In this document: in pieces, positions 1-57,597 of the stretch
How positions within the stretch are numbered: position 1 is the first letter of the stretch
Layout: every line of letters starts with the position of its first letter
From: Acidimicrobiales bacterium
GTDB taxonomy: Bacteria; Actinomycetota; Acidimicrobiia; Acidimicrobiales; SZUA-35
Reading direction: 5' to 3'
Assembly (NCBI GenBank): GCA_020630065.1
Contig: JAHDCC010000004.1
Location: forward strand, 99,319 to 156,915
DNA: 57,597 bases
Position numbers and translations under genes: made by a program
The notes under the pieces: model-generated
The model's database searches: none
Seen by the model: the letters and a program-made list of their open reading frames with translations, nothing else
Told to the model about the DNA's origin: nothing

Positions 1-82
1 TGAGGGTCGGCCATAACTCAGCATTTTGGCCAGCCAGTGTCGGGAGTTCAACGGGAGATCGCTTGATTGTTGGACGACTCAT
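1..82 (-). CDS. Partial CDS, N-terminal 27 codons of an unidentified protein
   Basis: The ATG lies at 82-80 and overlaps the stop codon of the upstream gene in an ATGA junction, so the two genes are translationally coupled. The visible product begins MSRPTIKRSPVELPTLAGQN and runs off the window edge in an open frame. No family can be named from 27 residues. Because the upstream gene resembles DNA-binding antitoxins that usually sit in two-gene operons, this could be the toxin or effector partner (inference). Confidence 0.5.
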   Translation of the reverse strand, partial: MSRPTIKRSPVELPTLAGQNAELWPTL

Positions 83-762
83 ACCGCTTCTTCGTAGAGT
101 TTTTGGCCAGCTCTAATAGACCGGTCATTGTTTGATTCAAGTAAGTCAACGGCTACCACTACTCTGCTGGCAATCCGTTGGTTCTCTTCGAAAGGCCAAC
201 CATTGTCGTCGACGACTCGTAGAACCATATTGGCCAGCTCGGCATTGTGGGTAAGGGCGTAGTCGGAGACCAGGCTGTCGAGGTCTGATGCCTTGACATA
301 TCCCTCGACTTTACCTTCATTGATAACGTCGGCGTTGTGGGCACTTGCAGCACTGATCCCCCCCAATACGATACGACCATCGTTGCCTACGTCTTGTAAA
401 ACTCCATCATGGGCGACGTAGTACCGGATTTGAGCGCGAGAGCGCAGGCATTGGACGAGCCGATCTATAGATTTGCGGTCGACATGGTTCTTGGCTCGGA
501 AGAGTCTTGAACCGCTTAAGGGCTGGCCGTCGAGAAACCGCAGGACGTCCCAGGCAGAAGATGCAACCAGAGGGCGCCCACCGGGTCGGCGTTCATTCAC
601 GAGGCGTCTCAGGTCGACTGGATCGACAACCCAAACTCCGCCAAGTTTCTGGCCAAGAAGAACGCCAGCGGCTAGCATCTGTCGAACTCTCTGCTCGACG
701 ACATTGAGCTGCTTTGCTGCTTCGGGTACTCCAACCAGATCCATTACTAAACCATAGTGCAT
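79..762 (-). CDS. Helix-turn-helix DNA-binding protein, putative antitoxin
   Basis: The 227-residue protein starts with an excisionase/MerR-like helix-turn-helix (about residues 10-56: 'GVPEAAKQLNVVEQRVRQML' followed by a wing with 'GGVWVVDPVDLRRL'). The remaining 170 residues form a domain I recall from actinobacterial proteins placed directly before a partner gene, some of them AbiEii-like nucleotidyltransferases; that recollection was not checked. Its stop overlaps the next start by ATGA, supporting a two-gene operon cut by the window edge. There is no Shine-Dalgarno; a TAAACT box lies exactly 7 bases before the ATG, so a leaderless mRNA is likely. The DNA-binding role is well supported; the antitoxin role is inference. 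Confidence 0.6.
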   Translation of the reverse strand: MHYGLVMDLVGVPEAAKQLNVVEQRVRQMLAAGVLLGQKLGGVWVVDPVDLRRLVNERRPGGRPLVASSAWDVLRFLDGQPLSGSRLFRAKNHVDRKSIDRLVQCLRSRAQIRYYVAHDGVLQDVGNDGRIVLGGISAASAHNADVINEGKVEGYVKASDLDSLVSDYALTHNAELANMVLRVVDDNGWPFEENQRIASRVVVAVDLLESNNDRSIRAGQKLYEEAV

Positions 763-769
763 GCGCTAG

Positions 770-775
770 AGTTTA
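770..775 (-). promoter_or_regulatory. Putative -10 box of a leaderless promoter
   Basis: On the minus strand TAAACT ends 7 bases before the ATG at 762, which is where transcription would start on the start codon itself. No convincing -35 box was seen. Confidence 0.4.
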
Positions 776-835
776 GCAATCGGCAGAAATTGAGAGATTC
801 AGGTGGAGATGGGAATAGTGTGCGTAGCGGTAGTG

Positions 836-3118
836 CTAGCGGGCGGTTCCGGTCAGAATTACGAGTTCGCGCGATTCGCTAAACCCGGTCATCACTGAGC
901 CCCGGCTTCTGGCCCCCGAGTCGAGCCGACCGGTCCAATCCGACAGACCTTGAGCGTCGGGTTCTCGCGAAAGAATGTTGAAGTACAGCAACTCAACGAA
1001 CTCAGCATTCGACAGAGAGCCGTAGGTGGCAAGGAATTCGTCCGACCCGGCGAAGTGGTTCGAGATGGACTCCAACGAGCGTCCACTGTTGAGCTCGTTC
1101 AACCAGTTCGCGAAACCCGACGCGTCGGGCTGTCGTTTGAAATAGCCAAGGTAGAGGCGTTGGATGCTGGCTTCATTCGAGGTCTGGCTGAGAGTTGTTG
1201 TGTTGGCAATAAATTCGTTCGAGTCGCTGAGTCGGGCGAGTACTTCGCCTCTGGAGCCGCCAGCATTGAGAAGGCCTACCCAGGTCGCTCGGCCGACAGG
1301 GTCGAGCGCTCGTTTGAATACGTTCTGGTACAGCAGCTCGACGAACTCGGTGTTAGTTAAGTTTCCGTACGTGGTTTGGAACTCGCTAGACCCGGCAAAG
1401 TGATTTGCGATCGAAGTCATCGTTCTATTTCCGGCCCGCTCATAACGCCAGTGGTTGAATCCCGCTTCGTCTGGTTCCCGCAGGAACGTAGCCAAATATA
1501 GGCGGCGTATCTGGTGGTCGAGTGGGGCAGGGCGGACAAAGGTTGTTCCGACCGGAACGAACGTCGAAGTATTGGTTGGCCCATCCCCGAGGCTATTGGT
1601 CCCTCGAACCCGGACTTGGTATGTTCCCTCGGTGAAGGTGTGGTCGAGGGTAGAGGCAACTGGGGTGCCGATTTGAGTCCAGTTTGTGCCGTCGGTCGTT
1701 ATCTCAACAATGTAGCTATCAGGGTCGCGGGTGGCGTCTGGCCAGTCGATGGTTTGTGTTAGGCCAACTCCCGAGATTGACACGTAGTCAACTTTCGACG
1801 GTGTAAGCAGGATTGTGCCCGACACACTCGTGGATGTTCCATCGATGCTGGCGCTAGCTCCGACTTGATCAACCGGAGTTATTCGGAACGTCCAGGTTCC
1901 GTTTGGCAGACCGGTGAACGATGTTTGTGTCGAGGTTGCTGGAACGTCCTTGGTGGCAATTACCGTGCTCCCATCGAGCACGTCGACCCGAAACTTGTCG
2001 GGTACGTAGCTGAACGTGCCGTAGTCGACATTCCACGTGACAACGGTTGGGTCGGCAGACATGTTGACCGCCGCACCATAGGGGGCCGAGAGTGGGGCGG
2101 CGACGTCCCAGCCTATTTTCGACATCACACCCAGTACCGGGGCATCAAGATTTCGATGGGTGTCGCCTGCGGCGATCGACGGGGTCATGAGTACACCGGG
2201 TGATCCGTCTGGGTACGTGTTTTCATCAAAGTGCGAGAGGCTCGAACCCAAGTTCCAGCTGGTCGGAGCGTATACGCGGTATTGGTAACTGTCACTCACG
2301 TTGATGTTCAGATTATTTGATACGAGTGCAGCGGACGGGTTGGCGGTTTGTAGATATGGCGTTCCCAAGTAGGTGACTTCGTAGTCGTAGGTGGAAGACG
2401 GTAGCGACGTCGAGCCGGGAGACTCTAATCCGAGGAACCCGAGGCCGTGTCCTAGCTCGTGCAGGACGACTGATTCGAGGTCGATTTGGCCACCGGACGG
2501 GGTTCCCGACCCGGTGTACCAGTTGGCGGCTGAATTCAAGCTGACGTAAATCTCGGGGGTAGCGCCGTTGACGTCACTGTTAGTGCGCGTGTTCCAAAGT
2601 GGGGCGGTGATGTATCCGTCCGAAGTTGGGTAGAGGGCGGCTGGTCCAGCAGAGCCGAGTACGTTGGTCGAGCCGAAATTTCTCCACGTGATTTGGATAA
2701 CGATCGGCCCACTAGAAGTCGTGAGCGCAGATGCCCATGATGAGACGGCGGACTGAATACTTGCTTGTTGAGCCGCCGATGGAAGGGTCCCATCGCCGGA
2801 GGTGTCAAAGGCGTAGGAGAAACCGGCGGCACCGGCTTGGGCCCGCAGATTCGGGGAGGTTTGTTCGAGGCCTGCCTCAGTGTTGACCATTTCTTGGACG
2901 ATCTCTTCGGTCAGCTCTTCGACTTCTTTTTGGATCTCCGGATCGGTTGGGTCGACGCTTGGGTCCAGTTCGATGATTGGTTCAACTAAGACAGCGTTTG
3001 CCGTGTTGGGGGTGATAGAGGGGGTAGCAGAGGCCGATGTATTTGGGCCCGAAATGAGTACAAGGCTCCCACATAGAACAGTCGACAAAACTGCAGCGAA
3101 CTTCTTCCATGCGCCCAA
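836..3118 (-). CDS. Secreted zinc-metalloprotease-like protein with Fn3-like and DUF4214 domains
   Basis: A 760-residue exported protein. Residues 1-32 form a signal peptide (MGAWKKF, hydrophobic core, ASA-type site). An HExxH zinc motif, HELGHGLGFLG, sits at 220-230, with a downstream 'VLMTP' near 309-313 that may be the Met-turn. The usual metzincin third ligand (H or D at position 11 of the motif) is Gly here, as I recall for other bacterial HELGHGLGF proteins. Residues about 345-525 look like one or two fibronectin-III-like segments. Residues about 535-755 hold two DUF4214-type repeat blocks ('RRLYLATFLREPDEAGF', 'QRLYLGYFKRQPDASGF', each with 'NTEFVELLY'-like repeats). The gene stands alone and is divergent from the oxidase gene at 3295. 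Substrate and surface role are unknown. Confidence 0.75.
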   Translation of the reverse strand: MGAWKKFAAVLSTVLCGSLVLISGPNTSASATPSITPNTANAVLVEPIIELDPSVDPTDPEIQKEVEELTEEIVQEMVNTEAGLEQTSPNLRAQAGAAGFSYAFDTSGDGTLPSAAQQASIQSAVSSWASALTTSSGPIVIQITWRNFGSTNVLGSAGPAALYPTSDGYITAPLWNTRTNSDVNGATPEIYVSLNSAANWYTGSGTPSGGQIDLESVVLHELGHGLGFLGLESPGSTSLPSSTYDYEVTYLGTPYLQTANPSAALVSNNLNINVSDSYQYRVYAPTSWNLGSSLSHFDENTYPDGSPGVLMTPSIAAGDTHRNLDAPVLGVMSKIGWDVAAPLSAPYGAAVNMSADPTVVTWNVDYGTFSYVPDKFRVDVLDGSTVIATKDVPATSTQTSFTGLPNGTWTFRITPVDQVGASASIDGTSTSVSGTILLTPSKVDYVSISGVGLTQTIDWPDATRDPDSYIVEITTDGTNWTQIGTPVASTLDHTFTEGTYQVRVRGTNSLGDGPTNTSTFVPVGTTFVRPAPLDHQIRRLYLATFLREPDEAGFNHWRYERAGNRTMTSIANHFAGSSEFQTTYGNLTNTEFVELLYQNVFKRALDPVGRATWVGLLNAGGSRGEVLARLSDSNEFIANTTTLSQTSNEASIQRLYLGYFKRQPDASGFANWLNELNSGRSLESISNHFAGSDEFLATYGSLSNAEFVELLYFNILSREPDAQGLSDWTGRLDSGARSRGSVMTGFSESRELVILTGTAR

Positions 3119-3294
3119 AACAAACCCCGATCGGCATTCAACAACAAGGGTGTTATCGTCCAGCTCCTAACAAATCTGAAGAGTTTGCCGATCTAAATTC
3201 TCTTGGACATAGTTTGTGATCTTGGCCGGTTAGCTTGGTCACGTATGGCGCTAGCGAATCGCCGCCCATTTTATTTATATTGTAAGGTGTAAAT

Positions 3295-3990
3295 ATGTTT
3301 GAAACGTCTGATCAGCAATCGGTCAACCTTCTAGAACAACAGCAGGTGACGCTGGCTAGCGCCCGATTAAAGTCGGGTCCTGGGGCTCGGGCCCTGTTTG
3401 TGGTCATGGACCTCCTTTACGGGAAGGAAGGCTCGCTGGGAAAGTTCAGAGTCCTAGAGGTTGTTGCCCGCGTTCCATACATCGCCTGGGAACAGGTGTC
3501 ATACATTGCGATAACGCACACCCATTCGACTCCCGGGTTTGCTCGAGAAATCCACGATGAAGTACAAACCTGCCGGGAGCAGCAAGATAACGAACTGTTC
3601 CACCTGCTGATACTCGAAGAGCTACTCCAAAAGCGAGGTATCCGCCAGGGGCTTGTTAGATTTCGAGTGGTTCCACAAGTGCTTGCGTGGATGTACTACC
3701 ACCTGTCTTGGCTTCTATATATCGTTCGGCCGAAGTGGAGCTACGAACTGAACGCCCAATTCGAAGACCATGCTGAACACGAGTGCATGCAGTATGTGGC
3801 GGATCATCCCGAGTTGGAAAACGAGACTTGGATCAGCGAGTTTATCGATGATTACGGTTCGTACGAGACGGTTGCCGATGTGCTCCGCCAGATCGCACTA
3901 GATGAGCGTCATCATAAAGAGGAAAGTCTTCAACGGGTCGAGACGGCCAGGTTCTCGAAATTCCGCTTGCGCCGCAAAGCATCCTCGTAG
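3295..3990 (+). CDS. Plastid-terminal-oxidase/alternative-oxidase-like diiron quinol oxidase
   Basis: A 231-residue protein of the AOX/PTOX family, which oxidises quinol and reduces oxygen to water without pumping protons. All six diiron ligands can be placed: E55 (VLEVVARVPY), E100 and H103 (NELFHLLILEEL), E157 (FEDHAEH), E204 and H207 (DERHH). The wording around E55 and E100 is closer to plastid/cyanobacterial PTOX ('VLETIARVPY', 'NELHHLLIMEEL', recalled) than to mitochondrial AOX. A hydrophobic stretch near 128-145 fits interfacial membrane binding. An AAGGTG 6 bases before the ATG may be the ribosome site. The 176 bases upstream are AT-rich near the start (TATATT at about 3273) and shared with the divergent protease gene. 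It lies just before a b6-type complex and complex I. Confidence 0.8.
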   Translation: MFETSDQQSVNLLEQQQVTLASARLKSGPGARALFVVMDLLYGKEGSLGKFRVLEVVARVPYIAWEQVSYIAITHTHSTPGFAREIHDEVQTCREQQDNELFHLLILEELLQKRGIRQGLVRFRVVPQVLAWMYYHLSWLLYIVRPKWSYELNAQFEDHAEHECMQYVADHPELENETWISEFIDDYGSYETVADVLRQIALDERHHKEESLQRVETARFSKFRLRRKASS

Positions 3991-4017
3991 ATCAACGTTG
4001 CCCACGGGCCAAAACGA

Positions 4018-4051
4018 ATGTTCGGCGTGACAGAAACGCCACGCCGAACAT
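4018..4051. terminator. Bidirectional hairpin between convergent genes
   Basis: A perfect 12-base inverted repeat, ATGTTCGGCGTG at 4018-4029 and CACGCCGAACAT at 4040-4051 with a 10-base loop, lies between the stop of the oxidase gene and the stop of the convergent cytochrome gene. There is no clear U-tract, but position and strength fit a shared terminator. Confidence 0.65.
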
Positions 4052-4085
4052 CTAAAACTGTGGTGCTTTCGGTAGCCGACAGGTG

Positions 4086-4928
4086 TTAGGCTTCTTCGCC
4101 TTCACCGACTGGCTGTGGACCCGGACACTTCTCGCCTTCAGGGGCGCCTTCGCCGGTAGCGCCCGGAGTGTGGTCAGGGTTAGCGCAGGCTAGTAGCAGC
4201 TCGAGATCTTCCTCGGTGATAACTGGATCGTCGGCTCCACCCTCTTCCCAGTGCTCTTCCATCGATTCAACCCAAGCCTCGTACTCTTCGGAATCGGATT
4301 CTTCACCGGAAAGCGTGTGACGCTCGTGGTAAACGATGAGTTCAAGCTCGATCAGGCTGATCTGGCCGATCTGTGCTGGCATGACACCAAGATCTCCAGC
4401 GGAACGGCGTGCTCCGTCGGCTCGTTCAGCTCCGTAAGATTCACCATCGATGGCGGTTGAACCCCGGGCAATGTGAACCATCATGTCAATAGGTTCAGGG
4501 AACGTTTCGAGGACTTCTCCATCGGAGAGTTGGTAGCCGGTTCCCCCGCCACCACCGCCTCCGTGGCAGCCTGAACAGCCCTTTGTTCCGTAGAACAGTT
4601 CCGATTCGAAAGCCACGATGTCTTCGGTTTCTTGTTCCTGCATCGTGCCAGCAAACGAAAACGCCCAAATAGGTAGTGCGGCGATGACGGGCAGTACCCA
4701 AACTGGGATCTTCTTCCGCGCTTTGGCCGCAAGCACAAAAGGAGACTCAGGCTCGGCGATAACGGGTTCGGGGTCGAGATTAGGGAACTCTTTAGCAGGG
4801 GCTTTAGCGGCGGCGGCTGGAGCCGTCTTTGCAGCAGCCTCGACGGCCTTTTCCGCTGGCTTTTCAGCGTCTCCGCCGGACTTTGCCGCTTTGCTGCGTT
4901 TTAATAGATGTTCAGGTATTTCCGTCAA
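4086..4928 (-). CDS. Membrane-anchored monohaem cytochrome c
   Basis: The start chosen is TTG at 4928, 5 bases after GGAGGA, giving 280 residues; an upstream ATG at 4994 would add a Cys-rich extension without a ribosome site. The N-terminus MTEIPEHLLKRSKAAK matches the N-terminus of the subunit-IV-like protein at 7135. Then follow an Ala/Pro/Glu-rich linker (17-70), one membrane helix (about 75-95), and a cytochrome c domain with CSGCH at 118-122, a run of seven Gly after the haem site, and 'GVMPAQIG' as the likely Met ligand. The acidic C-terminus has a further CxxxxxxxxxC-type pair. It is probably an electron carrier serving the adjacent quinol:cytochrome c complex, although it is transcribed divergently from that operon. 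Confidence 0.75.
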   Translation of the reverse strand: MTEIPEHLLKRSKAAKSGGDAEKPAEKAVEAAAKTAPAAAAKAPAKEFPNLDPEPVIAEPESPFVLAAKARKKIPVWVLPVIAALPIWAFSFAGTMQEQETEDIVAFESELFYGTKGCSGCHGGGGGGGTGYQLSDGEVLETFPEPIDMMVHIARGSTAIDGESYGAERADGARRSAGDLGVMPAQIGQISLIELELIVYHERHTLSGEESDSEEYEAWVESMEEHWEEGGADDPVITEEDLELLLACANPDHTPGATGEGAPEGEKCPGPQPVGEGEEA

Positions 4929-5363
4929 CGGTCCTCCGCACGAAGGTTCGAAACAAGTAAGTCGGGTGTGACAACACCCATGAATGAGCAGCACTTTATG
5001 CGCGCTCCAACGACATTACTCTAGACGAATCGTATGCCGTTGCCATGATCGTGAGAACTCACATCGCTTTGTAACGTCGCTGCTATGACAAAGAACCCCG
5101 AATATGGTCGATTCTGGTTCCATCGGTTTGATCGCTTGCGATTTGATGTAGATCTTCCTGGCCGTATAGAACGTATGAACAGGAGACTAGGATCTTTGTT
5201 GTGCTGCGATTGCGTGCAATTCCGCCGCGTCTAGTACATTTCGTGCATAACTTCACAAACTTGCGGCTAGCTTGATTGATTGAAGTTGTACCACTCGTTT
5301 GAGCTCATTTGTTAGCTTGGAGGGGTGGAGTTTATTGGTAAGTTTTAAGAACTGGAGACACCT
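4929..5363. other. Intergenic region, 435 bases, divergent promoter region
   Basis: This gap separates the divergent monohaem cytochrome gene and the cytochrome bc/nuo block, so promoters for both should be here. No -35/-10 pair is convincing. A 49-codon ORF (5085-5234, plus strand, product ending CCDCVQFRRV) has no ribosome site and is not called. Bases 5260-5340 are AT-rich with repeated TTGATT/GCTAGC-like words. Confidence 0.4.
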
Positions 5364-5822
5364 GTGGCTGCCTTAGTTACATCGATACTGGTATCAGTCT
5401 TGATGACTTTCGGTATCTTCGCATACGCCAAGCGCCGTCCGGTCGATGCTGACCTCACCTGGGGTGAAGCCATGGTCGGGTCGGTCTATGTATTCACCCT
5501 ATGTTTCCTGGTCTACGGCATCGTTCCCCACCAGTGGCTGACACTGGCTGAAAACGAGTGGGGATTCCGAGCCGACAAGATCGTCTACGGCTGGGGCGAC
5601 ATTGTGCGTCCGATCAGCGAAGGCGGGCACTTCCCGTTCGATATCACACTCCGAGCTGTCTCTGATGCGATAGCGGCCGGACTGTACATAGTGTTCGTTG
5701 CCGGTCAGGTCTGGCTATGGGCATGGTGGCAAAAGCGAGCGCAGCGGGCCAAAGAAGCTGCATCTTCTGTCCCTGAGATCGACAAGAGCACCTACGGACG
5801 ACCCCTGGTTAAGCGGGGTTAA
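5364..5822 (+). CDS. Small membrane protein of the cytochrome bc operon
   Basis: A 152-residue protein starting at GTG, 6 bases after GGAG. It has membrane helices at about 3-21, 37-55 and 104-122, the last ending in a Trp-rich 'VWLWAWWQKR'. The loop between helices two and three (about 56-100) has 'HQWLTLAENEWGFRADKIVYGWGD' character and may face the outside. The C-terminus is charged. I do not recognise the family. It is the first gene of the operon and ends 3 bases before the ferredoxin, so it is probably an accessory or structural subunit of the b6-like complex, or a membrane anchor for the ferredoxin (inference). Confidence 0.65.
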   Translation: MAALVTSILVSVLMTFGIFAYAKRRPVDADLTWGEAMVGSVYVFTLCFLVYGIVPHQWLTLAENEWGFRADKIVYGWGDIVRPISEGGHFPFDITLRAVSDAIAAGLYIVFVAGQVWLWAWWQKRAQRAKEAASSVPEIDKSTYGRPLVKRG

Positions 5823-5825
5823 GCC

Positions 5826-6242
5826 ATGGTAACGACTGACGCAAACCCGCCTCTTCCGGAATTCCGGACTGACTACCTCCTGATGGAGGTAGATGCTGAC
5901 TATCTAGGTCGCGCGGTCAAACCAAAACAGTTCATTCATATCGACCAATCCGAATGTATTGCCTGTGAGGGCTGTGTCGATATCTGTCCGTGGAAATGCA
6001 TCCATATGCAGACCACCGACGTAATCGAAGAGACGTTCGGCGTAGCTAAACCCGGAGACGACCCTAGCGACGCCTTTATCTTCACCATCGACGACGACGT
6101 TTGCACCCGCTGTGCGCTCTGCGTCGACAGGTGCCCAACCGGCGTAATAATCTTAGGAAAGGTGATGGACCCCAACCCAACTGGAGACCTTCACCAAAGA
6201 ACTCCGTCGCACGGTTACGGCTACGGCATGCGTTTAGCCTAG
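5826..6242 (+). CDS. 2x[4Fe-4S] ferredoxin-type protein
   Basis: A 138-residue soluble iron-sulfur protein. Two CxxCxxCxxxCP motifs are visible: C44, C47, C50, C54 (CIACEGCVDICP) and C93, C96, C99, C103 (CTRCALCVDRCP), enough for two [4Fe-4S] clusters. About 40 residues precede the first cluster and a 25-residue insertion separates the clusters, so it is larger than a classic bacterial ferredoxin. It lies 3 bases after the small membrane protein and 91 bases before cytochrome b. It may move electrons into or out of the b6-like complex or quinone pool; no electron donor is shown by the window. Confidence 0.85.
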   Translation: MVTTDANPPLPEFRTDYLLMEVDADYLGRAVKPKQFIHIDQSECIACEGCVDICPWKCIHMQTTDVIEETFGVAKPGDDPSDAFIFTIDDDVCTRCALCVDRCPTGVIILGKVMDPNPTGDLHQRTPSHGYGYGMRLA

Positions 6243-6333
6243 TTTTAGTAGTAACCCCCGTAACACCAGCAATACCCGTTAACCCCTCAAACAGTACGAT
6301 CCTCCCGACAACAAGGACAAGCAGGAAAGATCC

Positions 6334-7125
6334 ATGGCAAAGTCCATTGAAGACAAGCCCGGCATTGCCGAAACCGCAGCAGCCAAGCTTGGTCAGATAA
6401 CTGAAAACGTTCAAGGTTCTCAGGCTTGGAGTTCGATTTTTCGACCAGGTTCTGTCTTCCGGAAGGGTTATACCGACAGCCCTCGAAACCGTTCATACGT
6501 GATCATGAACAGCGTTCTCTACCACCTTCACCCGGTGAAGGTAAAGCGGCACGCAGTCAAGGTCTCCTACACCCTCTGTTTGGGTGGTTTGAGTTTCTTC
6601 CTCTTTATCCTCCTCACCGTAACCGGCATCTTCTTGATGTTCTTCTACCGGCCAACAGCGGCTGAAGCGTGGGACAACATCTACGAGCTTCAGACTCAGG
6701 TTGCGTTCGGCCTTCTCGTCCGGAATATGCACAGATGGGCCGCCCACCTCATGGTCATCTCGGTATTCCTTCATATGGCTCGAGTTTTCTACCACGGTGC
6801 CTACAAGGCCCCTCGAGAGTTCAACTGGGTTATCGGCGTAATCCTGCTGACATTAACTCTTCTGCTCTCGTTCACCGGCTACCTTCTTCCGTGGGACCAG
6901 CTCGCACTCTGGGCTGTAACCGTGGGAACCAACATGATGGGCTACACACCCGTCTTCGGTGACCAGGTGAAGTTCGTGCTGCTCGGTGGCTCAGTTATCG
7001 GTACCAACACACTGCTGCGTTGGTACGTGCTCCACGTTCTATTCGTCCCATTCGTAACCGTGATCTTCATGGGCATCCACTTCTGGCGTGTTCGTAAAGA
7101 CGGCGGAATTTCAGGCCCACTCTAA
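6334..7125 (+). CDS. Cytochrome b, N-terminal part (cytochrome b6 type)
   Basis: A 263-residue membrane protein forming the haem-bearing half of a split cytochrome b. The b-haem ligands are H133 and H147 in one helix and H234 and H249 in another; the second pair has one more intervening residue, which is the b6 pattern rather than the bc1 pattern. C82 in 'YTLCLGGLS' aligns by eye with the Cys of 'FYCLGGIT' in cytochrome b6 that binds haem c(i) covalently. 'FFYRPT' after helix one also matches b6. The first 60 residues are a soluble extension. AGGAAAG precedes the ATG by 5 bases. It pairs with the subunit IV gene that starts 9 bases downstream. Confidence 0.9.
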   Translation: MAKSIEDKPGIAETAAAKLGQITENVQGSQAWSSIFRPGSVFRKGYTDSPRNRSYVIMNSVLYHLHPVKVKRHAVKVSYTLCLGGLSFFLFILLTVTGIFLMFFYRPTAAEAWDNIYELQTQVAFGLLVRNMHRWAAHLMVISVFLHMARVFYHGAYKAPREFNWVIGVILLTLTLLLSFTGYLLPWDQLALWAVTVGTNMMGYTPVFGDQVKFVLLGGSVIGTNTLLRWYVLHVLFVPFVTVIFMGIHFWRVRKDGGISGPL

Positions 7126-7134
7126 AGAGGAACC

Positions 7135-7932
7135 ATGACAGAGATTCCAGAACATCTCCGTAAACGGGCCGAAGAAGCCCGAAAAAAAGCAGAAGGCGCG
7201 GCTGCCCCCGACGGTGGTAACCCTGCTGAAGAGTCGGGCGGCGACGTAGACGCAGCGGCGGCCGCAAGCGGCATACCCGCCCATCTGCTCGCTCGATCTA
7301 AGTCAGCGAAAACCAAATCGAGTGGTTCAGCTGCCGAAACAGGTGGAGGAACCGCCACCGCGGTGGCAACCGCCTCAACCGGTGCCGTTGCGGCTGCTGC
7401 GACAGTAGCGGCGACGCCGAACATCACCGGGCCAGCCGGACACACCCAACGGCTTCTCACCGTCGTCAAATCGGGCTCGATCCAAGATATCAAAGCCAAG
7501 CCAATGGACAAAGTCCACACCTGGCCCCATCTTCTGGTCGTGGAACTAGGAGCAACTCTGTTCATCACAGCGTTCCTAACGTTCTTCTCGATCTTCGTTA
7601 ACGCACCACTTCTCCGGTTGGCCGACGTTAACGCAACCCCCAACCCTTCCAAAGCGCCATGGTATTTCTTGGGGCTACAGGAACTTCTAGCCTTGTTCCA
7701 CCCAATGGTCGCCGGTGTGACCATTCCCGGCATCGGTCTAGCTGCATTGGCGCTTGCCCCCTACATCGATCGAAACCCAAGCAACCGTCCTGAAAGCAGG
7801 AAGTTCGCGGTATCGGTCTTCACCATCTTCATGATGTTCTGGGCGGTCCTATCAATCATTGGTTCGTTCTTCCGCGGCCCTGGGTTCCAGTTTGTGTTCC
7901 CATGGGTCGAGGGCATCTTCTTCGACCTGTAG
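7135..7932 (+). CDS. Cytochrome b, C-terminal part (subunit IV/PetD-like) with long N-terminal extension
   Basis: A 265-residue protein. Residues about 104-265 are the C-terminal half of cytochrome b: three membrane helices (about 133-155, 196-212, 223-245) and the quinol-site motif as APWY at 174-177 in 'KAPWYFLGLQELL', where many relatives have PEWY. The first 100 residues are an unusual Ala/Gly/Ser-rich extension that opens with MTEIPEHLRKRAEEA and repeats the motif as GIPAHLLARSKSAK at about 46-59; the same motif begins the monohaem cytochrome at 4928. The extension is probably cytoplasmic and disordered. It completes the quinol oxidation site with the preceding cytochrome b half and the Rieske protein. 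Confidence 0.88.
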   Translation: MTEIPEHLRKRAEEARKKAEGAAAPDGGNPAEESGGDVDAAAAASGIPAHLLARSKSAKTKSSGSAAETGGGTATAVATASTGAVAAAATVAATPNITGPAGHTQRLLTVVKSGSIQDIKAKPMDKVHTWPHLLVVELGATLFITAFLTFFSIFVNAPLLRLADVNATPNPSKAPWYFLGLQELLALFHPMVAGVTIPGIGLAALALAPYIDRNPSNRPESRKFAVSVFTIFMMFWAVLSIIGSFFRGPGFQFVFPWVEGIFFDL

Positions 7933-7946
7933 AGACTGGATTTACT

Positions 7947-8795
7947 ATGACTACTGGCCTCATAATCGGAATAGCAGTACTAGCCTTGCTGGCGATTGTC
8001 GGCATCGGGGTAACGCTGCGACGACGCGACACTAGAGTAGCGTTCGGTCAGATGACCGAAGAGCCATCAAAAGAGCTCGTAGCTGCTTCAACGGCTCAAA
8101 CTTCAGGCAAGGAACTAGAGCGGTCCGCTTTGGGTGGAACCCCTGGAACGCTCGTCCCCGCCGACGCTAGCCCTCCGGCGGTATACATTCCGCCTGACGC
8201 TGAGACCGTTGGTGTTGCCCGTCGTCAATTCCTCAACCGCAGCATCCTGGCAGTTGGCGGCCTGAGCCTTGCGAGCTTCGGCGGCGCTATTCTTGGCTTC
8301 CTCTGGCCATCGGGAACCGGTGGTTTCGGTAGTGTCGTGAACGTTGGTCGAATCGCCGACATCAAAGCCGGCATTAAAGACGGCGGCGGCTTCATGTACT
8401 TCCCGGATGGCAAAATGTGGCTGACCGAATACCCGGCGAGTGCACTGCCAAAAGCTAAATCTTCCTACGATTTCTACCCACAGGTTGAACAGGGACTTGA
8501 AGTTGGCGTCGTCGCCCTCTATCAGACCTGCCCACACCTCGGTTGCCGGGTACCTGAATGTGCTACCTCGCAGTGGTTCGAATGCCCATGTCACGGCTCG
8601 CAATACAACCGTGTTGGTGAGAAGAAGGGTGGTCCAGCACCTCGAGGAATGGACCGATTCCCAATGGTTGTCTCTGCAGCCGAAGAGCTTGAAGTAGACA
8701 CTGGCACGATTATTCAAGGTCCCGCAATCGGGACAAATACAACTGGTCAAGAAGCGGAAGGACCTAACTGCCTCGGCGCAGCTGGTGGACACTGA
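7947..8795 (+). CDS. Rieske [2Fe-2S] iron-sulfur subunit
   Basis: A 282-residue subunit. The cluster-binding boxes are CPHLGC at 195-200 and CPCHGS at 213-218, giving the 2 Cys/2 His ligands and the disulfide pair. Two hydrophobic segments lie before the Rieske fold: residues 4-23 and 101-119; the second follows a twin-arginine-like 'ARRQFLNRS' at 91-99, so export by Tat with a retained anchor is likely and the extra N-terminal helix is additional to the standard plan. ATG at 7947 was chosen because a longer frame begins inside the preceding gene. Its stop shares a base with the next start (TGATG). It takes electrons from quinol bound by cytochrome b and passes them to cytochrome c. Confidence 0.92.
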   Translation: MTTGLIIGIAVLALLAIVGIGVTLRRRDTRVAFGQMTEEPSKELVAASTAQTSGKELERSALGGTPGTLVPADASPPAVYIPPDAETVGVARRQFLNRSILAVGGLSLASFGGAILGFLWPSGTGGFGSVVNVGRIADIKAGIKDGGGFMYFPDGKMWLTEYPASALPKAKSSYDFYPQVEQGLEVGVVALYQTCPHLGCRVPECATSQWFECPCHGSQYNRVGEKKGGPAPRGMDRFPMVVSAAEELEVDTGTIIQGPAIGTNTTGQEAEGPNCLGAAGGH

Positions 8796-10417
8796 TGACA
8801 CAATCCATAGTTTTGGCTACTGACTACCGAGCGATCGGTCTGACAATAGCAGCAGTAGTAGTAATTGGTTTCATCGCTATGTTCGTCAGGAACATAGCGA
8901 AGGCAAAATCTGAGCTTGGCTCAGAAATAGAACTCGCTCCCAACAAGAAGCCGTATCTCACCGACGAAGAGCTAGAGGGAACCAAGCTCGACCGGTCGTT
9001 GGGATTTGCGTTAGGAATGCTTGTTCTTCTCGCTCTTGCCCTTCCGCTCTATTGGCTGGCCGAACCAGGCCGCCAAGACGGTGCGGTAGAAGCGTTCGGC
9101 GCTCGATTTGAAGCTGAAGGTGAACGTTCATACTCAGAGAACTGTTCATCCTGTCACTCAGCGGGCGGCACCGGTGGTGCAGCCTCATATGTACTCCAAG
9201 ACGCCGACGGCGGTTTCATCGCCAACGCAACTTGGAGTGCGCCACGATTGAACAACGTTCTTCTTCGATACTCAGAAGACGAAGTTCGCTACATCTTGAA
9301 CTTTGGTCGACCTGGTTCGCCGATGGCGGCATGGGGAACCCCCGGTGGCGGTCCTTTGACCAGCCAGCAGATCGACACGATTATTGCATACCTCAACTCG
9401 GTCCAAGTACAGAGTCTCGACCCGGTCGAAATCGCCGCCGCTGACGGTGATACAGAGAACATCCTCGACGACCCGGCAAGTATCGAAGCCCAGGCCGCGG
9501 CCGACGTGCTAAGCGCCGAAATCCGCGAAGAGGTTCAACGCTCCATAAACGCCGGTGAATTCGACACGGTCGGTGAAGCAGTATTCAACCTCGGCCTCGA
9601 GTCGTCGTTCCATGCGGGATCACTTTCGTGCGGACGGTGCCACACGGCAGGCTGGTCGCTTGGTACGACCACGGTTCCTGACATTCTCGCTCCTGGCGTG
9701 GCCGGTTGCGGCGGTGGTGACCCGTCCGGTATCGGTTTCAACCTGTGCGGCGGATCGGTCAAAGACCGTTTCCCTGACGATACGTGGAAACTTCCTCCGC
9801 TCAGCGTCATCCAACAACGACAGCCAGATCTCGTTGATTTGGTGACGCCTAGCGACGCTCAAAGCGACTTCGTTGACACCAACGACGACATGTGGGCTCC
9901 TCTTGCTGGACTCAACGACGACGAAGGTGAATTTATCCTCTCAGCCGAAGGCGACATCATTCGTCTGGATGATAAGGGTCTTCCGCTCACTGATTCGGGA
10001 GAAACATACATCATCCTCGACGACGAAACGAATGCCGGGAACCTTGCCGAATGTTCATACATCTCGAAGCTCTGGCAACCAGAGACCGGCGAGGCGTATC
10101 CGTTTGATCCTGACGTCGAACTCGTCGAACTTGAAGACGGTGGTTTCGAAGATCCTGAAGAACTGACGCTCACCTCACCAGGTATTTCAGACGAAGCCGT
10201 TCAGCTAGCAAACAATCGAATCGTCGATGACTGCACGATTGTCGAAATGCCTGAACGTACGAGCCAGGCTCACTACGAATTTATTTACAACGGTGCCGAT
10301 GCGGGCGTCGGGTACGGTCGAGGTGGACAAAGTGCCGCCGGCCTAATGCCTGGCTTCGGTTCGACACTGCCGCCTGAACTGATTCAAGCGGTCGTTGACT
10401 ACGAGCGGGGACTGTAA
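8795..10417 (+). CDS. Dihaem cytochrome c subunit of the bc complex
   Basis: A 540-residue protein with two N-terminal membrane helices (about 14-32 and 69-89) and two haem sites: CSSCH at 117-121 with M177 (GSPMAAWG) as likely sixth ligand, and CGRCH at 279-283. The only good Met for the second haem, in 'GLMPGFG' near residue 523, is about 240 residues away, so the second cytochrome domain carries a large insertion (about 290-505) rich in Asp/Glu with extra Cys. It replaces cytochrome c1 functionally, accepting electrons from the Rieske centre. The start overlaps the Rieske stop (TGATG) and its own stop overlaps the next start (TAATG), so translation is coupled across three genes. Confidence 0.88.
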   Translation: MTQSIVLATDYRAIGLTIAAVVVIGFIAMFVRNIAKAKSELGSEIELAPNKKPYLTDEELEGTKLDRSLGFALGMLVLLALALPLYWLAEPGRQDGAVEAFGARFEAEGERSYSENCSSCHSAGGTGGAASYVLQDADGGFIANATWSAPRLNNVLLRYSEDEVRYILNFGRPGSPMAAWGTPGGGPLTSQQIDTIIAYLNSVQVQSLDPVEIAAADGDTENILDDPASIEAQAAADVLSAEIREEVQRSINAGEFDTVGEAVFNLGLESSFHAGSLSCGRCHTAGWSLGTTTVPDILAPGVAGCGGGDPSGIGFNLCGGSVKDRFPDDTWKLPPLSVIQQRQPDLVDLVTPSDAQSDFVDTNDDMWAPLAGLNDDEGEFILSAEGDIIRLDDKGLPLTDSGETYIILDDETNAGNLAECSYISKLWQPETGEAYPFDPDVELVELEDGGFEDPEELTLTSPGISDEAVQLANNRIVDDCTIVEMPERTSQAHYEFIYNGADAGVGYGRGGQSAAGLMPGFGSTLPPELIQAVVDYERGL

Positions 10418-11334
10418 TGCTGTCCGAACTATCACTTCTGTTTATTGACGGAATCGGTTTCGACCCATTCTTTCGAGGGCTGCTGAGTGTTTTAGTAGCC
10501 GTCGTAGTTCTGGTCGGTGGAACGTATCTTCTCGTAGCCACCAACACCGGTGCCCGTCAAGGCTTTCTGCTCTCACTAGCTGGCCTTTTCGGCTGGATGT
10601 TCATTATGGGCATCGTTTGGACCACCTACGGCCTCGGCTGGGTCGGTGACGCCCCACAATGGGAGCTAGCTGAAATTAACGTAGACGACGCAGCCGACGG
10701 CGACGATGGTTTGTTGTTCTCCGAAATAGAACCAGCACAGCAACTAGCTGGCCAGACGATCGTGATTGAAGGGATCGACGACCCCGACCTAGCACAAGCA
10801 GAAGCCTTAGAAGCGGTTGAACGCGGAGACGTCGACCTCGGGGGCTGGGAATACCTTCCAACCTCCGATGCTCTACGAGGCGAAGCGCAAGCGGCCGCTG
10901 ACGGATTCATCCAAGAAAACGATGTGTTCGAATCCGGCGACTATATTCCGCTGCAATTCGGTGGCTTCGGTTTCGGTGGAAAAGAGAAACGACCAGCTGA
11001 CGGGAACCTAGCTGAGCAAGCGTGGCACAAAGTAAAGACCAGCGCACAGCTCAAACACCCAGACAAATACATGGCGATACAGGTTCGTTCAACCATCGAA
11101 CAGCCGACACTTCCCGGTGAAGCACCACCGGTAGCAACCGCCGACGAAGAAGCAAAACTGGTGACAGTAATCATGAAACTCGATCGTGGCGGGCCAATCC
11201 CGTCATACTTGAGTGGCCTACGATTCGTTCCGACCGTATTCACCATCGCTAACGCAGCCCTATTCGCTGCGTGTGCGCTGGCACTACACAACCGGGATCG
11301 TCGAGAGGCAGAAATCCGAGCAGCTGCAGCGTAG
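10417..11334 (+). CDS. Unknown membrane protein of the cytochrome bc operon
   Basis: A 305-residue protein I do not recognise. It has two helices near the N-terminus (about 18-41 and 50-72), a 190-residue acidic soluble domain, and one helix near the C-terminus (about 270-289) followed by charged residues. The soluble part includes 'FGGFGFGGKEKRP' and 'AWHKVKTSAQLKHPDKYMAI'. No haem or cluster motif is present. The start is coupled to the cytochrome c stop by TAATG, which argues for a stoichiometric subunit or assembly factor. It is the last gene before a hairpin and nuoA, so it could also link complexes III and I (inference). Confidence 0.7.
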   Translation: MLSELSLLFIDGIGFDPFFRGLLSVLVAVVVLVGGTYLLVATNTGARQGFLLSLAGLFGWMFIMGIVWTTYGLGWVGDAPQWELAEINVDDAADGDDGLLFSEIEPAQQLAGQTIVIEGIDDPDLAQAEALEAVERGDVDLGGWEYLPTSDALRGEAQAAADGFIQENDVFESGDYIPLQFGGFGFGGKEKRPADGNLAEQAWHKVKTSAQLKHPDKYMAIQVRSTIEQPTLPGEAPPVATADEEAKLVTVIMKLDRGGPIPSYLSGLRFVPTVFTIANAALFAACALALHNRDRREAEIRAAAA

Positions 11335-11349
11335 ACGACTTCTCGTCTA
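11332..11349 (+). other. RNA hairpin at the junction of the bc and nuo operons
   Basis: TAGACGA at 11332-11338 and TCGTCTA at 11343-11349 form a perfect 7-base stem closed by a CTTC tetraloop. The stem begins on the stop codon of the upstream gene. No U-tract follows, so it is more likely a stability, processing or pausing element than a strong terminator; nuoA starts 41 bases later with GAGGA upstream. Confidence 0.5.
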
Positions 11350-11390
11350 GCAGCAGTCAAGAAGAAGTAAAAGGTACGAGGAAAAAGCCG

Positions 11391-11912
11391 ATGGCTCAAT
11401 ATTTACCGGTAGTGGTTTTGGCAGTGCTGGCTACGTTATTTGCAGCACTGTCGTTTGTGGCGTCGAAACTGCTTGCTCCCCGTAACCCTACGGTTGAGAA
11501 GTTCGCGCCATACGAATGTGGAATCATTCCCGGGCGTGAACCGCCAGAACGATTCCCAGTTCGTTTCTATCTCGTCGCCATGCTCTTTGTCATCTTCGAC
11601 ATCGAAATCGTGTTCCTTTACCCGTGGGCTGTCGCCCACCAAGGACTAGGCCTATTCGGACTCCTCGCAGTCCTATTGTTCTCGGCCCTCGTATTCGAAT
11701 CGTTCATCTACCTCATCGCTCAAGGGGCGCTGGACTGGGGTCCACTCCAAGTATCTCGACGCCAGAACCCGGCCCGATCAGCTAGCCGTACCGCCGATTC
11801 AACAATTCGTCGAGTCGGTCTCGACGGTCGTCTATCCGAAGCTGTCGAAGACGACACCGAACTGAGCGTTTCATCTTCTGACGAAGTAACAAAGGAAAAG
11901 GTCCCGGTCTAA
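11391..11912 (+). CDS. nuoA: NADH-quinone oxidoreductase subunit A
   Basis: A 173-residue membrane subunit of complex I. Residues 1-120 are the NuoA core: three helices and the conserved 'KFAPYECGI' and 'FYLVAMLFVIFDIEIVFLYPWA' segments, whose Cys-containing loop lies at the quinone cavity. About 50 extra C-terminal residues, polar and Ser/Asp-rich, extend beyond the usual NuoA length of around 120. The ATG at 11391 follows GAGGA; an upstream reading of the same frame would run into the preceding gene. The stop TAA abuts nuoB with no spacing. Confidence 0.92.
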   Translation: MAQYLPVVVLAVLATLFAALSFVASKLLAPRNPTVEKFAPYECGIIPGREPPERFPVRFYLVAMLFVIFDIEIVFLYPWAVAHQGLGLFGLLAVLLFSALVFESFIYLIAQGALDWGPLQVSRRQNPARSASRTADSTIRRVGLDGRLSEAVEDDTELSVSSSDEVTKEKVPV

Positions 11913-12503
11913 ATGGGTTTAGTACAAAACGTTGGTGAGAGCGGGATAGAAGGTCTCGACCACAACTTCGTAACCGCTCCTTTGGAGAAACTAGTCAACT
12001 GGTCACGGGCCCGGTCTTCCTGGCCGGCAACCTTTGGTTTGGCGTGCTGCGCTATCGAAATGATGGCCACTGGTGGCTCACACTACGACATTGCTCGTCT
12101 AGGGATGGAAGTATTCCGAGCTTCCCCTCGCCAGGCTGACGTTATGATCGTGGCTGGTCGAGTGAGCCAAAAAATGGCTCCCGTTCTGCGTCAAATCTAT
12201 GACCAGATGATGGAACCTAAATGGGTTATCTCGATGGGTGTATGTGCATCGAGCGGCGGCATGTTCAACAACTACGCCATCGTGCAAGGCGTCGACCAGA
12301 TCGTGCCGGTCGATGTGTACGCTCCAGGTTGTCCTCCAGGGCCAGAAACCCTACTTCACGCCATCACCACGTTGCACGAACAGATCGAATCAGGCGAGCT
12401 TCTTCGCCGTCGGGCCGAAACGGGCGCTGGTGCCAACATCATGATCGAACAACTCGACGGTCAAGGCCAAAGCGAACTAGTGACATTGACGAGCAAAGCA
12501 TGA
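11913..12503 (+). CDS. nuoB: NADH-quinone oxidoreductase subunit B
   Basis: A 196-residue peripheral-arm subunit that carries cluster N2, the last iron-sulfur centre before quinone. The four ligands are C45 and C46 (ACCAIEMM), C111 (MGVCASSGG) and C140 (APGCPPGPE). The length exceeds a minimal NuoB by a C-terminal polar tail. It begins immediately after nuoA and its last codons overlap the ATG of nuoC (ATGA at 12500-12503), so the three genes are tightly coupled. Confidence 0.95.
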
Positions 12504-13036
12504 GCGAATCGACCGAACTAGACCAGTCGGAAATCTCAGTTATTTCAGCTGACGATTCACCGTACGGAGCGATCGAACGGACCCAAAACGGTGACCGTGT
12601 AATCTACCCAACCGTTGATAGTTGGGTCGAAGTCGGGTCGAAACTGTTAGCCGACGGTTGGAACATGTGTATAGATATCACCGCCGTTGATTACAAGGCT
12701 TACGGTCCGGCCCGCAACTTGCCGGAAGGGGTCGCAGAGGAACGGTTCGAGGTCGTAGCGACCTTACGTTCACACGAACGGCGTGAACTGATCCAAGCTC
12801 GGGTTCAAGTCTCAGTAGACAACCCGGTTCTGCCGACGCTCTACAACATATTTCCCGGCGTCGACTACGCCGAACGCGAAATCTACGACCTATTTGGCAT
12901 CGAATTCGCTGGACACCCTGACCTTTCCCGAATCCTGATGCCTGAAACCTGGCAAGGACACCCACTCCGCAAAGATTATGCGATCGGTGGAATTCCCGTT
13001 CAGTTCAAAGCACCAACGTCGACCGATACCAAGTAA
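12500..13036 (+). CDS. nuoC: NADH-quinone oxidoreductase subunit C
   Basis: A 178-residue 30-kDa-type subunit. The family signature ('[22 protein letters not shown]', then '[10 protein letters not shown]') is near residues 130-165. It packs against NuoD and NuoB in the hydrophilic arm and has no cofactor. The ATG at 12500 overlaps the nuoB stop; a longer same-frame reading from 12221 would place 93 low-complexity residues inside nuoB and is rejected. NuoC and NuoD are separate here, unlike the fused NuoCD of enterobacteria. nuoD follows after 6 bases. Confidence 0.94.
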
Positions 13037-13042
13037 GCGGCT

Positions 13043-14356
13043 ATGACTATCACTAACCAATCAACTGACAAAGACGACACAGCTGGACTTGTTGACCAAC
13101 TCGACTCGGTTCCTCGACGCGGCGCTGTTCTACGGATGAGTGAAGTCCAAGCGGCCGAGATCGAAGATTCAGAACCGCTGGCATCTGAGAACGATCAAAC
13201 CATGTTGGTCAACATGGGTCCCGCCCACCCATCTACCCACGGCGTGCTACGCCTAATGTTGGAGATGGACGGCGAAGCGGTTGTCCGCTCTAAGCCGATC
13301 ATCGGGTATCTCCACACCGGTATGGAAAAGACCGCCGAAGATCTCACCTATCTTCAAGGCGCCACCAACGTAACCCGGATGGACTACGCCTCACCACTGT
13401 TCACCGAGTTAGCGTTCTCTCTCGCAGTCGAAAAACTGATCGGTATCGAAGTTCCCCCTCGTGCCGTTTGGATTCGAATGCTGATGACCGAGATGAACCG
13501 CATCTCGTCACATCTTCTCTTTATGGCCACCAATGGTATGGACCTCGGTGCTGTATCGATGATGATCTACGGCTGGAGAGAGCGAGAGCAAGTTCTTCGG
13601 TTCTTCCAAAAAGTTACTGGCCTTCGAATGAACCACAACTACATTCGACCCGGTGGTGTAGCCGCTGACCTTCCTCCCGGCTGGGAAGAAGACGTTATGC
13701 AGTTGTTGGAAATGTTGCCTCCTCGGCTAGCCGAGTACGACATTTTGATGACCGGTCAACCAATCTGGCGTGAACGTCTCCAAGGTGTCGGCAACCTGAC
13801 CCAAGAAGAGGCGCTTGCGCTTTCAGTAACCGGACCGATCTTGCGTTCTACCGGCGTCGCCTGGGACTTGCGGGCCGATCAGCCGTATCTCGCCTACGAC
13901 GAAGTTGACTTCGACGTTGTTGTCGGCAGCTTTGGTGATGCGTTCGACCGCTACGCTATTCGACTCAACGAGATTCGTGAATCGATGAATCTGGTCCGCC
14001 AGATCGTCGAGAAGATGCCAAGCGGTGACTACCGGGTTCAGGACACCAAAGTTACCCCTCCTCCCCGTGGCCGTATCGACGAGTCGATGGAAGCGCTAAT
14101 CCACCACTTCAAGATTTTCACTGAAGGGTTCAAAGTGCCCGAAGGCGAAGCCTATGCGGCAGTCGAATCGCCCCGTGGCGAGCTGGGCTGCTACATCGTG
14201 TCCGACGGCAGCGCCAAACCATATCGAATGCATATTCGTGGGCCGAGTTTCTACAACCTTCAGTGCATGTCACACATGTTGGCGAACTCTCAACTAGCCG
14301 ACGCGGTTGCGATAATTTCAAGTGTCGATCCCATCTTGGGCGAGGTAGATAGATGA
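13043..14356 (+). CDS. nuoD: NADH-quinone oxidoreductase subunit D
   Basis: A 437-residue 49-kDa-type subunit, related to the large subunit of NiFe hydrogenases, which forms the quinone-binding cavity with NuoB. The conserved 'MGPAHPSTHGVLRL' is at about 53-66 and contains the His known to interact with the quinone headgroup; 'GYLHTGMEK' and the C-terminal 'DPILGEVDR' are also present. The first 50 residues are a polar extension. The stop overlaps the nuoE ATG (ATGA at 14353-14356). Confidence 0.95.
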   Translation: MTITNQSTDKDDTAGLVDQLDSVPRRGAVLRMSEVQAAEIEDSEPLASENDQTMLVNMGPAHPSTHGVLRLMLEMDGEAVVRSKPIIGYLHTGMEKTAEDLTYLQGATNVTRMDYASPLFTELAFSLAVEKLIGIEVPPRAVWIRMLMTEMNRISSHLLFMATNGMDLGAVSMMIYGWREREQVLRFFQKVTGLRMNHNYIRPGGVAADLPPGWEEDVMQLLEMLPPRLAEYDILMTGQPIWRERLQGVGNLTQEEALALSVTGPILRSTGVAWDLRADQPYLAYDEVDFDVVVGSFGDAFDRYAIRLNEIRESMNLVRQIVEKMPSGDYRVQDTKVTPPPRGRIDESMEALIHHFKIFTEGFKVPEGEAYAAVESPRGELGCYIVSDGSAKPYRMHIRGPSFYNLQCMSHMLANSQLADAVAIISSVDPILGEVDR

Positions 14357-14985
14357 GTCGACTGACTCCAGAAAACGTTGAAGTAGCTAAAGAAATAATC
14401 GCACGTTACCCACGGCCTAAGTCGGCTTTGATCCCGTTGCTTCACCTGGCACAGGAACAAGACGGCTACGTCGCCGACGACGCGATGGAACACCTGGCGG
14501 AACTCGTTGGCATCACGCCTGCCGAAGTTCTCGGAACCTGTTCGTTCTACGAAATGTTCAAACGAGAACCCGTTGGCAAATACATGATCAACGTGTGCAC
14601 CAACATTTCGTGTCAGCTACTCGGCGGCGAAGAGCTTCTCCACCACGCCGAAAAAACGCTTGGTATTCGCCCCGGTGGCACCACCGATGACGGACTGTTC
14701 ACGCTCGAAGACGTCGAATGTATCGCCGCATGCACCGAAGCTCCTTGCCTTCAGGTCAACTATCGATACAAGTACAAACTCGACAACGCAGACTTCGACG
14801 CCATGATCGAAGACCTGCGGACCACGAACAAAGACAACATCCCGCCACATGGAACGTTGGCCGAACAACGCCAACACATTCCTGCGGACAAGCTGGCGGG
14901 AATCGGATCCCCAGAAGATACAACAACCCCGGAATGGTTCTCGAAACGCCTGCCGGTTGAAGAACCAAAAGAGGAGAACGCGTAG
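14353..14985 (+). CDS. nuoE: NADH-quinone oxidoreductase subunit E
   Basis: A 210-residue 24-kDa-type thioredoxin-fold subunit that binds [2Fe-2S] cluster N1a. Ligands are C82 and C87 (CTNISC) and C123 and C127 (CIAAC), with another Cys at 132. A C-terminal extension of about 50 residues follows the thioredoxin-like core. It is coupled to nuoD upstream and abuts nuoF directly (TAG then ATG), so E and F, which form the NADH-dehydrogenase module with G, are made together. Confidence 0.95.
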   Translation: MSRLTPENVEVAKEIIARYPRPKSALIPLLHLAQEQDGYVADDAMEHLAELVGITPAEVLGTCSFYEMFKREPVGKYMINVCTNISCQLLGGEELLHHAEKTLGIRPGGTTDDGLFTLEDVECIAACTEAPCLQVNYRYKYKLDNADFDAMIEDLRTTNKDNIPPHGTLAEQRQHIPADKLAGIGSPEDTTTPEWFSKRLPVEEPKEENA

Positions 14986-16398
14986 ATGCCGACAAATACC
15001 TATGTCGATCACGCCCCAGGTTACGTAGACAACGAAGGCCCAAAAATCGTTACCAGCCGGTTCGGCTACGAAGACAGCTACACCTTGGAACGCTCCTTGG
15101 CCACCGGTGGCTACGAAGGCCTACGCACCGCGTTGACCAAAGCGCCAGCCGACGTTGCCGCTGAAGTCAAAGATGCGGTTCTTCTCGGTCGAGGCGGTGC
15201 TGGTTTCCCGGCCGGTATCAAGTGGGGCTTTATGCCTCCAGTTTGGCCACGCTACCTAGTCGTGAATGGTGACGAATCAGAACCCGGCACCTACAAAGAT
15301 CGTCTCTTGATGGAGCGGGACCCGCACCAACTCATCGAAGGCTGCATCATCGCATGCTACGCCCTCGGGCTTAACACCTGTTTCCTCTACGTTCGAGGAG
15401 AAATGGCTGACGCTCAAGAGCGTATCGGTACCGCCCTCAACGAAGCCTACGAAGCTGGTCTTGTCGGCAAGAACATTATGGGCACCGACGTCAGCATCGA
15501 CGTTGTGTTGCACTGGGGTGCTGGCGCTTACATCGTTGGTGAAGAAACCGCGTTGATCGAAAGCCTCGAAGGTAATCGGGGAATGCCTCGACTTAAACCG
15601 CCGTTCTTCCCGGCAGCTAAAGGCCTCTACCACAAACCGACGATCGTCAACAACGTCGAAACGTTAGCGAACCTGCCGTGGATTCTCTCAAACGGCGCCC
15701 AAGCCTACAAAGAGCATGGCTCTGAAGCGTCGCCGGGTACCCGCATGCTGGCTATTTCCGGTCACGTCAACCGCCCGGGCGTCTACGAAGTGCCACAAGG
15801 CGTCGTTTCGTTCCGTGAATTGTTCTACGGCGACAACTACTGCCAAGGCATCAAAGACGGCAACGAACTCAAAGCGTTCATCCCCGGTGGAGCTTCAGCG
15901 CCGTGGTTCTTCGACGACCAACTCGACGTTCTGCTCGAAGCGAAAGACGCTGGCGCTGCCGGTTCGATGCTCGGATCGGGTGCCGTTGTTGTTATGGACG
16001 AAACCACCGACGCGGTCAAAGCGTGTCTGCGGGTTGTCCGATTCTTTGCTCGTGAATCGTGCGGTAAATGTACACCGTGTCGCGAAGGCACAAGCTGGGA
16101 AGAAAAAGTTCTTCAACGAATCCTCGACGGATACGGACGAGAAGAAGATATCGATCTTCTCCTCGACATCGGCAAAAACATTAGCCCCGGTGAATACCCG
16201 GTCGCCGCGTTCGGAAAAGCGAACCTTGAGGCCGTGCCGTTCCCGCCGAAACAGACCACCATCTGCCCATTGGGTCCATCGTCGGTCGCCCCGATCACTT
16301 CGGCTATCCGGCGATTCCGACACGAGTTCGAAGCCAAGATTGCCGCCGGTCCTCAAAACGATGGCCACAGTCAAGCCCCTGAAGCGAGCACAGTATGA
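14986..16398 (+). CDS. nuoF: NADH-quinone oxidoreductase subunit F
   Basis: A 470-residue 51-kDa-type subunit, the site of NADH oxidation. The FMN/NADH-binding 'GRGGAGFPAGIKW' is at 68-80 and 'GEETALIESLEGNRG' at about 185-199. The N3 [4Fe-4S] cluster ligands are C359, C362, C365 (SCGKCTPCREG) and C427. The length matches the family plus a short C-terminal tail. The stop overlaps nuoG (ATGA at 16395-16398). Confidence 0.96.
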   Translation: MPTNTYVDHAPGYVDNEGPKIVTSRFGYEDSYTLERSLATGGYEGLRTALTKAPADVAAEVKDAVLLGRGGAGFPAGIKWGFMPPVWPRYLVVNGDESEPGTYKDRLLMERDPHQLIEGCIIACYALGLNTCFLYVRGEMADAQERIGTALNEAYEAGLVGKNIMGTDVSIDVVLHWGAGAYIVGEETALIESLEGNRGMPRLKPPFFPAAKGLYHKPTIVNNVETLANLPWILSNGAQAYKEHGSEASPGTRMLAISGHVNRPGVYEVPQGVVSFRELFYGDNYCQGIKDGNELKAFIPGGASAPWFFDDQLDVLLEAKDAGAAGSMLGSGAVVVMDETTDAVKACLRVVRFFARESCGKCTPCREGTSWEEKVLQRILDGYGREEDIDLLLDIGKNISPGEYPVAAFGKANLEAVPFPPKQTTICPLGPSSVAPITSAIRRFRHEFEAKIAAGPQNDGHSQAPEASTV

Positions 16399-18896
16399 CC
16401 ACCGCTGAACCTACCGAAGCTGTCACCGGCGTTCCGTTCACCCTCAACGGAACCGAACTCGTAGCTGAAGAAGGTGAACTTCTGATCGACGCATGTGACC
16501 GCAACGGCGTCCACATTCCTCGATTCTGCTACCACAATCGAATGAAACCAGTCGGCATGTGCCGCATGTGCCTGGTCGAAGTCGACACAGGACGAGGCAA
16601 AGCCTTGCAGCCGTCATGTATGCTGCCCGTAACACCAGAGATGAAGGTCGAAACCGAATCGGAAGCGACTAAGAAAGCCCAAGACGGGGTTCTCGAGCTG
16701 CTGCTTGCTAACCATCCGCTTGACTGCCCAGTTTGTGATAAAGGCGGCGAATGCCCGCTGCAGGACAACGCCTATGCGTTCGGTCCCGGCGAAACCCGAT
16801 TCGTCGAAGAGAAACGGCACTTCAAAAAGCCGATTCCTATATCGGACCTCGTGAAGCTCGACCGTGAACGTTGCATCTTGTGTGACCGTTGTACCCGGTT
16901 CGCTTCCGACGTTGCCGGTGACCCTCTCATCCACTTCATCGATCGTGGTTCACAAACGCAGGTCAACACGTTCCCCGACCACCCGTTCTCGTCGTACTTC
17001 AGCGGCAACACGGTTCAAATCTGTCCAGTAGGGGCATTGACCGCCGAGCCATACCGCTTCAAGGCCCGTCCTTGGGATCTCGAAGCGGTCGAGTCAACTG
17101 CGACCGTCGATTCAACCGGAGCACGCGTTGTGCTTCAGTCTTCACAGAACGAAATCGTTCGAGTGTTGGGTGTAGATAGCGATGCCGTTAACTGGAGCTG
17201 GCTGTCAGACAAAGAACGGTTCAGCTACGAAGCCACCGCTAAAGGCGACCGCATCGAACAGCCTCTGGTTAAGAACGAAGAAACCGGAATGCTTGAGGCA
17301 ACCCGGTGGAACAATGCAGCCAAAAAAGTTGGGGCTGCGTTACGGGTCGAACCAGACCGCATAGCGGCAGTTGGCGGTGCTCGAATGCCGCTAGAAGGCC
17401 AATATGCGTGGGCTAAACTTTTGAAAGGTGTGGTCGGTACCGATCACGTCGACGCCCAACTCGACGACGGGCTGCCCGGCCCGCTCGTTCTCGGATTGCC
17501 ACGGGCGACCATCAACGATGCTTGTAAACCAGGCGGCGTTGTCGTCACCATCGGCGCTGACCTAAAAGAAGAACTTCCGACGCTGTTCCTTCGCCTCCGC
17601 CACGCGGTAGTCGAAGACGGCGTCAAACTCATCGAACTCACATCTACGGCCACCCATTTATCAGACTTCGCCACCGTACGTTTCGACGTCACGCCTGGTT
17701 CGGTTGGCCAGTTCGCTACCGCAATCGCCAAGCAAGCGGGAGCCGACCTCGACTTTGACGTCGCAGATGAGTCAGGCCTGGTGGAGGCTCAAGCCGATAA
17801 GGTCGCCGCTGCCGCTGCGCTGTTGGACGGCTCGGTTCCAGTGACGATTATCGTTGGTCGAGGCAACTTGGCCGAATCGCCTCGGTTTACTTCCGACGCA
17901 GTCGGGATCTTCCGACGCCTAAATGACGACTTCCAGTTCATGCCAGCTCTCCGTCGAGGAAACATCAACGGAGCGTTGGAGATGGGCTTAGTTCCGGGTT
18001 TCACGCCAGGTGGCGTCCAGCGGGAATCAGCTCAACTCGACACGTGGCCAGACGTTCCCGACTTCGACGGAATGGACACCAAAGAGATCTTCCGAGCAGC
18101 AGCCGAAGGCCGAATCGATACGCTTCTGTTGCTTGCGGCGAACCCGCTCCAAGATTTCCTTGACGAGGACTTGGTCAGACGAGCGCTGGCGAACGTTAAA
18201 ACCGTTATCGCCGTCGACGGCATTTCGACCGAGACGACAGATTTGGCCGACGTTGTGCTTCCCGCCGCCTTATTCGGCGAAGTTGACGGGACCTTCGTGA
18301 ACCTCGAGGGACGGTTAAGCCCGCTCCGAGCTAAGGTAACCCCTCCATCACAGGCTCGACCGGACTGGATGATCCCTGCCGAACTCGCAATCGTTCTAGG
18401 GGTTGAGCTTGGGTTCACCACAATCGATGAACTCCACAGCGAATTGTCCGAAGTTCTTCCAAGCTTTGCCGACATCGACTGGGACACGTTGGGTAGTTCC
18501 GACGACGGTCCGGTGCTCAAGTTGAATCGCAGCTGGAACATCGAGTTTGGTAAACCAGCAGCTGCGCCTCCAGCCACGTCGGCTTTCCGGCTGGTCGCTA
18601 CCCGCAAACTATGGGACCAGGGCACAATGGTGCAGGAATCTCCGAGCCTGGCATCGTTGCCTTCTGAAGCAGCGATCCACCTCAACCCGGACGATATTGA
18701 ACGTCACGGTTTCGTTGGCGACAGCGTCACGGTCCGTATCGGTGACCAAACCCACACGATCCCGTTGACCTCAGACGTTCGTGTCAACCCTACGACAGCA
18801 TCCATTCCAGTATGTTTACCAGGGTTCGATGCTCGTACCCTCATAACTGGTCGATCGACAACGGCCGTTGAAATACGGCCAAACGGTACCACCTGA
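16395..18896 (+). CDS. nuoG: NADH-quinone oxidoreductase subunit G
   Basis: An 833-residue 75-kDa-type subunit. N-terminal clusters can be assigned: [2Fe-2S] N1b by C45, C56, C59, C75; [4Fe-4S] N5 by H107, C111, C114, C120; [4Fe-4S] N4 by C160, C163, C166, C210. The remainder is a molybdopterin-oxidoreductase-like fold that is structural in complex I and shows no Cys set for the optional N7 cluster. The length is at the upper end for the family. The stop shares a base with the nuoH start (TGATG). Confidence 0.95.
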   Translation: MTTAEPTEAVTGVPFTLNGTELVAEEGELLIDACDRNGVHIPRFCYHNRMKPVGMCRMCLVEVDTGRGKALQPSCMLPVTPEMKVETESEATKKAQDGVLELLLANHPLDCPVCDKGGECPLQDNAYAFGPGETRFVEEKRHFKKPIPISDLVKLDRERCILCDRCTRFASDVAGDPLIHFIDRGSQTQVNTFPDHPFSSYFSGNTVQICPVGALTAEPYRFKARPWDLEAVESTATVDSTGARVVLQSSQNEIVRVLGVDSDAVNWSWLSDKERFSYEATAKGDRIEQPLVKNEETGMLEATRWNNAAKKVGAALRVEPDRIAAVGGARMPLEGQYAWAKLLKGVVGTDHVDAQLDDGLPGPLVLGLPRATINDACKPGGVVVTIGADLKEELPTLFLRLRHAVVEDGVKLIELTSTATHLSDFATVRFDVTPGSVGQFATAIAKQAGADLDFDVADESGLVEAQADKVAAAAALLDGSVPVTIIVGRGNLAESPRFTSDAVGIFRRLNDDFQFMPALRRGNINGALEMGLVPGFTPGGVQRESAQLDTWPDVPDFDGMDTKEIFRAAAEGRIDTLLLLAANPLQDFLDEDLVRRALANVKTVIAVDGISTETTDLADVVLPAALFGEVDGTFVNLEGRLSPLRAKVTPPSQARPDWMIPAELAIVLGVELGFTTIDELHSELSEVLPSFADIDWDTLGSSDDGPVLKLNRSWNIEFGKPAAAPPATSAFRLVATRKLWDQGTMVQESPSLASLPSEAAIHLNPDDIERHGFVGDSVTVRIGDQTHTIPLTSDVRVNPTTASIPVCLPGFDARTLITGRSTTAVEIRPNGTT

Positions 18897-20164
18897 TGCA
18901 AGATCCGAAGCAAGATTTCTTAGAATCGAACTCCTCCCTCGACCTGGGAGACGTGCTACTCGCTAGCGGCAAAGGTGTCGTTGCCTTTGTAGTCCTGCTC
19001 GTCTCAGTAATGTTGATGGTTTGGTTCGAACGTAAAGTGGTTAGCCGCTTGCAGAACCGTATCGGGCCGAACATTGCCGGACCGTTTGGTTTGCTTCAAA
19101 CCCTGGCCGACGGAACGAAGCTGTTCTTCAAAGAAGACATCATTCCGACCCGTTCCGACCGGTTTGTGTTTCAGCTCGCCCCGTATTTGTCTCTCGTTCC
19201 AGCGTTTTTGACCTTTGCAGTAGTTCCAATCGCCGGTGATTTCTCGTCTGGCGATGGTCGAGTCGAAATGTTTGGCCGCCAGACCTTCATTCAGGTCGCC
19301 GATGTGCCAATCGGTATCTTGTTTTTCCTTGGAATGAGTTCGCTGGGTATTTACGGAATCATGCTGGCCGGCTGGTCATCTGGTTCGAAATATCCGCTTC
19401 TCGGGTCGGTTCGAGCGTCCGCTCAAGCGATTTCGTACGAAGCAGCATTGGGACTTTCTCTCGCTGCGGTATTACTGGTATCTGAATCGCTTCGAACCAC
19501 CGATATCGTAGCTCGCCAAGCGGGTGAAGGTTTCTTCGGGATCGTGCCGAACTGGAACGTCCTGGTTACTGGAGTCATCCCGTTTGTGGTCTTCTTAATC
19601 GCTGGTACCGCCGAACTAAACCGCCCGCCCTTTGACTTGGTTGAGGCCGAGCAGGAACTCGTGGGTGGTTTCCACACCGAGTATTCCTCGATCCGATTTG
19701 CGTTGTTCTTCCTGGCCGAATTCATGAACACGGTCACCATGGGTGCCATCATTGTCACCTTGTTCTTCGGTGGGCCGTCTGGACCGAACTTCGGGATTCT
19801 TCCCGGTTGGCTATGGGGCTTTGTCTGGTTCTTCTCGAAGCTGATCGTGTTGCTGTTCACCTTCGTTTGGTTCCGTGGCACACTTCCTCGACTCCGCTAC
19901 GACCAACTGATGAACCTTGGTTGGAAAATCCTGATCCCTGTGTCGCTGGCGTGGCTATTGATCTTGGGTGGAATACGCGTCGCTCAGCAGCCTGACGCCA
20001 TCAATCTGACATCGAGCGCACAGGCTAACACCTACATTGTTCTCGGAATCGCAGGCGTTATTTTCTGCTTCTGCACGTTGTTACTTCTCGCCGCAGTCAG
20101 CACAGCACGGCGTGAGCGGCTTAAAACCGAGGGACTGGTCGCTGTTCCTATGGAGGTTGAGTGA
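18896..20164 (+). CDS. nuoH: NADH-quinone oxidoreductase subunit H
   Basis: A 422-residue membrane subunit at the junction of the two arms; it forms the quinone entry tunnel. Conserved stretches include 'WFERKVVSRLQNRIGPN' near 42-58, 'LQTLADGTKLFFKEDI' near 64-79 and 'AELNRPPFDLVEAEQELV-GGFHTEYS' near 240-267, whose acidic loop is functionally important in the family. About eight or nine helices are visible; the C-terminus carries an extra hydrophobic helix (about 379-400) and tail. It overlaps nuoG and nuoI by single bases. Confidence 0.95.
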   Translation: MQDPKQDFLESNSSLDLGDVLLASGKGVVAFVVLLVSVMLMVWFERKVVSRLQNRIGPNIAGPFGLLQTLADGTKLFFKEDIIPTRSDRFVFQLAPYLSLVPAFLTFAVVPIAGDFSSGDGRVEMFGRQTFIQVADVPIGILFFLGMSSLGIYGIMLAGWSSGSKYPLLGSVRASAQAISYEAALGLSLAAVLLVSESLRTTDIVARQAGEGFFGIVPNWNVLVTGVIPFVVFLIAGTAELNRPPFDLVEAEQELVGGFHTEYSSIRFALFFLAEFMNTVTMGAIIVTLFFGGPSGPNFGILPGWLWGFVWFFSKLIVLLFTFVWFRGTLPRLRYDQLMNLGWKILIPVSLAWLLILGGIRVAQQPDAINLTSSAQANTYIVLGIAGVIFCFCTLLLLAAVSTARRERLKTEGLVAVPMEVE

Positions 20165-20838
20165 TGGGTTACCTTAGAGGGTTCGCAGTAACGGCGAAGA
20201 AAATTTTTGAAGGTGTCACCACCAAACAATATGAAGGTGGCAAAGGCGGCAAAACCGACCAGAAAGCACCTAAACCAGAACGACTTCACGGGCGTCACGT
20301 GCTTAACAAGTACGAAGACGGCATGGAAAAATGTATCGGCTGCGAGCTTTGCGCCGGCGTCTGCCCTGCGAACTGCATCTATGTTCGTGGCGCAGAAAAC
20401 CCGCCGTCAGATCCGAAGTCTCCCGGTGAACGATTCGGCTACGTCTACGAAATTAACTACCTGCGCTGTATCCACTGTGACATGTGCGTAGAGGCCTGCC
20501 CGACAGAAGCAATCACCGAAACGAAACTGTTCGAATTCTCGTTCAGTAACCGATCCGACGCCATCTACACCAAAGACGAACTTCTGGTTGATGACGACGG
20601 TCGACCCCAGCAACTTCCATGGGAAGACTGGCGAGATGGCGAAGACCAGCACACCTCAGGTTGGATGCGGGCCACCGCCCCGTCAGGTAAAGCTAGTGCA
20701 CAAGGCACGGTCGCTTGGTCTGGCGAACTGGGATACGGAGTACGAGCCCCAGAAGCGGCGCAGAACGTTCGGACTCCAATCGACGCAGCGATCGAAGCGG
20801 TCGCCGTCGATACGGCCAAAGCGGAAGAGAAGGGCTGA
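20164..20838 (+). CDS. nuoI: NADH-quinone oxidoreductase subunit I
   Basis: A 224-residue TYKY-type subunit carrying clusters N6a and N6b. Ligands are C57, C60, C63, C67 (CIGCELCAGVCP) and C102, C105, C108, C112 (CIHCDMCVEACP), each set completing with the last Cys of the other motif. ATG at 20164 was preferred over GTG at 20161 because GGAGG at 20152-20156 then has a 7-base spacing. A 75-residue polar C-terminal tail extends past the usual end of the family. It overlaps nuoJ by one base (TGATG). Confidence 0.94.
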   Translation: MGYLRGFAVTAKKIFEGVTTKQYEGGKGGKTDQKAPKPERLHGRHVLNKYEDGMEKCIGCELCAGVCPANCIYVRGAENPPSDPKSPGERFGYVYEINYLRCIHCDMCVEACPTEAITETKLFEFSFSNRSDAIYTKDELLVDDDGRPQQLPWEDWRDGEDQHTSGWMRATAPSGKASAQGTVAWSGELGYGVRAPEAAQNVRTPIDAAIEAVAVDTAKAEEKG

Positions 20839-21473
20839 TGGTTTCAGTAGTCGTATTTGCTATCGCAGCCACCGTCGTACTTGGTGGAGCCGTCGGTGTT
20901 ATTTTCAGCAAGAACCCAGTTCGGGCAGCACTTTCTCTCATCGCATCATTCTTTGGTGTAGCCGTTCTCTTCGTAATCCAGGAAGCTCACTTCTTGGCGT
21001 TCGTTCAGGTCGTGGTATACGCCGGGGCGGTCGTTGTCCTATTTCTCTTTGTCATCATGCTTCTCGGCGTTGATAAAACGGAAGATTTAGAGGTCGAACC
21101 GCTCGCCGGTCAACGCTCTGCCGGTGTTCTACTTGGGCTCTGTGTGCTTGGGCTTGTCTTAGGTGGGCTCTTTCTTTCAGGGCCTGGCTTTGGTGAAGAT
21201 GCCGGAACTAAAACTGAAGGTGCGGTTGCGTTAACCGGACAACAAACACAATCTGGACGTCCGGTCAGGTTTGACGAGTCATTGCTAGAAGAAGGCGAAC
21301 GGCCACCTGCCGACGTCGAAGGATTAGCCGCCGACCTGTTTGGCCGCAACGTCTTAGCATTTGAGGCCACTGCCTTGCTGCTGACGATCGCAACTGTTGG
21401 TGCAGTTGTTCTTGTCCGCAACAAAGGTGCTGAAGGAATAGAGATCGACGAGCCAGGCACCGCTACCCGATGA
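20838..21473 (+). CDS. nuoJ: NADH-quinone oxidoreductase subunit J
   Basis: A 211-residue membrane subunit with five predicted helices. The conserved helix 'FVQVVVYAGAVVVLFLFVIML' lies near residues 55-75 and contains the pi-bulge region that couples quinone chemistry to proton movement. Between helices four and five there is a 60-residue polar loop (about 115-175), longer than in many relatives. ATG at 20838 overlaps the nuoI stop; the same frame continues upstream inside nuoI and is rejected. A 55-base gap separates it from nuoK, the largest gap inside the nuo genes. Confidence 0.92.
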   Translation: MVSVVVFAIAATVVLGGAVGVIFSKNPVRAALSLIASFFGVAVLFVIQEAHFLAFVQVVVYAGAVVVLFLFVIMLLGVDKTEDLEVEPLAGQRSAGVLLGLCVLGLVLGGLFLSGPGFGEDAGTKTEGAVALTGQQTQSGRPVRFDESLLEEGERPPADVEGLAADLFGRNVLAFEATALLLTIATVGAVVLVRNKGAEGIEIDEPGTATR

Positions 21474-21528
21474 CCGGCTATGGCGTTGACGATGTGTATG
21501 GAACCAGTGGAGTAACTGGGGGAGAGCT

Positions 21529-21834
21529 GTGGAAGTAACTGAGACGTGGTACCTGGTGTTGAGCGCTGTTCTGTTCGCGCTCGGGTTTACCGGTCTGATG
21601 ATTCGACGAAACCCACTAGTCATGTTTATGTGTGTGGAGCTAATGCTCAACGCCGTAAACATCAGTTTCGTGGCCTTTTCCGGTGTCTTGAACGACATAG
21701 CGGGACAGACCGCAGTGTTCTTTGTTTTGGTAGTTGCTGCCGCTGAAGTTGTAGTTGGTCTTTCGTTAGTTGTCGCCCTTATGCGCCGCAACGCAGATCT
21801 GGCCTCAGACGACTTATCAGTGTTGAAAGGCTGA
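21529..21834 (+). CDS. nuoK: NADH-quinone oxidoreductase subunit K
   Basis: A 101-residue antiporter-related membrane subunit (MrpC-like) with three helices. The conserved Glu in 'MFMCVELMLNAVNISFVAF' near residue 36 is the one that takes part in proton translocation in the family; a second Glu in 'AAAEVVVGLSLVVALMR' is near 72. It starts with GTG 7 bases after GGGGGAG. nuoL begins 7 bases after the stop. Confidence 0.94.
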   Translation: MEVTETWYLVLSAVLFALGFTGLMIRRNPLVMFMCVELMLNAVNISFVAFSGVLNDIAGQTAVFFVLVVAAAEVVVGLSLVVALMRRNADLASDDLSVLKG

Positions 21835-21841
21835 TGTAGAG

Positions 21842-24139
21842 ATGGAAATTGCTTGGCTCATTCCCGCCTTTCCACTGGTCGGGTTTCTCTTGTTGGTGCT
21901 TATTGGGCGTCGCCTAGGTGAACCGGTCGCTGGTTGGTTGGCGACAATAGCGTCGGCGGGTGCCTTCATTGCGACCGTCATCACGTTCTTCTCTCTGCGG
22001 GGCGAATCTGATCACGCTAAACGATTTGAACTGGTCGAAGGTTTCACGTGGATCAACGCCGGTGACTTCGTTGTCGATGTAGGGCTACTGCTCGATCCGT
22101 TGTCGATCACGATGAGTTTGTTCATCACCGGCATCGGAACCCTTATCCACCTCTACTCCATCGGCTACATGCACGGAGATAAAAACTTTTCGAAGTTCTT
22201 TATCTACTTGAATCTATTTATAGCTTCAATGCTTTTGCTGGTGTTGGGTGACAACCTGCTACTCACGTTCCTTGGGTGGGAAGGTGTAGGAGCATGTTCG
22301 TATCTTCTAATTTCGTTCTGGTTTACCGATGAAGCTAATGCCTCGGCCGGTAAAAAGGCGTTCGTAACAAACCGGATCGGTGACTTCGGGTTCATGCTCG
22401 CCGCGTTCTTCGTGTTCGTTGAACTCGGTTCGATCAACTACGACGACATTTTGTCTCGATCAAGCGAAATCGACGGCACCGTCGGACCGTTTAGTACCTC
22501 GACAGTAATCGTCTTGCTGTTCATGCTGGCGGCCGCAGGCAAATCAGCACAGCTTCCGCTCTACGTTTGGTTGCCAGACGCGATGGCAGGCCCCACCCCG
22601 GTTTCGGCGTTGATTCACGCCGCCACCATGGTTACCTCCGGTGTATTCTTGTTAACCCGACTCAACCCGATTCTCGCCGAAGCCGACACATGGGCAGTTG
22701 GAAGTATCGCCTGGATCGGAGCGTTGACCGGCCTATTCGCGGCAACAGCAGCGGTGGCCCAAACCGACATCAAAAAGGTTCTCGCCTACTCAACGGTTTC
22801 CCAGTTGGGTTACCTGTTTCTGGCTGTAGGAATCGGGGCGTACGTTCCGGCCTTGTTCCACATGATCACCCACGCCTTCTTCAAAGCGTTGCTGTTCCTC
22901 GGGTCAGGTTCGGTAATTCACGGCCTCCACGACGAACAAGACATGCGTCGTATGGGCGGGGTCAAAAAGTACATGCCGATTACGGCCTTCACCTTTATCA
23001 TCGGTTGGCTCGCCATCGCTGGTGTGCCACCGTTTAGTGGTTTCTGGTCGAAGGACGAAATTTTGCTGTACGCCTGGAACGCCGATTCGGTTGGCGGTAA
23101 AGGTTTGTGGGCGATAGGTCTCGTGACGGCGCTGTTGACGGCGTTCTACATGACCCGCCAAGTCATTCTCACGTTCTACGGGCGGACTCGATTCTTCGAC
23201 GCTACTCCTGAAGAAATCAAACAAGCTTGGCAGAACCGGGCAGCAAAGCCAGCCGAAAGTTTGGCGCTGATGGAAGCTGACCGAACGTCAATCGTTGAAA
23301 CGATGACGGCCTCACAAAACGATATCGACAAGTACGAGGCGCTTCTTGGTTCACCCGATGCTCCCGACGATCTCGAAAAACTGCTTGAGAAAGCGCGTTC
23401 GATAAACGCCAAGGCTCGTTCCGCAATCGAGAACGTAACGAACGCTCGGGACAAAGCTGCAGAAGTCGCGAACAAGCTCGAAAAAGAGATGGCGACTGCT
23501 ATCCCGACGACACATACGGTTACGGCGTTGAGCGCCGAGCCAGACATCACGGCTATCGAGGAACATTTGCCTCAGAGTTACCGAGATCGTCAGGAATATC
23601 ATCCACACGAGTCTCCGTGGACGATGACGGCTCCTCTCGTTATCTTGGCTGTTCTGGCTACGTTCGGCGGCGTGTTGAATCTGCCATTCAGTAAAGATCT
23701 CCATTTCCTCGATCACTGGATAGAACCCTCGTTGTTTGGCAACGCATTCCATCCAAAGTTCACCGGTAGTAGTCAGATCGGACTTGCTGTTGTAGCGATC
23801 ACGGTCGGATTGGTAGGGCTCTTCGCGGCTTACCAGATGTACTACAAAGGTAAAGCTAATCCGGATGCGGTCGAGAAAGATATTCTTCTCAACGCATGGG
23901 GTCTGGACTCAAGCTACGCCGCTTTCATGGGTGGCCCCGGCCGAGCCTTGTTTGACCTGATGGCGTGGTTCGACCGCACCATCGTAGACGGTGTAGTTAA
24001 CGGAATCGGGTTTGTTCTAACCAAACTTGGAAGTCTCTTGAAGTACACCCAGCCGGGATACGTACGTAGCTACGCCCTTGGTATTGGAGCTGGCACTGTC
24101 TTAGTGGCTGCATGGTTTATTGGAAGGTTGTTCATATGA
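21842..24139 (+). CDS. nuoL: NADH-quinone oxidoreductase subunit L with a large coiled-coil-like insertion
   Basis: A 765-residue antiporter-like proton-pumping subunit. The core is standard: 'GWEGVGACSYLLISFW' near 145-160, 'LYVWLPDAMAGPTPVSALIHAATMV' near 240-264 and 'HAFFKALLFLGSGSVIH' near 344-360. Typical bacterial NuoL has about 610-660 residues; here an insertion at about 452-590, between 'FYGRTR' and 'HPHESPWTMTAPL', holds long charged helices ('DLEKLLEKARSINAKARSA', 'ARDKAAEVANKLEKEM') likely to form a coiled coil. The C-terminal helices continue normally afterwards, so this is a true insertion rather than a fusion or frameshift. The stop overlaps nuoM (ATGA). Confidence 0.94.
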   Translation: MEIAWLIPAFPLVGFLLLVLIGRRLGEPVAGWLATIASAGAFIATVITFFSLRGESDHAKRFELVEGFTWINAGDFVVDVGLLLDPLSITMSLFITGIGTLIHLYSIGYMHGDKNFSKFFIYLNLFIASMLLLVLGDNLLLTFLGWEGVGACSYLLISFWFTDEANASAGKKAFVTNRIGDFGFMLAAFFVFVELGSINYDDILSRSSEIDGTVGPFSTSTVIVLLFMLAAAGKSAQLPLYVWLPDAMAGPTPVSALIHAATMVTSGVFLLTRLNPILAEADTWAVGSIAWIGALTGLFAATAAVAQTDIKKVLAYSTVSQLGYLFLAVGIGAYVPALFHMITHAFFKALLFLGSGSVIHGLHDEQDMRRMGGVKKYMPITAFTFIIGWLAIAGVPPFSGFWSKDEILLYAWNADSVGGKGLWAIGLVTALLTAFYMTRQVILTFYGRTRFFDATPEEIKQAWQNRAAKPAESLALMEADRTSIVETMTASQNDIDKYEALLGSPDAPDDLEKLLEKARSINAKARSAIENVTNARDKAAEVANKLEKEMATAIPTTHTVTALSAEPDITAIEEHLPQSYRDRQEYHPHESPWTMTAPLVILAVLATFGGVLNLPFSKDLHFLDHWIEPSLFGNAFHPKFTGSSQIGLAVVAITVGLVGLFAAYQMYYKGKANPDAVEKDILLNAWGLDSSYAAFMGGPGRALFDLMAWFDRTIVDGVVNGIGFVLTKLGSLLKYTQPGYVRSYALGIGAGTVLVAAWFIGRLFI

Positions 24140-25863
24140 GCGAGATGCTGCTGCCTTCACTCATTCTTATTCCTTTAGCGACTGCGGCCATTATCGCTGT
24201 CGTACCATCGTTCTTTGATAAGCAGCCGGAAAAGACCGAAGGTTTCTATCTTCCCTTTAGTGGACTTATCGCACTAGCTGGATCCTCGTTGACCGGGTTG
24301 GTCTCCTTCTACGTGCTAGCCGAGTTCGTCGTCGGCGAGGGCGGTTTCCAGTTCACCTCGACAACACCGTGGGTTGACTCGGTTGGGCTCAGCTGGGCGT
24401 TTGGGGTCGACGGTATTTCGCTCTTCATGGTTGTGCTGACCGGATTGTTGTTCCCGATCGCGTTGATCACAACATCAGCTCACCACGATTCGAAGGCCTA
24501 TCACGTTTGGCTGATGATGTTGATGGCCGGCTCGATGGGCGCCTTTGTTGCCCTCGACTTGTTGGTCTTCTTCCTCTTCTTCGAAATTGTTCTTGTGCCG
24601 ATGTATTTCCTCATCGGTGGATGGGGTCACGGCAACCGAATCTACGCTTCGATGAAGTTCTTCCTCTACACGATGGCGGCTTCTGCGTTGATGCTCGTTG
24701 GAATCGTCAGCCTCGTCTGGTTGACTTCCGGAGCAGATGGGCCAAGTTTCGACTACCGGGTTCTACTGGAAGCGGTCACCGCTGACGGGTTTGCCGCCGA
24801 GAACGAGACGGCACTGACCTTTATCTTCCTGAGCTTCGCGTTAGCGTTCTCGGTCAAAGTTCCAGTCTTCCCGATTCACACGTGGCTGCCAGACGCGCAC
24901 ACCGAAGCCCCAACTTCAGGTTCGGTTATCTTGGCTGGTGTTCTCCTCAAACTCGGTACGTACGGGTTCCTCCGGTTCGGGGTTGGTTTGTTCCGCGACC
25001 AGATCGAAACTTTTGCTCCGTTGTTCCTCACGCTGGGTGTTATCGGCATCGTCTATGGCGCAGCGGTGGCGACAATGCAGAAAGACCTTAAACGCCTCGT
25101 AGCCTATTCTTCGGTAGCCCACATGGGTTTCATCGTGTTGGGAATTTTCGCCCTCAACTCGCAGGGGCTTCAAGGTGCCGTCTTGCAGATGGTTAACCAC
25201 GGTCTTTCTACCGGCGCACTGTTTATCTTGGTCGGTTGGGTGTACGAGCGTCGTCACACTCGCCAGATCGCCGAACTCGGTGGTCTTCAAAAGTCGGCTC
25301 CGATTTTGGCTGCCGTCTTCACTTTGGTGATGCTTTCAAGTATCGGTTTGCCCGGTTTGAACGGGTTTGCTGGTGAGTTTCTGATTCTTCTCGGAACGTT
25401 CCAGAGCGGTCGCTGGTGGGCGGTTGTTGCGGTCAGCGGTGTCATCTTGGCGGCGCTGTACATGCTGTGGGCGTATCAGCGTTCATTCCACGGCCCCGCC
25501 GATGGCGAGAACGCCGAAATGAAAGACCTTCGCCCATACGAACTGGCCGGCATTTTGCCGCTACTGTTCCTGATCGTTGCGCTCGGCGTTTACCCACGTC
25601 CAGTTCTCGATCGAATCGAACCGTCGGTCGAGGCTTTGTTGCAAACCACCGAAGAACGTCCCGAGCGTCCTGGTGTCGAGGGGATTGTCGCTGCGGCTGA
25701 AGAGGCCGAAGAACATGGCGACGACGACTACGGCGAAGATTCACACAGCGAAGATTCCGGCGACGATAGCCATGCAGAAGATAAAGACGAAAGCCATTCC
25801 GATGAAGACCAGTCGGATGAAGAGCCTGCCGACGACGAGGCAAGCGAAAAGGTTGACCAATGA
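24136..25863 (+). CDS. nuoM: NADH-quinone oxidoreductase subunit M with an acidic His-containing tail
   Basis: A 575-residue antiporter-like proton-pumping subunit. Core motifs include 'FFEIVLVPMYFLIGGWG' near 145-161, 'FPIHTWLPDAHTEAPTSGSV' near 247-266 and 'KRLVAYSSVAHMGFI'. After the last helix (about 490-505) the protein has a 60-residue tail made almost only of Asp, Glu, Ser and four His, with repeated (D/E)SH(S/A) units. ATG at 24136 overlaps the nuoL stop; a 7-codon upstream extension lies inside nuoL and lacks a ribosome site. The stop overlaps nuoN (ATGA at 25860-25863). Confidence 0.95.
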   Translation: MSEMLLPSLILIPLATAAIIAVVPSFFDKQPEKTEGFYLPFSGLIALAGSSLTGLVSFYVLAEFVVGEGGFQFTSTTPWVDSVGLSWAFGVDGISLFMVVLTGLLFPIALITTSAHHDSKAYHVWLMMLMAGSMGAFVALDLLVFFLFFEIVLVPMYFLIGGWGHGNRIYASMKFFLYTMAASALMLVGIVSLVWLTSGADGPSFDYRVLLEAVTADGFAAENETALTFIFLSFALAFSVKVPVFPIHTWLPDAHTEAPTSGSVILAGVLLKLGTYGFLRFGVGLFRDQIETFAPLFLTLGVIGIVYGAAVATMQKDLKRLVAYSSVAHMGFIVLGIFALNSQGLQGAVLQMVNHGLSTGALFILVGWVYERRHTRQIAELGGLQKSAPILAAVFTLVMLSSIGLPGLNGFAGEFLILLGTFQSGRWWAVVAVSGVILAALYMLWAYQRSFHGPADGENAEMKDLRPYELAGILPLLFLIVALGVYPRPVLDRIEPSVEALLQTTEERPERPGVEGIVAAAEEAEEHGDDDYGEDSHSEDSGDDSHAEDKDESHSDEDQSDEEPADDEASEKVDQ

Positions 25864-27422
25864 TTGAACAACTATTGCAGGTCCAGACCGATTCGCCTGA
25901 GGTGGCGTGGTCGCTGATAGCCCCACTGGTGACCCTCGCATTGGGTGGCATTCTTCTGATTACGATCTCTTCGTTAATCCCAAGTCTTAAAGACAACTGG
26001 TTCCCGGCGGCGTTTACCGCAGGTACCGCTGCCGCGGCGATGGTATTTGTGGTCGACATTTGGGATCGAGTCTCGTCAACTGGCCCCGAATTTGTTGTCG
26101 CCAACTCGATGTCGGTCGACCAGTACACGGTGTTTGTCACCGGCGTCATCTGCATATCGGTGTTTCTTGTTTCGTTGCTGTTCCACGGGTACCTCCAGCG
26201 GGAGGGTTTCAGTGGCCCCGAATGGTACGTGTTGATTCTCATGTCGGCTTCGGGCGGTGTGCTTCTGGCCTCGGCCGAAGATCTGATCGTCACGTTCATC
26301 GGTCTCGAAATCCTTTCGATCGCCGTCTATGTGTTGGCTTCACTTCACCTGCGCCGCGGCGAATCACAAGAAGCCGGTTTCAAATATTTCCTCCTCGGGG
26401 CGTTATCGTCGGCCCTATTTCTCTACGGCATCGCCCTCACCTACGGTGCTACAGGGTCGACCAGACTAACCGGCATCAGCCAATCAGGTTTGAACGAGCG
26501 TGGTCTTAGCCCGGCTGTGGACTCGTCGATGATATTGGTGGCGATGGCGCTTCTGATGGTCGGTTTTGCGTTTAAAGTTTCAGCGGTCCCATTCCACCTC
26601 TGGACGCCTGACGTGTATGAAGGTTCACCGTCGCCGGTTGTCGCCTTCATGGCGTCGGCAGTGAAAGTAGCTGGCTTTGCCGGGATGCTACGAGTATTTT
26701 TTGTTGGTTTCGGGCCCTACGTTGAGGACTGGCGTCCGCTGCTTCAGGGTCTAGCCATAGCGTCTCTGGTGGTAGGTTCTCTGCTCGCTATCGCCCAATC
26801 CAATGTGAAGCGAATGTTGGCGTATTCTTCGATAACTCACGCCGGGTTCATCTTGATTGGCATTTATGCGGCAGCTGACCCTGAAAGCCGAAGCAACGGC
26901 GGTGTCTTGGGGGCAGAAGCATTCTTGTTCTATCTCCTTGCCTACACGATCATGGTGGCTGGCACGTTTGGTGTGATCACCTTGATCGGTCGTCGAGACG
27001 ACGGTCGCCATTCCTTGGATGACTATCGAGGTTTGTTCAAAAGCAACCCGGTGTTGGCGGTGCTGATGTCGGCGTTGTTGTTCGCCCAAGCTGGTATTCC
27101 GTTCACTTCTGGTTTCTTAGCGAAGTTCAGGGTTATAGCGGCTGCCGCACAGTCCGAGGCGTACGTCTTGGCTGGAGTGGCGATGCTGGCTTCTGTAGTG
27201 GCTGCGGTTCTGTATCTGCGGATTGTGGTCTCGATGTTTCTGGTGGATTCTCCAGCGGAGGCTGATGAACCAGACGCTCTGCCATCCGGTCTGAGTGCCT
27301 TCCCGCTGGCGGGTGTAACGGCCGTGGCTATTGCCGTAGTTGCCACTATTGCGTTGGGTGTTCTGCCGTTTGGTCAAGAAATATTGACCGACGCCGCTGA
27401 AGCTATGTCCGCAATGCGCTAA
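25860..27422 (+). CDS. nuoN: NADH-quinone oxidoreductase subunit N
   Basis: A 520-residue antiporter-like subunit and last gene of the nuo operon. Family motifs include 'LIVTFIGLEILSIAVYVLASL' near 142-162 with the conserved Glu, 'FKVSAVPFHLWTPDVYEGSP' near 238-257 and 'VKRMLAYSSITHAGFIL' near 319-335. The order A-B-C-D-E-F-G-H-I-J-K-L-M-N is complete and canonical, so this one cluster encodes a full 14-subunit complex I. Confidence 0.95.
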   Translation: MIEQLLQVQTDSPEVAWSLIAPLVTLALGGILLITISSLIPSLKDNWFPAAFTAGTAAAAMVFVVDIWDRVSSTGPEFVVANSMSVDQYTVFVTGVICISVFLVSLLFHGYLQREGFSGPEWYVLILMSASGGVLLASAEDLIVTFIGLEILSIAVYVLASLHLRRGESQEAGFKYFLLGALSSALFLYGIALTYGATGSTRLTGISQSGLNERGLSPAVDSSMILVAMALLMVGFAFKVSAVPFHLWTPDVYEGSPSPVVAFMASAVKVAGFAGMLRVFFVGFGPYVEDWRPLLQGLAIASLVVGSLLAIAQSNVKRMLAYSSITHAGFILIGIYAAADPESRSNGGVLGAEAFLFYLLAYTIMVAGTFGVITLIGRRDDGRHSLDDYRGLFKSNPVLAVLMSALLFAQAGIPFTSGFLAKFRVIAAAAQSEAYVLAGVAMLASVVAAVLYLRIVVSMFLVDSPAEADEPDALPSGLSAFPLAGVTAVAIAVVATIALGVLPFGQEILTDAAEAMSAMR

Positions 27423-27432
27423 ACCGGTTGTC

Positions 27433-27470
27433 GGCCGATTGCCTGGATATGCCTCGGGTTTTGATCGGCC
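27433..27470 (+). terminator. Weak inverted repeat after nuoN
   Basis: GGCCGAT at 27433-27439 and ATCGGCC at 27464-27470 could pair around a 24-base loop, in the 54-base gap between nuoN and the convergent vapC. There is no U-tract and the loop is long, so this is only a possible terminator. Confidence 0.3.
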
Positions 27471-27476
27471 TTCTAA

Positions 27477-27878
27477 CTAAACCCCGATTGTGTTTAGGTT
27501 GCAAGCTCTGGCGGCCTGGGCCTGTCGTATGTCAAAGGTGAGCAGAGTTGTGGCTGGCCCTGCGCGCAAAGCGGCGGCTATGTGAATGGCGTCGAGCGAT
27601 CGGCAGAGTGTCTGTTCGGCTACCCGACTCGCTTGGTTGCATGTTGTTGCGTCTATGTGAATCAGCGCAAAGGCGTCGAGGTCTTCTGCGAACTGTTCTT
27701 TGGCCGCTAGGGCAGTGTCATCGTGTAAAAGGCGAACGATGTTTCGTCGCACTTCGATTTCGGTGAGTCGGGACGTAACTAACACCGGGTCTGACTGCAT
27801 GAGGCTGATGGCGGCTGCGGAGTCGTGTTCCGAAACGTAGCGCTTCAATAACGCGCTTGAGTCGACGTAGAGTGTCAA
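27477..27878 (-). CDS. vapC: VapC-type PIN-domain toxin
   Basis: A 133-residue PIN-domain ribonuclease. The acidic catalytic set is visible: 'LYVDSSALLKRY' at the N-terminus, 'LTEIEVRR' near 41, 'SLDAIHIAAAL' near 95-105 and 'LLTFDIRQAQAA' near 113. TTG at 27878 is chosen because it overlaps the antitoxin stop (TTGA) and gives the standard VapC N-terminus; longer versions read back through the antitoxin gene. VapC toxins cleave specific RNAs, often tRNA or rRNA, when released from the antitoxin. It is the second gene of the operon. Confidence 0.88.
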   Translation of the reverse strand: MTLYVDSSALLKRYVSEHDSAAAISLMQSDPVLVTSRLTEIEVRRNIVRLLHDDTALAAKEQFAEDLDAFALIHIDATTCNQASRVAEQTLCRSLDAIHIAAALRAGPATTLLTFDIRQAQAARACNLNTIGV

Positions 27879-28129
27879 CCTCTGTCCTCGGTCAAGACGC
27901 TCGATATAGATTTCTCGGCTTGGTAGGGAACTGGGTCGCGTAAAGATGCCCGGTTCGGCGGGTCGATCCATCCTTGTTCGATGCCTGTCTCGACAAGTGA
28001 TGTTGTCGAGAGGGGGCCAAGGGTAGCTACGGGTTTACCTCGATCAGTAACCGTAATGGACTGCCCACCGGCGACGACGCCAAGGTATTTGGAGAGCTGT
28101 GCTTTGAGTTCTCTGACTCCTACTTCCAT
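27875..28129 (-). CDS. vapB: Phd/YefM-type antitoxin, partner of VapC
   Basis: An 84-residue antitoxin. The N-terminal 'MEVGVRELKAQLSKYLGVV' and 'ITVTDRGKPVATLGPL' are the Phd/YefM DNA-binding fold; the C-terminus ('YQAEKSISSVLTEDRG') is the likely toxin-wrapping segment. ATG at 28129 is supported by the family start and by the operator that overlaps it; a longer reading from 28264 would run through the operator. Overlap with the toxin start gives coupled translation. Autoregulation through the palindrome at 28129-28160 is expected from the family. Confidence 0.87.
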   Translation of the reverse strand: MEVGVRELKAQLSKYLGVVAGGQSITVTDRGKPVATLGPLSTTSLVETGIEQGWIDPPNRASLRDPVPYQAEKSISSVLTEDRG

Positions 28130-28160
28130 GTAGTCACAATAACAGACGATTGTGACTACA
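28129..28160. promoter_or_regulatory. Palindromic operator of the vapBC operon
   Basis: TGTAGTCACAAT at 28129-28140 and ATTGTGACTACA at 28149-28160 form a perfect 12-base inverted repeat with an 8-base spacer. One arm reaches the first base of the antitoxin start codon, so binding of the antitoxin complex here would block the promoter and possibly initiation. Confidence 0.75.
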
Positions 28161-28240
28161 TCAAGAAGGTTTGGAAGGTTATGTCTGTCGCGAATATTGT
28201 GCCGAGCCAGCCGATGAGCAGTGTCGGGTGTGGTCTTAGT

Positions 28241-28246
28241 TATAGT
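28241..28246 (+). promoter_or_regulatory. Putative -10 box of a leaderless promoter
   Basis: TATAGT ends 6 bases before the ATG at 28253, with no Shine-Dalgarno between; no clear -35 box was seen. It supports the inner start of the AAA+ gene over the upstream ATG at 28181. Confidence 0.45.
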
Positions 28247-28252
28247 CAAACA

Positions 28253-29701
28253 ATGACACTTCATCTTCCATTTGACCTTCCTTGCAACGAAGACTCATGG
28301 GTCGTCACTAGTGGTTCTGAGCTCGTGTCTTTTGCCGACGATGAATGCACGATTTTGGCCGATGAAGATAACTACGCGTTCTTACGGGCGAACATTCCCC
28401 ACAAGTCGCCTACCTCTTACAAGCTGCAGGTTTCGATGCGGTTTATTCCCGGTACAGCAGCCACAGGCTTTGGGGTTCAATGGGACCGGGGCAAGCAAGA
28501 CAAAAGATTTTCGATCTCAAATAACGGGTACTGGAAGTTCGAACGCCACAGCGGGGGCTGGGAGGCGTTGCAGCCATGGCTAAAAACCGACGTGTTGCCG
28601 AAGGTCGCCGACGAAAAAATCGATGTCGAAATAGTTGTGCTGCCTCACACCGTAATCTTTTCGGCCAATGGGCAAGAGATAGAAAAATTCAGAATCCAAA
28701 GCTTCGGTTCTGACTCTGAACCTTTCGGCATATTCGTCAGTAAACGAGCCCACGCCGCCTTCTCCAAGTTCAGGGTCACCGACGTGTCTGAAGAAGAATC
28801 GGCACGTATTGAGAACGACCTCCAAGCCGAACGAGAAACAGCTATCGCCCAGCTAGATCACCTGGTCGGTATGGTCGATATTAAGGAACAAATCAGGTCG
28901 ATGGCTAACGTCATCCGAGTGCAGCAGCGTCGTCAAACACTCGGCCTCGAAACCCAAAGCCAAACCAACCATATGGTTATCGCCGGTCCACCGGGTACGG
29001 GTAAGACAACGGTGGCTCGCATCCTGGGGGACATTCTCAAATCTCTCGGTGTCCTTTCAAAAGGGCACGTCGTCGAAACGGATCGAGGCGGTTTGGTCGG
29101 CGAGTACATCGGAAAGACGGCTCCTCGGGTGAAGGAGAAAGTAGATGAGGCCCTAGGCGGAATCCTCTTTGTCGACGAAGCCTACATGCTCAAACCTCGC
29201 GCCGCTTCCGGCAACGACTTTGGGCAGGAAGCTATCGATACGTTGATGAAGCAGATGGAAGATCATCGAGATGATCTTGTTGTTATCATCGCCGGCTACA
29301 AGGACAAACTCGAATACTTTCTGGCTTCGAATCCGGGCATCACCTCACGATTTAAACACCACTTCGAATTCAAAGACTTTGTTCCGTCAGAGCTGGCTGA
29401 AATGTTCAAACTTGCGATCAAGGCCAACGGCTACACCATCACCGATGAAGGAATGGCAGCGGTATCGAATCATCTCGAAACCGCGTTCAAGAACAAGACA
29501 GACAGTTTCGGAAATGGTCGCTACGTGAGGAATTTGATCGACACGATGATCAATAACATGGCGAACCGGCTCGCCGACGACTCGTTTCTTGACGAGACTG
29601 AGGTGACCCAATTCGAAAAACCAGATGTTCCGACAAAGCTTTTACCCGGCGCAACGCAACAACCTGACGACTACGATTCTGGTTCGAACACGTACCTCTA
29701 A
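28253..29701 (+). CDS. CbbX/EccA-type AAA+ ATPase with an N-terminal beta-sandwich-like domain
   Basis: A 482-residue protein. Residues about 10-178 look like a beta-rich lectin/laminin-G-like sandwich ('TGFGVQWDRGKQDKRFSISN', 'YWKFERHSGGW', 'DVEIVVLPHTVIFSANGQEI'), followed by a helical linker and an AAA+ module: Walker A GPPGTGKT at 245-252, pore-loop 'GLVGEYIGKTA' near 279-289, Walker B ILFVDEA at 304-310, sensor-1 'VVIIAGYKD', and arginine finger region 'SNPGITSRF' near 360. AAA+ modules of this type occur in Rubisco activase CbbX, SpoVK and EccA of type VII secretion. No Rubisco or ESX gene is nearby, so the client is unknown. The N-terminal domain may recognise the substrate (inference). 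Confidence 0.8.
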   Translation: MTLHLPFDLPCNEDSWVVTSGSELVSFADDECTILADEDNYAFLRANIPHKSPTSYKLQVSMRFIPGTAATGFGVQWDRGKQDKRFSISNNGYWKFERHSGGWEALQPWLKTDVLPKVADEKIDVEIVVLPHTVIFSANGQEIEKFRIQSFGSDSEPFGIFVSKRAHAAFSKFRVTDVSEEESARIENDLQAERETAIAQLDHLVGMVDIKEQIRSMANVIRVQQRRQTLGLETQSQTNHMVIAGPPGTGKTTVARILGDILKSLGVLSKGHVVETDRGGLVGEYIGKTAPRVKEKVDEALGGILFVDEAYMLKPRAASGNDFGQEAIDTLMKQMEDHRDDLVVIIAGYKDKLEYFLASNPGITSRFKHHFEFKDFVPSELAEMFKLAIKANGYTITDEGMAAVSNHLETAFKNKTDSFGNGRYVRNLIDTMINNMANRLADDSFLDETEVTQFEKPDVPTKLLPGATQQPDDYDSGSNTYL

Positions 29702-29773
29702 AGGACCGGTAAGAACCGCAGCTATCAGCCCGCGCCCTAGTGTTTGGGTCAGGGGGAGGCGGTTAAACCCAAC

Positions 29774-30400
29774 CTATATTTTGGTTTTCCAATCATCCAA
29801 ATTCGGCGACTCGTTGGCAATAGAAGTCGAATCACCATGACCTGTGTGGACGACGGTTTCGGTCGGTAGCGAGAACAGCTGCTTCTCGATCGACTCCAAG
29901 ATAAGTTCGTAACTGCTGAACGAACGGCCGGTCGCTCCCGGGCCGCCGTTAAACAATGTGTCGCCGCTGAAGACGATACCTTCGTCCGGAAGATGGAAAC
30001 AGCAGCCGCCCGGTGAATGGCCCGGAGTGTGAAGAACCTTTAACTCGGCTGAACCGATTTCTATCGCATCCGAATTGTGTAGCTCGGTGTCGAATCGGTG
30101 GTCAGGGTAGATGGTGTCCCACAACATGGCGTCGTCAGGGTGAAGCAAAATGGGGGCACCGGTTTCTTCAGATAGTTCGACAGCAGCGTTGATGTGGTCA
30201 TTGTGTCCGTGTGTACACAAGATGGCGCGGAGTTTCCGGTCGCCGACCACGGTCGATATTTTGCGGGCATCGTGGGCGGCGTCGATTACGATCACCTCGC
30301 GGTCGTCACCTAGTATCCAGACGTTGTTGTCGACGTCGAAGTCTTGTCCATCAAGACTAAAGGTGCCTGAAGTGATGAGGTGTTCGAGATTTGTCGACAC
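29774..30400 (-). CDS. MBL-fold metallo-hydrolase (glyoxalase II-like)
   Basis: A 208-residue metallo-beta-lactamase-fold hydrolase. Zinc ligands are in 'CTHGHNDHINAA' near 62-73, 'HTPGHSPGG' near 124-132, 'FSGDTLF' near 145-151 and 'HTGHGD' near 187-192, the glyoxalase II arrangement. GTG at 30400 shares a base with the stop of mscR, so it is coupled to it. In mycobacteria a similar gene also lies beside mscR (recalled). It probably hydrolyses the thioester product of that pathway, for example S-formylmycothiol, to free mycothiol and formate (inference). Confidence 0.82.
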   Translation of the reverse strand: MSTNLEHLITSGTFSLDGQDFDVDNNVWILGDDREVIVIDAAHDARKISTVVGDRKLRAILCTHGHNDHINAAVELSEETGAPILLHPDDAMLWDTIYPDHRFDTELHNSDAIEIGSAELKVLHTPGHSPGGCCFHLPDEGIVFSGDTLFNGGPGATGRSFSSYELILESIEKQLFSLPTETVVHTGHGDSTSIANESPNLDDWKTKI

Positions 30401-31485
30401 TACATCATCACCACCGAACGGAGTACCTCGCCTTGTTCCATCTTGTGAAACGCATCTTCAACAGCGTCGATTTCGATCGTCTCAGATACGAAACCTTCCA
30501 GATTTAGTCGGCCTTGGAGATACAGGTTTATAAGCATTGGGAAATCCCTAGACGGTAGGCAGTCACCGTACCAGCTGGACTTTAACGCACCGCCTCGGCC
30601 AAACAATTCGATAAAGGGCAGTTCGATTTTCATATCCGGGTTAGGTACGCCGACTAATACGACGGTGCCTGCCAGGTCTCGGGCATAAAACGCCTGTTCG
30701 TATGTTTCGGGTCGGCCGACCGCTTCAATGGTCACGTCGGCTCCGTTGCCGCCGGTGTATTCTCGGATCTTTTCGACAGGGTCCTCGTCAGCTGAATTGA
30801 TAGTGTGGGTTGCGCCGAAACCCTTGGCCCATTCCAGTTTCTGGTCGTCGATATCTACGGCGATGATTGTGCCAGCTCCGGCCAAGCGGGCACCTTCCAA
30901 TGCGGCGTCGCCCACGCCGCCACAGCCGAATACGGCTACCGAATCTCCTCTGCTGACCTGTCCAGTGTTCATCGCCGCACCTAGCCCTGCCATCACGCCG
31001 CAGCCCAGAAGCCCTGCGACTTCCGGCTTAGCGGCAGGGTCGACCTTGGTGCATTGTCCCGCGGCGACCAATGTCTTGTCGCAGAAGGCTCCTATGCCTA
31101 GAGCGGGTGAAAGTTCGGTGCCGTCGGTCAGCGTCATTTTTTGCGTTGCGTTGTGGGTGTCGAAACAATACTGGGGTTTGCCCTTCATGCATGATCGGCA
31201 TGTTCCACAGACCGCTCGCCAGTTTAGAATCACGAAGTCGCCGGGTTTGATATCTGTGACCCCTTCACCGACGGTTTCGACGAGTCCAGCTGCCTCATGT
31301 CCGAGGAGGAACGGAAATTCGTTGTTGATTCCTCCTTCCCGGTAATGTAGATCGGTGTGGCAGACCCCGCAGGCTTGAATGGCTACGACCGCTTCGCTAG
31401 GTCCAGGATCAGGGACGATTATGGTCTCGACGGTTACCGGTGCCCCTTTGGATTTGGCGATGACTCCTCGGACTTCTTGTGGCAT
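30400..31485 (-). CDS. mscR: S-(hydroxymethyl)mycothiol dehydrogenase
   Basis: A 361-residue zinc-dependent class III-type alcohol dehydrogenase, the length of the mycothiol-dependent formaldehyde dehydrogenases. Visible are the catalytic-zinc motif '[10 protein letters not shown]' with 'GHEAAG', a structural-zinc cluster '[15 protein letters not shown]', and the nucleotide-binding '[12 protein letters not shown]'. It oxidises the formaldehyde adduct of mycothiol with NAD; the enzyme can also act on S-nitrosomycothiol in mycobacteria. ATG at 31485 has GGAG 8 bases upstream; a longer frame to 31611 lacks support. Presence of the gene implies mycothiol synthesis, an actinobacterial trait. The MBL-fold gene follows directly. 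Confidence 0.9.
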
Positions 31486-31689
31486 AGCGATGCTCCTGGT
31501 TCTATGTTCGCCACAACCTAGCTGACACGCTGCCGTCGTGTCGCTGGCCGGAACGATTTCCTTTGTACGTCGAGGATAGCTCATCATGGGAACTGGTTCT
31601 AATGATGACACCGACGAACAGATCGTTATGGTCGTTGAATCACCTAAACCGCCAACGCAAAAATGTGCAGGTGCAGGCTTGTCTAAATG

Positions 31690-31896
31690 TCAGTTGTTCA
31701 CTGTTGCGTTCGTTCGTCGTTGCCGTCGCAGTAGTAAGTATCCGATTGCTGCTCCGGCGATGACGATGCCAACGAAGAGACCTTCAAGGCCGAAGAACGC
31801 GCTGAGTCCGGCGCCGCCAATCAGTGCCGCTAGTAGTAGCTCTATGCCGCAGACGACGCCGATTGCGGTAGCCCAGAATTTCTTATCTTTTTTCAT
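31690..31896 (-). CDS. Small two-helix membrane protein
   Basis: A 68-residue protein beginning MKKDKKFWATAIG, with two hydrophobic segments (about 8-30 and 36-54) and a basic C-terminus 'RRQRRTNATVNN'. The ATG at 31896 overlaps the stop of the upstream gene (ATGA) and GGAAGAG precedes it. No family was recognised and it lacks the Cys pairs of mercury transporters. It is the third gene of an operon driven by a MerR-type promoter, so a membrane role in metal or stress response is possible (inference). Confidence 0.6.
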   Translation of the reverse strand: MKKDKKFWATAIGVVCGIELLLAALIGGAGLSAFFGLEGLFVGIVIAGAAIGYLLLRRQRRTNATVNN

Positions 31897-32108
31897 GATC
31901 TCTTCCTTTTGTGTATGAAGCGCCGTAAAGCGATGCCTGCCCAGATGGTTTCGAGTGCAGCGAATAGCCATGCATTGGTTGCGATTCCGTAGAGTGCGGT
32001 GGCCGTGCAGGCGGCGGCGAACACGGCGATCCAGATGGTCGCTCGATCTTCTAACGCGTATGCCATGACCATGGCGATGGCTGAACTGATCCCGAAAGCG
32101 GTAAGCAT
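31893..32108 (-). CDS. Small membrane protein
   Basis: A 71-residue protein with two or three hydrophobic segments (about 2-18, 24-41, 43-60) and a strongly basic end 'RRFIHKRKRS'. It starts 2 bases after the preceding stop and its own stop overlaps the following start, so the three small genes form one transcript. The family is not recognised; the pattern resembles small integral membrane proteins of unknown function. Confidence 0.6.
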   Translation of the reverse strand: MLTAFGISSAIAMVMAYALEDRATIWIAVFAAACTATALYGIATNAWLFAALETIWAGIALRRFIHKRKRS

Positions 32109-32110
32109 TT

Positions 32111-32428
32111 TTATGGTGTATTGATGTCTAGTCCGACTAGGGACTCGATGATTGGGATCGCGTCCGGGTTTTGGCTGGTCACGGTAAGTGTTAGGTGGTG
32201 GTCTGCGTGCTGCAGCTCAAAGGTGAGAAACGGGCAGCAGGCGTTTTCTCGGTCGATGAGTTTTGAAACCGCTTGGTGAAGACGTAGTGGGAGGTTGGCT
32301 TTGGCCCCTTGAGGTGTGCGTTCCACCGAGGTGTAGGAAGTGGTTAGGTCTCCCCATTCGCTCTCGACTGGGCCGAAGCTGGAGGCGGTGTGCAGATCGC
32401 ATCCGATTTCTGCTGCTCGTTGATCCAT
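32111..32428 (-). CDS. Small soluble protein with a CCPF motif, first gene of a MerR-type operon
   Basis: A 105-residue soluble protein. The centre carries 'DRENACCPFLTFELQH', a vicinal Cys pair followed by Pro-Phe that I recall from small proteins encoded near MerR-family regulators; that recollection was not checked. One more Cys is at residue 10. The paired Cys could bind a soft metal. The start codon lies exactly 7 bases behind a TAAGGT box, with no ribosome site, so translation is probably leaderless. It is followed by two tiny membrane-protein genes. Confidence 0.65.
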   Translation of the reverse strand: MDQRAAEIGCDLHTASSFGPVESEWGDLTTSYTSVERTPQGAKANLPLRLHQAVSKLIDRENACCPFLTFELQHADHHLTLTVTSQNPDAIPIIESLVGLDINTP

Positions 32429-32435
32429 GCTTTGG

Positions 32436-32466
32436 ACCTTAGAACCTCAGGTCAACATGAGGTCAA
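32436..32466 (-). promoter_or_regulatory. MerR-type promoter with 19-base spacer and inverted repeat
   Basis: On the minus strand a -35 box TTGACC (32466-32461) and a -10 box TAAGGT (32441-32436) are separated by 19 bases, the over-long spacing typical of promoters controlled by MerR-family activators. Between them lies an inverted repeat, ACCTCA and TGAGGT with an 8-base spacer (arms at 32444-32449 and 32458-32463 on the plus strand), close to the classic SoxR/MerR half-sites. The regulator is not in this window. Confidence 0.7.
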
Positions 32467-32480
32467 GATGTATCTCGCGA

Positions 32481-32508
32481 TTGTTTCTCGCTGGCCCCAT
32501 GCTAATGT
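32481..32508 (+). promoter_or_regulatory. Putative promoter of the YtrA-regulated operon
   Basis: TTGTTT at 32481-32486 and TAATGT at 32503-32508 are spaced by 16 bases and precede the palindrome at 32514-32525, which would cover the transcription start. It diverges from the MerR-type promoter only 15 bases away. Confidence 0.45.
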
Positions 32509-32513
32509 ACCTT

Positions 32514-32525
32514 TGTACTAGTACA
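32514..32525. promoter_or_regulatory. Palindromic operator, likely for the GntR/YtrA-like repressor
   Basis: TGTACTAGTACA is a perfect 12-base palindrome just downstream of the -10 box. Similar GTAC-rich words flank it (TGTAC at 32506-32510, GATACA at 32528-32533). GntR-family repressors commonly bind such sites, and the third gene of this operon encodes one, so autoregulation is likely. Confidence 0.55.
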
Positions 32526-32569
32526 TTGATACAAGGGTGTTGGAAAGTGCTGGGGTGGGAGAAATGGCG

Positions 32570-33334
32570 ATGAGTGAAGGTGAACCGTCGGGGTTAGGTG
32601 CCAGGGTTCAAGAAGTGGCGCCAGAAGTGCTCGAGCAGCTAGTGCCCCAGCTGCCGGGAATCAAACGGCGCCTAGGTGTTGGTCTAGTAGTCATTCTCTT
32701 GGCTTCGATTGTCGGCGTCGGGTTAGGTAAGGGCTATGTCGTCGCCGACCCGTTGTCGGCTGACTTTGAGGTGCAAGAAGCTGTCGTTTCGTCGTTCGGT
32801 AATGGCGATGACGTCTACGTGCAATTTGCCATACCTAATCGTGGGCGTCGAGATATCCAGCTCGACCGTGTGTACCGCGACAACGGACTAAATCCGCGAG
32901 TGGCGGCGCTCGCTGGAGTGCCGGAAACAAAACCCGAGCTAGGTATTTTCTGGGGAAGGTCATCGTCTTACGCCGACGGGGTCCCATCTATTCTTAACTA
33001 CGTCGGAAGTAGGCGAGATCTGGGCGTGAACGAAGACCCTCAGTCGTTCGCAGGAGATCTAACTAGCAACCTCGTCGAGCTGCCGGTCACCGTCGCCGGT
33101 GATGCGTCCATTATTGTCGCCTTGATCGTTCCCGCCCGCCGCTGTGGCGAGTCGGCAATCACGCTCGACTCGATCGCGGCCGAAGTTCGATTTGCGTCGA
33201 TCCAGCGACTCTCGCCGACACGGACCGAGCGGTTCGATGTCGCTGATGACGTCGACGTTTGGGCTGTCAAAGAAACGGGAGAAATAGCACAGGCGGCCGA
33301 CCTGAACGAAGCAATCTGTGAGGTGGTGGGCTGA
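32570..33334 (+). CDS. Unknown single-pass membrane protein with large extracytoplasmic domain
   Basis: A 254-residue protein. A cytoplasmic segment of about 35 residues is followed by one membrane helix (about 38-58: 'LGVGLVVILLASIVGVGLG') and a 190-residue outer domain of mostly beta character ('ADFEVQEAVVSSFGNGDDVYVQFAI'). ATG at 32570 is preferred because GGGAG lies 8 bases upstream; GTG at 32537 and ATG at 32564 are alternatives. The family was not recognised. The stop overlaps the next gene by one base (TGATG), and both share an operon with a YtrA-like regulator. It may sense or act on the cell envelope (inference). Confidence 0.6.
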   Translation: MSEGEPSGLGARVQEVAPEVLEQLVPQLPGIKRRLGVGLVVILLASIVGVGLGKGYVVADPLSADFEVQEAVVSSFGNGDDVYVQFAIPNRGRRDIQLDRVYRDNGLNPRVAALAGVPETKPELGIFWGRSSSYADGVPSILNYVGSRRDLGVNEDPQSFAGDLTSNLVELPVTVAGDASIIVALIVPARRCGESAITLDSIAAEVRFASIQRLSPTRTERFDVADDVDVWAVKETGEIAQAADLNEAICEVVG

Positions 33335-34308
33335 TGTTAGACGGCAAAAAAATTCGGAGGTTCGTGTCTGGCCAGCGACCGTTTACGGTGCTGATCCTTC
33401 TGACGTTACTCGGTTTCGCTGCCGTGCCGTTCCTGGACTCGATAGGAGTCAGTCTTGGTGTTGGTGCTCTGTTCGGGATCACGGCGCTGTTGGCCTTAGC
33501 GTTGCTCACCGCAACGCTGCTCTTGATGAATATTGGTGCCGTCGATACCGACGGAGCGGAGATAGCTCGGCTGTTAACCCGGGATCGGCAGGCTCAGGTA
33601 CTGATTCAGCGTTGGATCGTTCGGGCGCGTTGGTACCGGTATGTTGGCGGGGCAGCCGGGTTGGCGTTCGCCCTGGGCTGGACTGGGCATTTTGTGCTGT
33701 TCGGGATGATTGGGATCATGACGGGTGCGGTTTTGTCGGAATCAGCTCGGGTGGGTAAGCCGGTAGATGGGCCCCGTACAGCAGAGTTGACTAGAAGGTC
33801 GCTTAGGCGATACGTGTCTGGTGGACAGCAATATGTGTTGTATCTAATCGCTGGGTTGGGTTGCGGGTTAACTGTTTTCTCGCTGGTAGACGGTGGGCGA
33901 GGTTGGTCGTTGTATGGCTCTTTGTCGGTCTTGTTGCTGGTAGGGGTCGTCCTGATTGCACAGTGGCGGGTTGTTGTTCGTAGTCGTCCAGCGTTGCCAG
34001 AACCCCTTCGTCATGCCGACGACCTTCTTCGTTATTTGGCTAATACTCGTAGTCTGGCCGATCCAGCGATGGCATTGGGGTTCGCTCTTTTAGCTGAAAC
34101 CTTCGGAATATGGGCGGGTCCGCAGGGTTTGACTAACGTTGCGGGCATAGCTGAGTTTGTGTGTTTTGTGCTCGCTTTAGGGGTCTGGTGGCAGAACCGT
34201 CGACTGGGTCTTGATCGGTTGAGCGACGTCGAGTTAGCTAACCCGCCTTCTCAGGGTGTGGCAGGTTCGAAGGATCAGACTACAGTTTCGTCTACTCATG
34301 ATTCTTGA
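33334..34308 (+). CDS. Unknown multi-pass membrane protein
   Basis: A 324-residue protein with about eight to ten hydrophobic segments in pairs (about 18-40, 42-66, 107-125, 128-142, 172-190, 200-218, 250-290). Between pairs two and three there is a charged loop 'DTDGAEIARLLTRDRQAQVLIQ'. No transporter signature or ATP-binding motif is present, and no ABC ATPase is nearby. It is coupled to the single-pass protein before it, and its last 11 bases overlap the GntR-family regulator gene after it. Permease or integral sensor are both possible. Confidence 0.6.
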   Translation: MLDGKKIRRFVSGQRPFTVLILLTLLGFAAVPFLDSIGVSLGVGALFGITALLALALLTATLLLMNIGAVDTDGAEIARLLTRDRQAQVLIQRWIVRARWYRYVGGAAGLAFALGWTGHFVLFGMIGIMTGAVLSESARVGKPVDGPRTAELTRRSLRRYVSGGQQYVLYLIAGLGCGLTVFSLVDGGRGWSLYGSLSVLLLVGVVLIAQWRVVVRSRPALPEPLRHADDLLRYLANTRSLADPAMALGFALLAETFGIWAGPQGLTNVAGIAEFVCFVLALGVWWQNRRLGLDRLSDVELANPPSQGVAGSKDQTTVSSTHDS

Positions 34309-34669
34309 CGTCGACCCTCAATCTGCGTTACCGGTGTATGAGCAGATCCGGGAGCAGGTGACGCGTATGATTGTTTCGGGTGTTTTGCCGGTGGGGGCTC
34401 GACTTCCTGCTATCCGTCAGCTCGCTGGGGATCTCCAGTTGGCCAAAGGGACGGTAGCTAAGGCGTATGCGCTGTTGGAACGTGACGGTGTGGTCGAGAG
34501 CCGAGGGCATCGGGGGACATTCGTGATCGAGCTTGCGTTGCCTTCTGATATTGATGGGTCGTTGGCTGTCGCCGCTGAACGGTTCGTTAATGTCGCCCGG
34601 CAGCTTGGGGTCGACCAGGAGCGGGCGTTGGCGGAGTTGGCGGCTCAGTGGAACCGGCAATCGGGTTAG
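34298..34669 (+). CDS. GntR-family transcriptional regulator, YtrA type
   Basis: A 123-residue regulator, the normal length of the YtrA subfamily. A winged helix-turn-helix occupies residues about 10-75 ('LPVYEQIREQVTRMIVSG', 'LPAIRQLAGDLQLAKGTVAK', 'GVVESRGHRGTFV'), followed by a short helical dimerisation tail. ATG at 34298 gives the standard family N-terminus; longer readings extend into the upstream membrane gene. YtrA-type repressors usually control ABC transporters; here the operon has two unknown membrane proteins instead. It probably represses its own operon through the palindrome at 32514-32525. Confidence 0.85.
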   Translation: MILDVDPQSALPVYEQIREQVTRMIVSGVLPVGARLPAIRQLAGDLQLAKGTVAKAYALLERDGVVESRGHRGTFVIELALPSDIDGSLAVAAERFVNVARQLGVDQERALAELAAQWNRQSG

Positions 34670-34679
34670 ATGCGAAATG

Positions 34680-34707
34680 TTGCTTGCCTTCTGAGCGCCG
34701 ATAAGAT
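34680..34707 (+). promoter_or_regulatory. Putative promoter of the thioredoxin-fold/TetR operon
   Basis: TTGCTT at 34680-34685 and TAAGAT at 34702-34707 with a 16-base spacer lie 11 bases before the ATG at 34719. There is no Shine-Dalgarno, so the untranslated leader would be only a few bases long. Confidence 0.45.
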
Positions 34708-34718
34708 TAACTGTACTT

Positions 34719-35591
34719 ATGAGTTCACTTAAAGAGGGTTGGGCTAGACCAGCCCGTCGATCCTTCATCGTTACGCTCCTTGTGCTCGACACCGTTGTAA
34801 TCGCGCTAGCGGTCAACGCCTTTGTGACACGAAGTCAAACCGCGTTCGGATTAGGTCTTGGCGCCATTGCCTCTACCGGTTTCCTCACATATCTGGTCCT
34901 GGCGAAACCAGCCCGAACCAGCAGACGCCTGTGGTGGATCACGGCAACCGACGCCGTCGCCTCGGTTGTTGCCCTCATCACATGGCCGCTCGTATTTCCA
35001 ATAGTGGTAATCGCAGCCGGGCTGCATTTTCTCTACACCTACTGGTATTCGAGACTCGACCGTTCCGGCCCCATAGCGCTACAAGTCGATCGTCCACTAC
35101 CTGACTTTGTGGTTACATCGGTTAACGGTCAGCAGACAACGAGTAGTCAGCTGCGTCAACAACCCCGGATCATATTGTTCTACCGAGGAAACTGGTGCCC
35201 ACTATGTATGGCCCAAATTTCAGAGATAGCGGCCGACTACCAGGCGTTAGAACGACGTGGCTACCGGGTTACCTTGATCAGCCCACAACCTTCTGAAAAC
35301 ACCGAAGAGCTGGCTGAACGATTTGACGTTTCGTTCGACTTCTATACCGACATCGAAGGTAAAGCCGCCGACACCCTCGGCATCAAACACGTCGGAGGGG
35401 CACCAGCCGGAATCGCTCACGGATATGATGGTGACACAGTACTTCCAACGGTCGTCATCACCGACAACACTGGAACTGTCCGATGGCTTGACCTGACAGA
35501 CAACTATCGCATACGGCCAGAACCTTCGACGTTTCTCGAAGTCATCGACAGCCTCCACCAAAGTAAGAGTGTTCCCACCGGTAACGTGTAG
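34719..35591 (+). CDS. Membrane-anchored peroxiredoxin/thioredoxin-like protein
   Basis: A 290-residue protein. Three or four helices fill residues 15-110, followed by a redoxin domain (about 125-285) of the AhpC/TSA-like type: 'LPDFVVTSVNGQ', then 'IILFYRGNWCPLCMAQISEI' with C160 and C163 as a CxxC pair, and 'VLPTVVITDNTGTVRWLD'. The predicted topology would place the redox domain on one side of the membrane next to quinone or envelope substrates; the side cannot be decided by eye. It may reduce peroxides or disulfides. A TetR-type regulator starts 2 bases after its stop, which suggests regulated expression under stress. Confidence 0.75.
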   Translation: MSSLKEGWARPARRSFIVTLLVLDTVVIALAVNAFVTRSQTAFGLGLGAIASTGFLTYLVLAKPARTSRRLWWITATDAVASVVALITWPLVFPIVVIAAGLHFLYTYWYSRLDRSGPIALQVDRPLPDFVVTSVNGQQTTSSQLRQQPRIILFYRGNWCPLCMAQISEIAADYQALERRGYRVTLISPQPSENTEELAERFDVSFDFYTDIEGKAADTLGIKHVGGAPAGIAHGYDGDTVLPTVVITDNTGTVRWLDLTDNYRIRPEPSTFLEVIDSLHQSKSVPTGNV

Positions 35592-35593
35592 TC

Positions 35594-36220
35594 ATGGCAG
35601 AAACCGCCACCGACCATCGCAAGCAAGGTCAGCGCCGCCGAAGCGCTGCCCGCCGCCAAGTAGTAATCGACGCGGCCAGTAAACTCTTCATCGAACAGGG
35701 ATTCGAAGCAGTCACACTCGACGACATCGCAGCCGAAGCCAACGCATCAAAACAGACCATCTACCGACACTTCGGCAGCCGGGAAGGTCTAATCGGTGAC
35801 GTACTTTCAACCGTGCTAACCGAAATGTTGATACCGGTAGAACAAGCGATGACGTCCGAAGGGTCGCCCCAAGATCGGCTTGAGGCAACCGCGCTGGCGT
35901 ATCAACAAATGGCGTTCGACCACCAAGGGCTTCGGCTTGTCAGATTCCTCATCGGTGCTGTGCCCGACAGCCCCAATCTGGGTGACCGATTCGCCGAACA
36001 AGTTATTCAGCGGGTCACGGCACTACTCGAACCGGTCGTAGCTGTTGTCCTCGAGACCGACAAAGCCCCGGTCGAAACCGAAGCGTTTATGGGAGTGCTC
36101 CAAGGTAAAGAATACAACCGCGCGTTGGTTGGCCAGCCAGTCGACTGGGAGCGTCTAGAGGCCCTACGGTCGTTCGCTGTTAACACCGTCGTCGCCGGTC
36201 GGGGGCGACCAGCAATATAG
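35594..36220 (+). CDS. TetR-family transcriptional regulator
   Basis: A 208-residue regulator. The N-terminal helix-turn-helix is clear: 'RQVVIDAASKLFIEQGFEAVTLDDIAAEANASKQTIYRHFGSREGL' reads across residues about 21-66, and the remainder is the variable ligand-binding helical domain. It starts 2 bases after the membrane-anchored redoxin gene and is probably co-transcribed with it. The ligand is unknown; the gene pair suggests control by an oxidative or membrane-active compound (inference). It faces the permease gene tail-to-tail with only 18 bases between stops. Confidence 0.88.
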   Translation: MAETATDHRKQGQRRRSAARRQVVIDAASKLFIEQGFEAVTLDDIAAEANASKQTIYRHFGSREGLIGDVLSTVLTEMLIPVEQAMTSEGSPQDRLEATALAYQQMAFDHQGLRLVRFLIGAVPDSPNLGDRFAEQVIQRVTALLEPVVAVVLETDKAPVETEAFMGVLQGKEYNRALVGQPVDWERLEALRSFAVNTVVAGRGRPAI

Positions 36221-36238
36221 CCGGGTTCGAGACGAGTG

Positions 36239-38434
36239 CTACGAGTCGGCCGCTTGTTGAGAGCTACTGCGGGATTCGTCCTCGGCCCGCTCTTGTCGAG
36301 CAAGCTCAGCCGCGTTCTCAGCGGCCGCTATTTCGGCTTGTCGAGCTTCGAAGGGATCGAGCCCCTCGTTAAGTAGTTCGATATCGTCGGGTTCACCGAT
36401 GATGGCAACACCATCGAACGCCAACAGCGTCACTTCAGGGGTCGGAATGACCAGCTCGCCGTCACGTTCAATCAACGCAACAATACAAGAGCTCGGCAAT
36501 TCGAGTTCGCTAATCTTTCGACCAAGCTGTTCGACCAAAAACGGCAGCGTCTCAACCGCACCATGGTAGAAGTGGTCGTCACGCATCAAGATGGCGTTTA
36601 ACGCCTTTTCGTCTTGGGCACGCAACCAACGGCGAGTGAAGTTATCGCTTTGCACCACTTCGACAATTTGTCCGGCGAGCCGGAGATCGAGTCCGATAGG
36701 GCGGTTGGGGGCCACCAGGAACAGGAGCGTATGGGCTTGACGTAGCTCGTCTAATCCTTCGAGGTTAAGTGTTGTGTCCGGGCCGAGGCGGCACACGACG
36801 AGTTCAGGCTGCTCGATGTCTGCGGCGGCGGTCATGGACATGTAGACGTCGTCGCCAACAGGACGGAACGATAACTTGTCGCCGAAGGTCTCGGCGATCC
36901 GTTCACCAGCATCGAATCGTTTGATCGACGTCTCAGAGAGCAACTCTTTGAGTTGAGAGTCGTCAAAGGACCCAGCCTGCACATCAACCACGACCGAGCG
37001 TGCGATCAACGCCTCGTACGACAGGTTCTCATCTTGGGTTCGGTCGTGAACAATAGTCATGAGTTCACGTTCGAGATCTTCGTACTTTTGTTCCCCAAGT
37101 CGTTGATGAACATGGAATATAGCGCCCCGGCGTTCCAGGTTGCCCATGGCGTATATGCGGTACCACATCACACACCCGATGAGAAGCACAGCGGTAAACG
37201 CGATGGCTAAGAACCCGATTTCGCTGATAAGCCACAGCGCAATCACTACCCCGGCGATCTGAAGCCACGGGTAGAAAGGAGCCTTGAAACCGGGCTTGTA
37301 ACTGTCGATCTGGCTTTCGCGCATGACGATGACGGCGATACAGATCAGCGCAAAGAGGACAAGTTGGAAGGCTGAGGCGAGCTTAGCGACCGACTCGACT
37401 GGGAACAACAACAGCACAGCAACCATGGCGGCAACGGTCAGCAACACCGACTTGGTTGGCGTGCCGAAGCGCCCGAGTTCGGCAAGGTTGGTAGGAATGA
37501 GTTTGTCTTTTGCCATCGCATACGGATAGCGAGAGGCCGAAAGAATTCCGGCGTTACCGGTTGAGGCGAACGCAGCAATAGCAGCGACGACGATCAAAAC
37601 GACGCCCAAGTCATTGGGAACCCAATCGAGGAATTCGCTGCCAGCATCGGCGACCGGAGTGAGGCTCTCTTCGAGTTCGCCCTGGGGGAGGGCGTTGATG
37701 AGGATCAACGTTCCAAGCGTGTAGATGACCGTTGCTGTCGCAAGCGACAAGGTCATGCCAAGCGGGATGTTGCGGTCAGGGTTCTCGATCTCTTCAGCGA
37801 CACTCGCAACCTTGGTCAGGCCGGCATAGGAAACAAAAACCAAACCAATCGTCGACACGAACCCGGCGAGCCCAGCACGGAAAAAGTTTTGGTCATCTCC
37901 GTTTGGAGTCAGTTGCGGACCGCCATCGACGCCCCCTAGACCAACAATAATGAACACCGAAAGAATGACGACGAGCGAACCGACCAGGGCTCGTTGCAGT
38001 ACGGTCGTTTCCTTGGCCCCCGCAATATTTATCAGGCCGAAAGCTACGGTCAGAACAATCGCAAGCGTAGTAAACGAGATATCGACGTAGAGACTGAGGT
38101 ATGCGCCCATACCGACCAGGGCAAAGGCACTCTTGAAAACCACAGCCACCCAAGAACCAAGGCCGCCGATCGTACCCATCAGCGGACCCATCGCCCGATC
38201 AAGGAAATAGTAGGTGCCGCCGGCCTTAGGCATTGCGGTCGAAAGTTCGGCCATGGAGTACATGGCGGGCAAGATCAGGAACCCGGCAAGGAAATACGCG
38301 AGGTAAACGCTGTCGCCGGTGAATCCAGCCGCAATCCCGGGCAATAGAAACAGACCCGAGCTAAACATCGCTCCTGTCGACATAGCATACACGTCGAACA
38401 GATTCAGATTTTTTTTGAGCTTGTCGTCTGCCAT
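36239..38434 (-). CDS. APC-superfamily permease fused to EIIA-like and TrkA-C-like domains
   Basis: A 731-residue protein. Residues 1-435 are an APC amino-acid/polyamine/organocation permease with about twelve helices ('FDVYAMSTGAMFSSGLFLLPG', 'MPKAGGTYYFLDRAMG', 'SYAGLTKVASVAEEIENPDRN'). A 290-residue cytoplasmic C-terminus follows: residues about 460-620 resemble a PTS EIIA type-2-like fold ('LLFLVAPNRPIGLDLRLAGQ'), and about 625-690 resemble an RCK/TrkA-C domain ('GRKISELELPSSCIVALIERDGELVIPTPEVTLLAFDGV'). The Ala/Glu-rich end is low complexity. Next to trkH and trkA this suggests a K+- or nucleotide-regulated transporter; substrate unknown. GGGGAG precedes the ATG closely. Confidence 0.8.
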   Translation of the reverse strand: MADDKLKKNLNLFDVYAMSTGAMFSSGLFLLPGIAAGFTGDSVYLAYFLAGFLILPAMYSMAELSTAMPKAGGTYYFLDRAMGPLMGTIGGLGSWVAVVFKSAFALVGMGAYLSLYVDISFTTLAIVLTVAFGLINIAGAKETTVLQRALVGSLVVILSVFIIVGLGGVDGGPQLTPNGDDQNFFRAGLAGFVSTIGLVFVSYAGLTKVASVAEEIENPDRNIPLGMTLSLATATVIYTLGTLILINALPQGELEESLTPVADAGSEFLDWVPNDLGVVLIVVAAIAAFASTGNAGILSASRYPYAMAKDKLIPTNLAELGRFGTPTKSVLLTVAAMVAVLLLFPVESVAKLASAFQLVLFALICIAVIVMRESQIDSYKPGFKAPFYPWLQIAGVVIALWLISEIGFLAIAFTAVLLIGCVMWYRIYAMGNLERRGAIFHVHQRLGEQKYEDLERELMTIVHDRTQDENLSYEALIARSVVVDVQAGSFDDSQLKELLSETSIKRFDAGERIAETFGDKLSFRPVGDDVYMSMTAAADIEQPELVVCRLGPDTTLNLEGLDELRQAHTLLFLVAPNRPIGLDLRLAGQIVEVVQSDNFTRRWLRAQDEKALNAILMRDDHFYHGAVETLPFLVEQLGRKISELELPSSCIVALIERDGELVIPTPEVTLLAFDGVAIIGEPDDIELLNEGLDPFEARQAEIAAAENAAELARQERAEDESRSSSQQAADS

Positions 38435-38591
38435 GAGCTCCCCGGGCTAGCGATTTTCCAGTCTAGTCGGTGATGTTAGCCACGGTGTGCCAGCCTGGCG
38501 TGAAGTATTCTACTTGGCTATATAAGGTGATTTACCCAACCATGGAACGGCTGGTTTATTACGACGAAATCGACACTTTTCGCCGTCACAG

Positions 38592-40115
38592 TCAGCGCCG
38601 AAGCTGGTGACGTAACATCCTGACCGGGATCTTGAATTTCGCCAGTGCAAGCAGAATCGGATAAATCTCCAAACGACCCAAAAGCATCAGTACAGTAGCG
38701 ACGATTCGAGCAAACGGACTGACAGCCATAAAATCGCTTCTAGGCCCAACATCAGCCAAACCTGGACCAACGTTGCCAAAAGCGGTCGCCGCCGCCGAGA
38801 ACGAAGTAACAAGGTCAGAACCCGACAACGCAATCAAAATAGCGCCGCCACCGAAAGCGGCGAGCGAGAGAATTAAGAACCCAACCACCTGGTTGGCGAT
38901 CCGATCGCTGATCAACGTTTGGCCAACTCGAACCGGTCGAATCATGCCCGGGTGAAGTTGTTGAAGCGCCGCCCTATGGGCGTAGCTGGCAATCGCCAAA
39001 ATGCGGACAAGTTTCACCCCGCCAGCGGTAGAACCCGCCATGGCGCCAAGTGGTATTAGAAGCAAAACCACGGCTTGGGCGGCGTCGCTCCACTCATTAG
39101 CAAAATCGACTGTCCCGTAGCCGGTTGTTGAAACGATCGATGTGACCGAGAAGAGAGCATTGCGAAACCCAGTCCAGTTCTGATGTTCGGCACCCGCAGT
39201 CGCATAGATCACGCCGGTCGCACCTGTAACAACGGCGACATAAAGCCGGAACTCCACCGAACGTAAAAGCGGACCGAACTTGCCTTGCAGAAGGCGATAC
39301 AGCAACGTGAAACTCACCCCGACCGTAAACATCGTACCGATGCATATCCATTCGATCAGCGCTGAATTAAAGTGAGCCATAGAAAGCGTGTAGCGAGAAA
39401 AACCTCCAGTTGACACGGTGGTTAGCGCATGGGAAAGCGCATCATAGAGGCCCATGCCGGCCAGAAGGTAACCGATAAGGACCAGCCCGGTCGCCAACAA
39501 GTATGTTGCCCAAAGGCGTCGAGCCGTCGATCGGATACGCGGCCTAAGTCGTTCCCCCGTCGGTCCGGGCGATTCGGCCTGGAGAAGACCCATACCCCAG
39601 CCGCCGACCGAAGGTAACACTGCGATCACCAATACGATGACCCCCATACCGCCAAGCCATTGGGTCATCGATCGCCAAAAGAGAATACCTTCAGATGCCG
39701 CAAACACGGTCGGGTCTTCAACACTTGCTTGAAGCACGGTTGCACCAGTAGTTGTGAAACCAGAAACCGATTCAAACAAAGCCTGGTCCAGCTCGGTGAT
39801 AGTTCCCGTCAACAGATATGGCAAGGCACCGACGACCGACATCGTACACCACGACGCCGTTACCGCAGTGAAGACGTCAAGGACGGGGATTCGCTTGGGG
39901 GCCGAGGTCGTCAACCAGAGGATCGTGCCGGCTAAGGCCGATCCACACCCGACGCCGCCTAACTCGATCCAATCGGTTGAGGAACCGGCAGTTAGTTCGG
40001 CGATCGCCGCCAAAATCTGGCCGAGTCCACAGAAAATAAGTGTCAATCCAAGAATGTGAAGAAGCGCATGCGGTCGTTTCTTCCAGGTGGGTGCTAGACC
40101 GGCTAACAAACTCAC
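38592..40115 (-). CDS. Trk-type potassium uptake protein TrkH
   Basis: A 507-residue K+-translocating subunit of the Trk/Ktr family. Four pore repeats are visible through their selectivity-filter strands: 'SGFTTTGATV' near 117-126, 'TTVSTGGFSRY' near 232-242, 'SIVSTTGYGTVDF' near 322-334 and 'AFGNVGPGLADV' near 446-457; the intramembrane-loop region is 'AMAGSTAGGVKLVRIL'. GTG at 40115 is the start; the stop of trkA is 13 bases upstream. It works with the TrkA protein, which gates it by binding nucleotides. Confidence 0.92.
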   Translation of the reverse strand: MSLLAGLAPTWKKRPHALLHILGLTLIFCGLGQILAAIAELTAGSSTDWIELGGVGCGSALAGTILWLTTSAPKRIPVLDVFTAVTASWCTMSVVGALPYLLTGTITELDQALFESVSGFTTTGATVLQASVEDPTVFAASEGILFWRSMTQWLGGMGVIVLVIAVLPSVGGWGMGLLQAESPGPTGERLRPRIRSTARRLWATYLLATGLVLIGYLLAGMGLYDALSHALTTVSTGGFSRYTLSMAHFNSALIEWICIGTMFTVGVSFTLLYRLLQGKFGPLLRSVEFRLYVAVVTGATGVIYATAGAEHQNWTGFRNALFSVTSIVSTTGYGTVDFANEWSDAAQAVVLLLIPLGAMAGSTAGGVKLVRILAIASYAHRAALQQLHPGMIRPVRVGQTLISDRIANQVVGFLILSLAAFGGGAILIALSGSDLVTSFSAAATAFGNVGPGLADVGPRSDFMAVSPFARIVATVLMLLGRLEIYPILLALAKFKIPVRMLRHQLRR

Positions 40116-40128
40116 GACTGACCTTTCG

Positions 40129-41484
40129 TCACGGTCGGAAAAGGGACTTCGCTGCTGCTAACTCATTCGCCCGGCCAAAGACCACGATCCTGTCGTTGGC
40201 TTCGAGTAAGGTTGCGCCCCGAGCAATCATCGGAGCCTGACCGGGTCGTATAACAGCGCCGATCAGTAGCCCATTGGGGAGTCCGAGGTTCGACACTTTC
40301 TCCCCGTCGGCTTTACTACCGCGAGCGATATGGAGTTCGTCGACTTCAGCGTCGCTTTCAAGAAACGTAGCGACCGCGGTTGCGCCGCCACGAATTAGCT
40401 TTAGCACAGCGTTGGCTGATGCCGTTCGCGGGCTTAACGCTGCGTCGATTCCTACTCTCCGGATCAAGGGAAGTAGGGTCAAGCTATGAAGGACGGCAAC
40501 GGTAAATGGTGCCCCTTCATCGGTGGCAAACGCACAAGCCAAAACGTTCGACGCGTCCTCGCCGGTGGCAGCGATTACGGCATCCATCTTGCCGACAGAT
40601 TCGGCTCGAAGTAACTCCGTGTTTGTTATCTCGCCTTGGATAACCAAACTGCGCCGGAAGCTGGTGGCTAACTGTTGGGCGCGTTCTGGACGCTTTTCAA
40701 TAATGGTGACCTGGACACCTTCGGCTTCGAGACTTTCTGCTAGGTGAGTGCCGATAGCGCCGCCACCAAGAATCAGGACTCGTCGGGCCCGAGACCCGGC
40801 GACGCCAAGATGCTTAAACAGTTCAGGCTGTGCGTTCTTTTTGCAGAGAACACGGACATGATCACCGGGGAGAAGAACCTGATCACCGTCGGGGATAATC
40901 GTTTCGTCGCCACGTGTCACCGCTCCGAACATGAACTTGCGGTCGTCGCCTAAGGATCGCCCAATTTCGCCGAGGTCTCGATTGGCTAGAGGAGCGCCCT
41001 CTGACAACGCTGCACCGATCAAGACCAGTTCGCCGTCCGCCATCGGATAAACCTCATCCACTCCGGTGGTGTGAACGAGTTGAAGAATTTCTTCGGCGGT
41101 TTCTGCGTCAGGGTCGATAACGACGTCGGCGCCGACTGCGCTGAGAAGCTGCTCACAGTCCTTTGTTCGCAGATCTTCGTTCTCGACCCGAACAACGGTG
41201 CTTTCGGCCCCGTGTTCTTTAGCCAAAAGTGAGGCGATAAGGTTCACTTCGTCGTTTGGGGTGACCGCAGCAACCATCGTTGCTCGTTCAACCCCGGCAT
41301 CTTTCAACACCGCAATGCTTGAACCCGTTCCGACAACAACCTGGATGTCGAGTTCTGCTCCGATAGTGGCGGCTCGCTGTGGGTCTATCTCAACCATTGC
41401 GACGTCGATGTCCTCGGCGACAAGTCGCTGTGCGAGGTAACCTCCGACTTCACCGGCTCCGATTATTATGACGTGCATTATCAT
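40129..41484 (-). CDS. trkA: Trk system potassium uptake regulatory protein TrkA
   Basis: A 451-residue cytoplasmic regulator with two RCK halves. The first Rossmann motif is 'VIIIGAGEVGGYLAQRL' at the N-terminus and the second 'VLILGGGAIGTHLAESL' near 236-252; each is followed by a TrkA-C domain ('ALSEGAPLANRDLGEIG' and 'ARGSKADGEKVSNLGLPNGLLIGAV'). ATG at 41484 and a second ATG at 41478 are both possible; neither has a clear ribosome site. It is in one operon with trkH and shares the TrkA-C fold with the neighbouring permease. Confidence 0.92.
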   Translation of the reverse strand: MIMHVIIIGAGEVGGYLAQRLVAEDIDVAMVEIDPQRAATIGAELDIQVVVGTGSSIAVLKDAGVERATMVAAVTPNDEVNLIASLLAKEHGAESTVVRVENEDLRTKDCEQLLSAVGADVVIDPDAETAEEILQLVHTTGVDEVYPMADGELVLIGAALSEGAPLANRDLGEIGRSLGDDRKFMFGAVTRGDETIIPDGDQVLLPGDHVRVLCKKNAQPELFKHLGVAGSRARRVLILGGGAIGTHLAESLEAEGVQVTIIEKRPERAQQLATSFRRSLVIQGEITNTELLRAESVGKMDAVIAATGEDASNVLACAFATDEGAPFTVAVLHSLTLLPLIRRVGIDAALSPRTASANAVLKLIRGGATAVATFLESDAEVDELHIARGSKADGEKVSNLGLPNGLLIGAVIRPGQAPMIARGATLLEANDRIVVFGRANELAAAKSLFRP

Positions 41485-41590
41485 CTAGGATGGCCGATTT
41501 TTTGGACACTCCGGCGGTTCTCGTAAGAATTTGCGGAAAGTTGCCGCTTAGCGGCGCTGAGATGCGACAAATGGCATCACATGTATGAAC

Positions 41591-43600
41591 TTAGCCGCTT
41601 CTGTTCGTCATAATTTCCATAGGGTTGAGATCATCGGTGTTGGGTGAGGTCGTGACCTCTAGAGGAATAAGTGACGAATCGACCGTGCTGTTACTCGCAA
41701 TCAGAACGATGTTGCCGCTCGCTCCGACTCTTGCCGAGCTGTTGAAGACGGTCGCAACTGTGGAAGACATAACGTCGAACGAACCGCTTTGGGGGCCGTC
41801 GGATTCACCGATCATATTGATGTACATCGTTCCTGAGTCGTCGAGTGCACGGCTGACCTGTTCGTAAAATTCGGTGGTTGTTATGTGAGGCGGTACGACT
41901 TTAGGTCCGTCGAACGCGTCGATCACTACGATATCGAAGCTGTCTTGTGGGGCTTCGGTGATAAATCGCCGACCATCTTCTATCACGACCTCACCATCGA
42001 TCGGGCCGAAGAACTCATTGGACACCTCGGCAACCAAAGGATCGACTTCGACCTCGGTGACTGTGGCTCCTCGAGTTTCGAACGCTCGAGCTAACGCATG
42101 CCCAGCTCCGCCAACGACTAAAACATTTTCCCCCTCGACATCGCCGACCTGTTCGAGGATGGTTCCCGCATACCCAAATAGCGGCTCGCCCGATTCGAAA
42201 TCGACTTCAGATTCGTATGTTGGGCCAAGATGAAACCGGGTGTATGTCGCCTGGTCGGAATAAACTCGTATGGTCTGGTGACGACCTTCTTGCTGCGTCA
42301 GAAGAACACCAGTTTCGTTTCGCCACTCCCAGGTCGGCAACGGTAGCACCAATGCCATAGCCGCGAGGCCCGCAACGCCGACGGTAATAGTTTTTTGTCG
42401 AAGCATAGTTAGGGTCAGTGCTAGTAGGTAGCCAACGGCGGCGATTCGAACGAACTGGGAAACCCCGAGTACAGGCAGTAGGAAGAACACGCCGGTCAAC
42501 GCTCCGATCAAACCCCCGATCGTGCTGGCCGCGAATACCCGCCCGGTGACTGAGGCGACGTCGTTGCTGGCCGATCGTTGCGTGACAAGTCCGACAAGTA
42601 TCTGTGATTCCATACCAAACAAGATGAACGTCGGTAGGAACGCCGCTATAACAACCCCCAAAATTGTTTCGATGGACGATGTGGGTGAAGAATCGGCGAG
42701 CAACGAAAGAAACCAGGCCGATATGAGCAGCCAAACCGAATTCGCTGAAACCACCAGCCACAAAGCAGTCGAAAGATTCGATTTCGCTATTCGGCCTCCC
42801 CAGAAATAGCCGAGAGCTAAACCTCCAAGCCCGACTGAAAGCACCGACGCCCAAAGTGTTGTTGTGGGCCCAAAGTTGGATGCCAACATTCGTGTGCCGC
42901 TTACTTCGATAGCGACCGAAGCGATACCGGAGTAGAACGCCAACGCTATCAAACCCCAAACTGTGCCGGAATGTTCTGGGTTCGCTGTGTCCGGTGATAC
43001 CGATTCTGGTTCCGTGCTGGGTGTGTCTAGTCGTGCCCAGAATAGGCCAGCGGCAGTAACGAGAAGGAGGCCGCCGAGTCCGATGAGGGAACGAGTGAGG
43101 CCGACGAAGGGGACGAGCCAGTACCCAGAACTCAGACCCCCAACAACGTTAGCCAGCGTCCCAATTCCGAAGATCACGGCTGGACGTTCACTCGGGTGGT
43201 CGTCACTGCGTTGGGGTAGTGCACGGACCGCCAACGGTGATATCGCACCCAAGCTAACGCTGGGAACGACCGTAAGCGCTCCGGCCGACAGGAGAAGCCG
43301 AAAGGTTGAACCGTCGCCAGCCAGATTGTCGAGTCGACTCCATATAAAGGCGGCGAAAAAAAGTGACAGTCCTCCGGCGACGAGCCCGATTGACATGGCT
43401 GTTTTGGGGTTTCGGTTCGGAAGTCCGCCCAGAAAGTAGCCGAAAGCTAATCCGGCTAATGCGGTGGCAACGACGGCAGCGCCGACATCGCTGCTCGACC
43501 CGAAGTAGGGGTGAAGAGCTCGGGGAAAGATGACTTGCGCGGCTAGGGTCGAAAATCCGCTGAGAGTGACGGCTGTGAAAAGAATTCCGCGTGTTAGCAC
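41591..43600 (-). CDS. Membrane-fused spermidine-synthase-like protein
   Basis: A 669-residue protein of the fused MFS/spermidine synthase type. Residues 1-420 form about twelve helices; residues about 430-640 are a Rossmann aminopropyltransferase-like domain with 'VLVVGGAGHALARAFE' (glycine-rich, normally GGGDG), 'VTEVEVDPLVAEVSNEFF' (acidic cofactor site) and 'FDIVVIDAFDGPKVVPPH' (catalytic Asp region). The glycine loop is degenerate, so it may not make spermidine. Proteins of this architecture are of unsettled function. The gene stands alone and is divergent from the ankyrin lipoprotein gene. Confidence 0.8.
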   Translation of the reverse strand: MLTRGILFTAVTLSGFSTLAAQVIFPRALHPYFGSSSDVGAAVVATALAGLAFGYFLGGLPNRNPKTAMSIGLVAGGLSLFFAAFIWSRLDNLAGDGSTFRLLLSAGALTVVPSVSLGAISPLAVRALPQRSDDHPSERPAVIFGIGTLANVVGGLSSGYWLVPFVGLTRSLIGLGGLLLVTAAGLFWARLDTPSTEPESVSPDTANPEHSGTVWGLIALAFYSGIASVAIEVSGTRMLASNFGPTTTLWASVLSVGLGGLALGYFWGGRIAKSNLSTALWLVVSANSVWLLISAWFLSLLADSSPTSSIETILGVVIAAFLPTFILFGMESQILVGLVTQRSASNDVASVTGRVFAASTIGGLIGALTGVFFLLPVLGVSQFVRIAAVGYLLALTLTMLRQKTITVGVAGLAAMALVLPLPTWEWRNETGVLLTQQEGRHQTIRVYSDQATYTRFHLGPTYESEVDFESGEPLFGYAGTILEQVGDVEGENVLVVGGAGHALARAFETRGATVTEVEVDPLVAEVSNEFFGPIDGEVVIEDGRRFITEAPQDSFDIVVIDAFDGPKVVPPHITTTEFYEQVSRALDDSGTMYINMIGESDGPQSGSFDVMSSTVATVFNSSARVGASGNIVLIASNSTVDSSLIPLEVTTSPNTDDLNPMEIMTNRSG

Positions 43601-43818
43601 TACCGCAGTCTACAGCTGACCCTGTTCCTTAGGAGGCGAGCGAATAGGAGAGCCGACCCAACAGCGGTCAGGGTCGCACTGGGGCCAAGTTCATCTACCC
43701 GCTAGGCTCTTTTGTCGCGTTCTTGACTGGCGAAGGAAAGTTAATAAGAAGTACGAAATTTTTGCACCGATTCAAGCGTTGATGGAGCAGGTCAGCCAGA
43801 GAAAAGTAGTGACAAAGA

Positions 43819-44616
43819 ATGAAGCAACTCGTGAGTATCGTCTTGATCGCAGTACTAGCTGCTTCGTGTTCCGGAACTTCTACGGCCAAGGGTGAGGACG
43901 GAACGGATCAACCTACGACAAGTGGAGGCGCAGTCAGCGAACCCGGGGCTGAGCCCCTGGCGACTCCGTCCACCACCGAAGAGCCCGATGAGGATCTTCC
44001 GCTGCCTGAGAACAACGCCGAATTTCTTGAACTGGTCGCCTCTGGTGATTCTGAAGCCGTCGACGAGGCGCTAGCGGACATGTCCGAAGACGACCGGGCG
44101 ACCAACCTCAAATCGCAATACGAGTCGGGCGATACTCCGCTATTGCTGGCAGCTAGGGAAGAAAACCTTGAACTGTTTGATGTGTTGGCTGAAGCGGGCG
44201 CTGACCCCAACGCTAGAGACGCCGACGGCCGAGACATTCTCAACCTTGCAGTGCGGGCAAGTAGCCCCGAACTGGCTCAACACGCTCTCGATGCTGGTAC
44301 CGACCCGGTGGCGTTCACTCTTAGGTTTAGAGGTTCGACGCTTATCTTTGCGTCTGAACGAGGCGAAGTCGAGATCGTTGAGAAACTGATCGAGGCCGGA
44401 GCCCCTATCGATCGGGCCAACAGGTTTGGTTACACAGCTTTGATTGAAGCCACCAAGTTCGGAGATGGGGGTGAACGTTATCAGCAGATCGTTAGAGCGC
44501 TTTTGGAGGCCGACGCGGATCAAGATTTGGCTGATAATGAAGATAAAAACCCTCTGGATTACGCGACCGAAAAAAACCACACAGCTATGATCGAACTCCT
44601 TGAAGGTGCGGCCTGA
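43819..44616 (+). CDS. Ankyrin-repeat lipoprotein
   Basis: A 265-residue exported protein. The N-terminus MKQLVSIVLIAVLAASC is a lipoprotein signal with Cys at 17, followed by a 50-residue Thr/Glu/Pro-rich linker. Residues about 95-262 are four to five ankyrin repeats ('GDTPLLLAAREENLELFDVL', 'GSTLIFASERGEVEIVEKLI', 'GYTALIEATKFGD', 'DKNPLDYATEKNHTAMIELL'). It would be tethered to the outer face of the membrane and bind a protein partner. A weak TTGACT lies about 100 bases upstream. The convergent PrimPol gene ends 9 bases after it. Confidence 0.85.
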   Translation: MKQLVSIVLIAVLAASCSGTSTAKGEDGTDQPTTSGGAVSEPGAEPLATPSTTEEPDEDLPLPENNAEFLELVASGDSEAVDEALADMSEDDRATNLKSQYESGDTPLLLAAREENLELFDVLAEAGADPNARDADGRDILNLAVRASSPELAQHALDAGTDPVAFTLRFRGSTLIFASERGEVEIVEKLIEAGAPIDRANRFGYTALIEATKFGDGGERYQQIVRALLEADADQDLADNEDKNPLDYATEKNHTAMIELLEGAA

Positions 44617-44625
44617 CAGAACAAG

Positions 44626-45633
44626 CTAGTCGGGTTTCTTGGCTCGGCTCGGGGCGACCCTAGGTGGTTCGTTTGGCTGCTTTGGATACACGGGTGGCCA
44701 AGGTGCATCCATAAGCCCGTTCGACATATCTTGAGCCGACATTGACAGCAGCGGCAGAATCGAGTTGGCGTTGTCGTACATGTCAGCCCATGGATCGCCG
44801 TCGGTTTGTAGACGCTTTGGGACTACATCCATGGTGAGCTGATCGGGGTCGATCGAGTCGATGTCGTCCCACGCAAATGGGGTAGACACCTGTGCGCCTA
44901 TCCGAGCCCGCACACTCCAGGCACCGAAAACGGTTTTGTGGGGGGCGTTCTGATTGAAGTCGACAAAGACTCGTTGCCCGCGCTCTTCTTTCCACCATTT
45001 CGCAGTGATCGTGCTGGGATGTCGGCGTTCGAGTTCGCGGGCTAGCGCAACAGCGGCGGCTCGAACTTCGTAAGAATCCCACCGAGGTTGGAGACGCACA
45101 AAAATGTGGAGGCCTCTACTGCCGGTAGTTTTTACGTATGAGTCGATGTCTAGTTCTGTGAACAAGTCTCGCACCTGTTTAGCCGCAGCAACAATGTCGG
45201 CAAAATCTATGCCGGGTGACGGGTCGAGATCGATTCGCAGCTCGTCTGTATGTTCGGGGTCATCGGCGCGGTAGGGCCAAGGGTGAAACCCGAGGCAGCC
45301 CATTTGAGCCGCCCAGGCGACATGACCGATATCGGCGAGGACCATAGCGTTTGATGTTGTGCCGTTTGGGGTGGAAACGATCGTAGTTTCCAACCAATCT
45401 GGTGCGCCTTTAGGCACCCGTTTCTGAAAGAATGACTTACCGGAAGCCCCGTCGGGAAATCGTTGCATCAGTGTGGGGCGGCCGCCGGTGACGGCAAGCA
45501 ACGGTTCGGCTACCTCAACGTAGTAGTCGATGAGGTCAAGTTTGGTTTGACCGTTCTTTTTAAAAAAGACTTTGTCCGGGCTCGAGACCTTGAGTTCATG
45601 TCCGGCTAGTTCGAGTTGTAGCGACTCACTCAT
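44626..45633 (-). CDS. ligD: LigD-type primase-polymerase (PrimPol) domain protein
   Basis: A 335-residue stand-alone polymerase of the LigD-Pol/AEP family. Motifs are present in order: 'QRFPDGASGKSFFQKRVP', 'GCLGFHPWPYR', catalytic 'LRIDLDPSPG', 'TTGSRGLHIFV', and 'RVFVDFNQNAPHKT'. It lacks ligase and phosphoesterase domains. With the LigC-type ligase at 46797-47873 it matches the mycobacterial PrimPolC/LigC pair, implicated in short-gap excision repair (recalled). No Ku gene is in the window. A TACTGT box lies 8 bases before the ATG, so a leaderless transcript is possible. Confidence 0.88.
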   Translation of the reverse strand: MSESLQLELAGHELKVSSPDKVFFKKNGQTKLDLIDYYVEVAEPLLAVTGGRPTLMQRFPDGASGKSFFQKRVPKGAPDWLETTIVSTPNGTTSNAMVLADIGHVAWAAQMGCLGFHPWPYRADDPEHTDELRIDLDPSPGIDFADIVAAAKQVRDLFTELDIDSYVKTTGSRGLHIFVRLQPRWDSYEVRAAAVALARELERRHPSTITAKWWKEERGQRVFVDFNQNAPHKTVFGAWSVRARIGAQVSTPFAWDDIDSIDPDQLTMDVVPKRLQTDGDPWADMYDNANSILPLLSMSAQDMSNGLMDAPWPPVYPKQPNEPPRVAPSRAKKPD

Positions 45634-45641
45634 CGTTACCC

Positions 45642-45647
45642 ACAGTA
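45642..45647 (-). promoter_or_regulatory. Putative -10 box of a leaderless promoter
   Basis: TACTGT on the minus strand ends 8 bases before the ATG at 45633. It is supported only by position and by the lack of a strong Shine-Dalgarno. Confidence 0.3.
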
Positions 45648-45835
45648 CCAGGGAACCGTTTAGGTCTGAAGTTGTGGGCAGCGAGCGACGTTTCTGGGTT
45701 TGACAGCAAAGTTTGGTTAGGAGTCGATTCTGACTAGTTCTGTTCGACGTGTGGTGTAGAACACAAACGTTCGATGCGTTTCGCCTGGCAAACGATGGAC
45801 GATCCAGACCAAGTAAAGGACAAGGGAACGAAGTG

Positions 45836-46792
45836 ATGGCAGACCGAACTGAACACGACGAAACTCAATCAGGCCAATCGAAGGCACACCACGACAGCCA
45901 AACCATCACAACGATACGGCCCGTCGACGTTGTTGATTTTCAGCCAGACTCGACGCTTTACCCGTTCGCTTCGAACTGGTTCTCGTCCAGTGCCGGTTCT
46001 GTTCACTACCTCGATGAGGGCGCCGGCCAGCCCATGTTATTACTGCACGGAAACCCCAACTGGAGTTTTATCTACCGGAACCTGATCCCCAACCTGACAG
46101 ACCAATTTCGATGCATCGCCCCCGACTTTCCGGGGTTTGGCCTGTCGGGGCAACCAAAAAGTGGCTACACATTCTCACCAGCTGAGCATTCCAAAGCCTT
46201 ACGTGAGTTAGTTGATCAACTCGACCTTGACGACATGATCGTTGTGGGCATGGATTGGGGCGGACCGATTGGTCTCGATATCGCGTCCCGGGCTCCCCAC
46301 CGGATAGGTGGTTTGGTAATGGGCGGAACCTGGTTCTGGCCGATAACGGGCGGTGAACTTCAGAAATTCTCCAAGCTTCTATCGAGTTGGCCGATGCAGA
46401 TGCTAATCAAACGCCGGAACTTCTTTGTTAAGACCCTCATGCGTAAGGCGTTAGAAGTCGACCTTTCCGAACGCGAATTTGGTCACTACATTGAAGTCGC
46501 TCCAACAGTGCAAGCCCGAACTGGTCAAGCCGTTATAGTGCGGCACATTCTTCAATCCGCTGGCTGGCTCGCCGAACTTGAACAGCGGGTGTCGACTCAA
46601 CTCGCCGACAAACCAATCGTTGCTCTTTTCGGCGAGCTCGACACCAAGATCTTCGGCAGTCCTGAAGCTAGACAACGATGGGCGGATGTCTTTGATGATG
46701 TGACGTTGATCGAACTTGCCGGAGCGAACCACTTTCTCCAAGAAGAAGCACCCGACGCCATCGTTGACGCCATCAAGGCTAAGTTCGTCTAG
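45836..46792 (+). CDS. Haloalkane dehalogenase-like alpha/beta hydrolase
   Basis: A 318-residue alpha/beta hydrolase. Features of haloalkane dehalogenases are 'LLLHGNPNWSFIYRNLIP' (oxyanion/halide region near 69-86), the nucleophile elbow 'VGMDWGGPIGL' with D140 followed by W141, an acid candidate in 'FGELDTKIFG' (D269) and the base H299 in 'GANHF'. An Asp rather than Ser nucleophile argues for dehalogenase or epoxide-hydrolase chemistry. The first 30 residues are a polar extension. ATG at 45836 has GGGA upstream; a 29-codon extension to 45749 lacks support. It lies between the PrimPol and LigC genes on the opposite strand. True substrate is unknown. Confidence 0.78.
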   Translation: MADRTEHDETQSGQSKAHHDSQTITTIRPVDVVDFQPDSTLYPFASNWFSSSAGSVHYLDEGAGQPMLLLHGNPNWSFIYRNLIPNLTDQFRCIAPDFPGFGLSGQPKSGYTFSPAEHSKALRELVDQLDLDDMIVVGMDWGGPIGLDIASRAPHRIGGLVMGGTWFWPITGGELQKFSKLLSSWPMQMLIKRRNFFVKTLMRKALEVDLSEREFGHYIEVAPTVQARTGQAVIVRHILQSAGWLAELEQRVSTQLADKPIVALFGELDTKIFGSPEARQRWADVFDDVTLIELAGANHFLQEEAPDAIVDAIKAKFV

Positions 46793-46796
46793 GCGC

Positions 46797-47873
46797 TTAC
46801 CCTTCGGCGCTCAAGACATCGGCCACCGAAAAAGGCGGGGGCTCTTCGAGCTGGGCGTGGTCACAATCGGCCGGGTCTTTGTCGGGTCTCCAACGAAGCA
46901 TTTTGGTGACATCCCGAAACCGTCCGCCTAAGGTAGTCGAATATTTGACTTCGGCTACTCGTTCGATCCGGATTGGTGTCCAAGACTGATCTCGGGTTGC
47001 GCTCCAACGGTTTGGTGTTCCCGGCACTTGGGTGGCGTTTGTATCGTCGGACGAGTCGAACCATGAACGCCACGGATGATCGTCCATAGCGTTGGCGGTA
47101 AGTGGCTCGAGTTCTTCGACCAGTTCGGCGCGGCGTTTCTTCGTGAAACTGGCGGCAACGCCGACGTGGCGAAGGTTTCCGTCTTCCTCCCATAAGCCAA
47201 GGATCAGTGAGCCGATGCCTTCGCCGTCTTTGTGCCATCGGTACCCGGCGACCACAGCGTCGGCTGTCCGGGTGTGTTTAACTTTGATTTGGCTTCGTTT
47301 GTTCTCGACGTACGGTTCGTCGATTGGTTTGGCGATTAGCCCGTCAAGGCCCGCTCCTTCGAAGTTGACAAACCATTGTTGAGCGACGGCACGGTCTGTT
47401 GTCGTTGCGGTCAAATATATGGGCGGAGCCGTCGACGAAAGGGCTTGTTCAAGCCTTTCCCGTCGTTGTGAAAACGGTAGTTCTCGTAGATCTTCGTCGC
47501 CTTCAGCCAGTATGTCGAAGGCAACGAATGAAGCTGGTGTTGCCTCAGCTAACTTGTTGATTCGGGATTCAGCTGGATGGATACGTTGTTGAAGGGCTTC
47601 GAATTCGAGTCGGTCGCCGCCAGCGATGATCAACTCGCCGTCGAGAACGCATCGGTCCGGTAGATGTTGTTGTACCGGTTCGATGAGTTCAGGGAAATAT
47701 CTGGTGAGGGGTTTGGTGTTGCGGGATCCGAACTCAAGTTCGGCACCATCTTTGAAGATAATGCACCGAAACCCGTCCCATTTAGGTTCAAAGATGACAT
47801 CGTCACGTTCGGGTAGCTCGGTTGTCGCTTTGGCGAGCATCGGTCGTAGTGGTGGCGATACCGGCAAATCCAT
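46797..47873 (-). CDS. ligC: ATP-dependent DNA ligase, LigC type
   Basis: A 358-residue ligase. Nucleotidyltransferase motifs are visible: the adenylated Lys in 'EPKWDGFRCI' near 30-39, 'SRNTKPLTRYFPEL' (motif Ia region), 'VLDGELII' (motif III), 'FVAFDIL' (IIIa), 'GLDGLIAKP' (IV) and 'IKVKHTRTADAVV' (V), then an OB-fold domain with 'TLGGRFRDVTKMLRWRPDK'. The size and layout match mycobacterial LigC rather than three-domain LigD. It pairs functionally with the PrimPol at 44626-45633. A TAGGTT box is exactly 7 bases before the ATG, suggesting a leaderless mRNA. Confidence 0.9.
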   Translation of the reverse strand: MDLPVSPPLRPMLAKATTELPERDDVIFEPKWDGFRCIIFKDGAELEFGSRNTKPLTRYFPELIEPVQQHLPDRCVLDGELIIAGGDRLEFEALQQRIHPAESRINKLAEATPASFVAFDILAEGDEDLRELPFSQRRERLEQALSSTAPPIYLTATTTDRAVAQQWFVNFEGAGLDGLIAKPIDEPYVENKRSQIKVKHTRTADAVVAGYRWHKDGEGIGSLILGLWEEDGNLRHVGVAASFTKKRRAELVEELEPLTANAMDDHPWRSWFDSSDDTNATQVPGTPNRWSATRDQSWTPIRIERVAEVKYSTTLGGRFRDVTKMLRWRPDKDPADCDHAQLEEPPPFSVADVLSAEG

Positions 47874-47880
47874 GGCTATT

Positions 47881-47886
47881 AACCTA
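47881..47886 (-). promoter_or_regulatory. Putative -10 box of a leaderless promoter
   Basis: TAGGTT on the minus strand ends 7 bases before the ATG at 47873, with no Shine-Dalgarno in between; no -35 box was recognised. Confidence 0.4.
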
Positions 47887-47921
47887 GTACCGTTTCACCG
47901 TGTCGTGCGATTTCAGTCACG

Positions 47922-48335
47922 TCATAATAAGACTACCGACATGCCCCATCCAAACATGCCAGCAACGCCGAGGCCGAGGAGGGACGCCGAATAGCCAGCG
48001 AGCTTTAAAGCTTCGTTGCGTCTCATCCAGGCAGGTGGTCGTAGTAGTACCGACGCAAAAACCAATACCACCGAATAGAAGACCCAGTTAAACATCATGT
48101 TTGATGCCGTTAATGCTTCGGCAGCCGGGCAGGCGTGGCCTTCTATCGGAACCGCTTGTTCGGTGACATTTAGGGGGAAACCTTTGGTGTTGTATTGGCA
48201 GACATCGACTATTGAGAGCGTTAAATCAGCATCTAACGGCTGACGGTCAATGGTGCCTGAAATGCGTAAGGCCCCGATCGCTAACAGCAAGCCGATGAGT
48301 GGCAGCATGAATCGGAGTAGTGTTGATCTCTCCAT
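47922..48335 (-). CDS. Unknown three-helix membrane protein
   Basis: A 137-residue protein with helices at about 6-25, 79-97 and 112-133. The outer loop between helices one and two has two Cys (in 'VDVCQYNTKG' and 'GHACPAAEAL') that could form a disulfide. The start ATG at 48335 gives a normal N-terminus (MERSTLLRFMLPL); the frame continues upstream to 48458 but those residues are Arg-rich and non-membrane. The family was not recognised. It follows the secreted protein gene by 126 bases on the same strand and may be co-transcribed. Confidence 0.6.
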   Translation of the reverse strand: MERSTLLRFMLPLIGLLLAIGALRISGTIDRQPLDADLTLSIVDVCQYNTKGFPLNVTEQAVPIEGHACPAAEALTASNMMFNWVFYSVVLVFASVLLRPPAWMRRNEALKLAGYSASLLGLGVAGMFGWGMSVVLL

Positions 48336-48461
48336 GGATGGCCTCAAGATGAGTTCTAGACAATTGGGGGGGCGTTGCCTGCTCAAAATCAACCTTACCA
48401 CCGTTGTGGTTGATGTAAGTCGCATGTGCCCCGAATCTCTGCCGGGTAGTAAGGTCAAGTC

Positions 48462-49526
48462 TTACGTTTCTCCGTCTGCAACCCAGGACGCTCCGAACCC
48501 AACCAGGTCAGTATCGTTCAAAACGACTACGAATCCTTTGCTGGTCTTTGAAATAGCGGTCGGTTGCACGCCGTCGATGCGTGTTCCTGAAGCGGTATAG
48601 CCTGAAACAACGCCCGATTGGCCGGTGGCGTCAGAGAAGCTCAGACGGTAATCCGATCCTAACCTCTTCTCAGCAACAAACGGGAAGAAAGCTCTCTTCT
48701 GTCCACGTTGATTCCCAAGTCCGCCAGTCGGTGTTACATATTCTGAGGTTTCGTACCATTGAGCTAGTTGTGCAGCTTCGTAGGACGGGTCGGAAAAAGA
48801 GGTCCCTTGTCGGCCTGTCCCGTGGTAGATAGAGATATTTTTGATGCTCACTGAAGCGTTCATAGATGTCGGAGCGTAGATTCTGAACGCCGCCTCCAAG
48901 CTATTTGAGGCATCAAGTTCAGGGTTGTTGTCGGTTAAAGTTGAGCCGGTGAGATCAAGCGTCTGATAGATGACTTGTGAACTGGTTGATAGCGGAAGTT
49001 GCATAGAATCTTCGACGTTCGTTCTGCCGTCATCGTCATTTTTGTTGAATCGGGCGTTGACATAAATATCGTACTGGAGTCCATCGCTAGCATTGTCGAG
49101 TTCAACCCGCATCGTCAGGGTTTCGCCGATGAACTGCTCTATACCGGGAATAGATTGTCGAAGATAAATGTAGTCGGCTTCTTTGGTCGATAAGTTGACG
49201 TCAACCCCGCCCGAGTGGCCGCTATTAGTTGACAATGTTGCCTCGGTTCCCGGCTTGGCTACTTTTGAACGCCAGCGGTTAGCGAAAAACGTTCCGCCGT
49301 CGCACCCCCCGCTGCTCTGGCCGGCGTTCCAGCATCTCACTGTTGTTGCGGCTCCATAGTCGACCGACTTGAACTGGCTATTGAGAAGAACGTTCTGGGC
49401 GTAGGTAGTGCCTGGCTCAGACTGGGCTGATGCGACCGTGGGCTGTTTGAGAAATACGATTCCTCCGAGGGCCAGGATAAGCAGCAGAATGGTTGAAGTG
49501 CTTGGTGTAGATCGATGTAGTGTCAT
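48462..49526 (-). CDS. Secreted protein with CenC-like carbohydrate-binding domain character
   Basis: A 354-residue exported protein. Residues 1-34 are a signal peptide ending near 'VASAQ'. Residues about 44-235 read like a beta-sandwich of the CenC/viral tail-fibre type: 'QNVLLNSQFKSVDYG', 'FFANRWRSKV', 'DYIYLRQSIPGIEQFIGETLTMRVELD' and 'SIKNISIYHG'. A second segment (about 236-354) contains 'QLAQWYETSEYVTPT' and 'RLSFSDATGQSG', resembling the C-terminal part of phage or surface receptor-binding proteins. A glycan- or surface-binding role is likely but no enzyme motif is seen. Origin from a phage structural protein is possible (inference). Confidence 0.6.
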   Translation of the reverse strand: MTLHRSTPSTSTILLLILALGGIVFLKQPTVASAQSEPGTTYAQNVLLNSQFKSVDYGAATTVRCWNAGQSSGGCDGGTFFANRWRSKVAKPGTEATLSTNSGHSGGVDVNLSTKEADYIYLRQSIPGIEQFIGETLTMRVELDNASDGLQYDIYVNARFNKNDDDGRTNVEDSMQLPLSTSSQVIYQTLDLTGSTLTDNNPELDASNSLEAAFRIYAPTSMNASVSIKNISIYHGTGRQGTSFSDPSYEAAQLAQWYETSEYVTPTGGLGNQRGQKRAFFPFVAEKRLGSDYRLSFSDATGQSGVVSGYTASGTRIDGVQPTAISKTSKGFVVVLNDTDLVGFGASWVADGET

Positions 49527-49692
49527 GGATGGCTTTCGACTATTCGGGTTGTCGGTTGTATTTGAACTCTCAATGGCTCTAAAAGTTCCGTTGAGGCCAA
49601 CAAAATTTGGGGCTTAGTGAAATGGGTAATGTCGCTGTGTAGGCGGAATGAGACTGGTGAGGTGTATTTCGCCTGTCTCTGGATGGCGGCGG

Positions 49693-49698
49693 TAGAAT
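49693..49698 (+). promoter_or_regulatory. Putative -10 box of a leaderless promoter
   Basis: TAGAAT ends 6 bases before the GTG start at 49705 and there is no Shine-Dalgarno. A poor -35 candidate, TTCGCC at 49668-49673, lies 19 bases upstream. Confidence 0.4.
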
Positions 49699-49704
49699 CA
49701 AACC

Positions 49705-51282
49705 GTGTCTGAAGCAGAACTATCCAGCCCGCAATCGACCGGCTCTTTGGCTGACAAAATTGAAGATTTAGCTTCTCGTAAAGAGGAAGCACTTCATGCA
49801 GGCTCTGAAAAGGCCGTCCAACGTCAGCGCGACAAAGGCAAGATGTTGGCCCGTGAGCGAATTGACTACTTTCTTGATGAAGGTTCGTTCCACGAGCTTG
49901 ACATGCTGGCTCGTACCCGGTTCGCTGACGCGAAGTCCCGTCCTTACACCGATGGTGTGGTTACCGGTTGGGGTACCGTCGACGGTCGAAAAGTGTTTTT
50001 GTTCAGCCAGGATTTCACCATCAACGGCGGTTCGTTGGGTGAAGTTTTTGCCGAGAAAATTCACAAGCTCATGGACTTGGCGCTGTCGGTCGGCGCTCCC
50101 TGTATCGGACTGAATGACGGTGCTGGTGCTCGGATTCCTGAGGGTGTGGTTAGCCTCGACGGGTACGGCGGGATCTTCTACCGAAATGTTGCGGCGTCGG
50201 GTATCATCCCCCAAATCAGTGTGATCATGGGTCCTTGTGCCGGTGGTGCCGTGTACAGCCCGGCTATGACTGACTTTATTTTTATGGTCGAGAAGTCTTC
50301 TCACATGTTTATTACCGGCCCCGACGTGGTCAAGACGGTCACCGGTGAGGAAGTAACGTTGGAAGAACTTGGTGGAGCTACGAGCCATTCATCTCGTTCT
50401 GGCGTGACTGCGTTTGTCGCCGAGTCCGAAGAGGCGGTTCTCGACGACGTCAAGAAACTGTTGTCGTTCCTGCCGTCGAACAATATCGAGCCGGCTCCCG
50501 TGCTCGAAAGTTCCGATTCGGTTGATCGAACAAACGAAGCTTTGCTTGAGCTGGTGCCTTCAGATAACAGTCAACCTTATGATGTGACCGACCTGTTGAC
50601 CGAGTTGGTTGATGATGGCGATTTCTTCGAATATCACCAGAACTGGGCTGGGTCTGTTGTTTGTGGTTTTGCCCGGTTTGACGGCCAGCCGGTCGGTATT
50701 GTTGCGAACCAGCCTTTGGTATTGGCTGGTGTTTTGGATATTGAGAGCTCGTCAAAGGCGGCTCGATTTGTTCGAACCTGCGATTCGTTCGGTCTCCCGA
50801 TCTTGACCGTGGTTGATGCCCCTGGGTTTATGCCCGGGGTTGGTCAAGAAAACGGTGGACTGATTCGTCACGGGGCGAAACTACTCTACGCGTATTGTGA
50901 GGCGACGGTTCCTCGTATCCAGCTGATTACTCGCCGGGCCTACGGTGGTGCATACGTCGTGATGGACTCAAAAGGTATCGGCAGTGATTTGTCGTTTGCT
51001 TGGCCGTCGGCTGAGGTTGCGGTCATGGACCCTGCTGGTGCGGCCGATATTGTTTACCGTCAAGAAATTCAGAACTCGGGGCGTCCTGATGCGGAACGTA
51101 AGAAACGGGTCGCCGAGTATAAAGACGCTCACGCTAACCCGTGGCTGGCCGCTGAGCGGGGATATATCGATGATGTTATTGATCCGGTTGAGACTCGACG
51201 TAAGTTGATTGCCGGTTTCGCTGCGCTCAAAGAGAAACATCGTGAGTTGCCGAATCGCAAACACGGAAATGTTCCACTGTGA
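49705..51282 (+). CDS. Acyl-CoA (propionyl-CoA) carboxylase beta subunit
   Basis: A 525-residue carboxyltransferase subunit that moves the carboxyl group from biotin to an acyl-CoA such as propionyl-CoA. Diagnostic stretches are 'DGVVTGWGTVDGRKVFLFSQD', 'CIGLNDGAGARIPEGV', 'GGATSHSSRSGV' and 'VDAPGFMPGVGQENGGLIRHGAKLLYAY', holding the two oxyanion-hole Gly-rich loops. The length fits PccB/AccD5. GTG at 49705 is the start. The biotin-bearing alpha subunit is not in the window, but the epsilon subunit gene overlaps the end (ATGT-type coupling, GTGA at 51279-51282), as in mycobacterial and streptomycete accD-accE pairs. Confidence 0.93.
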   Translation: MSEAELSSPQSTGSLADKIEDLASRKEEALHAGSEKAVQRQRDKGKMLARERIDYFLDEGSFHELDMLARTRFADAKSRPYTDGVVTGWGTVDGRKVFLFSQDFTINGGSLGEVFAEKIHKLMDLALSVGAPCIGLNDGAGARIPEGVVSLDGYGGIFYRNVAASGIIPQISVIMGPCAGGAVYSPAMTDFIFMVEKSSHMFITGPDVVKTVTGEEVTLEELGGATSHSSRSGVTAFVAESEEAVLDDVKKLLSFLPSNNIEPAPVLESSDSVDRTNEALLELVPSDNSQPYDVTDLLTELVDDGDFFEYHQNWAGSVVCGFARFDGQPVGIVANQPLVLAGVLDIESSSKAARFVRTCDSFGLPILTVVDAPGFMPGVGQENGGLIRHGAKLLYAYCEATVPRIQLITRRAYGGAYVVMDSKGIGSDLSFAWPSAEVAVMDPAGAADIVYRQEIQNSGRPDAERKKRVAEYKDAHANPWLAAERGYIDDVIDPVETRRKLIAGFAALKEKHRELPNRKHGNVPL

Positions 51283-51476
51283 GCGAAGATAACCCGGCTA
51301 CATCGTTTGTCCAGATTGAAAGCATCTTTCCTGAACCAACCGAGGCTGAAGCAGCTGCGATCGCTCGGGCGTTGGAAGAGGTTTGGCCGAAACCGCAACG
51401 TCCGGCTCCGGTTGCGGAGAAGTGGCGGTTCAGCGGTCGTCGGTGGTCACGTCTAGGTAACCGGTTCCGAGCTTAG
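51279..51476 (+). CDS. Acyl-CoA carboxylase epsilon subunit
   Basis: A 65-residue protein starting at GTG inside the stop region of the beta subunit gene. The pattern 'PTEAEAAAIARALEEVW' followed by Pro-rich linker and 'KWRFSGRRWSRLG' matches actinobacterial AccE/PccE, which stabilises the alpha-beta holoenzyme and is essential for full activity in streptomycetes. The last 47 bases overlap, tail to tail, with the degraded YndJ-DUF1990 gene on the other strand. Confidence 0.88.
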   Translation: MSEDNPATSFVQIESIFPEPTEAEAAAIARALEEVWPKPQRPAPVAEKWRFSGRRWSRLGNRFRA

Positions 51477-52799
51477 CCACGCTTGTCTCTCCGGGAGCTG
51501 ACAGCGGCGTCTGATAGCTGGAGGTCTGACAGTATCGTTCGAGGCCGTCGAGCCATCGCCTGATAGCTCGTCGCTGGAACATTCGAGTGATTGGCCCTCC
51601 GAGGGTCAGTAGCCACCAGGCTGGTTTCCACACCGCAGTAATGTCTACTCGGACCGACCCGTCCTCGTCGAGGCTGACGATGAATGGCTCTTCGCCTTGA
51701 CTGAAGTGTCCATATAACGTGCCGTAGGTGAACCCGAAGGCGTTTGGCTTGTTGGTTACCTCAACTATTTGAGTGAACGCTGCCGGTCCTTGTCCGATAA
51801 CGCCGGCCCACTTGTCTCGACGGTAGGACGATGACGGCTGGGCGGTCTTCACCAGCCCAGCGGGGTAACTTAGTGGCGAGGTTGTGGGTGGCGCAGACGG
51901 GTTTTGGTCGCCCCACGCTCCTAGTCGTTTGGGTAACGTTTTTCGGGTCGGTGGTGATGGCTTCGAACGCAAAGCTAACTAGGGCGACTAACGCGAACCC
52001 GAATCCATTGATTGAACCATGGGTTCTAACCATGCGTTCGATCGTTAAGTATCCGGGGCCAACGTGAAGGTTGATGACGTATGAAGCGGCCAAAATCATG
52101 CCGATTGCTAAACAAACAGAGGCAAAGCCGAGGCCGATCGCAGGGCCGGTGCGTCGAGTTCGTGCATGTTTGTAGAGCAGAACGGCTACGAACACGCCGA
52201 CGGCTGCCATGAATGTTCCCGCCGATGAGTTCAGCCCATCCGCCGATGGTTATTCCAAGTGCGGTTGCGGGTATTCCAATTAGGATGCCTATGGCTGCAA
52301 TGTTGACGTTGCGGTTTGGTTTGGCCGTTCCGATTTGAGCTAGGGCAAGTGGCATCGCAAACCCGGTGTAATGGAAATGTATGCCGGTCAGGGTAACTAT
52401 CTGGTCGCTAAAGCCGCCTGGGTTCATCCCGGCTCGAGAGAACCAGAACCAAAAGCCGCCAACTAACAGGAACACTTCGGCTGCCGCGCTCAGTAGGTGA
52501 TGGTCTATCGGCCAGGGTCGATCGATGGCGCGTAGTATGCCGCCTGCGGCGACAACTGCGGTTACGAGGAGCCATGGGGTGGCCCAAAGGGCAGCGAGTG
52601 GGCCGGGGGTGAATAGGTACCCGATGCCGGCGAATGCTGCGGCACTAGGCGCTGCTAGCCAGGCAATAGCTTCGAAGTTGGCTGCAGCATAGTTTTTACG
52701 TAGTAATAAAAGGCCTAGTGGCACAATGCTGACGAAGCTGAAGAATTGAATCGTTTCTGCCCACCCTGGTTGGCCTATAAGGGCCACGAGGGCGGTCAT
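51430..52799 (-). pseudogene. YndJ-like membrane protein fused to a DUF1990 domain, broken by two frameshifts
   Basis: Three reading frames of the minus strand together spell one protein of about 455 residues. Frame one (52799 to about 52220) encodes seven helices of a YndJ-like protein; the expected continuation 'MAAVGVFVAVLLYKHARTR' is in a second frame from about 52215 to 51940; a DUF1990 domain ('FGFTYGTLYGHFSQGEEPF', 'RRWLDGLERY') is in a third frame down to 51430. Each break is at a homopolymer: one extra base in the CCC run at 52218-52220 and one in the TTTTT run at 51939-51943 would repair both. Either the gene has decayed or the assembly has two indel errors. DUF1990 might instead be a separate gene with an internal GTG start. 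Confidence 0.65.
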
Positions 52800-53250
52800 C
52801 AGGATTGCTGTGGGCGGCCAATATCTGAGGGGGGTCGCCCCTTTTGCTGGTCGTAGCGGCTATGGGTTTCGTAGGGTCGCCATCATTATAATAGTTTATA
52901 CTATATCAGTAAATGTTAACAATATGGACTGGAGGTTCGTTCTTGTATCCGCCCTTCGGTGGTGTGTGGGGGCTACTGTGGGGCTTACTCGCCTGAACGG
53001 CAACCCTTCCCAAAGGGCCAATATTCTGTTGTGTCATCAATAATTTGGCCAAAACGCCTCGAAGTCTTCCATATTGGCCTAAACTGGACAACAGAATCAC
53101 TGTGGTAATTCTGTCAACGCAGGGGTTCTGCTAGCACCAGGACGCAGCTGTCCGATCGTGGAACCCACGATCAGTCGGGCGGCTTTATTGGTGTGCATCG
53201 AATCGAATACCTCGCTAGACGAATAGTGAAACTAACAGGAGCGGACTGAC
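52800..53250. other. Gene-free region of 451 bases with AT-rich and repeated segments
   Basis: No coding potential was accepted here. Bases 52881-52920 are strongly AT-rich and include ATAGT-TTAT-ACTAT (52891-52904), which could be the promoter/operator of the broken minus-strand gene. A cluster of interleaved inverted repeats follows at 53016-53097. The lactonase gene begins at 53251 with AGGAG upstream. Confidence 0.5.
53016..53097. repeat. Interleaved inverted repeats
   Basis: GGCCAATAT (53016-53024) pairs with ATATTGGCC (53071-53079), and ATTCTGTTGT (53023-53032) pairs with ACAACAGAAT (53088-53097); a small palindrome TTTGGCCAAA lies between (53044-53053). The two long pairs overlap on the left arm and are in order, not nested, on the right, so only one can form at a time. 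Confidence 0.6.
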
Positions 53251-54372
53251 ATGTTGGACCAAGAATACGCCGTACTTATTGGCAGCTACAGCGACATGGA
53301 CGCACTCGCTCATCAGCCATACGCCCCAACCCCAGGCAAGGGCATCTACGCTCTCACCCTGTCTAAGGACCTGAAGCTGTCACTCGTGGAAACGACCGAG
53401 GCGCTAAATCCGGCGGTCTTGATCCCCCACAGCGACCAAAAATCGATGTACGCAATTGTTGAAACTATCCAAGACAACGGAACCGTTCTTCGATACAGCC
53501 TCACATCTAATGGAAGCGTAGAACTGCAAGACTCTTTTACTGCGTCAGGTAAATCAACGTGTTACCTAGCGCTGTCCCCCCAAAAAGACGCAGCCATCGT
53601 AATCAGCTATTGGGACGCCATCATCGACGTTGTCGAAGTGGACTCCGAAGGGCGACTCGGTGACATCACGCAAAGTTTCAAACAGTTCTACCGGCCAGAA
53701 GATCAGTGGCGTCAGGTCACCGACCGCGAAGATCACTGGGGTAATCGGCAAGTTGGACCTCACGCTCACTGCGCTCATTTCTGGAATGACTGGGTGTTCA
53801 TACCTGATCTCGGCGAAAACGCGATCTTCCAGTACCGGTATGACCCGGTAGCGAAGCAGCTAACACCTGAAACTCATATCGAATTCGAAGCCGGTTCAGG
53901 TCCACGTCATATGGCGATGCATCCAACGCTCGATCTGTGTTACGTCTCCAACGAACTGTTCAACACAGTGTGTGTAGCGAAACTCGATTCTTCGAACCCC
54001 GAAGAAGTAAAACCCCGTCTCATCCCGATCCAGTACGAGTCAACGGTTGATGATCGCGAACAGACAAGCTACGTGTCAGAAATCAAGTTGTCGCCCGACG
54101 CCAAATTTCTGTACGTCTCCAACCGCGGCGATGACTCGTTAGCAATCTTTAAGGTGGCAGACGACGGTACCCTTGAGCGGGTAGGCCTGGTTCCGACCGG
54201 CGGTAAGTTCCCTCGTCACTTTGCTATTACCCCATGTGGTAACGGCGTGATAGTTGCTAACCAGGACTCGGGACACGTTCGGGTCTTCTCCCGTTCGGTG
54301 GAAACTGGCCTGTTAGAGGCAACCGACGAAGTGTATGACATAGCAGCGCCAAACTACATCCGATTCATCTGA
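53251..54372 (+). CDS. Lactonase-family (6-phosphogluconolactonase-like) beta-propeller protein
   Basis: A 373-residue soluble protein of the seven-bladed Pgl/YbhE lactonase type. Typical blade strands are 'GKGIYALTLSKDLKLSLVET', 'PHAHCAHFWNDWVFIPDLGENAIFQYRYD', 'GSGPRHMAMHPTLDLCYVSNE', 'LSPDAKFLYVSNRGDDSLAIF' and 'GKFPRHFAITPCGNGVIVANQDSGHV'. Enzymes of the family open sugar lactones, but members also include proteins without proven activity. AGGAG lies 10 bases before the ATG. It is followed after 7 bases by an isomerase gene and, further on, a 6-phosphogluconate dehydrogenase. Confidence 0.85.
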   Translation: MLDQEYAVLIGSYSDMDALAHQPYAPTPGKGIYALTLSKDLKLSLVETTEALNPAVLIPHSDQKSMYAIVETIQDNGTVLRYSLTSNGSVELQDSFTASGKSTCYLALSPQKDAAIVISYWDAIIDVVEVDSEGRLGDITQSFKQFYRPEDQWRQVTDREDHWGNRQVGPHAHCAHFWNDWVFIPDLGENAIFQYRYDPVAKQLTPETHIEFEAGSGPRHMAMHPTLDLCYVSNELFNTVCVAKLDSSNPEEVKPRLIPIQYESTVDDREQTSYVSEIKLSPDAKFLYVSNRGDDSLAIFKVADDGTLERVGLVPTGGKFPRHFAITPCGNGVIVANQDSGHVRVFSRSVETGLLEATDEVYDIAAPNYIRFI

Positions 54373-54379
54373 GGTTGTC

Positions 54380-55168
54380 GTGTTGAAATTTTCAGCCAAC
54401 GTCGGATTTCTCTGGGATGACCTTCCGCTGCCCGACCGAATTAGGGCAGCCGGTTTGGCCGGGTTTGACGCGGTCGAATGCCATTTCCCGTACGACGTTT
54501 CCTCCGCTGAGGTGAATGCTGCTCTGGCCGAGAGCGGTCTACGGATGCTCGGAATTAATACCCAGCTTGGCGTCAATGGGTTGGATGACTTTGGTGTCGC
54601 GGCTCGCCCAGGACGCGAAGCGGAGGCAAAAGAGTACATCGACGAGGCGATCGCATATGCGACGACGATCGGTTGTGCGAACGTGAACGTGGTTCCCGGT
54701 GCAACCGGGCGATCAGCGGGCTCCGAAGACGTGTTTCGGGCGAACCTGACCTATGCGTGTGAACGGGCGGCCAAAGTCGGGATAACGATTCTGATAGAAC
54801 CGATAAACCAACGGAGCGCTCCCGGATTTCATCTGTCCTATCTTGAACAGGCCCAAGACACTGTTGAGGCTGTCGGGATGGGCAACCTGAAGATAATGTT
54901 CGACTGCTTTCACACCCAGATCATGCAAGGCGACCTCCTTACCCGGATCTCTGAACACCTCGATCTCATTGGGCACATTCAGATTTCAGCCGTACACGAC
55001 CGGGGTGAGCCCGATGCGGGTGAGATCGACTACTCCTACATCTTTGAAGGTCTAGATGATCTCGGCTACGACGGCTATGTCGGGGCGGAATACAAAGCAC
55101 GGAACGGCGTTGAGGAAGGACTCGGTTGGATGCATTCCTACCGGTCCGCTCAAGCGAGTAAAAACTAG
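54380..55168 (+). CDS. hyi: Hydroxypyruvate isomerase-like TIM-barrel protein
   Basis: A 262-residue xylose-isomerase-like TIM barrel. 'MLKFSANVGFLWDDLPLPDRI' at the start, 'ILIEPINQRSAPGFHLSYLEQA' near 136-157 with the metal-binding Glu, 'KIMFDCFHTQIMQGDL' near 172-187, 'HIQISAVHDRGEPDAGEIDY' near 194-213 and 'YVGAEYKA' near 233-240 follow the Hyi/OtnI pattern. The reaction is isomerisation between hydroxypyruvate and tartronate semialdehyde, or between 2-oxo-tetronates. GTG at 54380 is preceded by GAGG. It is linked to the lactonase upstream and the SDR downstream. Confidence 0.85.
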   Translation: MLKFSANVGFLWDDLPLPDRIRAAGLAGFDAVECHFPYDVSSAEVNAALAESGLRMLGINTQLGVNGLDDFGVAARPGREAEAKEYIDEAIAYATTIGCANVNVVPGATGRSAGSEDVFRANLTYACERAAKVGITILIEPINQRSAPGFHLSYLEQAQDTVEAVGMGNLKIMFDCFHTQIMQGDLLTRISEHLDLIGHIQISAVHDRGEPDAGEIDYSYIFEGLDDLGYDGYVGAEYKARNGVEEGLGWMHSYRSAQASKN

Positions 55169-55189
55169 AGAATTGAATTGGAGAAACGT

Positions 55190-55930
55190 ATGAAGGGCGT
55201 AGCGGTCGTCACCGGTGGGGGACGAGGGATAGGTCGAGCAGCCGCTGAGGCGTTGAGTGCTGACGGCTGGAATGTAGTTGTTGCCGGTCGGACTCAATCG
55301 TCGCTTGACGAAACGGTGGCTGGGTTGGAAGGTGAAGGCCTCGGTGTTGTCACCGATGTATCTAGTGCCGAGGACGTCGACAACTTGGTCGCACAAGCGG
55401 TGGCGAAGTTTGGTCGGATCGACCTGTTGTTCAACAACGCGGGAATTGCTGCCCCTGCGGCCCCGATCGACGAAATCGATATTGAGACGTGGGAACGTGT
55501 TATCTCGGTGAACGTAACCGGTGCATTTCTCTGTGCCCGTGCCGTGTTTGGTCAGATGCGGAAGCAGTCGCCAAGTGGCGGACGGATCATAAACAACGGC
55601 TCGGTTTCGGCTGAAACTCCCAGGCTGTTTTCCACGCCGTACACGTGTTCGAAGCATGCGGTTTCAGGGCTAACCAAATGTCTGTCGCTCGACGGGCGTA
55701 AGTTTGGCATAACGGCAGGTCAAATAAATCTTGGCAATGTCAGCTCGGATATGGGTGACGAAATGGCGCAAGGGATGCTGCAACCTGACGGCTCTACTAA
55801 ACCGGAACCAACTATGGGTGTTAACCATGTCGCCGATGCGTTGCTATATATTGCAAACTTACCGGTAGACACCAATGTGTTGTCGATGACATTAATGGCG
55901 AACGGTATGCCGTTTGTCGGTCGTGGATGA
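55190..55930 (+). CDS. Short-chain dehydrogenase/reductase
   Basis: A 246-residue NAD(P)-dependent SDR. The cofactor loop 'TGGGRGIGRAAAEAL' is at residues about 8-22, 'NNAGIAAP' near 84-91, and the catalytic Ser (NNGSVS) with 'YTCSKHAVSG' (Tyr and Lys of YxxxK) in the middle. ATG at 55190 is preferred because GGAG lies 6 bases upstream; a TTG at 55178 would add four residues. Substrate not determined; together with the hydroxypyruvate isomerase it could reduce a semialdehyde or sugar (inference). Confidence 0.88.
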   Translation: MKGVAVVTGGGRGIGRAAAEALSADGWNVVVAGRTQSSLDETVAGLEGEGLGVVTDVSSAEDVDNLVAQAVAKFGRIDLLFNNAGIAAPAAPIDEIDIETWERVISVNVTGAFLCARAVFGQMRKQSPSGGRIINNGSVSAETPRLFSTPYTCSKHAVSGLTKCLSLDGRKFGITAGQINLGNVSSDMGDEMAQGMLQPDGSTKPEPTMGVNHVADALLYIANLPVDTNVLSMTLMANGMPFVGRG

Positions 55931-55979
55931 TCTATCCCGGAATAGCGGTTATAGGATGCGTACGCACTACCCTCAACGG

Positions 55980-56009
55980 TTCACTATCATGAACAGTGTT
56001 CGCTATAAT
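55980..56009 (+). promoter_or_regulatory. Sigma70-like promoter of the 6-phosphogluconate dehydrogenase gene
   Basis: TTCACT at 55980-55985 and a perfect TATAAT at 56004-56009 are separated by 18 bases. Two overlapping short inverted repeats lie between the boxes: GTTCA/TGAAC (55979-55983 and 55990-55994) and GAAC/GTTC (55991-55994 and 55998-56001), which could be a repressor site. Confidence 0.6.
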
Positions 56010-56050
56010 GGACAACACGTTGACTCAACAAACAAAAAGAATGGTTAGCG

Positions 56051-57532
56051 ATGCCCGAAGAAAACAATAACTCCACAACCGGAGCAGACATCGGCCTGAT
56101 CGGCCTAGCAGTAATGGGACAAAACCTCGTCCTAAACATGGCCGACAACGGATTTAGGGTCGCGGCCTACAACCGGACCACGGCGACCACCGATGAGTTC
56201 GCAGCAGGCCCAGCGGCCGAACACGTCAAGAACAGCCAGATCATACCAACCTCGTCACTAGAAGAACTCGTAGGCGCTCTAGCTGCGCCACGCAAAGTTA
56301 TGTTGATGGTCAAGGCAGGAAGCGTTGTCGACTACGTCATCGAAGACCTCGTCCCGCTCCTCGACGAAGGTGACATCATCATCGACGGCGGAAATTCGTT
56401 GTACTCCGACACCGAACGTCGAGTGACCGAACTGGCCGAAAAAGGTCTACGCTACGTCGGAGCCGGCGTCTCGGGTGGAGAACTCGGTGCCCGATTCGGT
56501 CCCTCTATCATGCCCGGAGGCCCAACAACAGCCCGCGAGTTCGTCGAACCAATATTCCAAAAAATCTCGGCTAAAGCCAATGACGGTCAACCATGCAGCG
56601 CCTGGCTAGGCACCGGAGGCTCTGGCCACTTCGTCAAAATGGTTCACAACGGCATCGAATATGGCGACATGCAGGTTCTAGCCGAAGCGTACTCTCTCCT
56701 TAAAGCGTCCGGCATGGACACCGACCAAATGGCGGCGGTCTTCACCGACTGGAAAGACAGCCCCATGGCGTCATACCTGGTCGACATCACCGCAGACATC
56801 CTCGCCAAACGAGATGACGACGGCACCCCGGTAATCGACCTAATCCTGGACGCAGCCGGACAAAAGGGAACCGGGCGCTGGACCGTGGTAGAAGGTCTCG
56901 AACACGGCCAACCCCTTTCACTAGTCGCCGAAGCCGTCATGGCCCGACAAGTCTCCTCCATGGTTGAACTCCGAGCCGAAGCTTCAACTAAACTCACCGG
57001 ACCTTCACAAACCCTCGACGCCGACACCCTCAGCGTCGAAGACATTCAACTGGCCTCATTCGGCGCAAAAGTAATATCGTACGCCCAAGGATTTATGCTC
57101 CTCCGAGAAGCATCCAAAGGCTACGGCTGGGACCTCGACCTTGGAACCGTCGCCGCCATATGGCGAGGCGGATGCATCATCCGAGCCGACTTCTTAGACG
57201 ACATCACCCGTGCATACCGAAGCGACGCCGACCTCGACAACCTGCTTTTCGATCAGTTCTTCACCGACGCAATGTCGAGCAGTGAACAGTCGATGCGACG
57301 AGTCATAGCGGCGGCGACCACCGCCGGTATCCCGGTACCGGCAATAGCCTCGGCCCTTTCGTTCTACGACGGGATGCGAAGCAAACGTATCTCAGCAAAC
57401 CTAGTGCAAGCCCAGCGGGACTATTTCGGGGCCCACACCTACGAACGGGTAGATAAACCCCGTGGTGAACACTTCCACACCGACTGGACGGGAACTGGCG
57501 GAAAACAAACATCGACGAGTTACGACGCCTAA
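56051..57532 (+). CDS. gnd: 6-phosphogluconate dehydrogenase, decarboxylating (NADP-type)
   Basis: A 493-residue enzyme of the pentose phosphate pathway, converting 6-phosphogluconate to ribulose 5-phosphate with release of CO2. The dinucleotide-binding 'IGLIGLAVMGQNLVLNMADNG' opens the fold after a 12-residue extension; 'GAGVSGGELGARFGPSIMPGG' and 'GSGHFVKMVHNGIEYGDMQ' hold the substrate-binding and catalytic Lys region. The long form with a C-terminal tail ('YFGAHTYERVDKPRGEHFHTDW') is the dimeric, usually NADP-dependent type. Its own promoter is at 55980-56009. No other pentose phosphate gene is visible up to the window end. Confidence 0.95.
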   Translation: MPEENNNSTTGADIGLIGLAVMGQNLVLNMADNGFRVAAYNRTTATTDEFAAGPAAEHVKNSQIIPTSSLEELVGALAAPRKVMLMVKAGSVVDYVIEDLVPLLDEGDIIIDGGNSLYSDTERRVTELAEKGLRYVGAGVSGGELGARFGPSIMPGGPTTAREFVEPIFQKISAKANDGQPCSAWLGTGGSGHFVKMVHNGIEYGDMQVLAEAYSLLKASGMDTDQMAAVFTDWKDSPMASYLVDITADILAKRDDDGTPVIDLILDAAGQKGTGRWTVVEGLEHGQPLSLVAEAVMARQVSSMVELRAEASTKLTGPSQTLDADTLSVEDIQLASFGAKVISYAQGFMLLREASKGYGWDLDLGTVAAIWRGGCIIRADFLDDITRAYRSDADLDNLLFDQFFTDAMSSSEQSMRRVIAAATTAGIPVPAIASALSFYDGMRSKRISANLVQAQRDYFGAHTYERVDKPRGEHFHTDWTGTGGKQTSTSYDA

Positions 57533-57597
57533 CAAGTCCGGTCTTCCACGGGTGGTCACCATCCAATTGGCTCACTCAAACCCTTTACAACAATCGT

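Follow-up and report, generated by a model that had tools for sequence, protein, structure and literature searches.

Three very small genes lie in a row on the minus strand of the 57,597-base stretch of DNA analysed here (the window), behind a promoter of the MerR/SoxR type. The first gene (32428-32111) encodes a protein of 105 residues with a CCPF motif, hereafter the CC protein. The second (32108-31893) encodes TM1, a small membrane protein of 71 residues with the motif LTxFG...YxLExR...C...WxFAxLE, which belongs to a wider, uncatalogued family, and the third (31896-31690) encodes TM2, a small membrane protein of 68 residues with the motif VCGxEL...GGA. The first two genes are listed open reading frames; the start of TM2 at 31896 was picked by its homologues, the list of open reading frames giving a longer frame of 93 residues (31971-31690), and this start overlaps the TM1 stop in the tetranucleotide ATGA. 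Over 19 residues, the two small proteins reach best hydropathy means of 1.86 and 2.19 and the CC protein one of 0.56; judged by hydropathy, the CC protein is predicted to be soluble, and TM1 and TM2 to carry membrane-like segments. The initial annotation, which described three tiny genes for a CCPF-motif protein and two very small membrane proteins, is borne out by the reading frames and the hydropathy.

The promoter (32466-32436, minus strand) consists of a -35 element, TTGACC (32466-32461), a spacer of 19 bp and a -10-like element, TAAGGT (32441-32436). Within it lies the inverted repeat ACCTCATGTTGACCTGAGGT (32463-32444, minus strand), whose 9-nt arms are 89% complementary and which is symmetric at 16 of its 20 positions. 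The pattern TTGACCTCAWGTTNACYTGAGGT occurs once in the 57,597 bases with up to three mismatches, and never in 100 shuffles; because this pattern was composed after sight of the promoter, a held-out matrix is the better test. Such a matrix, built from 15 related promoters with that of the window excluded, gives the window promoter 35.4 bits and the runner-up position in the window 11.2. A promoter of the MerR/SoxR type is present upstream of the CC gene in all 15 related loci examined, as it is in the window, and each of these promoters has a TTGAC-N-N19 element before the CC start codon, its -10 element ending 6-8 nt ahead of that codon (7 nt in the window). The -10 element opens with TA in 15 of the 16 promoters, the exception being L014, with CATCGT. 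Leave-one-out matrix scores range from 27.0 to 46.9, and promoters outside the training set also score high (L119, 35.8; L128, 40.4; L072, 40.9). The hallmark of MerR-regulated promoters, i.e., 19-20 bp between the -35 and -10 elements and an inverted repeat in the spacer, is found in the window and in 15/15 related loci, so the description of a MerR-type promoter with a 19-base spacer and an inverted repeat between its boxes stands. The distance between the -10 element and the AUG suggests that the transcript is leaderless, and the mRNA of the CC operon probably has its 5′ end at or next to that codon.

The conserved cysteines of the CC protein are Cys10, Cys64 and Cys65. The window CC protein has no match in Pfam (E ≤ 1), in NCBIfam (E ≤ 1) or, by profile, in the PDB (E ≤ 1), and the 12 CC members searched in Pfam yield a single weak match, to DUF7334 (E 0.03); TM1 and TM2 have sub-cut-off matches only in Pfam and NCBIfam, the few listed for TM2 lying far below the cut-off. 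AlphaFold models of the CC protein, with a mean pLDDT of 78.0 for the window protein and 86.8 for that of locus L047, predict the order helix-strand-strand-helix-strand-strand-helix. In the models, the second long helix has the Cys64-Cys65 pair at its end, and the N-terminal cysteine is in the segment that precedes the first long one; Cys10 falls in a low-confidence region of the window model. Fold searches brought no clear match, only weak ArgR C-terminal-like and LAGLIDADG-like resemblances, with a best Z score of 8.0 for the window model and of 6.9 for that of L047, and Foldseek gives no match for the models at E ≤ 0.001. No ArsD or HMA chain is among the CC fold matches listed, which proves nothing. 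Like the As(III) metallochaperone ArsD, the CC protein is small and combines a cysteine pair with a third cysteine, and one distant member lies within an ars cluster; unlike ArsD, the window CC protein is without a Pfam match at the threshold given above, and its cysteine spacing and predicted order of helices and strands differ from those of ArsD.

A scan of genome contigs with the window CC protein as single query gave 70 pattern matches and no relative. A search with a five-row alignment (A2) gave nine loci, of which eight carry titles with Acidimicrobiales or Ilumatobacter and the ninth is titled Actinomycetes bacterium. The CC protein is present in 11 of 61 genomes, its own genome counted, and matches at E ≤ 1e-5 occur in 14 of the 39 genomes searched in the family, at 17 places. 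We define the close CC loci as the 14 places in 12 genomes with at least 66 bits, the window included and the distant loci L125, L126 and L129 excluded. The promoter, at 34 bits or more, lies upstream in 14/14 close loci, 12 of which belonged to the training set of the matrix. In nine close loci, the gene immediately after CC is a merR, and in several of them the two genes overlap; the other five, including the window, are without an adjacent merR. TM1 is present in five of the 14 and TM2 in three, and both are therefore optional. All four genes stand in a row, CC-merR-TM1-TM2, in L011/L113, and CC is followed by TM1 without merR in the window and in L020/L053/L116, L049 and L050. No known resistance enzyme was seen in the close CC group.

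Two further features of the relatives concern the small membrane proteins. The wider family of TM1 is found in 10 of 396 genomes of the phylum (own genome counted), and its conserved cysteine is kept in 10 of the 11 other TM1 loci in the phylum, near which no MerR was found within the fetched 3 kb; since the cysteine is kept at loci without MerR, it does not specifically indicate metal binding. TM1 has no match on plasmids. Longer membrane proteins near the module (L072, 800-1246; L014, 2034-2378) carry a C-A-x-E-L motif resembling the C-G-x-E-L of TM2, and where the L072 one starts there is an operator-like sequence.

The genome of the window has seven MerR_1 matches (E ≤ 0.001), all on contigs other than that of the window. 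The best candidate for the regulator of the operon, a protein of 135 residues, likewise lies on another contig (C62:75970-76350; its gene and product are called the C62 merR and the C62 regulator). With a profile of CC-linked regulators it scores 185.8 bits, the next match in its own genome scoring 62.3; this first profile, like the one that served for the local merR calls in the relatives, included the C62 regulator itself. A profile built without the C62 regulator still gives it 148.5 bits, the next sequence outside its clade (L040) scoring 103.0, and no further MerR of the same genome appears among the best 44 matches listed (lowest, 56.6 bits). In a tree of 59 MerR proteins, the C62 regulator falls within a clade of CC-linked regulators that has 13 rows (support 99/89), nearest to those of L013, L011 and L048 (85/90). 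A matching operator lies ahead of the C62 merR (C62:76400-76422, 38.9 bits), and a third copy in the same genome (C41:11215-11237, locus L059, 38.7 bits) is directly upstream of a DUF6069 gene, whose product is a membrane protein of 154 residues. With up to two mismatches, the operator pattern occurs at 10 places (eight distinct sites) in the genome, compared with two for the reversed control; of the sites scored, those of the window, the merR gene and the DUF6069 gene stand out, the best of the remaining loci reaching at most 10.3. As far as the operator pattern reaches, the window operon, the C62 merR and the DUF6069 gene likely constitute a predicted regulon of three members. The initial annotation had called the regulator missing, held that a MerR-family gene must be elsewhere and proposed a genome search for one with the same operator. 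That search has found the C62 merR, a relative of the operon-resident MerRs of the close loci, and the regulator, truly missing at the locus, is probably accounted for genome-wide. Neighbours of the C62 merR (L002/L005), with names judged by eye, are a metal ABC transporter permease and a CueR-like regulator, after which comes a P-type ATPase-like gene that has a copper-type operator.

Regulators of this kind are not found with every CC gene. At E ≤ 1e-20, the regulator profile has no match in genome G005 and one only, of the SoxR type, in G007, in a search that covered genomes other than G027; either CC genes can therefore persist without the regulator, or it falls in gaps of the draft genomes. 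The reverse arrangement is seen in genome G009 (L072), where the operator is present, merR and TM1 are open and an internal gap in the CC gene removes the segment with the cysteine pair.

As to what the regulator may sense, all 13 regulators of the clade have a C-x-C-x5-C loop near the C-terminus. In the mercury-sensing MerR, the third Hg-ligand cysteine is near the start of the dimer helix. No such cysteine was found, none being conserved in the alignment A3 (8 rows) or in the profile aligned to 5crl. The C62 regulator scores below the cut-off with the mercury MerR model TIGR02051 (62.0 bits; cut-off, 150.85), as it does with every NCBIfam equivalog among the matches listed for CueR, ZntR, CadR-PbrR and NmlR. 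On these model scores, the C62 regulator is a MerR-family member whose ligand class is not matched by the curated models. Like the metal regulons of the MerR family (MerR, CueR, ZntR, CadR/PbrR), the system has a promoter with a 19-bp spacer and a central inverted repeat, a small regulator with C-terminal cysteines whose own gene is behind the same operator, and a small thiol-bearing protein in the operon; unlike them, it has a regulator below all the NCBIfam cut-offs listed and without a visible third Hg-ligand cysteine, and its target proteins are uncatalogued.

The curated model that scores best for the C62 regulator is that of SoxR, which matches all eight aligned regulators (best E 1e-20), and the system could in principle answer redox-active compounds or nitric oxide, with the regulator a SoxR derivative that retains a metal cofactor and the CC protein a thiol redox or cofactor partner. 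The four cluster cysteines of SoxR are arranged as C-x2-C-x-C-x5-C. The loop of the CC-linked regulators matches three of these four in register, and the operator half-sites resemble those of the E. coli soxS operator. However, the score of the C62 regulator with the SoxR model TIGR01950 is 71.8 bits against a cut-off of 116.9, the first cluster cysteine is absent in 13/13 regulators of the clade, and the SoxR-type MerRs of the same family, with CIGCGC or CIACGC, form a separate clade of 16 rows (100/100) in the same tree. We therefore regard a redox or nitric oxide response as unlikely.

A profile search for the family of the CCPF-motif protein, also proposed in the initial annotation, finds a CC member in 22 of 396 genomes of the phylum, its own genome counted. 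The cysteine pair is kept in 34/34 wider members examined, and a further cysteine lies 35-75 residues ahead of the pair in 32 of them, both misses being partial matches. Of 25 other CC loci of the phylum, 15 have a MerR within 1.2 kb, compared with 0 of 17 control loci; among the loci counted, L032 and L043 are near-identical copies, one at each end of a single contig, and the controls include some that overlap or lie on the same contig. The CC and MerR proteins are joined in one open frame in four of the 25 (L022, L023, L026 and L027) and also, by coordinates and a frame of 522 residues, in L125, and in L037 the CC protein is fused to an LMWPc/ArsC-like reductase. The window CC protein has no match on plasmids; its distant relative L024 matches 17 plasmid records, and in 15 of them the match lies under a gene whose annotation is that of a MerR-type or heavy-metal-responsive regulator. 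In the five of these 17 records whose neighbourhoods were examined, the CC relative is accompanied by ArsM, alkylmercury lyase, a redoxin and CcdA in the first; by thioredoxin, CcdA and a GDCCVxC protein in the second (Sinorhizobium); by ArsC, ACR3, ArsD and ArsA in the third; by fluoride exporters in the fourth; and by a heavy-metal P-type ATPase, cation diffusion facilitators and YnfA in the fifth. A bile acid:sodium symporter is also nearby in all but the last. This company of arsenic and mercury genes is that of distant CC relatives.

The single CC-MerR frames, the plasmid matches under regulator genes and the overlap of CC and merR genes in close loci would also suit a CC protein that is mainly a regulatory partner; it would then be a separated sensory domain handing the ligand to MerR, and not a resistance protein. 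Against this, the CC protein is also fused to an ArsC-like enzyme, 10 of the 25 phylum loci have no MerR match, and the G009 gene has lost its cysteine-pair segment with merR and TM1 still open; a mainly regulatory role is, in our judgement, improbable. A response to electrophiles or formaldehyde of the NmlR/AdhR type, co-regulated with the gene for S-(hydroxymethyl)mycothiol dehydrogenase (mscR; TIGR03451, 676 bits) and the following gene for an MBL-fold hydrolase, which lie downstream of TM2 on the same strand (31506-29774), was set aside as very improbable, given that the NmlR model scores 45.4 against a cut-off of 175, that the mscR start used is about 180 bp away from TM2, and that by tblastn the mscR and MBL genes were found only at the window's locus among the fetched CC loci, most of which span about 1.5 kb on each side.

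On the other side of the operon, an inverted repeat of 14+14 nt (32506-32533, 79% complementary) has a perfect core, TGTACTAGTACA (32514-32525). It lies between the CC operon and divergent plus-strand genes that include one for a GntR regulator (34256-34669), whose best NCBIfam match, to the model of the Rv1152 family, stays below the cut-off; the repeat is possibly the operator of this GntR regulator.

We return to the reading that we favour, by a modest leaning, in which the operon forms part of a small regulon of the MerR type that responds to a soft, thiol-binding metal or metalloid. The C62 MerR would bind the over-long promoters in trans and, with its effector bound, would untwist the DNA such that the -35 and -10 elements line up, transcription starting at or next to the AUG of a leaderless mRNA. 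The effector would be As(III), Hg(II) or similar, and the regulator would sense it with its C-x-C-x5-C loop. The same ligand may be bound by the CC protein through Cys10 and the Cys64-Cys65 pair, with the protein acting as a cytosolic buffer or chaperone, or passing the ligand to the regulator, and TM1 and TM2 may take part in export or envelope protection. The earlier suggestion of an undescribed metal or thiol-stress module is in agreement with these data. The CC protein is indeed without a match in the databases searched, and the conserved cysteines, the MerR company and the neighbouring ArsC, ACR3 and alkylmercury lyase of distant relatives point, by association, to metals and thiols. From comparisons of this kind, the module is best described as MerR-type control of uncatalogued thiol proteins, and a metal(loid) function is the best-supported guess. 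No paper on the CC-TM1-TM2 module was found by titles and abstract starts in the open-licence literature, which does not imply absence from print.

We put forward a wider proposal tentatively, at rather less than even chances: the CC protein may be the founder of an uncatalogued three-cysteine domain, spread across Actinomycetota and at least one alphaproteobacterium, that serves as a detachable ligand module presenting metal(loid)s to MerR and ArsC-like enzymes. The domain would be fused to its partner, adjacent to it or, as here, left without merR; it would couple sensing with detoxification, the tiny membrane proteins making up a response that needs no pump.

For the organism, these findings describe a predicted MerR regulon of three members, and likely a case in which the regulator has been parted from its operon with the operator retained at both places. 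In Frankia, the metal-related merR genes are reported to lie outside operons with resistance genes (PMC4531530). For the family, they define cysteine-rich proteins without a Pfam or NCBIfam model that are tied to MerR by adjacency, by fusion, by a shared operator and by a same-clade regulator encoded on another contig, and these several ties make the ligand and the role of the CC proteins directly testable.
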